Source: Apus apus (lineage: Eukaryota; Chordata; Aves; Apodiformes; Apodidae). Taken from it: a stretch of DNA of 64,000 nucleotides. Position 1 is the stretch's first letter. Each line of letters begins with the position of its first letter. The DNA lies in NCBI RefSeq assembly GCF_020740795.1, contig NC_067282.1, positions 176,642,274 to 176,706,273 of the forward strand, read 5' to 3'. The position numbers and the translations under genes were made by a program. Under the pieces are notes generated by a model, which did not search any database, had not been told where the DNA came from, and saw only the letters and a list, made by a program, of their open reading frames with translations. Below, piece after piece: positions 1 through 64,000 of the stretch.

Positions 1-1705
1 AATTGCTTGAAATGTATACTACCCAAATTTTAGGAAAAAAATCTCCCGAATTCTGCATTAACAACACAAGAATCAGTAGGACCTTGTGAAGGAAACATTT
101 CCATACCATCTGGGAAGGAAGTCTGAAAAAATGCTGAAAACATTTGACCTTGAAAATTTATGGAAATTATGGCTGGAGAGTTGGATACAGCAAGAGACAG
201 ACATCACCTTACATTCCAGTAACCACTTTTCAAGAGAATTGATGTAGTAACAAGTATCAAACCAGATACAAGAAATACTTTCTATTATTTTCATCATTGT
301 TGTCATTGTCATCATCATCATCAGCATTATTTAAATGAAATCAGCATAAGACCTACAGTCTTAAAGCAAAACATAAGTGTAGTGCAGTGCAATATATGTA
401 GACAAGTTCTGAAGCTGAAATAATATAAAAGGCATTATTTTAATCACAAATGCAACTTTTATCACATGTTGCTATTTTATTTAGCTAAAAAGATATAGAT
501 ATGTTCTTTGGTTCCAAGATTTTTGTTCTCTGTATTGAATTCCATTAAGTTACCCGAAGATGGAATTTGGCACAAAAGATTAGGGTTTTTTTCCCATTTG
601 TGTGTCTAGTTGTGTATATATTAAGCCAAAATTGTTGCTTTCAGATGCTGGTCTAGTATTCCTTAGCTTATTCTTCAGTTCAGTTATTATCTACATCACC
701 ACCTTTGAAGAGATGCTGGGAATAAATTATCTACTAGCTATCACACTGTAATGGAAATGTTTGCTCATGACTCTAAATACGTTAATAGATGTCTGGCCTC
801 AAATGATTTAATGCTGGAGGGCTCCAGCTTTTGTCTTACTGATGGGAAAAACTGTACTTCATCATAGAGAATACAAGTCCTCTGGCAGGCACGGTCATGA
901 TGTGAACACACTGCTTATTGATACATTTAATACAAATTCCAGTTGGCTGGCACTGTGATTCATATTTCTAATCCTCTGTTGAAAAGACTGATGCAAAACC
1001 TCCTGAAATAAATCCTTATTTTCTCCTCAGCACCTGGGTATCTTGGAGTTTAATGAATTTGCTATGAAAGAAGAAATTAAAAACTCCACTGTAGCATTTA
1101 GTCTTGAATTGTGTTTCTTTTCATACAGGGGGGGTAATACTGGAGTGTATCACATTTACATGTAGACTGTATTAAAGTAATTATATGATGGAAAGTCGAA
1201 CACTTAGAGCTCCAGAAGTGTCTGAATGTCAGTATACACATGGTTAATAACTGTGTTAATTACATGGAGGTGCCATAGTGCTGCTCTCGTGCTGCTCCTG
1301 CACATCCTGGATGGAGCACGCCCAGTGCATATACAGTCTTTGGGAAATTTCCCTGTCAAAGTTTCCCTGATGAGGATGTGGAAGATCAAATAGGAGCAAG
1401 ATGTCATATAAAAGTTCCCTCACAGTGTACTAAAACTGCACATGCCCTAAAAATGCATACTGGATGGCTAAAGCATATTGTGCTTATTTAGATTGCTAAC
1501 AGTGATGGCAACAGGTGATCAGACTTGGGCCACATGTATTATTAACAAGACTGTCTGCCAATGGACATGTGCACAAACAGGCAAAGTGATCAAGAAATAT
1601 CTCAGATGATGTCCATATTGGAGGCAGTAGCACAGACATACCCTTCCTTGGCTACTTCTTGAGCTCTGTTGGTGGTGAAATGGTGCACAGAATATCCAAC
1701 TGGGC
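1..1705. other. Intergenic, nothing recognised
   Basis: AT-rich sequence with only short chance reading frames and a small ATC repeat at about 304-322. Confidence 0.7.
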
Positions 1706-2588
1706 ATAGAATCATAGAATCATAGAATCATAGAATAATAGGGGTTGGAAGGGACCTTGAAAGATCATCTAGTCCAACCCCCCCGCCAGAGCAGGGTCAC
1801 CTAGAGTACATCACACAGGAAGGCGTCCAGGCAGGTTTTGAATGTCTCCAGAGAAGGAGACTCCACAACCTCTCTGGGCAGCCTGTTCCAGTGCTCTGTC
1901 ACCCTCACAGTAAAAATTTTTTTTTCTGATATTCACCTTAAACCTCCTATGCTCCAATTTGTATCCATTACTCCTTGTCCTATCACTGGTCATCACTGAA
2001 AAAAGCTTAACTCCATCTTCTTGACACTCACCCTTTACGTATTTGTAAACATTGATGAGGTCACCCCTCAGTCTCCTTTTCTCCAAACTAAAGAGACCCA
2101 GCTCCCTCAGCCTTTCCTCATAAGGGAGATGTTCCACTCCCTTAATCATCTTTGTAGCTCTGCGCTGGACTCTTTCAAGCAGTTCCCTGTCCTTCTTGAA
2201 CTGAGGGGCCCAGAACTGGACACAATACTCCAGATGCGGCCTCACCAATGCAGAATAGAGGGGGAGGAGAACCTCTCTTGACCTACTAACCACACCCTTT
2301 CTAATACACCCCAGGATGCCATTGGCCTTCTTAGCCACAAGGGCACATTGCTGGCTCATGGTCATCTTCCTGTCCACCAGGACCCCCAGATCCCTTTCAC
2401 CCACACTGCTCTCCAGCAGGTCAGCCCCCAACCTGTACTGGTGCATGACATTTTTCTTCCCCAAATGCAAAACTCTACACTTGCCCTTGTTGAACTTCAT
2501 CAGGTTTTTCCCCGCCCAAGTCTCCAGCCTGTCTAAGTCTCTCTGAATGGCAGCACAACCTTCTGGTGTGTCAGCCACTCCTCCCAGT
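1706..2588 (-). mobile_element. CR1 LINE, 5'-truncated, 3' end of ORF2 and 3' tail
   Basis: The plus strand starts with repeated ATAGAATC units (the reverse of the CR1 3' tail), then GGGGTTGGAAGGGACC. On the minus strand a long open frame (1811 to the truncation point near 2588) encodes the C-terminal part of the CR1 reverse transcriptase protein, including [25 protein letters not shown] and [19 protein letters not shown] frame change at the T-run near 1914-1926 displaces the usual ending. It is the best preserved CR1 copy here. The RT catalytic core is missing, so it cannot move by itself. Confidence 0.95.
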
Positions 2589-4582
2589 GAACAAAAAAAG
2601 CAAGTGATGTGCACTTTGGAAGTTGACATAATTACATAGTGCATATACATGACTGTGCATACCTACTAGGGTGACACTGGCTATTTCGGGAGCCCAGAAG
2701 GCAGAAGTGCTCTGCCCAGCACTCCCCCTACCTCCACTTCTACCTATTCCATGGGAGGAGACTAGATTTGGTTATGTGTTTATATAGACATATAAGCATC
2801 TATATCCTTTTACTCCTTTTCCCCACAATGTCACCTTAGTCTAATACTTTTAGTAGAAACTCTAATGATTCTGCAGGAGAAGGTGGTTACTTAATGGTAG
2901 AGGTTTTGTTCTGCTGAGAATGAGACAGTTAAACTCATCTTGCAGTTTAAGCAAAGACTGTCTCTAAACCACAAAGTGTTGGATTTTTTAAATTACCGGA
3001 GGACGCTATATAAATATTTTTTCAGTCACTGAAATGGAGGAACCAGACTGACTGAATACCTGACGTATTAATTCAATAGGTTTAGGTTTTCTTATAATAA
3101 AGATTATTTTCTATAAATCAAAAAAAGATGAGAGGAATATAAATGTAAAATTAGGCCAATCCTTTTGAATTTTAAGATGTGTCGAGGCTACAAGAATTAA
3201 TTCATTCATGAAAGACAAGGAGTTAACTTGAGACTTTGATCGAAAGGAATACAGTGTTTTATGTGCATTATCTGTAAAATATCTGGAGGCACAAAAAGGC
3301 CAGCTTTAGAATGCTGTCAAATACTGTTGTATAAATCAATTGCCAAGGTAAGTCCATCATTTTGTAAAAAAATAAAAATAATCCATGTCAGAAATATTTG
3401 TGTTTATATGTTAAAATTTAATCTTATGATTTGATACAAATGGCATATTTTGTAATACTCTGGGGTTTTTTTTATTCTACTCTCCAAAGCTGAGATACTT
3501 GGTTTGCCTTCAGGTTAAGAAATCAATTACAAGTTTATACATGCATTTGTGTCCTGGAGGGAATGGAGACTTGATTGACATAAAAATCTCAGAACTGAAC
3601 TGCATTAAAATTGTCTGTCAACCTCCTGCATCTTTAAGAAGAAGAATTTGTGCAAGCATATATTTTTTCCTAGACATTTCAGCATTTCTGTTAACACTGA
3701 AATATGCTGTGGGTATGCTATGTAGCTAGAAAATGTCACAATATCCATAGCCTTTGAAATTAATATTTTAGCATTGTATAGTTACACATTGTTGTTAAAT
3801 ATTGATTCACCTTGTAGTAATGAGAATGGGAAAATAGGAAGGGAAACACTTCTTGAAATTCTACTCTGAAATTGTTTTAAGCTCTGCTTCTTTAAATTCT
3901 ACTCTTCACAGAATGCCCCATAGCTCTAAAAATTAATGTTAGTTTTATTAATTCAAGTTATTGCAAAATGACTTGCCCCTCTGGTGTAAAAGGTAATGCA
4001 AATGGTTTAGATGAGTGTTCATCAGCTGCAGAACCTTTTCCACTTCATTGTGCTCCCCAAGGTGTGCTGCATGCTCAGAATGCGAATGGTCACTCAGAGA
4101 TGAAAAGGCTTTATGTATCATATGTGATGGAGAAGATAAATCACAAAACTATTCTGGTTTAAAAAAAAAAATTCTTACCTGAACCAAGGTTTGAAACCAA
4201 GTACATAGACACATTCAGACACACAAACAAATTCTACATTTACCATAGAGGCAGCTCAGAGGAGAAGGTACTTAAAAAGCTTCTTCATATCCAAGGCTAT
4301 TTAGGCCTAGACCACTTATTACAAGACTCAAAATCCAGTAATGTGCAAACATGATTATTGCCCAATCCTACAGCATCTCTATCAACAACAAGTTTATTGC
4401 ATCTGGTTTACAGTGAGGTTTGGCAAAAGGCTGCATCACATGAAAACCTGTGGTTTCCTTTGTGGTCTGTGGAGAAAATGAATCTGTTTCTCTCTGGGTA
4501 GGCATTAAAACAATATTGCCAAACACCTTAATGTGTCACATAGAGAACTATGTTTATGAGCCATTTCTGTGCTATGCAATGA
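2589..4582. other. Intergenic, nothing recognised
   Basis: AT-rich stretch between two CR1 copies. Reading frames are short and unlike any known protein. Confidence 0.7.
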
Positions 4583-5557
4583 TTACCCAGGGGTCAGTTC
4601 TGGGACCAGTGCTGTTTAACATCTTCGTTGAACACATGGACAGTGGGATTGAGTGTATCCTCAGCAAGTTTGCTGGCAATACCAATCTGTGTGGTGTGGT
4701 TGACACCCTAGGGGGAAGGGACACCATGCAGAGGGACCTTCACCAGCTCAAGAGCTGGGCCAATGCCAACCTCATGAAGTTCAACAATGAAGGCCAAGTA
4801 CAAGGTCCTGCACCTGGGTCGGCATAACCCCAGGCACAAATACAGGCTGGGAGGAGAATGGCTGGAGAGCAGTCCTGAGGAGAAGGACTTGGGGGTGGTA
4901 GTAGATGAGAAGCTCAAGATGAGCTGTCAGTGTGCACTTGCAGCCCAGAGAGCCAACTGCATCCTGGGCTGCATCAAAAGAAGAGTGGCCAGCAGGGCCA
5001 GAGAGGGGATTCTGCCCCTCTACTCTGCTCTGGTGAGGCTGCACCTCGAATACTGTGTACAGCTCTGGAGCCCTCAGCATAAGAAAGATACAGACCTGTT
5101 GGACAGGGTCCAGAGAAGGGCCATGAAGACGATTAGATGGCTGGAGCATCTCTCCTATGAAGACAGGCTGAGAGACTTGGGGCTATTCAGTCTGAGAAGA
5201 GCAGGCTCTGAGGAGATCTTATAGTGGCCTTCCAGTACCTGAAGGGGCCACAGGAAAGCTGGGGAGGGGCTTTTCACATGAGAGGGTAGTGATAGGACAA
5301 GGGGTAACAGTTTTAAACTGAAAGAGGGGAGATTTAGGTTAGACATCAGGAAGAAATTCTTCACCATGAGGGTAGTAAGGCACTGGAATGGGTTGCCCAG
5401 GGAGGTTGTGGGCCCCTTCCCTGGAGGTGTTCAAGGCCAGGCTGGATGAGGGTTTGTGCAGCCTGGTCTAGTGTGAGGTGTCCCTGCTCGTAGCAGGAAG
5501 GTTGAAACCTGATGATCTTTAAAGTCCCTTCCAACCTTAACCACTCTATGATTCTAC
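4583..5557 (+). mobile_element. CR1 LINE, 5'-truncated, with frameshifts
   Basis: It starts at the conserved QGSVLGPVLFNIF block of the reverse transcriptase and ends with a CTATGATTCTA tail. The catalytic FADD is degraded to FAGN. The frame shifts near 4790 and again near 5210, splitting the protein into pieces ([46 protein letters not shown]-like block). An inactive fossil. Confidence 0.95.
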
Positions 5558-8500
5558 GTGTGCTGCCAGTTGTTTGTTTGCTGTGTAGTGCAGTGTTGCT
5601 TTTGCACTCTGCCCCAATACCAGGCAAATACATTTAAGGAAGCAGACACTGTAGAAAACAGTCAGTTACTAAGCAAGCTTTCTGTAGCACATACACTACA
5701 GAACAGCAAATTGTATCAGAGAGATGAAAATATAGGTTTGAGGGTCAGTGAACAATGCCAATTTGTATGACACAACTACAGAAGCATTTGTGCTAATTTT
5801 TCTTATCCCTTGAGAACATCTACAGACTACACAATAACTATAAAAGTTTGCAGTTTGTTCCTTGGCAGATTAACAGTTCAAATTTTAAGCTGCTTTTATG
5901 ATTTTTTTTTTTTTTTCCAAAATGTATGCAGCTTGAAATTGATTGCTGCTTGAACAACCTGGCACTTCTTTCTTACTAAGCCTTGTGGGGAATGTTCCTG
6001 AAGTTTGAGAGTGTTCTGTTGGAAACGAAAGTTTTAATGACTGGATCACTGCCAAGGCCAGTGTGTATCTAGTGGATGACAACAACCTGCCGCCTTTTGG
6101 GGATCCTAATCTTAGGTCTGGCTGAAGATATCAGGGTTTGAGGATTTTTTGGGATTCACAAGCATCAAGAAGAACCCTGGTGAACTGTCCTCAGGACTGC
6201 CCCAGTCCTTGGTATGCTCAACACGTTATGTGGAGGAAGGGGCAATACACATCTTACTCTTACGCAAGGGGTATGCAGCCACATCAGTGGATTTCTGGTC
6301 CTTACTGATTTGTTTGTCAGGCAGGGAGAGAATATTATATAAACCAGTTATTCTCTTTATTATCCCCTTATAATCTACACTATGAAAAAGACCTTTAGAA
6401 CAGTCCTTTAAAGATGATTATATTGAGTGCTACAGAACCAGACAGAAAAAACTTATTCCTTCCATAAACTATTAACTTTATTTTTTAAGACTAACCACAA
6501 CATTACCAGGCAACCAAAGACTGAAATTGTGAATCCTTTCCAGTAAGAAGGTAACCTGAAATTCTTAATATTATCCTAACATAGTTTGTTTTATTTTCAC
6601 CCTCTACAGAAGCTGTTGAACAAAAAGTCTTCCAGCCTGCCGCATCCTTCAGCACCCTCAGCCCAGATACCAAAACATCACTTCCACAGAGCAGCACTGC
6701 ATCGAGAACTATCACTTGCAAGTAAATGAGAGTGCATCTCTTTCTGCCTTCATCAGCTGCCCATGGTGAAATACTACTGTGAAGTTTTCCTAAATCTTCA
6801 AGTCACAATGCAGTCATGAGAGACAATGTGTATTTTAGATACCCATACTTGTGTGGTTAAAGAAAGAGACCAAGATATGTACAATCTTATAAAAAAGCAG
6901 TCTTTGAAGTGTAAGCCTGTAAAGGAATAGCTTGTTTATTGAAGAGCAGACTTTAATTACAGATGTAATTTTAAATACAAATCAGTTATACTATAATCTC
7001 ACTATTACAGGTACTTGTGTTTGTCCTCCTGAATATGAAAACAATTACAATATTTCATTTGAAATGGGTAAGAAAAGAAAGAAATGAGATGAGGGGACAG
7101 GAGTGAGAGCCTTAAAAGTTTGCTTTAAATAAAGATAAGAATACAATGATAATGGAGAATGAAAATAAATGGTACCAAGAATATCAGTGACTGCACTTCC
7201 TCACAAGTCCAACATGGCTTAACAGCTTCAGATATAAACTTTCTTGTAAAACTCATTATTTTTGTATATGTCTATTTGGAAAAGCACTTTAGTGGCTTAT
7301 TCTGAAAAATCTGTCATGAGGCAACAACATTAATTCTTTCATAAAGTGTTCTTAAATGGGAACTGTAGCAAGTTGTGAGAGGATACAGCTTGTATGGTTG
7401 CTTCAGTTTTAATTGTAATATCCTATCAAGCCAGCCTATATCAAAGTAACTGGGTGTTAAATGAAAGTGCCAATGTATCATGCCTATTTTCACTAAGCAT
7501 GCCATACTTGCCTTATCGAATGTCAATTAAATGAACAGAGGCTTCTCACACTAATAAGGATCTAATTACACATTGAGGGCTTGTCTCTCATCTTTGTTTG
7601 AAGAAAATGAAGTGTGAAAATTAGTTTTTTCCCTGAATTTGATTATAAATGTGATAGATTGCTTTTAGTAACAGTGTAGTAGATTGTTAGCAATACTCAT
7701 TCCAGTTCAACCACTGAATAGGAAGAAGGTGGCAGCTCAGACACTAGAAACAGTGGAGGTGGAGATGCTGGGCAGAGGCTGCTGGAAGCCTGGGAGCTTT
7801 CTGATTGGCAGTCACTGGAGCTGGGAAGCAGCAGGAAGGGTATTTGTTGTGGGTTGGTGGTCATCTGTGATTACTTGAGGAAAACAGGTAGGCTGGAGTA
7901 AGCATTTATGAGGCCAGAGCAGATGTCTTCCATCCTCCATACTGGGTTATTCCTCAGATTTGAGATAAGAAATGCTTAAAACTTTCCTCTAACATTGCCA
8001 GAGAAATGTGTATGAAGTATTTCAATTTATTATTGTTGGTAGCTATCATAATACAGAAATTTATGGAAGTTCCTGGAAATCCCTCATGTGACACTGTAGA
8101 GGAGAGTGTGTATGGGTTACAACTCTTGTCGATTTGGTCTGAGAGACTCAAATCCATCAGAGAATTTGGTTCAAGTTGTGTGAAAGATTTCAGCTAAAAA
8201 AATGTAAGAAAAAAATTAGGAAATGTCAAAGTGAATCTTTTTTTAATGTAAAAATTATCAATTTATGAAAAAGTAAATAGAGATTAATCTGAAAAATGAA
8301 GTAAGATTATTTGTTTTTAATTTTCTGTTTAAAAAATTAGAAGAGTCTCTGGATTGATTTCAATTTAATATTGTTGTCAATATTCTAGCTTTAAAAATAT
8401 GCATTGTTGAAACAGCTCTGCCTCTGGAAGAACAGTTAGCCCAATATGCTACACAAGTACGAAGGACTGGGTATGCCACAGATTATAGAAGAATTCACTG

Positions 8501-8887
8501 AGATCACTGTCTGGGTAGTCACTGCTCAGCCCTTATACCAGCTCTTGAAATAGTCATAGAGATGGGTGGGGACTCAGCAAATACAGATAGCATTATAAAC
8601 CCTCTTAAACCATATGTCTGTGTCAGTTTTGTGTCTCCTTTATGGTATTACAGCCAACTGAGCTGCTAAAGTATATTTCTGCTAGATACAGTGTTCTGAA
8701 TGGCTATTACAACCTACATTATGTGAAAAAGAATTACAGGCTAAAACTTCTCAGCCTCAGATGCAAATGAAAATGGAGGGAATAACCAGGTAATATGATT
8801 GTTGAATCATAAATCTCTCATGGAATAATAATATGAAAAACCTCTGTGTATAAACAATGTCTTTATGCTTTGAAATAAAGACTGAAA
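5558..8887. other. Intergenic, nothing recognised
   Basis: AT-rich; contains a T-run at about 5903-5918 but no gene, repeat family or RNA I can identify. Confidence 0.65.
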
Positions 8888-8955
8888 TAAAGGGTTAGAA
8901 AGGATCTCTGGAGGAGATGGAGTCCAACTCCCTGCTTAAAACAAGTCTAATTACT
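8888..8955 (-). mobile_element. CR1 relic, interrupted by the LTR at 8956-9950 (first part)
   Basis: GGGTTAGAAAGGATCTCTGG followed by TCCAACTCCCTGCTTAAAAC is a diverged CR1 3' end in reverse orientation. It resumes directly after the LTR (9956-9982, TCAGGTTGATCAGAGGCTTG), so the LTR landed inside this older copy. Confidence 0.75.
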
Positions 8956-9950
8956 TGTTGTGGTTTGGGCCCAACTTGACAACAAAGAAGTGGTCTGGTG
9001 GCCGCTCACTCATCTCCTCCCTTCCTCCACCCACACACACTCTGGGATGAGGAGGACAAAGCTCATGGGTTGAGCAAAGGACAAGGAGGATTTTCACCAA
9101 TGGGCAAAACAGACTCAACTTGGGGAAAAAATAATAATTTAATTTTCACAGTAATCAAAGACACACAGGACACAGACAACACAAAGAGCAGGGCTTGCAC
9201 ATGTTACCCCACCCCTCCCAAATTACTTTGCTCCCCGCTTCTCTCCCTCCTTCCCCCCAGCAGCACAGGGGGACAGGGGATGGATTTTAGAGTCAGTTCA
9301 CAGGCTGGTGGTTCTTGCCGCACCATCCTCCTCAGGAAGAAGGATTCCTTACAGTCCTTTCCTTCTTCCCCACAAAGTCCCTCTTATGGGATAGAGTCCT
9401 CCATGAACATCTCCTTCATGAGTCCTTCCCACAAGGTCCAGAGCTGCTCCAGCCTGGGCTTCCCACAGAGTCACGGGGTCCTTTGGGAACAAACTCCCCT
9501 GGCACTGGGGTCTTCCAAAGCTGCTCAGTCAGAGTCCACTGGCAGCAAATCCACTGGCCAAAAAATCCAGGTTCACTGGCCAAGTTCACCCCTCCTTGTG
9601 CCTTCAGGGAATGTTCCACCACGTTCCTCCACGAGTGCAGGGGGACAGTTGCCATCTCACTGTGGGTTGCAGGGAAAAGTATGCTAGGACACCTTCTTCC
9701 CCTTCTTCCTCACCAACCACCACCACTGCTCTCTTTCACCAACACAGCTCTTCTCCTCCAGCACAGCTCTTCTCTCCTTCTCTGCTCAGGTGTTATATCA
9801 GTTCTTTCGTATGTTAACCACAGAGGCGCATCTATTGTCCCTCTAATGGCTCCTTGGCTGGGTTTGGGGCAGGGGGAGCTTCCCAGCTTCTTACTGGAGC
9901 CACTTCTGGGGCCTTTCCCCTGCTACCAAAAAACCCACCAAACCAGAATA
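8956..9950 (-). mobile_element. Solo LTR of an avian ERVL-type endogenous retrovirus, 995 bp
   Basis: It begins TGTTGTGGTTTGG and ends CCAAACCAGAATA, which are inverted copies of each other with two mismatches. It is flanked on both sides by TTACT (8951-8955 and 9951-9955), a 5-bp target duplication. The body matches my recollection of the common ERVL LTR of small birds, with sense on the minus strand, judging from the order of its blocks (a GCGCCTCTGTGG block ahead of purine-rich R/U5). No internal retroviral genes are present. The frames of 229 and 79 codons inside it are not genes. Confidence 0.85.
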
Positions 9951-9955
9951 TTACT

Positions 9956-9982
9956 TCAGGTTGATCAGAGGCTTGTTCAGCA
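9956..9982 (-). mobile_element. CR1 relic, second part after the LTR insertion
   Basis: This short stretch continues the CR1 sequence broken at 8955. Joining the two sides without the LTR and one TTACT gives a contiguous CR1 3' segment. Confidence 0.6.
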
Positions 9983-11162
9983 GAGAATGCTGCATAGATT
10001 ATAAACTTCACCAAGTTTTTTTTTGCTCAAAGTCCTGTGTTTGTAACTAGGCAAGACTTACTGATGGAGATTTTAAGGAAGCTCATTTATTCTATTATTC
10101 ACAGAAAATTTTATAAGACCATAATAGTTGTATGTTGTATTTCCTAAGCATACTTGACTTATGCCAATATACATATAGCCAAAAAGTTAGATCCTATTCT
10201 GGATTTCATCATGGGTTAATTTTTTTGCATCTGAATTAGAGTTACATGACAAATTTTTTGAATACTCCATGTTGTTCTCAGATTACAATTTCTGCTATTT
10301 CTATTTATTTGTAATTTTTGGCAATAAGGATTTTAACAGCATGGGAGGGTGAGGAGCCCCAGCTGGGAAGTTACATATGCAGTTGTGGGGAGAATGGAGG
10401 ACAGATCAGAGCAGGAGCCTATCTTGAATGTTTGGAGATCATGTCCAGAGGAATCACTCTTCTATTACCTATTCAAACAGCCTACACATGGTACCTGGAG
10501 AAATATAGCTATCTAAAGCTACACTGTATTACTTCCTTCTCCCCACACACAGGAGCATATATTGATTTGAAAAGGGTCTCAGCAATATCCAAAATGACAG
10601 CGAGATGGGTAAGGGATCAGCAGGCATGCTACCCTGAGGGGTCCACATAAACCCTGAGTGGGAAAAGTTAATAATGTGTATGATAAAACTGAACTTTGGT
10701 TAGCAGGACCATCTTGTTTGAATAAGACAAAATGTTCAGTGAGAAAGGTCATGACAGGGTAGACAGATGGAATTTTTTTTTCTTTAATGTGGGGAAGACA
10801 GCATTAGAAGATTATTTATTTCTCCCTAACTGTCTGACAGGTAGGTTAGATTTGTACAAATGGAGTGAGATGGCTAATATTCTTAAGACAACCAAGTGAT
10901 AGATTATTTCTTATTCTTGTCCTTGTTTCTTTGAGACAGATTTGTGAACAAAGGAAGTGTGATAAATATTTTAAATCTGTATTTCATTTAAACATTAGGT
11001 GTTAATGGGTAGGTGATTTATATGTCAAGACCTTGCCATTTTAAACCATTTCCCCTTTCTAGTACTCTGAGGAAATGAAAAGAAGATTATAATTTTCTGT
11101 ATGGTTTAGGTAAAAAACTCCACTTTCCTAAAGTCCAGAGCCTTCTGTCATTGTTTTTAGTA

Positions 11163-11440
11163 TAATTTAGGTTGGAAGGGACCTCTGAAGGTCAACTGGT
11201 CCAGTCCCACACCCAAAGTAGGTCCGACTTACCTGGGTTTCTAAGGACCAAAGGCAGATTTTCCATACATTGCCTGGGCCATCTCTGCTGGTGTTTGATT
11301 ACTTTCAGAGTTAAAAAACCCTGAACATCTTCTATCAGAATTTGCCTTGTTTTAACCTTATCTCTCATCCTGTCACTTAGCACCTTCAAGGGTCTGGCTA
11401 CATCTTCCCTATGTCCTCATGCTATGCTCAGCTACTCCCC
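11163..11440 (-). mobile_element. Diverged CR1 3' fragment
   Basis: AGGTTGGAAGGGACCTCTGA plus a later GGGTCTGGCTACATCTTCC block are CR1 3' landmarks in reverse orientation, with many substitutions between. The tail repeat is lost. Confidence 0.7.
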
Positions 11441-14400
11441 TTTCTCATTTCCCTCAAGAGTCCACATTGTAGTCACTACAGCCAAAGGTGCCCTTGACTG
11501 TCTCATTCCCAACAAGTTCTTCCTTGGTTTTGAGTAGCAGATCAAGCAGAGTACCTTCTGTGGACAGCACATGTGAAAAAACCCTCTTCAGAGTGTCCCA
11601 TTAATATCTCCATTGCACAGATGACGAATAGCTGAAAAAGCTCATTTCTTAAGTTTAACTAGAAACTGAATGACTAAAGTTGACTCAGTTTCTAGCTTGC
11701 CCAAGGCAACCACCACCCCAAAAAGTACACTATTTATTAGGCTGTGGCACTGACATTAACAACATAGATCTGATATGTAATCTGTCAGAACTTAACAGCA
11801 ATGTGTAGCCCCAGTCATAACCTGAAAATATTTCCTGTCTGATAGGTGTTGACACAGATAATACTAAAGTCTATTTGTGTAAAGGATGGAGCATCCTTAC
11901 TAGAAGGATCTCAGTAAAAGTTATTGACAGCACAAGCAGGATACTATATGCATAGATCTTTCTTAGGCCATGACGGTGTCAATAAAGGCAGAAAGGTCTA
12001 CCTCTATAATCACAGTTCTGCAGGCAACTGTATGAAACAACAACAATAATTTTATTACTAAGTATTATTATTATTACTAGATTGCCCTGCATACATTAAA
12101 ATAATGATTAAAACTTCCTATCAATGGTTTAAAAAGTGTTCACAAACACACCATTTTGTTTTAGATTATTTGCTGCTTATTTGGTTAAATAGGATATGGG
12201 AAATTTTATTAATATGCACCATTGTAGACTTGTCTCAGTTTTTCACCAGTCCTTAGGACGGCTGTGTATGAGACCCATCTCTCACTGGAAGTTCTGCTGG
12301 AAAGCAATGCAGTCAAATACAAATCTCTGGCAGTCTTTCAGTACTTATGTCTATTTTTAATCATTACCAACTGGAGCACAGTGGGAAACACAGGACAAAA
12401 GTGTATTTGGCTATAATTAGGCAAGAGATTTGCAACTGTTAGGAAACTCCAAATAGGACAAAATGTGATGATGTGTTCCTCAGCAACACTGGCTACTATG
12501 GGCACTTCTGATCTGCATTCAGCTCTTTACACTAGCTTGCCACAACTGAGCTCTGGGTTTCATTTCTTATGTCATTGCATTTTAAAGTCTAAATCCAGAT
12601 AATCTGAAATACCATTAAAACCTTGAGGTTTCCCCTTCCCTTTTTTTATGCTATGGTATAAAAAGGAATGTGTTGCATGTTTTACAGGTACAAATTTCTA
12701 TATCAGGATAAAGAATCTGAAAAATCAAGTGATGTGCAACTCAAACCAGGCTCTGAAAATTAGTGCCTATTTATAGCTTTGTTCTCCTTGTGCTTAAGCT
12801 CCATGCTTGTCAAGTAGGACTCACAACGCCCACCGTCTCAATGGGAGGCTCTGAAAATGTGTTTATATTTATGCAATGCTCAGATATTGGAAAGACAAAT
12901 AGTAGATAGGAAGTCCATGAGGAGTTCCCATGTTCAATGCATTAAGCTGATCATCAAACAATAAGAGAAAATTCTTAAACTCTGTCTATGTACTGAACGA
13001 CACAAAGATCTCAGAAAAAATAGCATCAATCATGTATTGAATTTAATCCCTATTTTAGGCACAAGGAAGATACGGGCTTCTACATATTCTACCAATATAT
13101 GTGATGTTGTGGGCGTAATTATTATCCAGATTAGCATATGGTTTAATAATTTCTGTTTTGAGCTGTGAATTTTTAATTTATGTTTAGTTCAATTATTATT
13201 TTCATAGGAGATTTTAATCTCACTGGATTAAAAAACTGCCAAATCATAACCGCTGAGATATTACTTTCCCTACCCTTTTTTAGAGATACTCTTTCTCATG
13301 ATCATTTCCTAATCACTGAGACTGGAATGGCCATTCTGACATGGCACAGAAGGATTTATCAGTAAAGAATTCACCCATACTGACTTTATATGTTCTTATT
13401 TAAGAATGTCCTCTATAGATGGGGGAAATTAAATGAGTAAAACTTGAAATGATGATCTGTAACAAAGGGGTCAAATGCCTCTCTGTTAAGGTGTATTTCA
13501 TCCTGAAAAGATGCATAAATCTTTTCACATTCATGCCTGTCAAGAATGAACCAGCATTTTCTTGGTTTTCTGGCATTGCATTTGTCAAAATCTATGACCT
13601 GACTTTGTTTCTGTCACCATGCCATTAATGCAATCATTTACCCCTCTGGGCGTCAATGCATTGGGTGCTATTTGCTAGTGACCTTGTGGATAAAGAGTGG
13701 AATTATAATTTCTTTTTCAAGTATTTCAGGTGTACCATTTGCAGGTAGACAAATAATTTTAATCTGTCTGAAACTACTGCAATTACAAACCATATCTCCT
13801 ACCATTTGTTTGTAGAGATAAAAGCTTAATTTTTCATATCTCTTAGTAGTATTTTTGTTTTGGATCTACTTCTGCTTGTTTTTATTGTTCCTGCTCTCCC
13901 AGAAAAAAAATAAACTGCATGCTGCCCAGAACAATAATTTCAACGAGACATGAAAATTATTTTTGCTTGAAATCTCCCTGAAAGAAAGATCATGTTACAG
14001 CAACTCACTATTGAAGTAGTCCTTGTAACATCAGTCCATTTAATTTGGATTCTGCTTGACCCTAGCTCTGAATACAGTACAATTTAAGAAGAGCCCTCTA
14101 TTATTCCTCTCATACATGAGTTTTGATAATGTTCACCACTGCTTGAAGGGGAATGAGAAATTTGCTCTGACGTCTTTGGCAGCATTCTTGCTTTCTGGAC
14201 TCAGTTGTGTGCAGCTGGGGAGGCCTGAGGTCTGTGTCTAGAGACCAGAGATGCTGGCGGCCAAACATGGCTACAGAGCTAAGTGAGAGCTACTGTCCTT
14301 TGACTGGAAAACATATGCCTGAAGCAGATAGTATGAACATGTTTTTTTGAAGTGTGTAAAGCAGGAAAAATGTCAGGCTATGCAAAAGCACATTTTTCTG

Positions 14401-14872
14401 TCAATGTTCTTAGCTAGATTCCAAGGCAAAAAGCCTATAGATGACTTGCAGCTTGATATGCTTTTGACATATTTTAACGGAAATTCAAGTTTGTAAGAGG
14501 ACAAGTGACAACCTTTTACACAGGGCTGAATTTCTTATTAATAAAAGGGCACCTGAGACTCAAGTGTAGTAATGAATTAGCATGGACACAGGCTCCTGAT
14601 AGCAGTGAGAGGAAGTGACCATGACCCCTTCTCCAGTTCTGGTGTCAGCTGCTCTTCTTTGTTGCTTTTTTACAGACTTTACACCAGAACATTTTTTTTC
14701 GAACTGCATTTCAAACAGCAAAAACCTTTAGGCACTTTCAGTTTATAAAACTTCTACACAAAATTTACTGCATAGAGAAATTTTTAGGAATCTCATCTGA
14801 GCACTCAGCTGTGTCTGTAACAAGAAGCAGTTCTGCAGGAATGATGGAACATCGCTGTTTTGATTATTTATT

Positions 14873-14912
14873 TTTAATTTAATTCAATTTAATTCAATTT
14901 AATTTTTTTTAC
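14873..14912 (+). repeat. TTTAATTCAA microsatellite, about four units
   Basis: TTTAATTCAA-type units repeat with a 10-base period and end in a T-run. Confidence 0.8.
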
Positions 14913-16141
14913 TGCTGGAGTAATTTTTCTTCTGACAGCTTTTCTGTGGACTTATTTTTACTGCAAATTATCTGAACTTTATATATTTTGCAGGACTTGA
15001 CTGAAGATTCCCAGTACTGATTTCCCAAGTCACCAAAACCTGTCAGATCTCAGTGCAATTGTTTATTTACATAATATTCTTCTCTCTCAGTGTAGAAATA
15101 GGGTAACCATGGAGTAACATAAATTATAAAACCTTCAGTAAATTGATACATTTTACTTTCACATGCAAACTTGTCATTCTTATGACCCTCACTTGTTTTA
15201 TTGATAGTCTGAAATTTCCTGAAGATTCCCTTCATCCTTTAGCAGCTACTGCAGAGATTCGTTATGAATATTAGTGATTACTTTTCATAAACACTATTTA
15301 ATCTGCATCATTGCACAGATGTATGCGAGTTCATTTATTATAACATTTTGCTTATAGGTTTTTTTGGGTTTTCTTAATTATCAATGAAGAAAAAGTTTGG
15401 GTCAGATCTGTTGGTTGACTTTGTGTTTATATTCCAGGGTTGTATTCATGCTGTTAGGTGAGACTTTCTCACAGAAAAAAAATAAAATTAAAAAACAATC
15501 CTGTCTCTGCTAATCCTGTTCTGCTTTGAAGATGGTCAGTATCACAGTGCTGACAAACTGTGCCTGAGGTTACTTCATACCTCAGCCTTACTGATACAAT
15601 CTCTGTCCCAAGGTGTCATAGCACTCTCATCAGAGTCACTGTGACAATGTTTTCCCATGTATTAATCTGGTGCTTTTGGTCTCGGGGCTTTGTGTCTGCA
15701 AACCTCTATATTGCTGTTAGGGTGGGTTCTCAAGTGAGATGACTACCAGCAGCCTGAGGATAGCACCCTTTTCCTGTTTGTTCCCTTCCCCCTTTTTTTC
15801 AGATCTTAATTTCTAGCAGGAAAAAAGAAAGCACAGAGCACAACAAAGTAAATAGCAGTAATTTAAATACGGGACAACTATAAACCAATAATGCTTGTGC
15901 ACAGGAACTTAACCGGCAATGGTTATGCAGCACTTAGACTTAATTAGCTCATTCCAATCAATGCTAACAACATTGTAAACAATACACTGGGCAAATTACC
16001 ATGGAAAGTACTGAGGGAAAAGCATGGCGGAAATCATCCTCCTTATCATAATCATTATTGCTACCTGCTGCACTTGAGAGAGCATCCAGAGGACTGTTGC
16101 TACTTTTCCTTGGTGGCTGTGGCAGACAGCATCACTCCCAG

Positions 16142-16286
16142 TCCCTCTCTTTCTTCTTCTCCCTCTTTCTCTTTCTCCCTCTGCCTCTTTCTCCCTTTCC
16201 TTCTTCCCCTTTCTCCCTCTCCTCTCTCTCTTAATCTTTTCCCTTTCTCGCTCCTCTCCCTTTCCCTTTATCTCTCTCACTCTTTT
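16142..16286. repeat. Pyrimidine-rich tract (C/T on plus strand)
   Basis: About 145 bases are almost pure C and T on the plus strand. Runs at 16142-16182 and 16184-16232 are uninterrupted but for one G. It is directly followed by TTTTG-type repeats to about 16362. The Lys/Arg/Glu-rich frame on the minus strand and the Ser/Pro/Leu frame on the plus strand are composition artefacts. Confidence 0.9.
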
Positions 16287-16362
16287 AGTTTTTTGTTTTG
16301 TTTTGTGTTGTGTTGTGTTTTGTTTGATTTTGTTTTGTTTGGTTTGGTTTTGTTGTTTTTTT
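16287..16362 (+). repeat. TTTTG/TTGTG simple repeat
   Basis: Imperfect TTTTG, TGTTG and TTTGG units follow the pyrimidine tract. Confidence 0.85.
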
Positions 16363-19300
16363 GTCTGAGAAGAACTTGCACTTTTATAATTGATGTATGG
16401 CACCAGCCATGGACCACCATAATAAATCTATGTGTATATGAAACTGTCTTGGCATTATTTGTGCAATAGTTTCATTCAATGATAAGGTGCTGCTTAACTG
16501 TGGATCTCCACAGTTTTAAAGCCCAATCTGATGCATTTTACAACAGTAAAGGCCTGATAACTTTGGAAACAGCTGTGGGATTTGGAAATATTAACATCTT
16601 TCTCCCTAACTCCAGCTGTATATTACTGAGAAATACTAGGAAGAATGGGTGTCTGGGAGTGCTGCTCATCTTACGCCTTACTGTGATGGTGCCCCATCCA
16701 AGTGATGGTGCAAGGCTGCTTGGCTGTCAAGCTTCACCTGCACCCTTTGTAGAAGCTTTTGGCTCCAGGAATAGACCCTTTCATCTGGAAAGTATTTCCT
16801 AACTAACACAAGACTCTACTAGAGACAACACCAAGCTTTCTGATCTATTCCAGAGATATTGACTGCTGTTAACCCCAGCAATTAAGTCACTGCTGAAGGT
16901 GATTCAAATGAAACGTGAGCATTTCAATGAGTATGTGGTCAAGTGGATCCATGCTCCACCCCAGTGCACACCTATAGGGGCTGTAATCTCCACTCCAAGG
17001 ATGGAAATGAGTATATGGGGACACCCACTTCTTAAGACTGCTGTAATTTAATTGAAAGAGCTCCTGTGATCCCATCTATACATTCTTACAAGTTAGTGGT
17101 GGCAGTTGCTACATGTGAGATGTTTAGTCCTCCAAAGGGTAGTAGGAAGCCCACTAATATCAGGGCTTTTACACAATCCTGGAAGTCTGGCTGATTTAAG
17201 GAAGCAATCCATAAAATCCAAACATTGATCCAGGAACCAATTCCTGCTTACTAGTAAAAGTCTGTTAGCTGCAAGGTTACATGTGAAATGCTACAACTCC
17301 TGGAAACACCGTTCCCCTCCTTCCAAAGCTTGGCTACACTGTGCAGTGAGAGACTCAGTGTTATTTCTATGTTTATGTCTAGTTCTATGTTTAATCATTA
17401 CTTATTCATTTTCTAAGAGACTGGTCCCTTTAGAGGACTTCTTTTTGGAAACTAGTAGGATTTTGGTGGAGGTTATGTGGTTAGGTCCTCAGCCAGGGCA
17501 GTTCTGGACATTTGCACAGGGCTGAACCTCAGCCACAGACAACAAGGTAACATCTAGACAAAGAAGATGCCAATCATCAAGGGGACCATTTTAAGTATGG
17601 GTAGAGGGACATATTTCTCTTTCATGTGCTTAAGGCTGGGATATGTAGACTCCAGTATGGGCATCTAAAAGCCAGAAGATAATGAACCAGATTACCTTTA
17701 GTCTCTCTTCCAGTCAGTAGGCATCTCCAAAAGGCAGTTCATCTCATCATTAAGGAAGTGACGATAATGGGTTATGCAAAACCCTCTTTGGAAGTCTCTG
17801 TTATTCTCAAGTGAGCCCAGAGTGGCTAGTTCAGACTTACGCATGTAAAGATGAGTTGAGATGAATCCCAGAGACTTTAGTATTTTGTAATTTCTTGTTT
17901 TGTTTTGCTTTTTAAATGCAGCTTTCTATTGCATCTGTAATCTGTCTTTGAATGTACTTCTGAACAGATTTTTTAAGGTATGCCATCATTGATTATAATT
18001 TCCGGAAAGCAGCAATCAAAGAAGATTAAGTGGCAACAAGTGGTTGTTCTTCAGAGATTTGCATTCCGTGTTGTCTTCAGCTGAACTATTGCCACAGGTA
18101 TAAGTGATTTTTGGATGCATAGCCAATGGTGAACCATGCTGCTGTTAATGTAGAGACTGAAATTGAAAAAGAACCACTTTTGTTTGCACCAACTGCAATG
18201 GTGCCCGGTCTCTGGAGTGTTTCAATTTTACGTCCCAGAATTTGATGTAGAAAAGTTAACATTAAGATTGTAGCTACCCAAAGTTTATTTATAAAAAATT
18301 TTAGTTCTGGGGCTACTAGTAATTTACATTCTCATAAGCCTTTTGTAAGTTCTTACTATCACATTCCAAGTCAATACCATTAGCTGAATACCTCTCATCT
18401 TAATCTGATTTCTGGAAAACAAAGAAACATTCATGAAATATATAAAAATACAACTTTGCAAATCCATGTGATGGTGGTAGTTGTTGAGAAAGTTGCATTG
18501 CTGGTTTATTTACAGCTCTGACAAGCTTGGTTTATCACCACTGATTGTCATGTTCTTCTAAAATTTCTTGTGTTACTGTGGCAACTTAGATAAGGAATTA
18601 AGTTACGGGGAAATTTGTTAATTTGAAAGAAAAAGAATTAAATCACTCTGAGTGCAAGAGAAAAATGACAAATATTTAGTCATCAGTTATTTTGAAGGTA
18701 CCTTTGGGGGCATGTAGTGCTGCTCAGCACATGAAGAGTATTTTTCACGTATGTGATTTATTCTCCTTGGAGAGAATTGTACAAGGGAACAACCAATACC
18801 AGTATTTTGCTCTATCAGATCATCTGGGTCATGACTACATGGTGAAATTGGAAGCATTGTCTTGGCTGCTTGTTATTACAGTTTTGATTTGTGCAAACAA
18901 ATACTCTTACAATCAAGCAGCCACAAATGCAGTCAGATGTAACATTAAGTATTTCTGTTACAAGTAAAGCAATATCTTTCTGTAACACTACCAGCATCAA
19001 AAGGTCATGAGACAAAAGTATGTACAAGACTACTGAGTATTTCAAATGAATGTATATAGATGGAATTCTGCTCTTTTCTCTCTTTGGTCACTCTACTTCT
19101 GCAATCCAACTAACTTCTTTTTCTGAGAAAACAATTTTTTCGGCTGCAATGTCTTGCCTGCTTGAGGCCATGGCAGCACAAAGAACACATATATATCCTT
19201 CTTTGGCATAGCTTGTCATTTGTTTTATTATTTCTGTTGGAGTAAAGGAAGGAGACTCCAGTCTCTAGGTTTAGTTAGACTGAATTAAAGTTGAATGAGA

Positions 19301-19422
19301 CCTCACAGGTGACACCGTCCTTTTTATTGTATGTGCACACACAGCTGAAGGCTGCAATTGATATCTGAGATGTCTTCAGCCAAGGTAAAAGCAGGAATAC
19401 TCATGTAAACTTATATTTTCCT

Positions 19423-19983
19423 GGAATCATAGAATCATAGGACAGCCCAGCTTGGAAGGGCCCTCAAAAGATCACTTGGTTCAACATTTTATGGTAAAGG
19501 GAGCCTAGGCAGAATTATGCAACACCCTGTCCAATTGCATTTTAAACCCCCCAGTGATGGGAATTCTACCACATCCCTGGGGAGGTTCTTCCAGTGAATG
19601 ATCGTTCTTACTGCAAAAAACGTCTTTCTTATATTGAGACAAAACATCTCCTGGCTCAACACACTGCACCTTGTCTTCTCTATGTGGCTGCCTGCAAAGA
19701 GAGAGCCTCTGTACTCTTTTTAGCCACCCTTTAAGTACTGGAATGTTGTGACGAGGTCACCCAGAGCCTTCTCTTCTTCAGAGAAAAGAGACCTAGTTCC
19801 TTCAGTCTTTCCTCATAGTGCAGCTTTTCCAGCTCTTTCATCATCTTTACGGCCCTTCTTTGGACCCTTTCCATTCTGTCTGCCTGTTTTTGAATTGTGG
19901 GGACCAGAACTCGATGCAGTACTACAAGTGTGGCCTGACAGGTGCTGATTAGAGTGGTATGATTGCATCTCTGTCTCTGCAAG
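19423..19983 (-). mobile_element. CR1 LINE 3' fragment
   Basis: The plus strand begins GAATCATAGAATCATAGGAC, then CAGCTTGGAAGGGCCCTCAA. The minus strand encodes MERVQRRAVKMMKELEK and EERLKELGLFSLKKRRLW, from the end of the CR1 reverse transcriptase protein. It is more diverged than the copy at 1.7 kb. Confidence 0.92.
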
Positions 19984-21663
19984 AAGGTTTTTTCAGACTT
20001 ACTGAAGTTGTTATTACTGAATTAATTACTGTGTCAGCTTTCCCAGAAGAGGATTTTGAAATGAGCACCTTTGGAGAACACGTGGAATAAACAGTCTCAT
20101 TTCTTTCCAGCGCTGTTGTTTCTGCCACCACTGGCAATTGCTATTTTGTAGGAGGGGACTGCTTTCGTAGTAATCCAGGCAGATTTCTAGCTCAGAAAGC
20201 TGTATGAAGAGCAATTAGTTAACAAACAGAAGAAGCTTTGCTAGTTTGCTGCTTTCTGTCTGGGAAACCTTGGCTGTGGGGGAACATGAACATTGAGAAG
20301 CTGACAGATCTGTACCATGCTAAGAGTGAAGAGGTCACTGCTTCAAGTTTTTGTATCTTTTTTTCCTGGGAATAAATGTCTTTTCTGAGGAGAAAACCCA
20401 ATTAATTTGGAACCCTTCCTGGCATAGATTCTGACCAGCCCCTATTAAAAGGGAAAATAACCCCAGCAAGTCACATGAAAGGATTTTTTGTCCTCTCTTG
20501 GATTTTCTGGTACTCTATGAGCTCTCTCTTTTATTATTTCCCAAGGCTGGACAGACAGTCTGCCAAGAGCTAGACAGTGCCATTTTCTTAGGAGTTTGTT
20601 TCTTTAATTTGATTTTTTTTTTTTTTAAATAAGGAATCATTTAAACATTTTTAATATGTTCTGAGGCTGTGGCTGTCATTCTCATTTTTAAAATGCCATA
20701 CCATTTCATTGTGACATTTTCAAAATGCTGCTTATTGTTTACTTCAGCGCAATAATTTTATTTAACATTGACCTAGTTTTGGAGCTGTTCCTGATCAGAG
20801 CCTGTGAACTATCTGTGGCTATCATGGAAATAACTTTTGGCTGGCCCAATCAGAAAGCAAGATAGTGTCTTCCATGTTTCATGAAACAGAGGTGAGACAT
20901 CCTTCTGGTGGCCTGATGGGTAGGCTGTGGAGAATCCATTCCTAAGATCACCCTTAAGACTCAAATCCATAAGCACCAGACTTCATTGATACCTGTGTGT
21001 TTTTTGGCTTTGTTTTCCGACCTTCTCCTCTTCTGGTTCAACCACTAGATTAAAATACCCAGCATTTTCTCCAAGTACATTGTACATAGTGACAGTGTTA
21101 GGAATCTGTCACCACCCTGCATGTGCCTGGGCCTTGTGCAATGTCCTTTCAAAACAGGCTATTGTAGTGTTCCTCATTGTGATAGGGAAAATCTGCTCTT
21201 TTACTCCTACAGGACTGTGGGACCCCATCCACTGTCCACTTCTATTATCAAAGACTCTGTCCTCCAGTCCGTAACAGGCAAGGCCTTGACTTTGTACGGA
21301 ATTGTGTGTACACTCACTTTTACTCTCTTTCACTCGCATGGAGCAATCTGGACAAGTGGGAACGTAAGGCCACATATCAGATCTCTTCTCTGGTGTTTCT
21401 TTCCATCAGGAAGAGAAGAAACCAGATACAGAATTCTGAACATATGAAAGGTTCCCTTTTTAAAATGTTTTATAGACTTGCATCTCAGTCTGAAACAGAA
21501 CCAGCAGCTGTTTTAATTCTATGTCTTGAAAATAACTGTTTTTTGTAGTCTGAAAAAGGCCTGGTACCTAATTTTGCTGTTGTTTGCTATGTTTTTTCAA
21601 TCTGTTTAGTCAGGCAACCCTCATGAGCTGCATTTCATAAAAGCAGTAATGAATTTAAAGAGC

Positions 21664-21875
21664 ACTGAGGGAGATTTAGGTTGGATATTCAGGAAATACC
21701 TTTCAGTGGGGATATTTAAGGCATGGGATTAGGTTGCCTAGGGAGGTCGAAGAAACTTTCAGACTCTTATTTGACAAATGTCTGCAAGCAGTTATTTAGT
21801 TGATCCTGCCTTATATAGACAGATAAGTAATATGGCCTTTAAAGTCCTTTTCATCTGTGTTTCTTATGATTGCCA
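21664..21875 (+). mobile_element. Diverged CR1 3' fragment
   Basis: GGGAGATTTAGGTTGGATAT, AGGTTGCCTAGGGAGGTCGA and CCTTTAAAGTCCTTTTCATC follow the order of the CR1 3' coding end and 3' UTR, with small gaps. Confidence 0.7.
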
Positions 21876-22530
21876 AGGAAGGAACAGCATACATGCATTA
21901 GGAAACAAGAGTACCCATGCCTCGTCCCAGATTCTGTAACTATCATAACAGGACTGTGTAAGAGGGAGTAAAACATTAATCTTCCCAAAGCCTCAAGGTG
22001 CTCTGCAATAATCATGTGTGCTTTAGAATACAGAGGGAGTATAATAATTAAACACAGAAGTTAAATATTTTTAGACATATAAAAGGACATGTTGTTAGTA
22101 GCCTAGCAACAGCCTTGTCGTCCAACATTGTAGTGTGTTTAGAGACACACAGATGTGCTTGAATGAATACTTTATACATAGAAAAAGAGAAAATAATCAG
22201 GAAGCCCTTCTGCTTATTCATCACCACCAGCATCATCAGCAGCAACTGCAAGAAGTTTCTGTGGGGTGTGTTCTTCTTGTGTCAGCCAGGGAGGTTTGCT
22301 GATTTCCAACAGTCTACTCAGATGTGGCAGGATAATGTCATTAATGAGGATACTGTGGAGTAGCTGAAAAAATGAGTTCTGATAAACGACATCCTGAAGC
22401 TAAACCCTGCAAGGATTCATTTAGTCCCTTAATTGAGTAGCCTGCTTTTCCCAAGTGGTCAGCACAAAACAATGACCTTTTTTCTGTTATTTTTTTTGTG
22501 TTTTTGAAAATCAGATTGTTGATGTTCAAG

Positions 22531-22573
22531 GGAAGGAAGGACAGAAGGACGGAAGGATGGAAGGAAGGAAGGA
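22531..22573 (+). repeat. GGAA microsatellite
   Basis: GGAAGGAAGGA units with interruptions (ACAG, ACGG, ATGG). Confidence 0.9.
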
Positions 22574-25459
22574 TAAGCATGAATAAGCCATTTTGTTGTT
22601 CATAAAGAATGACATACAGCAAGGTTCAGATCATTCTCTATAGTTGTGTCCAGTTTGCAGTAAATAGGAACACGAAAAACAATAAGCTTGTTTTGCTGAG
22701 GACTGTAGCAGTATCTCTGAACAAAGCTTTGTAGCGAGGTTGAGGATGGGGTGTATAATTTTTACAACATCCTTTGTGGAAAATAAATTTTAATGTTCAG
22801 TTAATGTTAAGGGTGAATGTAGAGAAAGACTGTAGCCTGTTGAGTCTGTAGGTTTTCTACGGGATTTTAAAAGGTTATGTTTGGAGGAGCTGGATCAAGA
22901 AACAACCACTTCCTTCTTTGCCTCTTATTCCAACATGTAGTTAAGGAAAGTAACAGACCATTGTTTAAATTATCTGTGACAAATGCAAGATAACATCCCC
23001 TGAGATGAATGAAACCAAAACACAGGCAATCATCAGATTATTGAACGTTATAGCCAGAGAGAGGGGGAGGATAGAGATGCTGAGCAGAAGGCATATTATT
23101 CCTCCTTTCACTCACTGAGCAGTACATGTCCGTGTCTAACCAAGACAAGGCTTGCTGCATTTACAAAGCAGGCTTAACAAAGGAAGCAGGAGGCAGGACT
23201 GGTTGGGAGCCACTGCACTGTGCTTCAAAGGGGGCTTGCACCTTTCAGCGCTAAGGAAAATGCTGCCGAAGGTTTACACTTATCTCATTTTAAAACTGAT
23301 CAACACATAGCTTGATTACAGTGTTAGCAGGAAGTTTTGTTAGCAACATTTTATTGTGCAATGGCAGTTGGTTTTGAAACTGTACTGACATAAGTGCCAG
23401 TACCCTCTAAATTCAAGGCAGAATTTATGTATTTTGTATTTAGCTCACTCTGGCTTGGGATAGCTGTCAAAGCCAATTTGATTGCTGTCCTAAGTGGCTG
23501 CAATCACAGAAGCTGATCTTAAAAAGCCAGCATCCTATCCCAGGCCTAGGAAGTGGCTTAAAAGAACACAGAAAATTTGAAATTTACCTTTTGAGGGGGT
23601 GGAGGGATGACAATAATTATATAGGTTTAGGAACAGGTATAGTTGAAGTGTTATATAAAAAAATACGGTAAGGGATGAATGCCCTTCAGGGAAGCTAACA
23701 GTGTACTAGGATAAAACTACTTACATGAGAAGATACTACAGCTTGATTTTTATTTTCAGTTACTTTCCTTCACAGCTTCTGCCACAGGTTTGTGTAACTG
23801 ACATACTGGAGAAGCTGTTTGACAATAAAAGTATGTTATACTATATATTCCATCTGGGCCAGGGTTATTTATAGGAAATTGTCCACAGGTCCAATAGGAG
23901 GATGTGGGACGGACTGACAGCTTTTGTATGCCTTGGAGATAAGACATAGATCTTAGGGTCTTTTCTCTTTCCACACTAGCCTGTTGAGTAGAGAGGGAGC
24001 AGTAGTTTGGTAAGTACAGGCAACATAGACTTTCTGATGATACATATTGACTTCTGATACATGTGTAGAAACTACCAGAAATCAAATAAAATAGTCACCC
24101 TTTTGATTCCTGGTGCCATTTCAAAAGTGACATGTTTTATTTCTGAGGTATATCTTCCATTACATAGAACTAAAAAGTCATCTCTTCATCATGCCCATGC
24201 CATATATTTCATTGCAAGAGGAATTCTGCTTGTCATCACTAGCATCTTCTTTTATTAGTTTATAGCTTTGTTTACAAGAAATTTAACCAACGTCTATCTC
24301 CTTTTCTGAGAAATCCCATTTGTAATCCTTGCAGAAATATTGAGTCCTTCTTGAAGGAATGCAGTGGTATGTGATGTTTTTGTATGACACACGATGTAAA
24401 AGGATGTAAATGAAGTCTTTCCCATTGGAATGATCTGATTAGATTCATTAGGGACTTGCAGACTGTAGACAATGTATACATTTAGCAGCACTCCTTGGGA
24501 GCTGACCTGTTTTCTTGTATTTCAGAAGAGGGTGACACCTGCCACATCACTCTGCAGGTGAGGATGAGTATGCCTCTGGTCTTTCTTTGACTGGCAAAAA
24601 ATGTGTTGAGAGGCAAGTTAAGACTTGGGAAAAACTCAAGCCAACTCAAGCAGTAGGGATCCTGCCCTATGCTAAAGTGCACCCCAGGAACAGTAATTCA
24701 TCTGAATTTGACTGCAGCTCTTGTTGCTCAGAAAGGATAAAAAGATGTGACTTCATTTACAGGTACTATAGGATTTGAACTGCACAACATAAATAATTTT
24801 GTTTTCACATTTTCTTCAAATCTTTGTAAGCTTTGGTGCCACTCTGACAACAACTGTGTCATAGGTAGGTCTTTTAGTACCCATTAGATGGCAAATACTC
24901 TTATCTAAAAAGGTTTTTGTCATCTGGACAAGATGGTACAATTTATTTCTGTGATAAATGCTTTTAAATGTGAACATTATACAGTACAGATATAACAAAT
25001 ATACAGAAGGATGACAGGAAAAAAAAAATATATAAAGAAATGGTTCCAGGAAGATCAGATATGTCATTTCTGTACTTCATGTCATCAGGGATTACTGCAA
25101 TTTTGTTGTCTATTTTTTTTTTTTTTTTTAATGGCTGTATAAATGCACCATATTTAGTGATTGGAATAAACAAAAAAGACCACTCATTTTAAAAAATGGA
25201 GTTAGGAAGTCAGAGCAAGATCCATTGAGGAACCTTGCTATTACTTAGGTGGTTGGAAGAAGCCTGGACCCCAGAGCATCAATATGAGGTGCCTATGCAT
25301 TTGCAGAAGGCAGGTGTCCAGGGCAACACAGCCAACAGGCAAATACTCAGGAAAGAGTGGACCTCAGAGTTTTCTATTATGTGATTTTGTCTCCAAAGCT
25401 GATTCTTTTTCTGTTGGAGATGGTTCCCATGTTTTTGCCACACCCCATTCCCCCACCTT

Positions 25460-25508
25460 CTTTTTTTTTAAATTTTTTTCTTTTTTTCTTTTTTTCTTTT
25501 CCCCTCCA
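25460..25508 (+). repeat. T-rich tract with CTTTTTTT units
   Basis: T-runs broken by single C or short A runs. A separate pure T-run lies at about 25112-25130. Confidence 0.8.
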
Positions 25509-28500
25509 GAGAACAGAGCAGAGCTAAAATTTTGTTTGTTTCCTTTTCAAATGTGCCAAAGCATGGCTTCTGTGGTGGGTGGTTCTGAAATGATAGTCTA
25601 ATGGAGAGAATACTTGTTCAGGAAGGGGACTCTTAGATTCAGTTTTCTGCTCAGATTTTGAGGTTTCAAACTCACAAATCACACAGCTTTGAAGAGTGAT
25701 CCAGTGCACAGAGGGATCCATTTACTGCTGCTGGAAGTTTCAGTGAATTTTTCCAAAATACTGCTGCAGTGTTCAGCAATGTAAGTAGCAGGTCCACACA
25801 GGTCCTCTTCTAATTCATCCATGTGTGTGCACAATGATACCATCTGAACAGGGAAATGAGACAGCAGAAATGTTGCTAGTTACTAGTACTATTACCAGCA
25901 CTAGGTTTGTACATGAAATGAACTGCAGGTCATTTCACTCAATGATACAAGAATTTTTCACTGAAGAAATATAAGGAATTACTCTGCAACTTAATGAGCA
26001 GTTAGTCTGTTCATCTTGTCTTCCAACCCTACTTTAGGGCAAGTGGTTTGGAACACAGCACATGGACTCTTTCAGTTTTACTCTGTGCTTTGTTGGGAAC
26101 ACCTCAGGTGCTGCTAGAGCATTGCTCTTTAACACACATCCTGAATCTAATTCTGTTTGGTCCCTTGCCTTATGTTTTTCGTGAAATATGGATTTTAACA
26201 CAAGTACTGATGGCATAACAACCCTGCCTTCCACTACCAGTCTACTCTAGGCTCAGACAGTGTTGTGGCATATAGTGATACGTTTCTTCTGTCTGATAGA
26301 AGAATGGCTAAAACTGCACTGGTTTCTCAGGCAATTTTGACTCTTTTTGTTGTTGTTGTTGTTTTTTTTAATGAGCCTTGAAACTCTCTCTAAGTGCCTT
26401 CAACATACTCTCAAACCTCACTTTTGCAGAGGCTTTACTTGTTCTCGTCTTCCATTTAAGGAATAACCTTCCTTTTACTCCTGTCACATCCTATGTCTGA
26501 GACTTCTGATCGTGGGTTCAGTGACCACTGACAGCCAAGGGTGGAACAGAAGCATGCTTCATTCAATGTCCTTAACTCAACCAAATACCTTCTACAAGAG
26601 CCTTTTAAAGCTACAGCTTCCTGCTGAGATTGTACTTAATTAACTTCCTTTTTTATTTGAAGGTGCCATTTCACCACTTAATTTTAAGTGGCTTAGCTAG
26701 GACAACTGATATATTGGGATGTCTTTCAATTTAGACCAATTTAATATAGTGATAATGAAGTCATCACAGCTGCCACTTGACTTTTATAAAGAATGCAGTT
26801 TAACAATAATTCACTTAATCTAGTCCAAATTGTTGTCTGGGACAATTTTAATAATTTAATAAGTTTTAATTTAAATGTAATAATTTAAAGCAAGTTTTAT
26901 TACATATAATTTCATATTTCTTCAGATGTCTAAGAATTTCTTCTGTTGATTGTACAGAACATATAATAGAAGAGGAAGGACACTTGCACAGGTCTCCATT
27001 CAGTGAGACTTCCCTGAAAAACTCCATCCAGAAAATGCACAAAACCTCCTCTCCGGTTAAGCAACAGGTTCCATAGTTTCTTTCTTGGCTAGGCTTCAGT
27101 TTTTGTCTAACCCCTATTCAAAACCATAGTGAAAGGGTTGTCAACAACTCAATGCAAACAGCTAAGGAGTACTCAATCTTAGTGACATTTTCCCTGTCAA
27201 CCCTAAGGAGACAGATGCTTCAGGAATCCTGTGAAAGTCTGGCTAAGAAGATAACTAAACAGGCCTCCTACCCAGCTAGTTTCCAGCATTCCCTTCTTCT
27301 TCATGTCCTCATGACCAAGACCTTTGAATCCAGGTTAAATATGGTTGCACAGCTGCTTGCATGCCCCCTAACTATGTCCCAAAGATATGAAAAGACTGAA
27401 AGTCTTCCAGAATTTTCTTCATAAATAACAAGGCGCCAAGCATCAGCTTTGATGTTTCCTTCTGGCCTATTTGCAAGCCTGAGGAGCATGCTACCTCTAC
27501 TCAGGTCTTAGGGCCAACTACAAAAATCCCCTACTGTGGTATGCTGCTGAAGGGGGCTGCTTTAGTCATTTTTTGCTACTGATTACTTCACTGTTTGTAG
27601 AGGTGTAGATATAGTAATGCTACTAGTTTAAGACATGAACAGAATAATAGGTTATTCTAAAATAATTAAGCATGCCAGCCAAAATCTTGACGAATAAATA
27701 TATATTGGAGGGTGGAGTTGTTTGGCTTTGTTTTGAATATTTACTGCATGCTTGAGTTGTTTTATCACACTTTTTGCTGGAAATATGATAACTGGAAACT
27801 TATCTCAGGCTCTCATGCAATGTTTTACATAGAGCAGACTGGTCTTCAATGTGTTATTTACTGCTAGACTTCCAGGAAAGCTGCAGAGATTGGAAATAAC
27901 ATTTTTGTAGAGGTGTTTTTCTGTGTATATGTTGAAACCAGGATAAAAAGAGAAAAATGCCAAAGGGAGGTTAGAACACCACACTTCATATGTGGAAGTG
28001 TGGATCAGGTCTCATAAATCCTAAAATATACATTTCAGAGTCAACTATACCAACATTTCTCCTCAGCTTCCTCACCTCCTTCTCAAATCCCACCATCTTT
28101 AATCTGTTTCAAAAGCAAACAATGTGTTCCTTGTAAGTATATTGACATATTTAGGAATAAGATTTTACTAGCAAAAATGCGTTGTGCACAAGTGAAATCA
28201 ACAGCCCTGACTAATGCCTGTAGAGTGGTTTGAGGCCTGGAGCTCACACCTGTAATTACCCTTCTTCTACTTTCTTGGCTGAGCTATCAGAATAAAGGCT
28301 GAAACGTCCTTTCATCTCCCAAAGAAAATCTGAGGGCAAAATCCAGCATCCATATATATATGTCACTTCTCTTATTTTTGTGAGAAGGCTTAAGGGATTT
28401 TCTAAAGAGGCTTAGTACCACCATAGAAGCCCTGCAGATACGCTGCCAAATAAGAATGGTAAACTAATGGTATCAACAGAAATACTCTAACACAGAAAGA

Positions 28501-29279
28501 AAGCACAGCTGATAGATATATATCTAAGCAAAATGGAAAGAACAGAAACAGAAGAATGTGAGGGCAGGAAATGTACTTCTTCCAATGCACAACAGATCTT
28601 ACTTACTTAGAGAACTATTATAGCTTATTTAACCAAGCAATTATTTTTACTCTCTCTCTCTTGTTTGGCAAATCTAGCTCTGAGAATATGTGTCCAAATG
28701 GAGGAAGCTGAACACTTATAGTAAGTCGTAACAGCTGGTAAGTTAATCAACTGAGTCAATGTTTCTGGTAAAGATGTCCCTACGTATGCATTAGTTATCC
28801 ATAAATATATATATAACAGGAAACCAAGTTTCACTGATTAGGAGAGGCAGCAAGTAAAAATTAGAAGTGATATTCCTTATCTGTCAGTTCCAAGTAGAGA
28901 AAATATTTAAAGCAGCTTTAAAATAGTAGTAGGTAGAAAAGGATTCTTGTCCCATTAAAACCAATCAGGAGAAGGGATTTGCTTTTGCCCTTGGAACCTT
29001 CAGAAAACAAGACACTGCTGTGTCACCCATTAAGAAAGTGAATGATGCATGTTTTGAAAATTCTAGGCCCCTTTGCTGGTTTGTGTTGATAGTCCCCCAT
29101 TCCAGAATACAGCTCCCCACAAGCAATGGCTCAATGGCATTCTTGTGCATATTAGCCATCAGCAGTATTAAGGAAGGAGGCAGGTGCTTTCGTTCTGTTA
29201 TGCATGTGTTCACTGGGTCAAAAAAAAGAAGGGTGATTAGGCAATTTATATAGAAAATCTGTTCCTGTCTTCTCACTAA

Positions 29280-29335
29280 GAACTTGATCCAAACCCTACT
29301 AAAGTCAGTAGAAATGCTTCTGACTTGAGGACACA
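29280..29335 (+). repeat. Possible ancient sauropsid repeat relic
   Basis: TTGATCCAAACCCTACTAAA and GTCAGTAGAAATGCTTCTGA resemble a short self-complementary repeat common in turtle, crocodile and bird DNA (TTGATCCAAAGCCC/GAAGTCAATGG type). The identification is from memory. Confidence 0.35.
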
Positions 29336-30719
29336 GATGGAAGTATCTGTTGCCTAACAGAAGACTGGCTTGGAAAAGAGTATAGGAATCCTCATATTCA
29401 GGAGCAAGATCTAGAGTATCTTTAAAAGTGCCTTTGTAAAAATAAAGATATTTTTCTGTTGCTGTCTCATACAAAACTAGTAGGAGATGACAAATAAATG
29501 TGTAACACCTTGAAGGCTTGAAAGAAAATAAAGCTTTTAAAAATCAGATTGCTCTAATGTAACATTAAAGGGCCTTAATTACAATCAGAGTTATTGTGGG
29601 ACCATAGCATATGTGTGAGTAAATACTTTCCTGTATTTTAACAGCTTACTGTAAACTTTACAGTTCCTGCTTTATACTTTTTATCTGGGATTATAAATAC
29701 AGCCTATAACTAAATTAATTATACCTGGATAACTGTGACAGGTAAGTGTTTGCAATTAGAGAAGATCTGCACTGTTAGATTACACTGTGGATATTAATGC
29801 ATATTAATTCAAGAAGGAAGCAAAGAAATTGATTTTCAGTGTTTTAAAGACACGCATTCTTGCCATCCTTCATGACTTCATTTTCATGCGAATTGAAGTG
29901 GATTTGTTGTCATGGAAGTTTGTTTTTACCAAAAGTTTCTAAAAATTAACATTTTTCCATATTAAAAACAAATCTTCCTGTGGAAGCATCTAAGTACAAG
30001 GGGAAAAAAAAAGGCTGACAATGTGCAGAAGCACTATGCTGCTCCTTCTTAGGTATTTTGAAATTCTAGTAGCATCAAATGCACATTCACCAGCCCCAGA
30101 CGAGAAGATTCTGGTCTCAAGCTGTTGTCTGCCTGCTGTGTGGCTTCCTGCACCTTCCTTCAAAATATCTGATTGTGGCAGGTCTTTGAGACAGGCTGTT
30201 GATCCTAGTGGGCTGATCTGGCCCCCACAAATAAGGCAGTGACTGTATTTCAGACTTAGGCTTGGAGTGAACATCCACAAACTTCCTCTGCCTAGGCAGA
30301 AGTTGGGGGAAACATACCAAACTTCACTCCTGGGGCTGTTTATGTTTCTGCCCCAGAGCCACAATACAGGGAGACTCAGAGAGGCATAGTTTCTGCCTCC
30401 CTTTCCAGACCCACATATCCAGGCAATACCTCCTCCTCTGGTGCTAGCTGGTGTTCTGAAAGCTGTACCGATTCTACAGGATTAAACTGAGGATCTGTCT
30501 TTTATGAGGCATTTGTCTAAGGCTGAAGGCATTATAGGCTTTGTGTGCATTAGTACATTGACAGGCCTGGGGCTGAGCTCTGGTATGTGCTCACCATCTG
30601 CTAAAATGTTTGCACAGACTTTGGCCCAGTTCTGGTCTCAGTCAGCTTGTGCTTCCCAAACAGTTTCTGGGCTTCAGGTTGTTAGCACAAGCCAGGGACC
30701 ATTTCCAAAATGTCACAGT

Positions 30720-30930
30720 GTTATATTAATGTTTATGCATAATATGAATACTAGCACATATAATTCACCACATATAATGTATTTATACATTAATTATATT
30801 TAAATAACATGTGCATATTAATATATTCACGTATGACATTATAATTATATGGTATTAATAGTTTTTAAAAACATTTTGTATGTAGATATATATTATATTG
30901 ATATATTAATCACAGATGACAATATGATAT
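30720..30930. other. Very AT-rich segment
   Basis: Dense ATATAAT and TATTAAT words, including the perfect palindrome AATGTATTTATACATT-type at about 30777-30792. This looks like low-complexity DNA. Confidence 0.7.
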
Positions 30931-32924
30931 GCTCCATTTTACTTACTAATATAGATGTGACCACAAAGTCCAGCAACTGGTCTGTAAGGAGAGCAGTAGC
31001 TTCTAAACTGCTCTGGGTTATGTTGACTTCTGAAGTCACTGACCTGCCACAAACCAGATCCCAAAACTAGAGATAACTGTGGTCAGTTTATAGCAAAACC
31101 ATGAACTCTGCTGTTACCCACCTGGTGCCAGTGGCAAGTTTTGCAGTCACAGGGCATTTTTCCACATCCATAGTGGCCCCAGACTCCTGCACTTGCCTTG
31201 CTACTTCTTTGCTCTTGGGGTGTTTTTTTGCCTGGCTTGTGCTTTGTTTATATTATCATCAAAATTCTTAGCAGTGCAAATAACAAGTAGCATTTCCACC
31301 TCCAGAAAAGAAACATGCAGCCTTACCAGCAACTCTGCAATGGTCAGAATTTACATGTGTGCAACACTGCTAAAATCACATTGTATCTTTCTCAGATTCA
31401 TAATCCAGAGGAACAACAGGGCCAGAAACTGGTAAAACAATACTTAGTCTGTTTGTTTTCCTAAAAATACTTTAATTGCTTCCCTTTATCAGGCCTGTGC
31501 AGACCTCATTTGCTAAGATAAATTAGCTGCAACTAATTTACAAGCAATGAACAACAGGCAACTTATCCTGAGGCTTACAACAGTTGCCTGGATACAAATC
31601 TATTCAAATTATTTTATACATAAAAAAAATTAGGGTATTTGCAGCCATTTTCTTTGATTACAAATTGTCAAACAGAAAAGCCAGGGCACACAACTACCTT
31701 CACCTCCTTTGTGACTCAAAGTACTGTCCCTATCCTAGCACTGAATAGATATGATAAGGAATAGTATCTTGTCTACCTCTGATGAAAGAATCCACACAGC
31801 TTCTGAATATGGTTCTTGACTTTCCTCTAGAGGATCTGAGAGTGCAAAGAGCAGAATTTCACTTAATCAACTGGTGACACTTATTAACAGCTGCTGCTAT
31901 TTTGCAAGGTAAAACACAGGAGAAAATTATTGTTAAAAAACCTAACATACTATTGAGAACATTGAGTTAATATGGGGCACTTGTTACAGCTCTTAAAAGT
32001 TGAACTGTTAGAATTGATTGCAAGGATGTTGAAAATCTGTGAGTAGGAACAAAAAATTGTGGAACAGATTATTGTGCAGTCTGAAGAGGTATTTTGAACT
32101 AGTTTTATTTTCTTGTTCTAATACTTGTATTTGCCTTGCCAAAGTCAGACTGTGTACAGATACATGCAAACCAAATACTGGAATTCCCAAGGTGAATACT
32201 AAGCTGCGTCCACATGTCCAGCAGCTGAACTGTGTCCCAGAAACACAAGACTCCGGTGGGAAACAAGGAAATCTCCTCTGCAGAGATTTGCTTCTCACTC
32301 CAATTAGACCCACACTCTGATTTTGGCAGAATGAGTAGTTTGATATGACTGTAACATATCAGGTTATGTTCTAGAAGATCCACTGGTGTTTGTTTTGGTT
32401 TTGTGGGGGTTTTTTGTCAGAAAAAGAAGACAAAGAGGAAAACAAGAGAGGAAAGTAACTCACATGCAGACAGTTGTGAAGCTTCTGTTGAGATTTCCCT
32501 TCTGGTTTTATCCCCTGTGCTTCTGAACTTCATCAAACAGAGGACACCAGCATGTGCTTTAGGAGTCTAGAACCTCTGGGTGAGGAACTTCTTTTGACAA
32601 TGTGTAATATTCTTCAGGTGCCCTTTCCCATGCAGACTAGGGGCACACGTGGCAGAAAAACCTGGTTCCCATGTCTGAAGTCTTCTGCACATGACTGTAG
32701 TTGAAGATGGCAGTTTATCAAGATTTTTTATTTATTTTACAAGTTTTTAACAATCAAGATTTTCCTTATTAAAAACCCTATGTAATGTTTTTACAAACTT
32801 CAAACAAGCAAACAAACAGATGCAAAAGATGAAGTCATCTTTACCCGCTATATTAGATTCCTTCCCTCTGTCATCTTTGGCTCTTGTCTGCTTGTTACAC
32901 ATTTTCTCCAGGCCTAAATTATTC

Positions 32925-32967
32925 AGATGAGGTTCCTTCCAACCTGGTATTCTATGATTCTATAATT
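32925..32967 (+). mobile_element. Very short CR1 3' tail
   Basis: GAGGTTCCTTCCAACCTGG followed by TATTCTATGATTCTATAA is the terminal part of a CR1 element on the plus strand. Confidence 0.8.
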
Positions 32968-33597
32968 GTTAAGAAAATCACTACCAAATTACTTTGGCCA
33001 TAGCTACGTAAAAATAGGAGAACTGGAAATGTAGGCCAGGCATAAGTTGTGCTCTCAATTATTCGAATTCTGATTCTGGTTTTGATATCTCATTTTTCTG
33101 TTGGTGTTTGCAGGTATATTATGTAGAATATTATAATCACATCAGATTAATATGGCACTTTCTATTGTTTTAAAAACACCCTTATTCTATTGGGGTGTTC
33201 TGACTAGGAAAATTACTATGCTGCAAAAAATCAATGTATCCACATAAAAACTTCCTCTCTGCTTCTTCACAGAGAAAACAAACTTTTTTGGTGATGTTCA
33301 GAAACATAGTCCCAGTGCTCTCCCTCCTTGCAAAATGCAGACAGCTCTGCACAACTTATGAAAGTGTTGTCACTTGGCAGAAAACATTCAGGGCCTTGTT
33401 AACAAGGTTTTCTTTGGAAGATAATTCTTGAAAGACTGAAGTTTTTCTACAGCACAACTCTTTTTATCTGCGGAAGTGCAGGCAGCAGTGCATTTCCCAC
33501 AACACAGACAGGAGGAGCAGCAGGAAGCAGGTTTGTTTGTGTGGTGGGTTTTTTTTTTGCAATTGATACTAGAGAAACATCTTTACCTGCTTGCCTC

Positions 33598-33633
33598 ACC
33601 ATCTATTTTGCCAAATAGATGGTATTTGGCAAA
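33598..33633. repeat. Two overlapping perfect 11-bp inverted repeats
   Basis: ACCATCTATTT (33598-33608) pairs with AAATAGATGGT (33613-33623) over a 4-base loop. TTTGCCAAATA (33607-33617) pairs with TATTTGGCAAA (33623-33633) over a 5-base loop. The two share bases, so only one can form at a time. Confidence 0.85.
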
Positions 33634-35584
33634 TGTCATATTACCAGTGACTTGGGTGGTAGCTGCCATTGTTTAATTACTGAAGAGTAACTTCCCTATT
33701 TTAACTCAAATAAGAAGTGGCTGCTGTGCCAACCTTTCAAGACTGGTAGATCAAGGGCAGCACCTGTCATCACTTCAGAGCATCAAAGAAACTGTTCATT
33801 GAAATGACAACCCTTGGCTGTATCTCCTTAACGTATGATATGTTTTCCACAGCTTGAAATGAAGACACACCTCAAAGCTGAAAGCTTTTCCAGACATGAG
33901 AACATAGAACATTTTATTAAAAGGTTACATGTCATGGCAGAAGTCAATTCTTGAAAAAATATCTCCAAGATTATTTTATTTTTCATAAACCAATGGCCAG
34001 AAATGTAAAGATAAGTTATGAAGATGTAAGGCAAAAGCCCAACCTTTCCCTGCAAATGGTAAAAACTGCCAGTAATTGACCAGACAGGAAGAAATTCATA
34101 ATAAATTGAGAAAAAGCATTACCACCTTTTTTTTTTTTCTTTATACCAATTTTTAGGACCCTTGAAAAACCTACACTTAAAGTAAAGAATAAAGAGAGAC
34201 CAAGTATGGGAGAGACATAACCTGTGAATTGCTGAGGGTGGAACTGCAGGTGGCTCAGAGGGTGGCTGCTGTCCTGTCACCGAGTCACCCACAGCCTCAC
34301 TGTGCCACATCCTGCAGTGATGGGCGCATGAGGAGACCCACAGGCCTGATGGACCAGGGCCATTTACTCCTGAAAGTCTGGGAAGGCTGTACAGAGGGGA
34401 TGAAGACGTTCAGGAACAGATAAAGGTAGGGAGAGGAGGGAATTCAGCACATGGCCGGTTGCCTTTGTGGCCAGGGTAACTGGCTCTGCTGGTACGTGGG
34501 TGTTTGAGTGAGGCTTTGTGCTGACGGTGCACAATTTTCTGGTTGTATTTGGGTGTTGGGGCTGGAAGGTAAAAGAAGGTGATGGTCCCATTCTTATGAG
34601 AATAAATTAACTTTCTTGATATCTGTAACTGATAGCTTCAAGATCATTGTCAGTATAAAATGAACATTAGGAAAAGGAATCAGTTAAAGCAGATTTTAGG
34701 GGCTACCTTCAACCCTGAAAATGACTAATTCATGGTCCGTACTGGCACTGTTTCAGGAAAAGCGTAAGCCTTTTTTCCTGGAGAAATTTAATTTTATAAT
34801 AAATATAGTTTTGATTAGCTAAAAATCTTTAATATCTTCCAGCCTCATGGTGGACTATATCTGAAAAGGGTAGTAAAAACACAACTTGGAATTTTCAAGC
34901 GACTATAGGAAACTCAAAATTTGACTTGAGTTCACTGAGTTTGTGTTCTGAAAGCAGAATGTCAATGGAAAATTGACAACAGTGTACCCAGACAGAAAAT
35001 CCTTATCCTGCTGGACAAGCATTTGTTAAACTTAATGGGAACTGCTGAAGCTATCTACATAGATATGAGTTGATCAATGATCAGTTTTGTGGCATCAGGG
35101 TTTTTTTCTCCAGCCTTAGTCTGATTCAAGTTTCAAGAGATGTTTGTTTTGACAGTTTGAAGAGACAACAACACAGTGGGATTAGTTCTGCACACACAAA
35201 CATCTTTTCCCGTATTCTAAACATGCGAGATCAAGACTGTATGTTTATTTCTGCAGAAAAGAAAGCTATATTTTATGGCTCTTTAACAAAGCACCGTCAG
35301 AGTTATTGTTATCACACACAATTATAAAACAAGTTTATTTTTTGTCTTTTAAATGCACGAAAGATGTGGCCGATGCCCAAAAGTTTTATACAGCAGATAT
35401 TCTTTCAATGTTTTTTAGGTATTAACACAAATGGTCCCACTGAAGGAATCCTTAAATGTACAATGCATTATTAATAATTATTAGTATCAATGTGTGCAAA
35501 GTCCTTTCAAAGGGCTTACATTTGAATAATATTTTAAAATTACCATAATTATAATAAATTAATATCAGAACATCAAATGATTGT

Positions 35585-35700
35585 AGCAGCTCAGGCCAAA
35601 GATCCCCTTAGCCTGGCATTCTGTTTCCAGCCGTGGCCAGAAGTGCATAAGCATGGCAAATGTGTGTGACACATCCTTCCTATCCCCCCTCCCACCCCCA
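35585..35700 (+). repeat. Possible ancient CR1/L2-like relic
   Basis: CAGGCCAAAGATCCCCTTAG followed by CCTGGCATTCTGTTTCCAGC and GTGGCCAGAAG resembles, from memory, a repeat widespread in reptiles and birds (a 'GGTCCATCTAGCCC...GTGGCCA' type). It is heavily diverged. Confidence 0.45.
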
Positions 35701-37998
35701 CTGCCCCAATTTGTTTTGCTTGCTTACTGAGTCTAAGCAGTAAAATGCACCCAGCAGGTGTCTTTCCAATTCATCATCAGTTTCCTTTTGAGCCTGAGCA
35801 GACTAGTAGCACCCACAGTGTCCTCTGGCCAAATTTAATGAAACTCCCTGTTCTAAAAAGATTCTACATGTTGCATGAAACACTGCTCCCTGTTGCTTAG
35901 TTCAGACATTTGTGAGATATGGCAGAGAATGGCTACTCTACAGAAAATTCAATATAAAATGTCAGTAATCTCCTATTTTCCTCTATAGTATGTGTCTAGG
36001 TATTTGGATGTTGCAATCTGCCTTGACGGCATGACATCTCTAAGATTGAATCCTGCCATGCTCTTGTCAACCAATCCAATATGTATGTCCATGGCCAACA
36101 TCATATCTGAGCAGCTCCTGCTTTTTAGAAGGAGAAATAAGTGGGCCAGGTTAAGCTCAAGAGCAAGGCTTGACCCATGGTGGAAATAACCCATATGGTT
36201 TATTGTACCACCTGGAGCAGGTCTCCGATGGTGGTTTCCTTCCTTCTTTGTGCAGATGACAAGGGCTGGATCCCTCTGTGGTTTCTGCCTTGCAGGTGCT
36301 GCTGCTAGCAAGCACTGTGACTCTCCAAGTGTGGAGAAAACTTGGGTACTGGATTTAATAGAAAAACTTATAAAATACTACATAACACCCACTTTCTAGG
36401 TGGATAGCATTGTAGATCTATACACTGTCATTTCAGAGAGTTGTTATTCTTTGGGCATGAAATTCAGATGAGAGAGAAAGGACTGGGCAGCCTGTGGAGC
36501 TGCACTGGGAAATTACAAAGCAAGCTGCAGATATCCTGGCACACATGTTCTTCTGAAGGTGGCAGCTGCTCTAGTCTGATTAGAAGCCATGAAACTGTTT
36601 GGTTCTAAGCCAGGCTGATAAATGATGTAACTCTTTCAATACCAAATCTGCCCATATATGTTGGAATGGAAACATAACCTGTTCTTTCTTTTCTAGTCCT
36701 ACAGCAAGTGTGTTAATCTAAGACAAAAGTAAGGCCCCATAATGATGAAAAGTGCTATCTTAATGTAGCTGATTTTTTTTTAGGAACTCTCAAACAAATA
36801 GTTAGTTCAGACTATTAAAAGAGATCAGTTCAGCTAGCCAAAAAAGGATCTTCATTTCCCCTCCATTCTGAAAAATATTGCTGGCTGTCAGCAGTGTCTA
36901 AAATTGTTTTCTTTTTAGCTTTCCCAACTAAACTGGGCTGATGAGCAGCATGCTTGATCCTCAGAACAGAATTAATGTGATCCAGCTACAGTAGTTAGCT
37001 AGGAGTATCTAGGTTGCCTATAGGACCTGCAAAAGCTGAGCATGCTGAGTGGCTCCCCTCAGCTTTGGTGCACAAAGGATTTTATGAAGGGATAACAGTG
37101 ACTTCAAAGATAAGCAAGTTGCTATGAAAATTAAATCCCATTGAGTATGATGGCAGCTGGGGAAACCAAATAAGAAGATTAGTTAAAAATGTAGTAGTCA
37201 TAAGATTTAGCAAGTCAGCGACTCCTATTTGATTCTGGAAAGCATTTTTGGGATGGTGGAGAAAATGGCATCCCAAGGGTATTTCCTAGGTGCCCTCCAT
37301 CATGGTATAAACTTATTTACACTTAAATATCAGTGGCAAAGAGCACTAGAAAATATTAAAAAATGAGTGAAAGCTTGCACAAAACGAAATCTGCAAGGCA
37401 ATTTTTTCTCAATGAAAACACAAACCAAAAGAGACCATAAAATTAGTCCCCACTGAAACACCACTTCCTGAGGGTTTGCAAATTGTCAAAAGGTAAGCCC
37501 CAGCCACATCATCCTGGCACAGATCCTTTAGTCTGCTGGATGTGGTAAGCTCCTGTCTGCTCCTTATGCCTGAGTATTACCATGTCTTGTTGATGAGCTT
37601 GGCAGCTGCTCACTTGGAAATCAGGTTGTGCTGCTTCTGGTGACGTCTGAGGAGAGCTGCTCAAGCAGAAAGGTTCTTTGTGTGGAAAACAGTGTCTGTT
37701 TGCAGTCTCCCAGACTTTGTAAGGGTAGCTCAGGCTGTCAAATGAGACAACTTGCATATTATAACATCCATGCTGCTAAAATCAGGGGTTTCCTTTAAAT
37801 AAAATATTCAAAATTATGAATAGTTGTGGGTGTGTGACCCAATGAAATAATTGGAATGGCATATTGGAAATTAAAGGATGTATCAATGACAAGATCTTTC
37901 TCTTCCTTATCATTCAAGTTCTTCAGCATGTTGAAGTCATTTCTGGACATATCCTCTGCTAATTAGTTTCAATTTCCCTGGACAAGGGATCTGACCTT

Positions 37999-38026
37999 TT
38001 CTTGCCTTCCCCTGAGAAGGCAAGAA
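37999..38026. repeat. Perfect 11-bp hairpin
   Basis: TTCTTGCCTTC (37999-38009) and GAAGGCAAGAA (38016-38026) pair perfectly over the loop CCCTGA. No T-run follows and no gene is near. Confidence 0.85.
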
Positions 38027-39056
38027 TATGCTGAGACCCCTCAAATCACAGCAGCATGTCAAAATACATAATAAAGCCTGGACATGGTAGTTGCAAGTTG
38101 GCTTTTGGTTTTATATTTCTTCACATTTTTACTTTTTAGAAAACAAACTTCAACCTGTACATAAATATGTATCCAAATATACTTACAAATAACCTGTAGG
38201 GATTTGGTGATTAACTTCTGAGGTTGAAGTAGGAAATGAGAAGCCCTGAGGGATGCTATCAGAAGTGGAAATTACACTGTTTACTCCAAAGAATATAAAG
38301 TGATATTCAGGCCCTTTTTTTACTCTCTCACTGATAGTTGTCTTTCACGATCAGCAGCAAAACTTGAAAACAAAGTAGGGCTTAGTATGAGAGGATTATG
38401 CTTTCCACTGCTACTGTTTCAATTTAAGGTTCCTCATTTTCCCTTAATCATACTGGTTTGTCTCTAATGCCATTGTAACTTCAAAGGCTGCAAGAGACTG
38501 GTGGTCCCTGGTTCTCCAGCCTTTCACCTGCTTTTCATTCTTTTTCTAGCTAAATATGGCAATGGAAAGATTTACAAAGGAATTGTGAATAAATTATAAA
38601 GCAGTAAGTATCCTTGTGATAGCAAAACCAAACTGTTAGTGTGGAAGTATTTGCACTAATTCTGAGAAATTCTGTGTCAAAGAAGGGAGCACATTTTCTC
38701 TTCTCATTTACCCCTGCTTGGAGCAGGTACAGGGCAGTGCATGGGAGTCTGTGCACTGATTCTGATGTGGTTTGAGTCATTGTGATGCAATCCTCACCTA
38801 GCAGAGGCAGGGCCCTGCATGCCATCTTAAAATAAAAATGACTTTTTTTGCAGCCTTGAAACAGTAAAGCTGGGACATGAATCAAAATCATTGTCATTCT
38901 TGTTCCACGTTATTTTCTTTTTCCTTGATGACAAAGAAATAAACCAGAGTATATTAAAAGTAATTTATAAGTCTTCCAAGAGAAATAATGATGGCCTGGT
39001 CTATACACTCATGTGAACATAAGCATGTCTTTGTGCCAAGATTACATTCAGAAATT

Positions 39057-39600
39057 ATCACAGAATCACAGAATGGTAGCGGTTGGAAGGGACCTCTGAA
39101 GATCATCAGGTCCAGCCTCCTTGCCAGAGCAGGATCATCACAGAATCTACAACAAGTCACTCAGAAACATGTTCAGACAGGTTTTGAAAGTGTCCAGAGA
39201 AGGAGACTCCACAACCTCTCTCGGCAGCCTGTTCCAGTTGTTCCAGTAAAGTTCTACTGTCCCAGTGAAGAAGTTTTTCCTCATGTTGAGGTGGAACTTC
39301 CTGTGTTGTAGTTTTCATCCATTGCCCCTTATCCTATCAGAGGGCATGACTGAAAACAGGTTTGCTAGTCCATCTTGACACCAACCCTTCAGATATTTGT
39401 AAATGTTAATAAGATCCCCTCTCAGTCTTCTTTTCTCTAGACTAAACAGCCCCAGGTCTCTCAGCCTTTCCTCATAAAACAGGTGTTCCAGTCCCTTAAC
39501 CATCCTCGTAGCCATTCATTGGACTCTCTCAAGTAAATCTTTGTCCCTCTTGAACTGGGGAGCCCAGATCAGGACACAATACTTCTGATTATGACCAGGA
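39057..39600 (-). mobile_element. CR1 LINE 3' fragment
   Basis: It starts ATCACAGAATCACAGAATGG and GGTTGGAAGGGACCTCTGAA on the plus strand. The minus strand encodes [20 protein letters not shown] and INIYKYLKG, typical of CR1 ORF2. It is truncated near the CCCAGATCAGGACACAATAC block. Confidence 0.93.
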
Positions 39601-41182
39601 ACACCTGCCTTTTGTTTCATCTAGTGTTTGTCTGTGGAACAGGGAGCATTTTGGTGTAGTACTGCTGGCCATGCCAGTACCTAGTGCCCCACTCCTCACT
39701 CTGCTTCTGGCAGGGCCTGCAGCATCAGGTGGAGCGATAGGAGGGATAGAGCAGCTCTGAGAGGGCAAACACATTAAGTGACCTCCAGAGGCATGGTAGA
39801 ACCAATATTTCTGGGATGTTGTGTTTCATGATTTGTGGCTGAAATACTAGACAGACATTTGGAAGCTCTGGAGTCTTTTACCAACTTTCTCAGAGGGATC
39901 CACCTCCCTGTGTGGCACCAGATCTATAGAATAAGGATGGTAAAATCACCTTTCTTTTACTTGCTCGTTGAGTCTTCTACTAGATTCATTACTGGGTACG
40001 TCTGCAGGGCCCATCACCCTGAGACATATGTTCCCTTTGTAATAGTAATGAAAACAAAGCAAGTGGGCAGTTGTGCTGCGGCTGTGCTGGGTCATGGGAG
40101 ATGGAATTTGGATCAAAGTTTGGTATTTTGTGTTACTTTGACCCTCACTGGCTCTTAAACCACTTTCAAAGTATTTTTATAGCATGTTTTATAGTTCCTT
40201 CAGGATCATGAGATAGTTCCTCTTCTCTTAGGTTTTTCATACTGGATTTGTTTTTGTCTCAAGGCTTAAATTAACTTTTTCAGTCAAAATGCTTTTCATC
40301 AGCTTTAAGAGTATTGCTTCTCTTTGCATCAAACATTTAGAACCAAAATTCATGGAATTAAATCATCTCAATATTTATTACTAATGATTACATGTAGAAG
40401 GAAAATATTACCCATTTAGAACTTTGAAAAAAAAGACAAAGGAAAAGTGCAATGCCAAAAGGCATGTTGTGCATGTGATTTTTGTGGACCTGCTCTAAAA
40501 GCAAGCAGCTGTCAATATGGGAATAATGTAGCTTGTAAATGGTGCACAAGTTGTGAGTTATCCTTGCCAGGATTCCTGCTCTTATAGAGCTGCCTTTTGC
40601 AGATAGTATTTATATTAGGTGACTCTTCTCAGTTTTCAAATTAAGAAAAAATTTTTGCTCTGTGTTGAAAGACTTTCAGTTCTGCCTTTAGGAGCTACTT
40701 TACAGTGACTTCTTCTCAGCAGCAGATGTGACATCAAACTCGGCAGAGTGCAAATATTTGTCCTTTGCTGGGGTCTCTCTGAAGCCCTTTGCAGTGAGCA
40801 TCGATCACAGGCAGTTGGGAGGCAGCTTCTGGGGCATCCTGACTTCACTGCAAGTTTTGTCTCATGCAGTCTCTGATACATTTGCAGGGAGAAGAGAGAC
40901 TAGCATTTTTCAGAGGAAGCACTGGGTATATAGAGGCCAGTTCTCTTGTTATTTCAGAGCTATGGTTTTAATGAGTGTAGTGCTCCAGTGCTTTGTTATT
41001 ACATTGTGTCTGGTGACAAAGGCACTACTAGCTCTGTCTTTCAGTGTTTGTGGCTCCAGGCACCAGCACAGAGGGCTAGCCTTGGAACACCACTCCTTGC
41101 CTCCAGCAAAGCATCTCAGATCCACTGAGAAGAAAAAAGATTAGTGACCGGATTTGTAAATGCAGTGTAACACCTAAATCCC
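39601..41182. other. Intergenic, no gene recognised
   Basis: A 138-codon frame at 40728-41144 has no recognisable domain, no visible splice context and stops just before the LTR. I treat it as chance. Confidence 0.55.
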
Positions 41183-41869
41183 TGTCCTGGGTTGAGCCAA
41201 GATAAAGCCAATTTTCCTTTTACTGATTTTTTTTTTTTCCTTCAGTAAGCTTTCTTTTAACTAGCACCAGAGTGTTCCAGCTAGGAATGATAACAAACAC
41301 TGGAATGTTTTTGTAACTGCTGGGTCTTCAAGGTCACATCTTCACTCTGCCGGCTCAGACACTACAGGGAGATCTATGACGCCCCCGTAGGAGGCTGAAT
41401 TAGACAGACAGCAAAATTGGCCAGAGATATTCCATTCCATATATCTACGTATGCTCAGAGGAAGGTCAAAGATCACAGAAGACAACTTCCTTCCTGCTTC
41501 TTCCTCCCTTCTGTTCTGTCGATGGCTGGTGTCTGGGGAGGACTCTGTCCATCCATCACTGTCGACCCCCAGGCTCGAGCTCTCCTGACCCTCATCACTC
41601 TGTGCTTTCTCCAGCAGCTCCGGGATTTTTTGGGACTGTTTGCAGCTCAGGAGATGTTGTGGGAGTTGCTGGGGGTGGCGGGAGGCGAGAGACTTTTGCA
41701 CATATCTGAACACATTTGTATATATTTTCTTATATCATTAGTGTTTAATTAAAGCTGTGTAGTTTAGTTTTAAATCGAGCAAAATCTCTCTCTTTTTCTC
41801 TCTCTCCTTCCCTACCTGGATGGGAGGGGATCGAGAGCATTGTTGTCAAACCCGAGTCAAACGGTGACA
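41183..41869 (+). mobile_element. Solo LTR of an avian endogenous retrovirus, 687 bp
   Basis: It starts TGTCCTGGGTTGAGCC and ends GGTGACA, the TGTC/GACA type of ends. It is flanked by ATCCC (41178-41182) and ATACC (41870-41874), a 5-bp target duplication with one mismatch. An AATTAAA signal near 41747 before the TC-rich U5 part puts the sense on the plus strand. No internal genes are present. The frame at 41417-41752 lies within the LTR and is not a gene. Confidence 0.82.
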
Positions 41870-41874
41870 ATACC

Positions 41875-44800
41875 TTTAAAAATATAACCTTTTGTCCTTA
41901 GCTTCTTCTTAAGAAATAGAAATACTTGAGGAAATGGCAACAGTATGAAAAACTCTATGCTTGGCATTACCTACATCTTGACCTGTGCAAAGGGTCCTGG
42001 GGAAAAGGGCAGCAGAAATTTGTAGTCCTTATTTCGCATGAGAGGTGTTAGAGGGCCATGCATTAGGAAGACCAGTGATAAGTTTCATACATCTTACTAT
42101 GTCTCCAGTGACTCTTCCCACTGTTTGTGGCAGCTAACACAAAGCTGCCTGCCTGAGCCTGGCTCAGGGGATTTCTTTCATAACAGAAATGGACTTTTGC
42201 TGTAAAGGACAGGAAATGATTTGTGTGGTGAACAAAGAACATCAAGGTTGCTTTAAACTTTAAAAATTCATTACTCTGGTTTATAGTCTTCACTCAGATC
42301 CCTTGAAAACCACAAATCTTCTGGGAAGAAAAACAAAATGAACAGGCACTTAATGTTCTTAATGTCCCTTCAGTTCTTAACAATTATTGGCTTCTGCTAT
42401 TTCTCTAGAGAGCTCCAGAAACATGGACTGTTGCACAGGTGTCAGTATTAATTTCAAATTGGCCATTCACGGCTATTGCTTGTCTCAAAGATAACTTGTT
42501 TCTGTTTCAAAAGCCATCAGTTTGTTCATCAGAACGCAGTTAGGGGAATTTCCCAGAAGACTGTTGATCCTGTCAAATTTTGAGGTAAGGTAGAACAGTG
42601 GTTTCAAACATGGCACAGTGCTTGAAACAGTCCTGCAAGAAAAGGCAGCTTGTATTATTCTGTCATATAACATTGTGTTATGGCTTCATGTTCCATTGTT
42701 AAAAACTGTAGGAGTAAAATGCATTTTTACCATAAATGCTGGGAAGCAAGAATATGTCATTTTTAATGCTCAGAGGGAGAAGATGGTAATATATCTAGGA
42801 CTTGTTCTAGGAACATTATTTCAAAATTTTCTTGAACAAAATCTTGAAGGTTTTGTGGGTGTTCATGTGTGTGTGAGAGAGTAAAAGTTCTCTGCCTGCC
42901 TGTCAGTTTACATCAGCTCTGTGTTTTGTTCATAGCAAGGCATGACACTCACTGCATCACTTCACCTGCAATGAAACTTACATTATATGCTCATATTTCT
43001 AGTTGTTTTTAAATATACTTATTTAAAACACAAAGAAAAATTCACACAGCTACCTAAGAGACCATTTGGGAAGCTTAACATATTTTTTTAGTTGTCAGAC
43101 TATTTTTTTCCTGGAGTATGTAACTAGCAGCTAGAAAATTAAACAAACCTGCAGGTGTTTAGAACAGGCAGTTTTTAACAATGATGCCTAAAAGTTTTCC
43201 AGCTTTTAGATCTCTTAGGTTCGGGACTAGACAAATTATTCCCACTATTATGTTTTTTCTAAAGATACAGAATAGGGAAAGATGCAATTCCTATTTTTTA
43301 TTTATTATTTTTTTTTACAAATCTTTATTTGTCAAAGAAACAGATTAAAGAAATAGAGAAAAATCTATAGTTGCATATTTATTTTTGATTCCTTGCCTTT
43401 TATTTTGCCATTGCCATGTATTTTCTGCTATAAATAATGCAGAAGCTGGAGCTGCAGACCCCACAGTGGTGGATTACTATCAGCAAAATCCTTTCAGATG
43501 TAATGGATAGTTTCTTTTAAGTAAATTAAGTATAAAATAGATCTTCTTCATTGAAAAGGACAACACCTAACATATTTACATTAATCGGTGAAAGATGATT
43601 CACCTTACCAGCCATGGTGCAGAGGGAGCTGGGGATTTCAGTGTAATGAGCCACTTACATGTCCATACACGACAGTTTAATGTGTGAGGTTGGAGTAAAA
43701 CAAAGATACGCAGGCTGAAAGCAATGCCTCCTGCAAGCCAAAGGCATTTGGCAGTTTGGCAAGGGATTTTGCAATAGGAAGCTGTGTCTCCAAAGTCCTG
43801 AGATTAGTGTGAAAGATGAACAAAAACAACCAATAAAGGTAAGCAAAGACTGCCTGCAATCCCTAAGCGCACATAAAAAAAACCTGTGGATAAAACTGTA
43901 AATTAATTTGAGATGTTAAATATGGAAAAAATACCCAAAGCTATGCAAATAAATTTTTAAAAAGATTTTTATTGAAATCTTAAAAAATGGCTACTTGAAG
44001 AAGTAAATTGATGGTTTTAATGCTAAAGATGTAAAATACAACTTAATTTAGATTTATGACTGTGATCTCATTATGGTGAATTAGATGTTTAAAAGTTGTG
44101 AACTTAGTAATCTCAAATCCAACTGTGGCTGAGCTCATGTTTCTGTAGCAACTCTCAGATAAGTGTCAGTCTCTAAGATATTTTTAATCAAAAATCTAAT
44201 AAGGATTTGTTCTTGCTTTTAATTAATCTCCATAAAGGAAATGTAGTTTTGCACTTATCATCGGCGTGTTTTTCTTTTGCAGCATTTCTTTCTTACTCTA
44301 GCAACTCTCAGGAGCTTGGTTTATTGGTCCCTCTTTCACTATACTACAGGGGAGGAAAAGCAGGATAAAAGCCACTGTCCTCTTTGCCAGTCAAACCTTG
44401 AAGATTTGCTATCCCCACAGTGCAAACAGTGAGTATTTCTGTACCAGGTGGGGTCCTGAGCCTGCTGGGGAATGTCCCCTTGCTTATAACAGACTACATG
44501 GATAACTGAGTTGCAGAGAGGGGCTACTGCACTGCTGGTGCCTTTCTACAGATGTATGTTGAGGTTCACACTTGAAAAGAGAGCCTGCTGTTGTACTCAC
44601 TCTTAACCCTACCTGGTGTCAGCAGAACACCCACTTGTTTCTGAAAACACCTGGTCAGCCTGCTGGAGCCACCCTTGGGGAGGCTGTTTCAGTGCTGTGG
44701 GAGCACTCACAGCCTGTCTGTAGGCACCAAGGCAAGATGGGGTTGTTGCTCCATAACTGCCCTCTAGCCAAAGCCAGATTTACAGTATACAGGATTTCTC

Positions 44801-47800
44801 ATCACAAAACAGACTGAAAAAAAGAGCTTTGATGTAAGTTTAATAATATCTGCTCTAAGTATAGGATTAAAAGGGTTTGATACATTTTGCATGTTGTGAC
44901 ATTCTCTCTCTCGTGTCTTTACTATCCTCCATCTCCAAACAGTAGCTACTCTGGTTATTTTGAGCTCCCAAAGTCTGTTCTTATGTGGCCTTATAATCTA
45001 TTGACTCAGATGGAAGTTCAGCTGCTGGTACTTATGAACTGTAATGTGTTTGCTCAAGCATACATGGCTGAAAAAGACCTCTTTGTGTTGTTTGCCGCTA
45101 CTCCAGAGTGAAGCTATAGCAGCCACAAAGTTGTTTTCAGTCTTAAGGGGCTACAAGCTGTCAAATGTGTCTGACTACAACCAGTTTATGCTTTTTGTGA
45201 AGTAATGTAGAGCCCTTGTGTCTGATGTGAATCTTGTGAGGATGTTTGCTGCACTGAGAATTGTGCCTCACATCTACTCTGCCTCAGCCAGGCACCTGGT
45301 GAATCAGTTTTCCTAGTTGTCCAAATTGCTTTCAGAGACAGAAGAATCTTTCAAAATATTCAGGAAAAAAGCCTCTAACTATATAAATTAAATGTCTGAG
45401 AAGAATTCCTTCCAGAATCTTCAAAGGTCTTCCTCTTGCCACTAAGACTACAGGATATTAAGGCACAATTTGGAAGGACTACTGTGCCAAGCTCCTTTAT
45501 ATTAGCATTTAGTCTTCCTAACTTGCCCCTATCCGAGCTAGAGGTGATCTACCTTTTGAAACATACGGTGAGATTCATTATAGGTAACTTCAGGTATTTT
45601 TAACTAAATATCTAAGTCTAAATATATATTCCTGGCCATAGTCAGTAGATAAATAGGCATTTCCTCAGTTCATTTCTTCTTCATACCAAATATCACTTGA
45701 AGTGCACCTCATGTTGGACACATCCAGAGTTAGGTGAGATACTTCTTTCAGGAGGCTGTGATGGAGTGGCTGGATTTGATCAATGAACAATATACTGAAC
45801 ACCACTGCAACCCCTGGCCCCGCCAGCTGTGAGGCTCATTTATGCCTCTGAAACCAGCACTTACCTTGACATGATTCTCTTTACCACCTGATTTTGCTAT
45901 GCCACTGTCACAGCCCTGTTCCATTAATTCAGATACTTCTAACCTGTATTGTGATGCCCTATTATCTACTGTATTTTGAAAGTAATACTGTAATAAGCAA
46001 GAAGAAACTTGCTTGAATGTGCAGGACCAGCATTCCCCTTTTCTAATGTTGTTCATATCATCTGAAGTTGTGTATTCTCAGAGCAAAGTCTGTCCCATGA
46101 CGTTTTAAGGGGGGATTATGCCATGCATAAGCTGTTATGCACGTATCTTCTCAGTTTCAAAACCATGGCTACAGTACTTGAGTAGCAACCTAGGCACCCT
46201 TGATGAAGGGTGTGATTAAACACACCATTACCCTGATTAATATGCAAATAAGCAATGCTAAACTGTTTCTAGGATTCAAACTTGAATCACTGATTCACTT
46301 CAACAAATGAGGAATACAATCACGCTCCATGTAAGGACAGTGAATACATCTTCTTTTGCCACTCACTTGAGCAGAAGGCTCTTGAGTTTCATGTTTTATG
46401 CTCAGAATATAAATGAGTTTCTTCTTGTCTGAAGCTTTATTTCTGTAGGAATGAGGACAATTAGTAATACTGATTTGTTCAGATACTTGCTTTTCCTATT
46501 AAAGATAGATTTGAATAATAAGGAAAAAAACTATGCATAGTTAATATTTAAGCGTATGTTTCAACAACAACAACAAACCAAAAATAAAATGCAGGGCTTC
46601 AGTTCGATTCCTACAACGCGATCCAGTAGCACCATCTGCTGTTTATAAGGAGCGCTGCTGCTTTATAGATGTCAACGTGTACTTTAGATACTATTCCAAA
46701 AGCAACTATACAGTTTTAACTCTTAGAATGGACGAGACACAGGCTTCTAAATTGATTTTATGCTTTCAGAAATGCCATTCTAAGCCTTCTGTGCAGGAAA
46801 GGCAGAAATTAAAACGGTGATAAGACTTTTTGCAATGTACACCATAATATTTAATAATGCCAAGAGGTACCTATACTGGAAAAGTCTGTGTAGAGGTCTG
46901 ATTCTTATCATTTTATTTGTGGAAAACATTTGGGCAGGAACTCTCATTTTCTCTGCAGAAGTAAATGGTCTGGTAAATTAGAAAGCCATTACACTGATTT
47001 CACTGAAGGAGAAAATAAAGCAGTGATATTTTTTATATAATTTAGTGTGAATAAGATTCGAATGTGTTTCCAATTATCCACTTGAGGCTGCAAAAATGTA
47101 AATGAGCCTGTAGTAGTAAGACATAACATTCTCTGTTAAATAAGAGAAGAAAAACCATTTTTTTACCAAATCTAATTCCATTTTAATGTCATTAATGAGC
47201 ATAAAATTTGTCCTTTCCTCTTGCTCCCTTTCTCTTCCCTCTTGCCTAGATGCTGGTAATTCCTGCCTTTCCAGTGCGTTACTGGGCTTTCTGTGAAGCT
47301 TTGAGCTGTGCCTGACGTGTGCAATCCCAAAGAAGGGACAATGCCTGCAACTGACGCTGCCTCAGCAGCACAAAGAGATCCCCTACATGAAGGCACTTTC
47401 TCCAGGCAGCAGCCCTGAACACCCAAACTCACTCCTTTCTCCCTGTTCTCCACACAACCCTGAGCCCTCCCAAGGCCCTAGTGTGTAGGTGCTGTTTCTC
47501 TCCAGCCTTATGACATGGCACGAGGCTTCCTGCTTGTGGCATTTAGGGAAAAGGAATAAGCCTAAGTCACTCAATGTTAACCCACGTTTTAGGCCTTTCC
47601 TGGAGGCTGAATGTGGACTTTGTCTAGTTTTGCCGGGGTGGCTGGATGTGGACTTTGTCTAGTTTTGTCAGTCTGCCGCTCACAGCGTCTCCTCAGTTTG
47701 CCAAGAAAGCAGGTGGCTCTTTCCTGGCATCTCTTACCAGGTGGATACAATGTCTCATGCAAGCAGGACCTGGGTTCCAGTACCCTACTGTAATGAAGTT

Positions 47801-48615
47801 CAGAACATCTAAGAGTAAAGGAATTTCAGCACTTACCTCAATGGGTTTAGAAAGAATACATCCTGCTGAGCAGAGTCTACCACTGCCAGTGACACAATTA
47901 AGTAATTATGGCCATAGGAATTCACAGGGGGCAGGCCACCCTTGCTGGCATGAGCCCTCACCAGATGGGATGGGGTCCATGGGTGTTAGACCATGTCACT
48001 GCAACACGGAAGGGCTGGGCTTGGCTGTGCCTGCTGCTCTGCTAAGGCAGCACTGGGCACAGGGTGAAGTGCAGGAGAGCAGATCTGCCTGTATGACCGT
48101 AACCTGCAGTTAAACATCATTATCAAGCGAGGGGAGGCATCAAGTTGCACACAAGGCAGTTAGGACCAAAACACGGTTAGGTACGAAGGTAATCAACCTA
48201 TTACAGGAGTTAGGAGATGGAGGAAGTGTAATCTTTTAAAATGCAACACATAGCTTCAAGTTTGCTGATGAGAAGACAGCATCTAGCATGACTTTATGAA
48301 CTGTGGCTCTAGAGCCCAGCAGTGGTGCTGTCAGATGGGGGACTGCTTCACAGTGGGGTGACTGCCCTGTGGCCAAGGTGGGCACAGCTGGACTCCATGG
48401 CATCGGCCCAGAGCACCCATCCCAGTAGACTAGCTTGGGCAAAACAGAAGAGGACAAAGAAAATTAACAGAAGTCCTGGTTACTTAATAGTCTGATAGAA
48501 AAAAAAAAACAAACAAAAAACCCTGTAGCTGGCACATCCAGAACGAGTTACGTAAAACTTCACACCTTGTAAAGAAGATGGAAAAAACAGGGGAAATGGG
48601 CACCAGTTTATTTTA
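41875..48615. other. Intergenic block, no gene recognised
   Basis: Mostly AT-rich; somewhat GC-richer from 47.2 to 48.5 kb, where a 155-codon frame (47646-48113) crosses a tandem duplication and shows no domain. A small CpG-containing patch at 46.6 kb resembles a CTCF site. Confidence 0.55.
47606..47675 (+). repeat. 35-bp tandem duplication, two units
   Basis: GCTGAATGTGGACTTTGTCT continued by AGTTTTG at 47606-47632 recurs at 47641-47667 with one change. The last eight bases of each 35-base unit differ. Confidence 0.85.
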
Positions 48616-48973
48616 GATCACAGAATGGTTTGGGTTGGAAGGGACCTTAAGTATCATCTAGTTCCAATTCCTCCTGCCATGGGCAAGGACACCTTCCACT
48701 AGACCAGGTTGCTCAAAGCCCCATCCAGCCTGGCCTTGAACGCTGCCAGGGATGGGGCACAATACCTTCCCTGCGCAACCTGTTCTAGTCTCTCACTACC
48801 CTCGCAGTTCCTGTCTAAACTAAATCTACCCTCGTCCAGTTTAAATCCATTCTCTCTTGTCCTGTCACTACATGCTGTTGTAAAAAGTCCCTCTCCAGCT
48901 TTCCTGTAGGCATTTTCAGGTACTGGAAGGCTCCTGTAAAGCATTTCCAGAGACTTCTCTTACCTAGGCTGAT
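48616..48973 (-). mobile_element. CR1 LINE 3' fragment
   Basis: ATCACAGAATGGTTTGGGTT, then GGAAGGGACCTTAAGTATC and CCATCCAGCCTGGCCTTGAA are CR1 3' sequences in reverse orientation. The ORF2 end (SNLV-type tail, DRTRENGFKLDEGRF) is partly readable on the minus strand. Confidence 0.93.
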
Positions 48974-51564
48974 GGAACTATACTGCCATTAGGTAAGTTT
49001 AATAGAATTGGTGAAATTTAAATGAACATCTAGGAGAAAGCCAAATTCCTATGGTAGCAAGTGGACAGTGGAAAAGAAATACAGCTTAGCATTTCAAGAG
49101 GTGAATTAAGAAAACAGCCCACATCTGTTAAATCTGTAAAGTTTTGAAGTAATTAATTACATAATTGGGAACAGGCTGCCTGCTGCAGAAACCATGAACC
49201 TGGATGGGATGGACACTGAGATGGGACAGACACACTATGATCTGACATACTGAGAGCAATCACAGGTCAAATTTACTATTAAAGAAAAATTTAAACTTAT
49301 AGCTGTTAAATTGAAAACTAAAGCTGTAAAGCTCTACTTGAAAACACAGGTTTATTAAACTATCATATTATTTAACATCTATTATTAGACACCTTTGCTT
49401 AACAGCTCTAATACCCTACTTAGTAAGAGGGTACAGTTTACTTTAGGCAGCAGTTAAGTAAGATGCTCAGGTGAGAAGAGCTAATTGTAGGCCTTAATAA
49501 TGACCTACCTGGCACACAAAAAAAGCTGTGTAAAGAAAAGCAGAGGGCCTGCTATGTCCACCTTAGGCCCATAGGTCCAAATCACCCTACAGCAGTGGAA
49601 TTTGTTGAGATAGTGACAGGCTTGAGGAGTTACCAAGTTTTTCTGCTATAGTCTCAAGAAACTTCATGAAGAGGAAAATCAAGCATTTGTTTCCCCCAGG
49701 TTTAAAGATACCTATGTCACAAATAACCTTCTCAATTTTAATAGGGAAAACTACTAAGAAAGGCAAAAATACATTGGAAATTTAAATACCATGTTAAAAA
49801 AATAGTATTTTCTTCAGGAATAGAGCTTTGTTGAGGCAACAGCTTAAAGCATTGTAACTTTTGCCATGTCTGTGCTACCACTGCCATTCAAGCAAACTTT
49901 TGAACTGGGTGGCAAGTCTTAAAATGCAGCTTTATTTGATTTGTAATGACTTTCATAGAAATTGTAAAATTGCCAAATCATTTAGAAATTTTATACAGCA
50001 TTTTGTAAACCACTTTGAAAGATCCCTTACTTTATAAAAAAAATACAAACCATACAATTTAGTGAGGCCTCCTGGACAACATTCACAAGATTGGAACCTG
50101 CATAGCAGCAATCTTTCTAGAGGATACAGGACAAGCTCTTGTGATGTTGGCGCACACAAGGAAGAACAGGCATGTTCTTTTCTTACAAGGACAGCAAATC
50201 AGTGGGAAGAGAAATGAGCATGTCACAGAGTGCCTGTAAATAATTAATCATATTATAATGGACATTTATCTTCTTTAGGAAATTTCCCAAGCATATCCCG
50301 TGCTTAGAGCTTGAAAGAAGTTATCAAGTTGAAGGACAAAACAGGCGTGACAGTGGTTACTGATAGAAAATATCCTCTTATAGCACTGTGCTTTAGCAGA
50401 CGAAGTCCTAGGCAGCTACTCCATGAGCTCCAAAAAATTTCTGAAACTTCATGAGTTTTCAATGCATTATCTACTTGGAAGTCAGCTTTGTAATTGTAAT
50501 TCCTTGATTCTCAGTTCCTTAAGAAAAGATTCCCAGAGCAGTTTTGAACACGTCTAACAGAAAATACAGGGAACAGACTGCAAAGGAACCTGTTTGCTCC
50601 GGTCTCAGACGGAACCGGTGGTGGTGGTGGGGACACACTTTGGAATGAAAGAAAATACATCCAAGTCCCTCAGGTAAACTACTAATTGTAGAACAAAATA
50701 GACTAGAATAGCTCAGTTGGAAGGGACCTACAACAATCACCTAGTCCAGCTGGGACGTACAGTACTAGTTTATGGTTGTAAATTGCACAGTGAACTCTAG
50801 ATCTAAGGGGTGTCAGGCAGACAGAATAAGCAGAACGTATTTAAGCAAAATAATTTTCTCTCAAATGAACTGTCAGTATGTTTCTACTGTAGCACTATCC
50901 TGTGCACTAGAAACAGTCAACAAAACCAATACAGAGGAGCAGATTTCTAGTCTTTATAATTACATTTCTCAAAAAGCAAGATATAGAAAAATAATGAGCA
51001 AGATTCTGCTACCTTCACTAGCAATTTGCTTTGCAAAGCATTGTTTTCTTCAGTGTAGTATTAAGGGTACATGCATTACCCAGAGACTGCAAGATCAGCC
51101 ATGAGCAGACAGCACTTACTGAATTCTTCAAGCTCTTCCTTTTATTAACTAGCAAAAATATCACTATTTAACCTGGTTCTTTCCATTTGAGATCACAGCC
51201 AAAAAACAAGAGATGGAGATGTTCACTGTAAAAATATTCTTAAAGAATTCTTGTTTCTAGAACTCAATTAAAGGAAACACCATTTATTGCAAAAACGATT
51301 TTATTAAGGTGAAAGTGTACAAAACCCCCCTATCAGAACAAATGTTAGATGAACAGAAGAACAGAGTAATTGTGGTCTCACTAGACAATGCATATTACAT
51401 ACCATGTTGCTCATCTGAAAGAGTATTGGGACACTTTTGGTTTTCTTTAAGCAACAGTCTTATAACTGTTCACCTTACAGGCTTATTCTTTCCCTTTACT
51501 GCTGCCCCAAATGCAGGAGTTGCATGTTTGAGAGGAGCCTGCAGCTAGAAAGGTTTAACTTAAC
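48974..51564. other. Intergenic stretch downstream of the THAP5 remnant
   Basis: Apart from the CR1 tail at 50.7 kb and a small GGT repeat near 50,618-50,632, nothing is recognised. No PNPLA8 exon, the next gene expected in this direction from mammalian gene order, is visible. Confidence 0.6.
50700..50758 (-). mobile_element. Short CR1 3' tail
   Basis: ATAGCTCAGTTGGAAGGGAC followed by CTAGTCCAGCTGGGAC is a CR1 3' end in reverse orientation. No further CR1 sequence follows. Confidence 0.75.
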
Positions 51565-51826
51565 TTTATTGATTCAATTAATAAACTTTTTAACAAAACT
51601 GTAACAGGCTTTATTTTCTTTTAAAGCTTACTTGCAAGTAATATTTTATAGGCAATATTCTACAACTTAGCTTTGGTAGTGGCTGATGTAACATTTTAAA
51701 GAATATTTGCTATTCACACAGTTTGCATTAGATTTTTAAAATATCATGACTGAAACAAATGGTAATTTGTAAAAATGGACAGTCAAAGAGGCTATAAAGA
51801 TATTTTAGAGCAATCACTGAAAACTT
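51565..51826 (-). other. THAP5: Former THAP5 3' UTR with poly(A) signals
   Basis: Beyond the old stop codon, reverse-strand AATAAA hexamers lie at 51610-51615 and 51565-51570 (seen as TTTATT on the plus strand). Either could have ended the THAP5 transcript. Nothing else is recognised in this stretch. Confidence 0.5.
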
Positions 51827-52788
51827 TTACTGTATCATAATCACTTCAAGTGTTGTAAAGCAGTTTTCTACAATCTTTAGCTCTTCTTCAGAAAGCAGGT
51901 TTTCTTGCTTCATTTGCCCAATAAGAGCTTCTAAAGATCTGAGTCTCCCCAAAGTTTTTATCTCCTGCATTTCAAGTAGAGTGATCTTAGAGTGGAGCTT
52001 TGAAATGTTTTGCCAAAGGTGATCTCTGTCTATGTCTTGTTTGCAGTATGAGTGCTCAGTTTGTAAAATTTTGCCTCCACCATACGTGTTCATATTAACA
52101 GATGTATCTGTTTCTGTCACCTCTGTGTCAAGAAACTCTTGTTGAACAGGCAAGAAAGAACTGTTAACTATTTCAGGCTCTTCTAGACCCTCAGATGGCA
52201 CAATGATAGCAATGATGGATTCCTCACTTCCACTGAACTGTTCATAGCTTCTGTGACTGTACTCAGTAGAACTGTATTTTCACTTGTTGGCTGTACTTCA
52301 ACAGAATAGCCTAAAACATGGGAGTTAGGATTTTCAGCTGCACAGTCAGTAATTGAACCTAAAGCATTGTTCAGCTTCAGAGATGAATTCGAGTAGTTAG
52401 CATCTGTAAACTGCAAGACTGTACAACCTGCTGGATCTTCTACAGAAGCATGAACACGGGTAGCTTCTATGCTCTGCACTGCTGCTGCCATTAAAACAGG
52501 GTTAGGCTGAAGTATATGATGCGTAAATGAATTATCAAGAATGATATTGTCTGCCTGAAACTGCTCTCTGTTTTGAAGTTGTAGTTTTTGAATTTGTGAA
52601 GGTTTACTCAATGCAGCTGAGCAAACTACTTCTGCTTTTTCATCTACATTTTCTGCAATTACAGGATTTTTCTTTGGTGTACAAAGTTCATGCAATAAAG
52701 ATGCCCTCTCTGACTCAATATTTGTATCCATTTCTTCCAGGTCTTTTCTCTTTACCTCTTGAGGGGTGTTCTGAGAAGTGTCTTTTTC
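51827..52788 (-). pseudogene. THAP5: THAP5 exon 3 remnant: linker, HCF-1-binding motif and coiled coil, frameshifted
   Basis: The acceptor CTTTTACTCCAG precedes 52788 in phase 0. About 200 codons are open to a frame change in 52226-52238 (after NSS, before SEESIIAIIVPSE), consistent with loss of one base. Untreated, the first frame ends at a TAG near 52183. The second frame is open to the natural stop at 51827. It carries EHSY at 52046-52057, which fits the [D/E]HxY HCF-1-binding motif of THAP proteins, followed by a Leu-rich coiled coil (about 51860-52030) that closely resembles the human C-terminus. The terminal residues resemble human THAP5 (FTT-EV-MI). Confidence 0.9.
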
Positions 52789-53727
52789 CTGGAGTAAAAG
52801 ACCACAAACAACACAAATCCAACCACCTTGTAACTAGGAAATCACCTGAACATAAAAAGAAAAACAAAAACTGGGCAAATCCCCTTCTGTAGCATGGTAC
52901 TGAGTAACTAGTAATTTAGATGAGCACCATCTAAAAATTACACCAGAGACCTGAAAATTCATGTCAGTATCTTCTGTAACTGTGCTTTATGTCCTAAATA
53001 TTAAAATATTATTTTAAAGCTCTAAAGGCAGTAATGCTTGTTAAATTTCTTTTTCAAACTCTAAGGAACTTTATACCTATTTACATGTGTCATTATAATT
53101 TTTAAAGCACTTGAAGAGACGTGGTTAAACAAATCTGTTTGAAAAAGACTGGCTAGTACCTCCTATCACCACCTGAAACTGCATGAAATATATGCCTATT
53201 AAATATAGACAGTACAAGATTTCTGCATTAAAGATGCAACAAATTTGTTTTAGCCAGTGATGGCCAATTTTTAGTTACATAGGCCAACCAGAAGAGATTT
53301 TAACAACAAAGAATACAAACACAGGCTTGCAGAACAGTGAAACATACACCTGCAAATACACAGGTGGATTTTTAAACAAGCAATTCAATTCTGACAGCTA
53401 AACTTCACAATTCATAAGAATGAAGAATATTTTTCTGGACTGATAGAAATCTTAAAAGGATAAAATTTTATCAGCACTTCAAACAGAAGTTGTTACTGAA
53501 AGAGGGACAATTTGAAACTTATCCTTTTTAGCCACCACCTTTTCCCCTCCTCCACATAAAATACATCACCACATGACTGGATTTAAGATAATTATCCAAA
53601 CAAGCATTTTGAAATATCAGTCAGTTAAACAAAAATACAACACTGAGTGTCTCCTTTCTTTCAAAGAGGCTTGATTATGAAGAGACCAAGATGCAGAACT
53701 TTTACTCATGTTAGGCCTGTGGACTAA

Positions 53728-53800
53728 AACCAAAACCAAACCAAAAAAAAAAAAAGCATAAAATTAAAACAAAACAAAAAACCCAGAACAAAACAAATAG
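53728..53800 (+). repeat. A-rich CAAAA simple repeat in THAP5 intron 2
   Basis: Imperfect CAAAA and CCAAA units, with a run of 13 A in the middle. Confidence 0.8.
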
Positions 53801-53841
53801 AACCAGGATCAACTTTTAACTTTGATAACTACAGGCCATGC

Positions 53842-53880
53842 AAAAAAAAAAAGGGGGGGGCGGGAGGGGGGGAAGGGAAG
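53842..53880 (+). repeat. A-run followed by G-runs, G-quadruplex-prone
   Basis: About eleven A are followed by G8, C, G3, A, G7, AA, G3 (G-runs at 53853-53877). Four G-runs of at least three with very short loops fit the G-quadruplex pattern on the plus strand. It lies in the intron between THAP5 exons 2 and 3 on the non-sense strand for THAP5. Confidence 0.8.
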
Positions 53881-55203
53881 AAAAGAGGCTAGGCAGAAAA
53901 AAGATAATTTGAAAATTTATGTTCATGAAAGTGTGTATGTAGTCTGAAGTATCCTAAATATATGATATTTGTAATTTGATCTTATATGAAACTTCAGTGC
54001 CGAAGGCCTGCAAAATGTATACAGTGATAGTATTCATTTGGTTACCTTTATTTTTCAAAGGTGATACTTACCATCACAACAATATTAGGGATTTTGAGAG
54101 AATGATGCATTTCCCTTTCTCTGTTCCACCAGCAGCTGAAAAAGCTGTTCTCAGACTAAATCTTGTTCCTCTACATTAACTTGGGAACACAATAAAAAGG
54201 GATTCTCCTCCAGAATAAGGACAAGTATTTCCCATGTCTTTGTGAATATTCAGTCTATGAAGAAATTTTGGTTTTCGGGCAACTATAGAACCAGTGGCCA
54301 AGTCAATGGATACTGTTGATTTGCTGAGGTGTTCACTGAGAGGTTATGTGTAGATTTTTAGAAAAACACAGTCAGAAGAGTGAGATTTAAGAAAATAACA
54401 CCAGAGAGAGAAGTGAGACCCAAGGAAAGAAAGTTCACAGTATCACAGGTATCAAGAACCGGCACCTCTTTTCTCTTGATAGCACAGAAGTAATGGATAT
54501 GTTGAAAGGAAGCACGAAATGGAATAAATTTATCTAGGACTTCCTATATATCTTGTTAATGCAAAAAGAGAAAAAGAGAAGCCATTGGTATATTCTTGGC
54601 AAAACCACTGTGTAAAAAGTTTATGAACTTGGTTACTCTACTGTCCACCTTTGTAGGTGTACTATGACTGGTCTATGGTCACATGCAAAACAAGAGAGAA
54701 TGAAAGTTGGGAAAAGCTGACTTTTCTTTGGGGAGAAATCACATTGTTTATCTGCAACTGGTCAGAACCATAGGGCAGCAAAGTCCAGTTCCAAAGGCAG
54801 GGCTCCCTGTTACAATGACAGCACAGGGAAGGGATGGCTATATTGAAACGGGGAGCAGGGGGTGGAAGGAAAGATATTAATTGATAAATTACTACCACCA
54901 AAAATTGCAAAATGTTGTATTTTTATGTTTTAATTTTCCTATAGGAAATTTCTTACAGGAAATGCTTCTGTAATTTCCAATTTAAAAAGATATTGAACCT
55001 CCAGTCGGAGTATGGAAAGTTGTTCTCACTTTACACTATGGAATCACATATTCATTTTGTGTCAGTCCTGTTGACAAAATATTTTGATGAACATTAATTC
55101 TATTTTTAATATACAATATGAATATATTACAGATCACTAGGACATCTGTATTACATAAACACTTGGTTAGCTTTGTGATACAATTAAAACAGAAATATGT
55201 TAC

Positions 55204-55393
55204 CTCATCATCTGGGGACGAAAAAATGGTTGGTACAGCTGTATGTTTCAAGTATCGTATACCCCATCGCACATCCAGGGAACCAGGGGTGAAATGATCA
55301 CTGCAGAGAAGCTAGTGCTTACTTGGAGTCCATGCATCTCGTTTCATATTTTGCAATCATTTCTCAAGTCTCTCTTTAACATGAAGTGGAAAT
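55204..55393 (-). pseudogene. THAP5: THAP5 exon 2 remnant: second half of THAP domain with two in-frame stops
   Basis: The 190-base exon runs from the acceptor CTTAAAAACAG|A to the donor GAG|GTAACA and restores phase exactly with exons 1 and 3. It reads FPLHVKERLEK, then TGA where the family has the near-invariant Trp (codon 40 counting the GTG as 1), then LQNMKRDAWTPSKH, then TAG (codon 55, family Gln), then LLCSDHFTPGSLDVRWGIRY and the AVPTIF motif. The last two zinc ligands, C58 and H61, remain. The in-frame ATG four codons after the TGA, equivalent to the start of a shorter human isoform, is closed by the TAG. Confidence 0.92.
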
Positions 55394-56866
55394 CTGTTTT
55401 TAAGCAGCTGAAAGAACATATAAAAAATGAACCAAACAAAAAACCCCTCTTATTCTCCCTCCCTCCCTTCCATCTCCATAAAGCAAGTCTCAGCAGCCCT
55501 TCTACAGGACCACGACACTCGTAAGGGAGCTCAATTCAGTGGCTAGATAAAACAGCTGTGTTTTTACAGCCATCTTTATACTGATGCCATACATGTAAAT
55601 ATAAATATGTATCAGCACTCAAACTTGTTTTCCTCATCCTTGTGCCACTTATACTCTCTAAAGCAATAGAAATGATTTCCTCTCATTTTCATGATTGTTT
55701 TACGATGACTCACATAATCAGAGACATGCCATGAAAAAGAGCTTTCCTTCAATATAAGCTAAAATCCCTTTCAAACCACTCTTCCTTTGGGTCTTCCTAC
55801 ACAGCCTTCCCCATCTTGGAAAAACAATGACTTGTCAGGAACTGAAACAAACTAACATCTTAGTTTAAGGTATAAATTTCATCAAAACAGATTTTTAGGC
55901 TTGTTGTGAAATTTACTCTTAATAAAAGTTTTTCTCAGGTGCTAAAAAATTCTTTCAGTCCACAAATGCTTATTCAACAGAAATATACTAATATTTAGTT
56001 CCTTGTGGTGTGCTCCTCTCAAGATTGAGAAATCCTGTTTTTAACTCATCCTTCTGGGAATCAACAACCATGTAACCACAACAGTACAGAGGTTATTGCC
56101 GGCCTGGGACTGTGACTTAATCCATCAGGTGGCTGGATAGTACTGGGCAGCCAACGTAAACTGGTTTTTGGCAACCCAGCTAGTTCACTTCCAGTTAGAC
56201 CAGCTGCTTCCAAACAAACCAGCAATGCCTCTGTCTGCAGTGTAGGCAAGAGAATAAGTCTAGTGGCAATACTCAATTTCAAAGAATTAATATATGTTTA
56301 CTGTCCTACTCTTGTCAGGCCCTTCGTTCAGCTCGCAAGCTGTCAGAGGACAGAAGTCGATGGCCCCACTCGGGGGGCTGGAACACCCCTCCCACAAAGC
56401 CAGCCACGCTTGACAGAACGGGGTAACCAGTGCTGCTTCGCCCTAACAGCTAAGCACAAATAAGCACAAATTTTATTTTTTAGCCAAATCTCGCTGAAGG
56501 TAATTTCGTGAGGTGAAAAACCTCCTCGCGCCCTCCGCCCCTTCCCGAGCCCTGCCACGCCGCGGTACCTCCTCCCGGCCTGCAGGCGCCGTCCGTCCCG
56601 GCGGGGGGCGACTCATCGCCCCGCCTGTCAGCGCTGCCTCCGCCCTCCTCCCGCCCCCGCGGGCTGACAGCGTCGTTTCCCCGGAGCCGCTGGGCACCGG
56701 GCGGGGTTCGGAGGCAGCTCCCAGCCCCCAGCTCCGTTTCTCGGCCATTTCCCCCCCGACTCCTGAGGGGCCGCCACGGGCCTCGCTTCACTCGCAGACG
56801 GCCCCTCTGGCTGGCGCTCGCCACTCCCGGGCCAGCCGCGCCCCGGCCCCCTCCCTGGCCACTCAC

Positions 56867-56949
56867 GGGTAGAAGCTCAGCTTGCGCTGCTCCCTGGCGC
56901 TCTGCCCGCCCCGGTTCCTGCAGTTGGCGGCGGCGCAGCGCCGCGGCAC
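56867..56949 (-). pseudogene. THAP5: THAP5 exon 1 remnant: first half of THAP domain, start codon GTG
   Basis: Reading begins at GTG (56947-56949), where the family has ATG, and runs 27 codons plus two bases to the donor ACCC|GTGAGT at 56866. The first two zinc-ligand cysteines, C5 and C10, are present, and the exon ends in the conserved KLSFYP. The exon and the roughly 230 bases 5' of it contain no CAT on the plus strand, so no ATG exists on this strand there. The GTG has G at -3 but C at +4. Non-AUG initiation is possible in principle but would run into the stops in exon 2. Confidence 0.88.
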
Positions 56950-57130
56950 GGCGGAGCAGCGCGGCCGGGCGGCGGGGCGGGGCGGGACGGGACCAGCCCC
57001 GGCCGCGGCGGGAGGCGTCCCGGGGCAGCGGCCACCGCCCCGCCCCGCCCGGCAGCCCCGCCCCGCCCGCCGGCCTCGCGTCACGTGGGGCCCGCTGGCC
57101 AATGGCGCAGCGCTTCGTGTAGGAACCGCG
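56950..57130. promoter_or_regulatory. Bidirectional TATA-less promoter between THAP5 and DNAJB9
   Basis: About 250 bases separate the former THAP5 start from the DNAJB9 exon 1 donor. The gap holds several GC boxes (GGGGCGGGGC-type at 56971-56987; CCGCCCCGCCC-type at 57036-57070), a CACGTG E-box and a CCAAT box. No TATA box is seen. The arrangement matches the shared promoter of these genes in other vertebrates. Its survival is explained by DNAJB9 even though THAP5 is broken. Confidence 0.75.
57081..57103. promoter_or_regulatory. E-box/ACGT core (CACGTG) and CCAAT box, possible stress-response element
   Basis: TCACGTGG contains CACGTG at 57082-57087, and CCAAT lies at 57099-57103. On the minus strand the first reads CCACGTGA, overlapping the CCACG half of the ER stress element and the ACGT core bound by XBP1/ATF6-type bZIP factors; CACGTG is also a USF/TFE site. 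The CCAAT box is in the opposite orientation and about 10-11 bases away, so this is not the canonical CCAAT-N9-CCACG element. Known induction of DNAJB9 by the unfolded protein response makes a role plausible, but it is inferred. Confidence 0.45.
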
Positions 57131-57205
57131 GCTGGGGCGCGGCTGGGCGGTCTGCGCGAGCGCGGGCGGCCGTTGGGCGGGCGCGGCGGCGGGCGCGGGG
57201 CTCAG
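57130..57205 (+). other. DNAJB9: DNAJB9 noncoding exon 1 (5' UTR), approximate start
   Basis: A consensus donor CTCAG|GTGAGG ends an exon at 57205 inside the CpG island. The next acceptor that leads into the DNAJB9 start codon is at 60864, so intron 1 is about 3.66 kb. The 5' end is not visible from sequence alone; the start given is a guess downstream of the CCAAT and E-box elements. No ATG occurs in this exon. Confidence 0.6.
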
Positions 57206-60200
57206 GTGAGGGCGCGGGGCAGGGGGGCGGCGGGAGCGCCGGGGGAAGGCGGAGGGTGCTGCTGAGCTAGAGGGGAGGGGAACGCGGAGGGGCCGGAGAG
57301 GTTAGGGGGCACTGGGGCGGCTGGGAGAGGGGGCTGGGGACGGGGCGGGAAAGGGGCGACACTGCAGCTCGGTCTGGTAGATTTATTTGCGCTTTGGGTC
57401 ACTCTGGGCTCCCGCTTCCAGCTAGGCCCATGAGCTGCGCTCTTTACCAAGCCTGGCCGACTTGGAGGTGCGACAGCGTCGCTCAATGTTGATGGTATCA
57501 TCTGCCGTAGTCTGGCTCGGCCTTGCTTGTTGTGGTGCGGCTCAGTCGAGGCTCGTTAGGGTCTGGCTGGGGAGGGTGATGCCAGGGGAGCTTCTGTCTC
57601 GTTTCCGTGCTCTCCAGAGCACGACCCGGGAGCCTTCTCCTAGGTTCGCTTTTCGGTCAGTAGAGGAGGTGCCAAGAAAAGCATAAGCCCCTCAGTTTGA
57701 CTTTCCCGTAGCTGGTTGTGGGGTACCGATTTGCTTACTCATCGGGTTAGTCGTGATATGAGAACCAATGGAAAACGCTGGTAACTTTCTTACTACTACT
57801 AAATAATTTGTAAAAATAGTTATATGGCATCAGGATTCCACTAGATAGTTCATCATAATTTTTGTCATAAGAGCAGTAGTGACGCTCTGGATTTTCTGAG
57901 TATGTGAGACTTTGTGAATATAACCTTATAACAGAGGTCTTTCCTAATTAGAACATTTGCATTGCAAGATGGAAATTTCTCCTTTTTTTCTATATATGAC
58001 ACGTATTTTTCAGGGTATATCCTCCTTAAACATCAGTTCATCCTGTTGCTATTGATAAATGTTGATAAACCGATGGAGAAGTGAGTTAGTGTTACCATGT
58101 CTATAATACTCTTGATAAACATTATACAGTATACTTATACAAAGCTTAATAGTAGTTGAGATCTGTAACTATTTGACAGAGACAAATAGTTAATCTGTGT
58201 TAATAAAATCTCTAGCTTTATTGTTAGATGTACCTAAATAAAATGTAGTTCTTCATAATTGTTAGGAGGTACTTTTTTGTGGCATGAACTTAATATCAAT
58301 AAGTATACAGAATATACTGAACTCTGAAATGTGTTTTGAGTGACTGTGGTGCATAGCCTGGAAAATGAAACTTACCTGCCCTTTTTGAATCAGAAATCAA
58401 GGGAGAAGTAACATAAGCAGAATAAGTGTTTTGAAAGGGATTGTAAAAATCATTAGGCATAGCAGGGTGGATGTCAGGCATTTAACATCTTAGTAAACAG
58501 CAATGCAAAGATGCTGACAGCATGTAAAATTTTCTAAAGAGTAAATTCTGTAATGAATTATAGTGCCTGTATATTAGACTTATTATATCTTTGTGATAAC
58601 CTTATAATTCTAAAATGCTGCTTATATTAGTGCTTCATTTGTATTTGATTTGCATGTATATTTCCTTTTGTATTTGGATTTCAGTGAGCTGTTAAAGGGC
58701 AGCATTAAATTGTCTACATTATTTTAAAAAGCAGTGAAACTTAAGTACTGATTTCTTTGTTAATATATTTTAGAAATCCAGATAAAACTAGAGGCAGCAT
58801 AGCTGGAACTGCATTACAGAAATCCTAGTGTAAAACTGTAGAAAAAAGAAAACTTAGTTGTAATTCATTAGAGTAAGAATAAAGAGGTTGAGAGGTTTGG
58901 CAGAGCAGAGAACTATGGGGGAGAGAGTTGTTCTCAGGCTCTGATGAGCTTGGGAGTTAAGAAAACCAGATTTGCCTTTTAATGGAGGACATAAACTGCT
59001 GTTTTTAGCTCTTTTCAGTGTTAAATTTTAGAAAAAGGCAGGCTAGGGGGTTATACAAGCATGCTGCAGATGTGCGAAAATAAAATAAAAACTTATCTCA
59101 GAGATGGAGACCTAAATCTGTATCCGTAAAGCACAACCAGGAGGAGAGCCCCAAGAGTGTGGAAGGATTTACAGGTGTGTAGTTCTTGGTGTCCAAGTGG
59201 CAAAGTTTTATGTTAGTGATCTGGTGAGAGAAAATGCGTTCAAAAGCCTTGGAAACACTTGTATTCAAAATGACTGGTATCATGTATGAAGAACACTGAG
59301 AAGAGCCGTCCATTTGTTGTCTTAAGTACATTGATCAAAATACAATTTGTTTCAACTGCTGCTCCTTAACACTTGATATGATGCAGGCTGGTAGCCAAAC
59401 AAATGCTTAAGAGGACATGGGTATGTTAATCTTGTGCTCTTTTTGCTCTTGCCTCACAATATTCATTTAAGTTCCCTAACTTGCCTATTAGAAATGGTAT
59501 TTTTTTCCATTGTTGATGCCTGAGTATTAATTTTCTTTAGAGATGGTATTGACTTTTTATTATTTTATGTTATCTGACTTTTTATTATGTACCTGATATT
59601 CAGAGGTTTTGAACTCTGTGACAAATGTTTGGACCACTTACTGTATAAAAGTATTCTAACTTTAATGGTACTCAGGCTGTAAGGTTAGTTTATTCAACCT
59701 AGAGGAAAGTAATTCTGTTCATCTCTTTAGAGTTGTACTTACAGTACACTGAAATCTGTAATCTGGTGAGGGGGACATGTACCTTCTGGAACATTAAGGG
59801 CCTTGCCATATAGATTCTGCTGGTTAGGTGACAGCCAGCATTTTGTCTTAAAACATTCATATTTCTATGCTCTGTTTTAAATAAAATATGCACAGACCTT
59901 GGAAAATAATTTGATCTCTTCTCCTGGTAGGAAGAGCTCACACTGTCCTTCATAAAAATAATTCAAGATCACATGGCTATGTGGAACTGACTTTTCTTAT
60001 GACTTATGCCACATTTTTCCCTGAGTTCTAGCATCAGTTTGTTTCAAAATGTAATTTTTTGACAAATATGTTGCTGAAAAGAAAGGTTTGTTTTGTTTTG
60101 TTTTTTAGTTCAGTTCAGACATAGAAAGACCTTTTAATGCAGTCGTATCTATCCAATTAATACTTTGATATCAAAGGTCTGGTAGGTGTTTTTATTTATA

Positions 60201-60864
60201 GTACAATCTAATATGAAAGCAAGCTATGCCCAGCCCATTGTAAAGTAAAGGAAAATGTACCCTACTTGAATGAACTGTGTACTCTAAATGAGTGTTTTAC
60301 TCTCTATCATGTTCACCTTAGGTCAGTTAACTGACCTTCTGAAGCTGATCATGAGTGTCAAGCAGTCTTGCCTTCCTGCACCTCACAGTTGATCTCTAGA
60401 CCAGTTGTGTTTTCAATCTTTTACTGTGGCACAAGCTATTCAGTATGGAGTGGGTTTTTGCAGTGTCCTTCCTTTAGAGCTGCTGTGTATATGGTCCTAG
60501 AACTGAAGAATTAGTTTAAAGCTAGTTCAGGAATGCCAACGGAACTGTTTCATACAGTGAAACATGTATTTACTTCAACAGCTATGTATGAGAATGTACA
60601 ATTAAGGATAGGTACAAAACAAAGATAAACACTAAAGCATGCTTGTGATGTGTGTGAAATATGAATTTGCAGTATTTTCTTTTATGTATTCTGTGATTAT
60701 GAAATAGGGAGAATGGAGTTTGACACATGTGAAACAACGTTATTTGTGTCTGTCACTGTGACACTCCTGAAACATACAGGTCTTCCTCTTCCAGCTTACA
60801 GTTTTACTTTGAAGTTGTGGAATGTGAAATAACTTGCTCTATGTGTATTTATTTTTCTTTCTAG
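57206..60864 (+). other. DNAJB9: DNAJB9 intron 1
   Basis: Bounded by the donor CAG|GTGAGG and the acceptor TTTTTCTTTCTAG. The first 150 bases belong to the CpG island; the rest is AT-rich with a short TTTTG repeat at 60,085-60,107. No repeat family or embedded gene is recognised. Confidence 0.7.
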
Positions 60865-60875
60865 GAACCAGAGAA

Positions 60876-62694
60876 ATGGCTACTACGCAATCTGTCTTCA
60901 CATTTGCTCTCTGCATTTTAATGATAACTGAATTAATACTGGCTACAGAGAACTATTATGATATCTTAGGAGTTCCAAAAAATGCATCTGACCGCCAGAT
61001 CAAGAAGGCATTTCACAAGCTGGCTATGAAATACCACCCAGACAAAAACAAGAGTCCTGGTGCAGAAGCAAAATTTAGAGAAATTGCTGAAGGTAATATA
61101 TTATTAACTTGGTCTTAATAATTTGATACATGGCTTATATCTGTGAGCAAAAGTGGTAACTTAAGTATTCTCTGTTTTTACTCAATAAGAAGTAAAAGGT
61201 GTTTTTTTTCTTAATTCTACGCCTGTGCTATCAAATGTCCAGTATCAATATCTGACTTGTTTCTGTGTCCTTGCACATAGGCAGGCCTTTTACATGGTTT
61301 ATCCATTCCTGCTTATTAGGCTTTTTGGCTTATGCCTCTTGTCACAAAAAATAGTTGGCAGTAGGACAACTTTAGCCCTAGCAGGATAATTCTTTTGATC
61401 TGTCTAGTAAGATCCAACTCAGGATTACTAGGGCTTCAGGGTGACCTAACAAGAACCTTCCAGTAACTATGGGGAGATTATAAAAAGTCACAGCAAGGTG
61501 TTTCAGTGGTTCATGGTGGTAGTACAAAAGACAATGGGTGCAAGAGGTTCAGAGTAGTTAAAGGAAATTTTTTTTTACCTTGAAGGGTAAGCCAGTGTTG
61601 GAATGGTTTGCTTACAGAGGTTGTGGATAAATGAGTGAATAAAGCCCTGAGTAGCCTAGTCTGATCTCACAGCTGAACCTACTTTGAGCAGGAGGTTTGA
61701 GTTGAGACTTTCTGAGGTCACTTCCAACCTGAATTTTCCTGTGATCCACCATGCAGAAGCATTTTGTGATAAAATAGTGGAAGCAAAAATAATCAAGAAT
61801 AGAAAAAGACTTGCTGAAAAATGCGGTGTCCCCACCTCTGCTCCCCATAGACTGTTATAACATCTGTCTATTTTTGTAGTTCTCCAAACTAAGCTAGTAA
61901 GAGATTTCTGGGTTTTATCTTCTGGTCTGTTGAAGAGTTCTTTTGAAAGAAATGTAGTTATTAATATAATGAAAAGGAGGGACAATCTTGTTAGATACTC
62001 ACTGCATTTGTTAGCACTTACTGTAGGAAGAACTAGGAACTCTTAAGTGTTGAAGTTACACAGAATATTTGCAAGCCTTTGACACATAAAAAACCTGAAG
62101 GGTTCAAAAGGCTTAATGTTATCAGAATGGATATGTTATCTGTCAGAGGTCTTGCTTGAAATTTGTCCTATCAAGGGAGTGGAAGAAAGCTGTTCTTTGT
62201 GTTTGTTTATGATTTTTTTTCAATGAGATGTAAATAAACTTTTTTTTTTGTTAACGGAAATAGCATATGAAACACTATCAGATGAGAATAAACGAAGAGA
62301 ATATGATCAGTTTGGCCGTCATGGAGGACAAGGAAATAATGGAAGCCCATTCCATCAATCATTTAATTTCAACTTTGACGATCTGTTCAAAGACTTTGAC
62401 CTCTTTAGCCAAAACTCACGGTCAAAAAAGCACTTTGAAAATCACTTCCGAAGTCATCGGGAAGCTCACAATCGGCAAAGACGTTCTTTCCAAGAGTTCT
62501 CCTTTGGAGGTGGACTGTTTGATGATGTGTTTGAAAATATGGAAAAAATGTTTTCATTTAGTGACTTTGAAAATGCCCACCGACATGCAGTGCGAACGGA
62601 CACCAGGTTTCATGGATCCAGCAAGCACTGTAGGACTGTCACTCAGAGGCGAGGAAACATGGTTACCACATATACAGACTGCTCTGGACAATAG
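60876..62694 (+). CDS. DNAJB9: DNAJB9 (ERdj4), ER-lumenal J-domain co-chaperone, two coding exons
   Basis: Coding exons are 60876-61092 and 62264-62694, joined in phase 1 (GAA G|CA), giving 648 nt and 215 residues plus stop. The ATG has G at -3 and G at +4, and lies 11 bases after the acceptor TTTCTTTCTAG. Residues 1-23 are a hydrophobic signal sequence or anchor. The J domain spans about 26-90, with HPD at 54-56 inside KYHPDKN. Next come a short Gly/Asn linker, a Phe-rich segment ([13 protein letters not shown], then [10 protein letters not shown]), and a C-terminal block ending in TYTDCSGQ that is characteristic of DNAJB9. In this family the protein stimulates the ER Hsp70 BiP, helps clear misfolded ER proteins, restrains IRE1 and is induced by the unfolded protein response. 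Human DNAJB9 has 223 residues; the eight missing here fall in the region after the J domain. No lesion is seen. It is head-to-head with the THAP5 remnant. Confidence 0.97.
61470..61745 (+). mobile_element. Diverged CR1 3' fragment within DNAJB9 intron 2
   Basis: Landmarks in order are GTTCAGAGTAGTTAAAGG, a T-run, GGAATGGTTTGCTTACAGAG, CTGAGGTCACTTCCAACC and a short tail ending TCCTGTGATCC. All match the CR1 3' coding end and UTR on the plus strand. It lies between coding exons and does not touch the splice sites. Confidence 0.75.
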
Positions 62695-63675
62695 TGTTTC
62701 CTTTCCTTTTCATCTCTTCTTTCTACATCTTTATAATCCTTCTTTGTTTTATGCTAACATGGAAAAAGTTTTTTGAACTCTTTAGTTCTAAAAAACACTT
62801 AACTGCTATAAAGAAATTGTAGATGAATCTAATAATCGGAATAGAAACAACATGCATTTGAGAAGTAAATGTCTCAGTAACTACTTACAATGAGAGAGAA
62901 ATAATCTCATGACAGAAAAAAATTTATGTATTTCAGTTTAGTAAACAATTTCCCTAAATTTGAACTTCAACACAAGATAATTTTTTTTAAATTTCAGAAA
63001 TGTAATATAATTTTCTCATAAATGCCAGTTCAGAGCTGTTTGAGTTACTGGAGCATGGTTTGCAGCGGAAGAGATACTTTAATTTTGAAGTGCTGCTTTT
63101 TTGATCACATCTTTCCAAGTTTTCACTTGCATATTGTGTTTTATATGGACTTAGTGTGCAAATTAGGTAATTTACACAAAATAGTGGCAGAAATATGACT
63201 TACCTGTGTCTTTGTTACTTTGTCCAGCATGGCAAATGTGTTACTGAAAATTCACTTTTTGAAGTTGGAAAATAACAGGAAGGAATAGGTTAAGATTGTG
63301 CTTCACCTAGGAGAGTGATGTAGGAATTACTTTTATTTCCAAATAGCCTCTCATTAATCTGAAAAATTTGTGGGATTTGAATAACCCTTGACTTAATTAA
63401 GGGCTATTCATGTATGTAAGTTTGTGTGCACACAAGGTCTTTTTTTTTTTTTTCTTCCAAAATGCAAATATCTCTAACAATGTTTGGAAGACCATACTGA
63501 AAACACGCTTGTTTTATGGTTATTATATTACCATGTGTGCAATGTAGCTTCCGTAGCTCAGTTTATTGAACTTAAATACTCCTCTCTGAGCTTCTGAACT
63601 TAAGCAAGATAAGCTTGCCTACGGATTCCTAGTTTCTGGAAGGGTCTAAATAAAAAATATTTTTGTGCTTAGATT
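62695..63675 (+). other. DNAJB9: DNAJB9 3' UTR with poly(A) signal AATAAA at 63649-63654
   Basis: The stretch after the DNAJB9 stop has no convincing reading frame and is AT-rich. A canonical AATAAA lies at 63649-63654, about 950 bases after the stop, and cleavage would fall near 63,670. A T-run sits at 63441-63456. The exact end is inferred. Confidence 0.65.
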
Positions 63676-64000
63676 GACAGATTTATTGCCAGTCAGCAGG
63701 GATTTTTCAGCATTGTGATTTGAAAGGTAAATTCTTAACAAACACAGAGTAAAACTGAAAATTACAATGTTGTATTCATCTAATGCTTTGTGGTGCTGGA
63801 ATTTGCTAATAAGAACAGTACTAATGGGTATTAGTTTCAGCACCATGGGAATCTGTAACCAGTCTATTTAAAATTGAAAAAAAACCCAACAAAAAAACCC
63901 TCCACAACAAAACTTCTAAATATTTTAACTGATGTCAGTTCAAAAGTCCTGTTTTATTTCTTCACTAGTAATACAGGTTTAGTATATTAAATTGCTTCCT

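Follow-up and report, generated by a model that had tools for sequence, protein, structure and literature searches.

The THAP5 gene of Apus apus is most probably (we put it at about 0.93) a unitary pseudogene, that is, an orthologous locus that ordinary mutation has disabled and that is now in decay. The lesions in its exons, its place between PNPLA8 and DNAJB9 and the failure to find a second copy lead to this reading, which agrees with an earlier note on this DNA that had called THAP5 a unitary pseudogene beside an intact DNAJB9. Positions refer to the window, the whole stretch of 64,000 nucleotides analysed, unless contig positions are given.

A three-exon THAP5 relic with several lesions

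By direct reading and translation, three collinear THAP5 exons on the minus strand align to bird THAP5 over 411 positions:

56949-56867 (83 nt), minus strand: THAP5 exon 1 (coding); donor GTGAGT; GTG replaces the start codon; zinc ligands C5 and C10 readable
55393-55204 (190 nt), minus strand: THAP5 exon 2; donor GTAACA; TGA and TAG inside; zinc ligands C58 and H61 readable
52788-51827 (962 nt including TAA), minus strand: THAP5 exon 3; acceptor CTCCAG; natural stop TAA kept
within 51827-52788, minus strand: frame 2 of exon 3, in which the EHSY motif and part of the coiled coil remain readable
51827-52093, minus strand: putative ATG-started frame of 88 codons in exon 3, with EHSY motif and coiled coil

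The phase is kept across the junction of exons 1 and 2, which together make 91 codons, and the two introns are retained, so the relic is not a retrocopy. The correct phases and the roughly 410 alignable codons reported earlier are thus borne out. The same account spoke of good splice sites; upstream of the exon 2 acceptor, however, lies another AG, 14 nt to the 5' side and preceded by a better pyrimidine run, and the two may compete.

All four lesions described earlier were read directly. The start codon is lost (GTG at 56949-56947), the codon of a conserved THAP-domain tryptophan has become TGA (55359-55357), a TAG follows 15 codons later (55314-55312), and a single-base frame break lies in exon 3 at about 52,240, previously placed near 52,230. 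To these we add an in-frame gap of two codons in exon 3 near 52,417, where 20 of 20 aligned birds have residues. No single frame runs from ATG to stop through the spliced gene; its longest ATG frame, of 182 codons, covers the linker only.

The relic is nonetheless recognizable. Its read-through translation scores 55.6 bits against the Pfam THAP domain and gives 596 protein matches at E ≤ 1e-5 (best E 1.4e-212), so that the exon set is not a chance assembly. The AVPTIF box is readable, as are C5, C10, C58 and H61, which we take to be the C2CH zinc ligands of the THAP domain. The window contains no N, and an Rfam search of its 64 kb at gathering scores gave no match.

Lesion sites are conserved in other birds

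Protein comparisons used the best 120 of the 596 matches, among which some species have more than one record. Identity to the read-through ranges from 71% to 81%, none of the 120 listed proteins exceeding the latter. These bird THAP5 proteins, those of Calypte anna and Thalassarche among them, resemble the relic in this alignment and differ from it in having neither stops nor a frame break; judged from these records, the other birds compared keep THAP5. The earlier note had proposed aligning the exons with other birds, and in this alignment the lesions are private to the relic. Tryptophan occupies the TGA site in 117 of the 120 (the other three are gapped), glutamine the TAG site in all 120, and methionine the start site in 95 (94 beginning MPR, one MSR), with the remaining 25 cut or starting elsewhere. 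The lost tryptophan is a lesion within the relic, not a sign of divergent ancestry. Three of the listed records have their first methionine further in, yet still ahead of the TAG site, which means that a shorter THAP5 form would also be stopped.

The damage extends beyond these sites. At 76 near-invariant THAP-domain columns the relic departs nine times, by way of three lesions and six ordinary replacements. The average for 94 other proteins is 0.20 departures, with no protein showing more than one in either exon. The 94 are those of the 120 that begin with MPR and have at least 400 amino acids, a filter that makes the start-codon count in this set circular. In a separate alignment of exon 2 alone, the relic has five private changes and the next highest of 118 rows has two.

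An intact DNAJB9 and a conserved neighbourhood

56550-57449, no strand: G+C-rich stretch (0.73-0.83 in 300-base steps), spanning THAP5 exon 1 and reaching towards DNAJB9
60876-61092, plus strand: DNAJB9 coding exon 1, open
62264-62694, plus strand: DNAJB9 coding exon 2, up to the stop, open

DNAJB9 stands head-to-head with THAP5 and, as had been claimed, is intact: its 215-codon frame is open and 96% identical to the best database match. The G+C-rich stretch is presumed to be a divergent promoter common to the two genes. A search for an ER-stress promoter motif gave no match.

On the other side, PNPLA8 exons lie about 74-109 kb past the THAP5 3' end, on the same strand as THAP5 and outside the 64-kb window, in which none was found; the first coding exon is at contig position 176,620,399, about 74 kb away. 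Seven of nine PNPLA8 exon pieces, read individually, are open; in one of the other two, a TAG at the edge reads as a splice acceptor, and the second was misframed by the coordinates chosen. A patatin family search of the genome returned seven places, none near the window, and the place aligned on the same contig resembled another phospholipase. We considered a rearrangement removing PNPLA8 and rejected it once 200 kb of flank showed the gene in place. A marker search for NRCAM gave no match and is uninformative. In duck, PNPLA8, THAP5 and DNAJB9 occur together in one region, according to the part of the report available (PMC8042899).

No second THAP5 found in the assembly

We searched the assembly of 1,100,375,756 bases in 110 contigs, in which the window occupies 176.64-176.71 Mb of a 206-Mb contig. 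Each THAP5 exon, used as a DNA query, matched only itself. The Pfam THAP profile found six places, one of them this locus. Of the other five, three are 36-55% identical to THAP5 and the remaining two give no match to it at E 1e-3, and we therefore take all five for paralogues. Since the damaged exon 2 was itself detected at 39.4 bits, an intact THAP5 exon should have shown. The patatin family search missed PNPLA8, however, so exon-by-exon profile searches can miss genes. The search of the whole assembly for a second intact copy, also proposed in the earlier note, thus found none by exon DNA and THAP profile, within the bounds of assembly completeness.

The relic probably groups with a hummingbird

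In a protein tree of 55 rows (54 of the 120 listed proteins plus the relic), the relic joins the hummingbird Calypte with support of 99/94. A tree of 25 rows (24 of the 120 plus the relic) also places it beside Calypte, at 93/90 and not starred. AU tests failed to reject groupings of the relic with the owlet-nightjar (p = 0.23), passerines (p = 0.43), nighthawks (p = 0.18) or the trogon (p = 0.41). Three residues are common to the relic and Calypte alone among the 120 listed proteins. A protein search with the C-terminal segment gave 10 matches with a best identity of 83%, none of them swift-named, and the database may lack swift proteins. Hummingbirds lost one FBPase gene (FBP2); the genome studied here carries two sets of FBPase exons on a single contig, with four matching exons each. 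This speaks against a hummingbird, so that an apodiform bird, the probable source on the tree evidence, would be a swift or treeswift and most likely a swift. For the chimney swift, an annotated gene set exists, as far as the accessible part of its source states (PMC4322804).

Rate excess in the THAP domain

Relative rates were compared between the relic and Calypte, with X at lesions scored as a difference. In the THAP domain, 11 differences are found in the relic only and one in Calypte only (p = 0.0063 whether Thalassarche, Leptosomus, Balearica or Phaethon, the four outgroups with exon 1 covered, is used). Setting aside the three lesions leaves 8 versus 1 (p about 0.04, calculated by hand). 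For Aegotheles (covered from exon 2) and Phoenicopterus, whose records are without part of exons 1-2, the counts are 5:0 (p = 0.062) and 2:0 (p = 0.5), respectively. Whole-protein tests were mixed, with p from 0.0034 to 0.32 across the six outgroups. Neither the linker nor residues 278-330 showed a significant relic excess over Calypte, and the last 79 columns gave 3:3 with all six outgroups, an excess of zero. Taken segment by segment, only the THAP domain shows a clear rate excess: on these counts the THAP domain seems relaxed and the C-terminus is not distinguishable.

Weighing other explanations

Could THAP5 be intact and the damage an error of sequencing or assembly? Single-base frame breaks are frequent among long-read errors, and the break in exon 3 is of that kind. 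The other three lesions are separate substitutions, however, and are accompanied by the six replacements, likewise private, in near-invariant THAP columns, which point to decay rather than base-calling error. DNAJB9 is open, seven of nine PNPLA8 pieces are open with the other two explained by coordinates or a splice site, and the window is free of N; an error is accordingly very improbable. We think it equally far-fetched that the relic is a duplicate of a working THAP5 elsewhere in the genome. G+C-rich genes are sometimes missing from assemblies, which would allow for such a copy, but the relic lies in the expected place between PNPLA8 and DNAJB9, its exons match only themselves, and no other THAP-domain place that we found resembles THAP5.

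A different possibility is that the locus has been reduced to a short C-terminal protein of 88 codons, with EHSY motif and coiled coil and without the DNA-binding domain, that would still be made and selected and act as a dominant negative. The 88-codon ATG frame is open, and C-terminal differences equal those of the hummingbird (3:3) whereas the THAP domain stands at 11:1. Under neutral simulation, four or fewer C-terminal changes are unusual at 0.05 substitutions per site (P = 0.065), but at 0.03 and 0.04 they are not (P = 0.39 and 0.18). Private changes are, moreover, alike in the two segments (4 of 50 columns at the C-terminus, one of them also in Calypte, versus 9 of 76 in the THAP domain; Fisher p = 0.56). 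Together, these counts and the simulation mean that equal C-terminal counts do not prove selection. The assumed leader, exon 1 and exon 2 also contain nine ATGs between them, and we regard continued production of such a protein as scarcely credible. That only the DNA-binding half of THAP5 has been lost in swifts, and that an 88-residue product of motif and coiled coil would antagonize other THAP proteins there, seems very unlikely.

Age and course of the loss

Inactivation of the ancestral locus by ordinary mutation, our preferred reading, can be dated approximately. Simulated decay of exons 1 and 2 gives 7.4, 9.6 and 12.0 amino-acid changes at 0.03, 0.04 and 0.05 substitutions per site, respectively, and 11 changes were counted for this comparison. 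The avian neutral rate is near 2e-9 per site per year, at which 0.03-0.05 per site corresponds to a loss probably some 15-25 million years old, a rough estimate because exon 1 lies in CpG-rich DNA and the changes were counted on proteins. Pointing away from great age are the presence of only two indels and the absence of a stop over 319 codons of exon 3, for which neutral P is 0.37, 0.28 and 0.21 at 0.03, 0.04 and 0.05 per site. The stop-free exon 3, like the mixed whole-protein rates, also counts somewhat against the pseudogene reading. The earlier view that THAP5 was lost quite recently is doubtful on these figures, since the decay of the THAP domain fits the range above. A loss of this age may be common to several swift species.

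After inactivation, decay would have followed. Full-length THAP5 protein would not be made, and any transcript from the promoter common with DNAJB9 would probably be non-coding or degraded. The locus may persist in part because exon 1 sits in a G+C-rich island that would also serve DNAJB9.

Precedents and meaning

The nearest precedent for the loss of THAP5 is STK33, which Lautwein et al. (2015, PMC4509753) report as a unitary pseudogene of neognath birds. Both are conserved vertebrate genes that became unitary pseudogenes in part of the bird tree, as judged from stops, indels and synteny. By the same source, the STK33 loss is far older (about 100 million years), with exons deleted and remnants in 28 bird species, whereas the THAP5 relic keeps all three exons and is known from one genome. 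CNR2 in parrots is likewise an order-level gene loss in birds; unlike THAP5 it is a receptor gene, and an effect of its loss has been proposed, in the part of that paper available (PMC9727682).

No report of THAP5 loss in birds was found in the accessible parts of the open-access literature. The loss is apparently unreported and of the ordinary, lineage-specific kind. One article (PMC6402169) describes the THAP5 protein as inhibiting the cell cycle and connects it with heart disease. Its interaction with HCF-1, stated in the earlier note, is contradicted by one paper.

No phenotype can be claimed for the loss of THAP5. A bird line living without THAP5 would show that this lineage can dispense with the gene. 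Should the loss be common to swifts, they would offer a natural knockout to set beside the hummingbirds, where Calypte keeps THAP5.

Flanking gene and other sequences

Exons of PNPLA8 (L031-L034) span about 176,584,567-176,620,399 of the contig that carries the window (G000:C1), the start of the gene lying ~22 kb to the left of the window and ~74 kb from THAP5. Within the window, two open frames resemble, by eye, pieces of the reverse transcriptase of a CR1-type retrotransposon:

1811-2662, minus strand, putative CR1-type reverse transcriptase fragment
4444-5224, plus strand, putative CR1-type reverse transcriptase fragment

On another contig of the assembly, FBPase is present as two tandem gene sets (G000:C36:47341550-47365597), with four matching exons in each.

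THAP5 exon-2 acceptor and records with an unrelated N-terminus

An additional AG is found 14 nt upstream of the acceptor of THAP5 exon 2 (window 55393-55412), where the pyrimidine tract is better than at the acceptor itself. This upstream AG may be a further lesion, or it may be normal for the lineage. Four of the 120 listed THAP5 relatives (P0050, P0072, P0089 and P0099) carry an unrelated N-terminus (M-A-T/A-N...), and these records are probably gene models without the G+C-rich exon 1 of THAP5.
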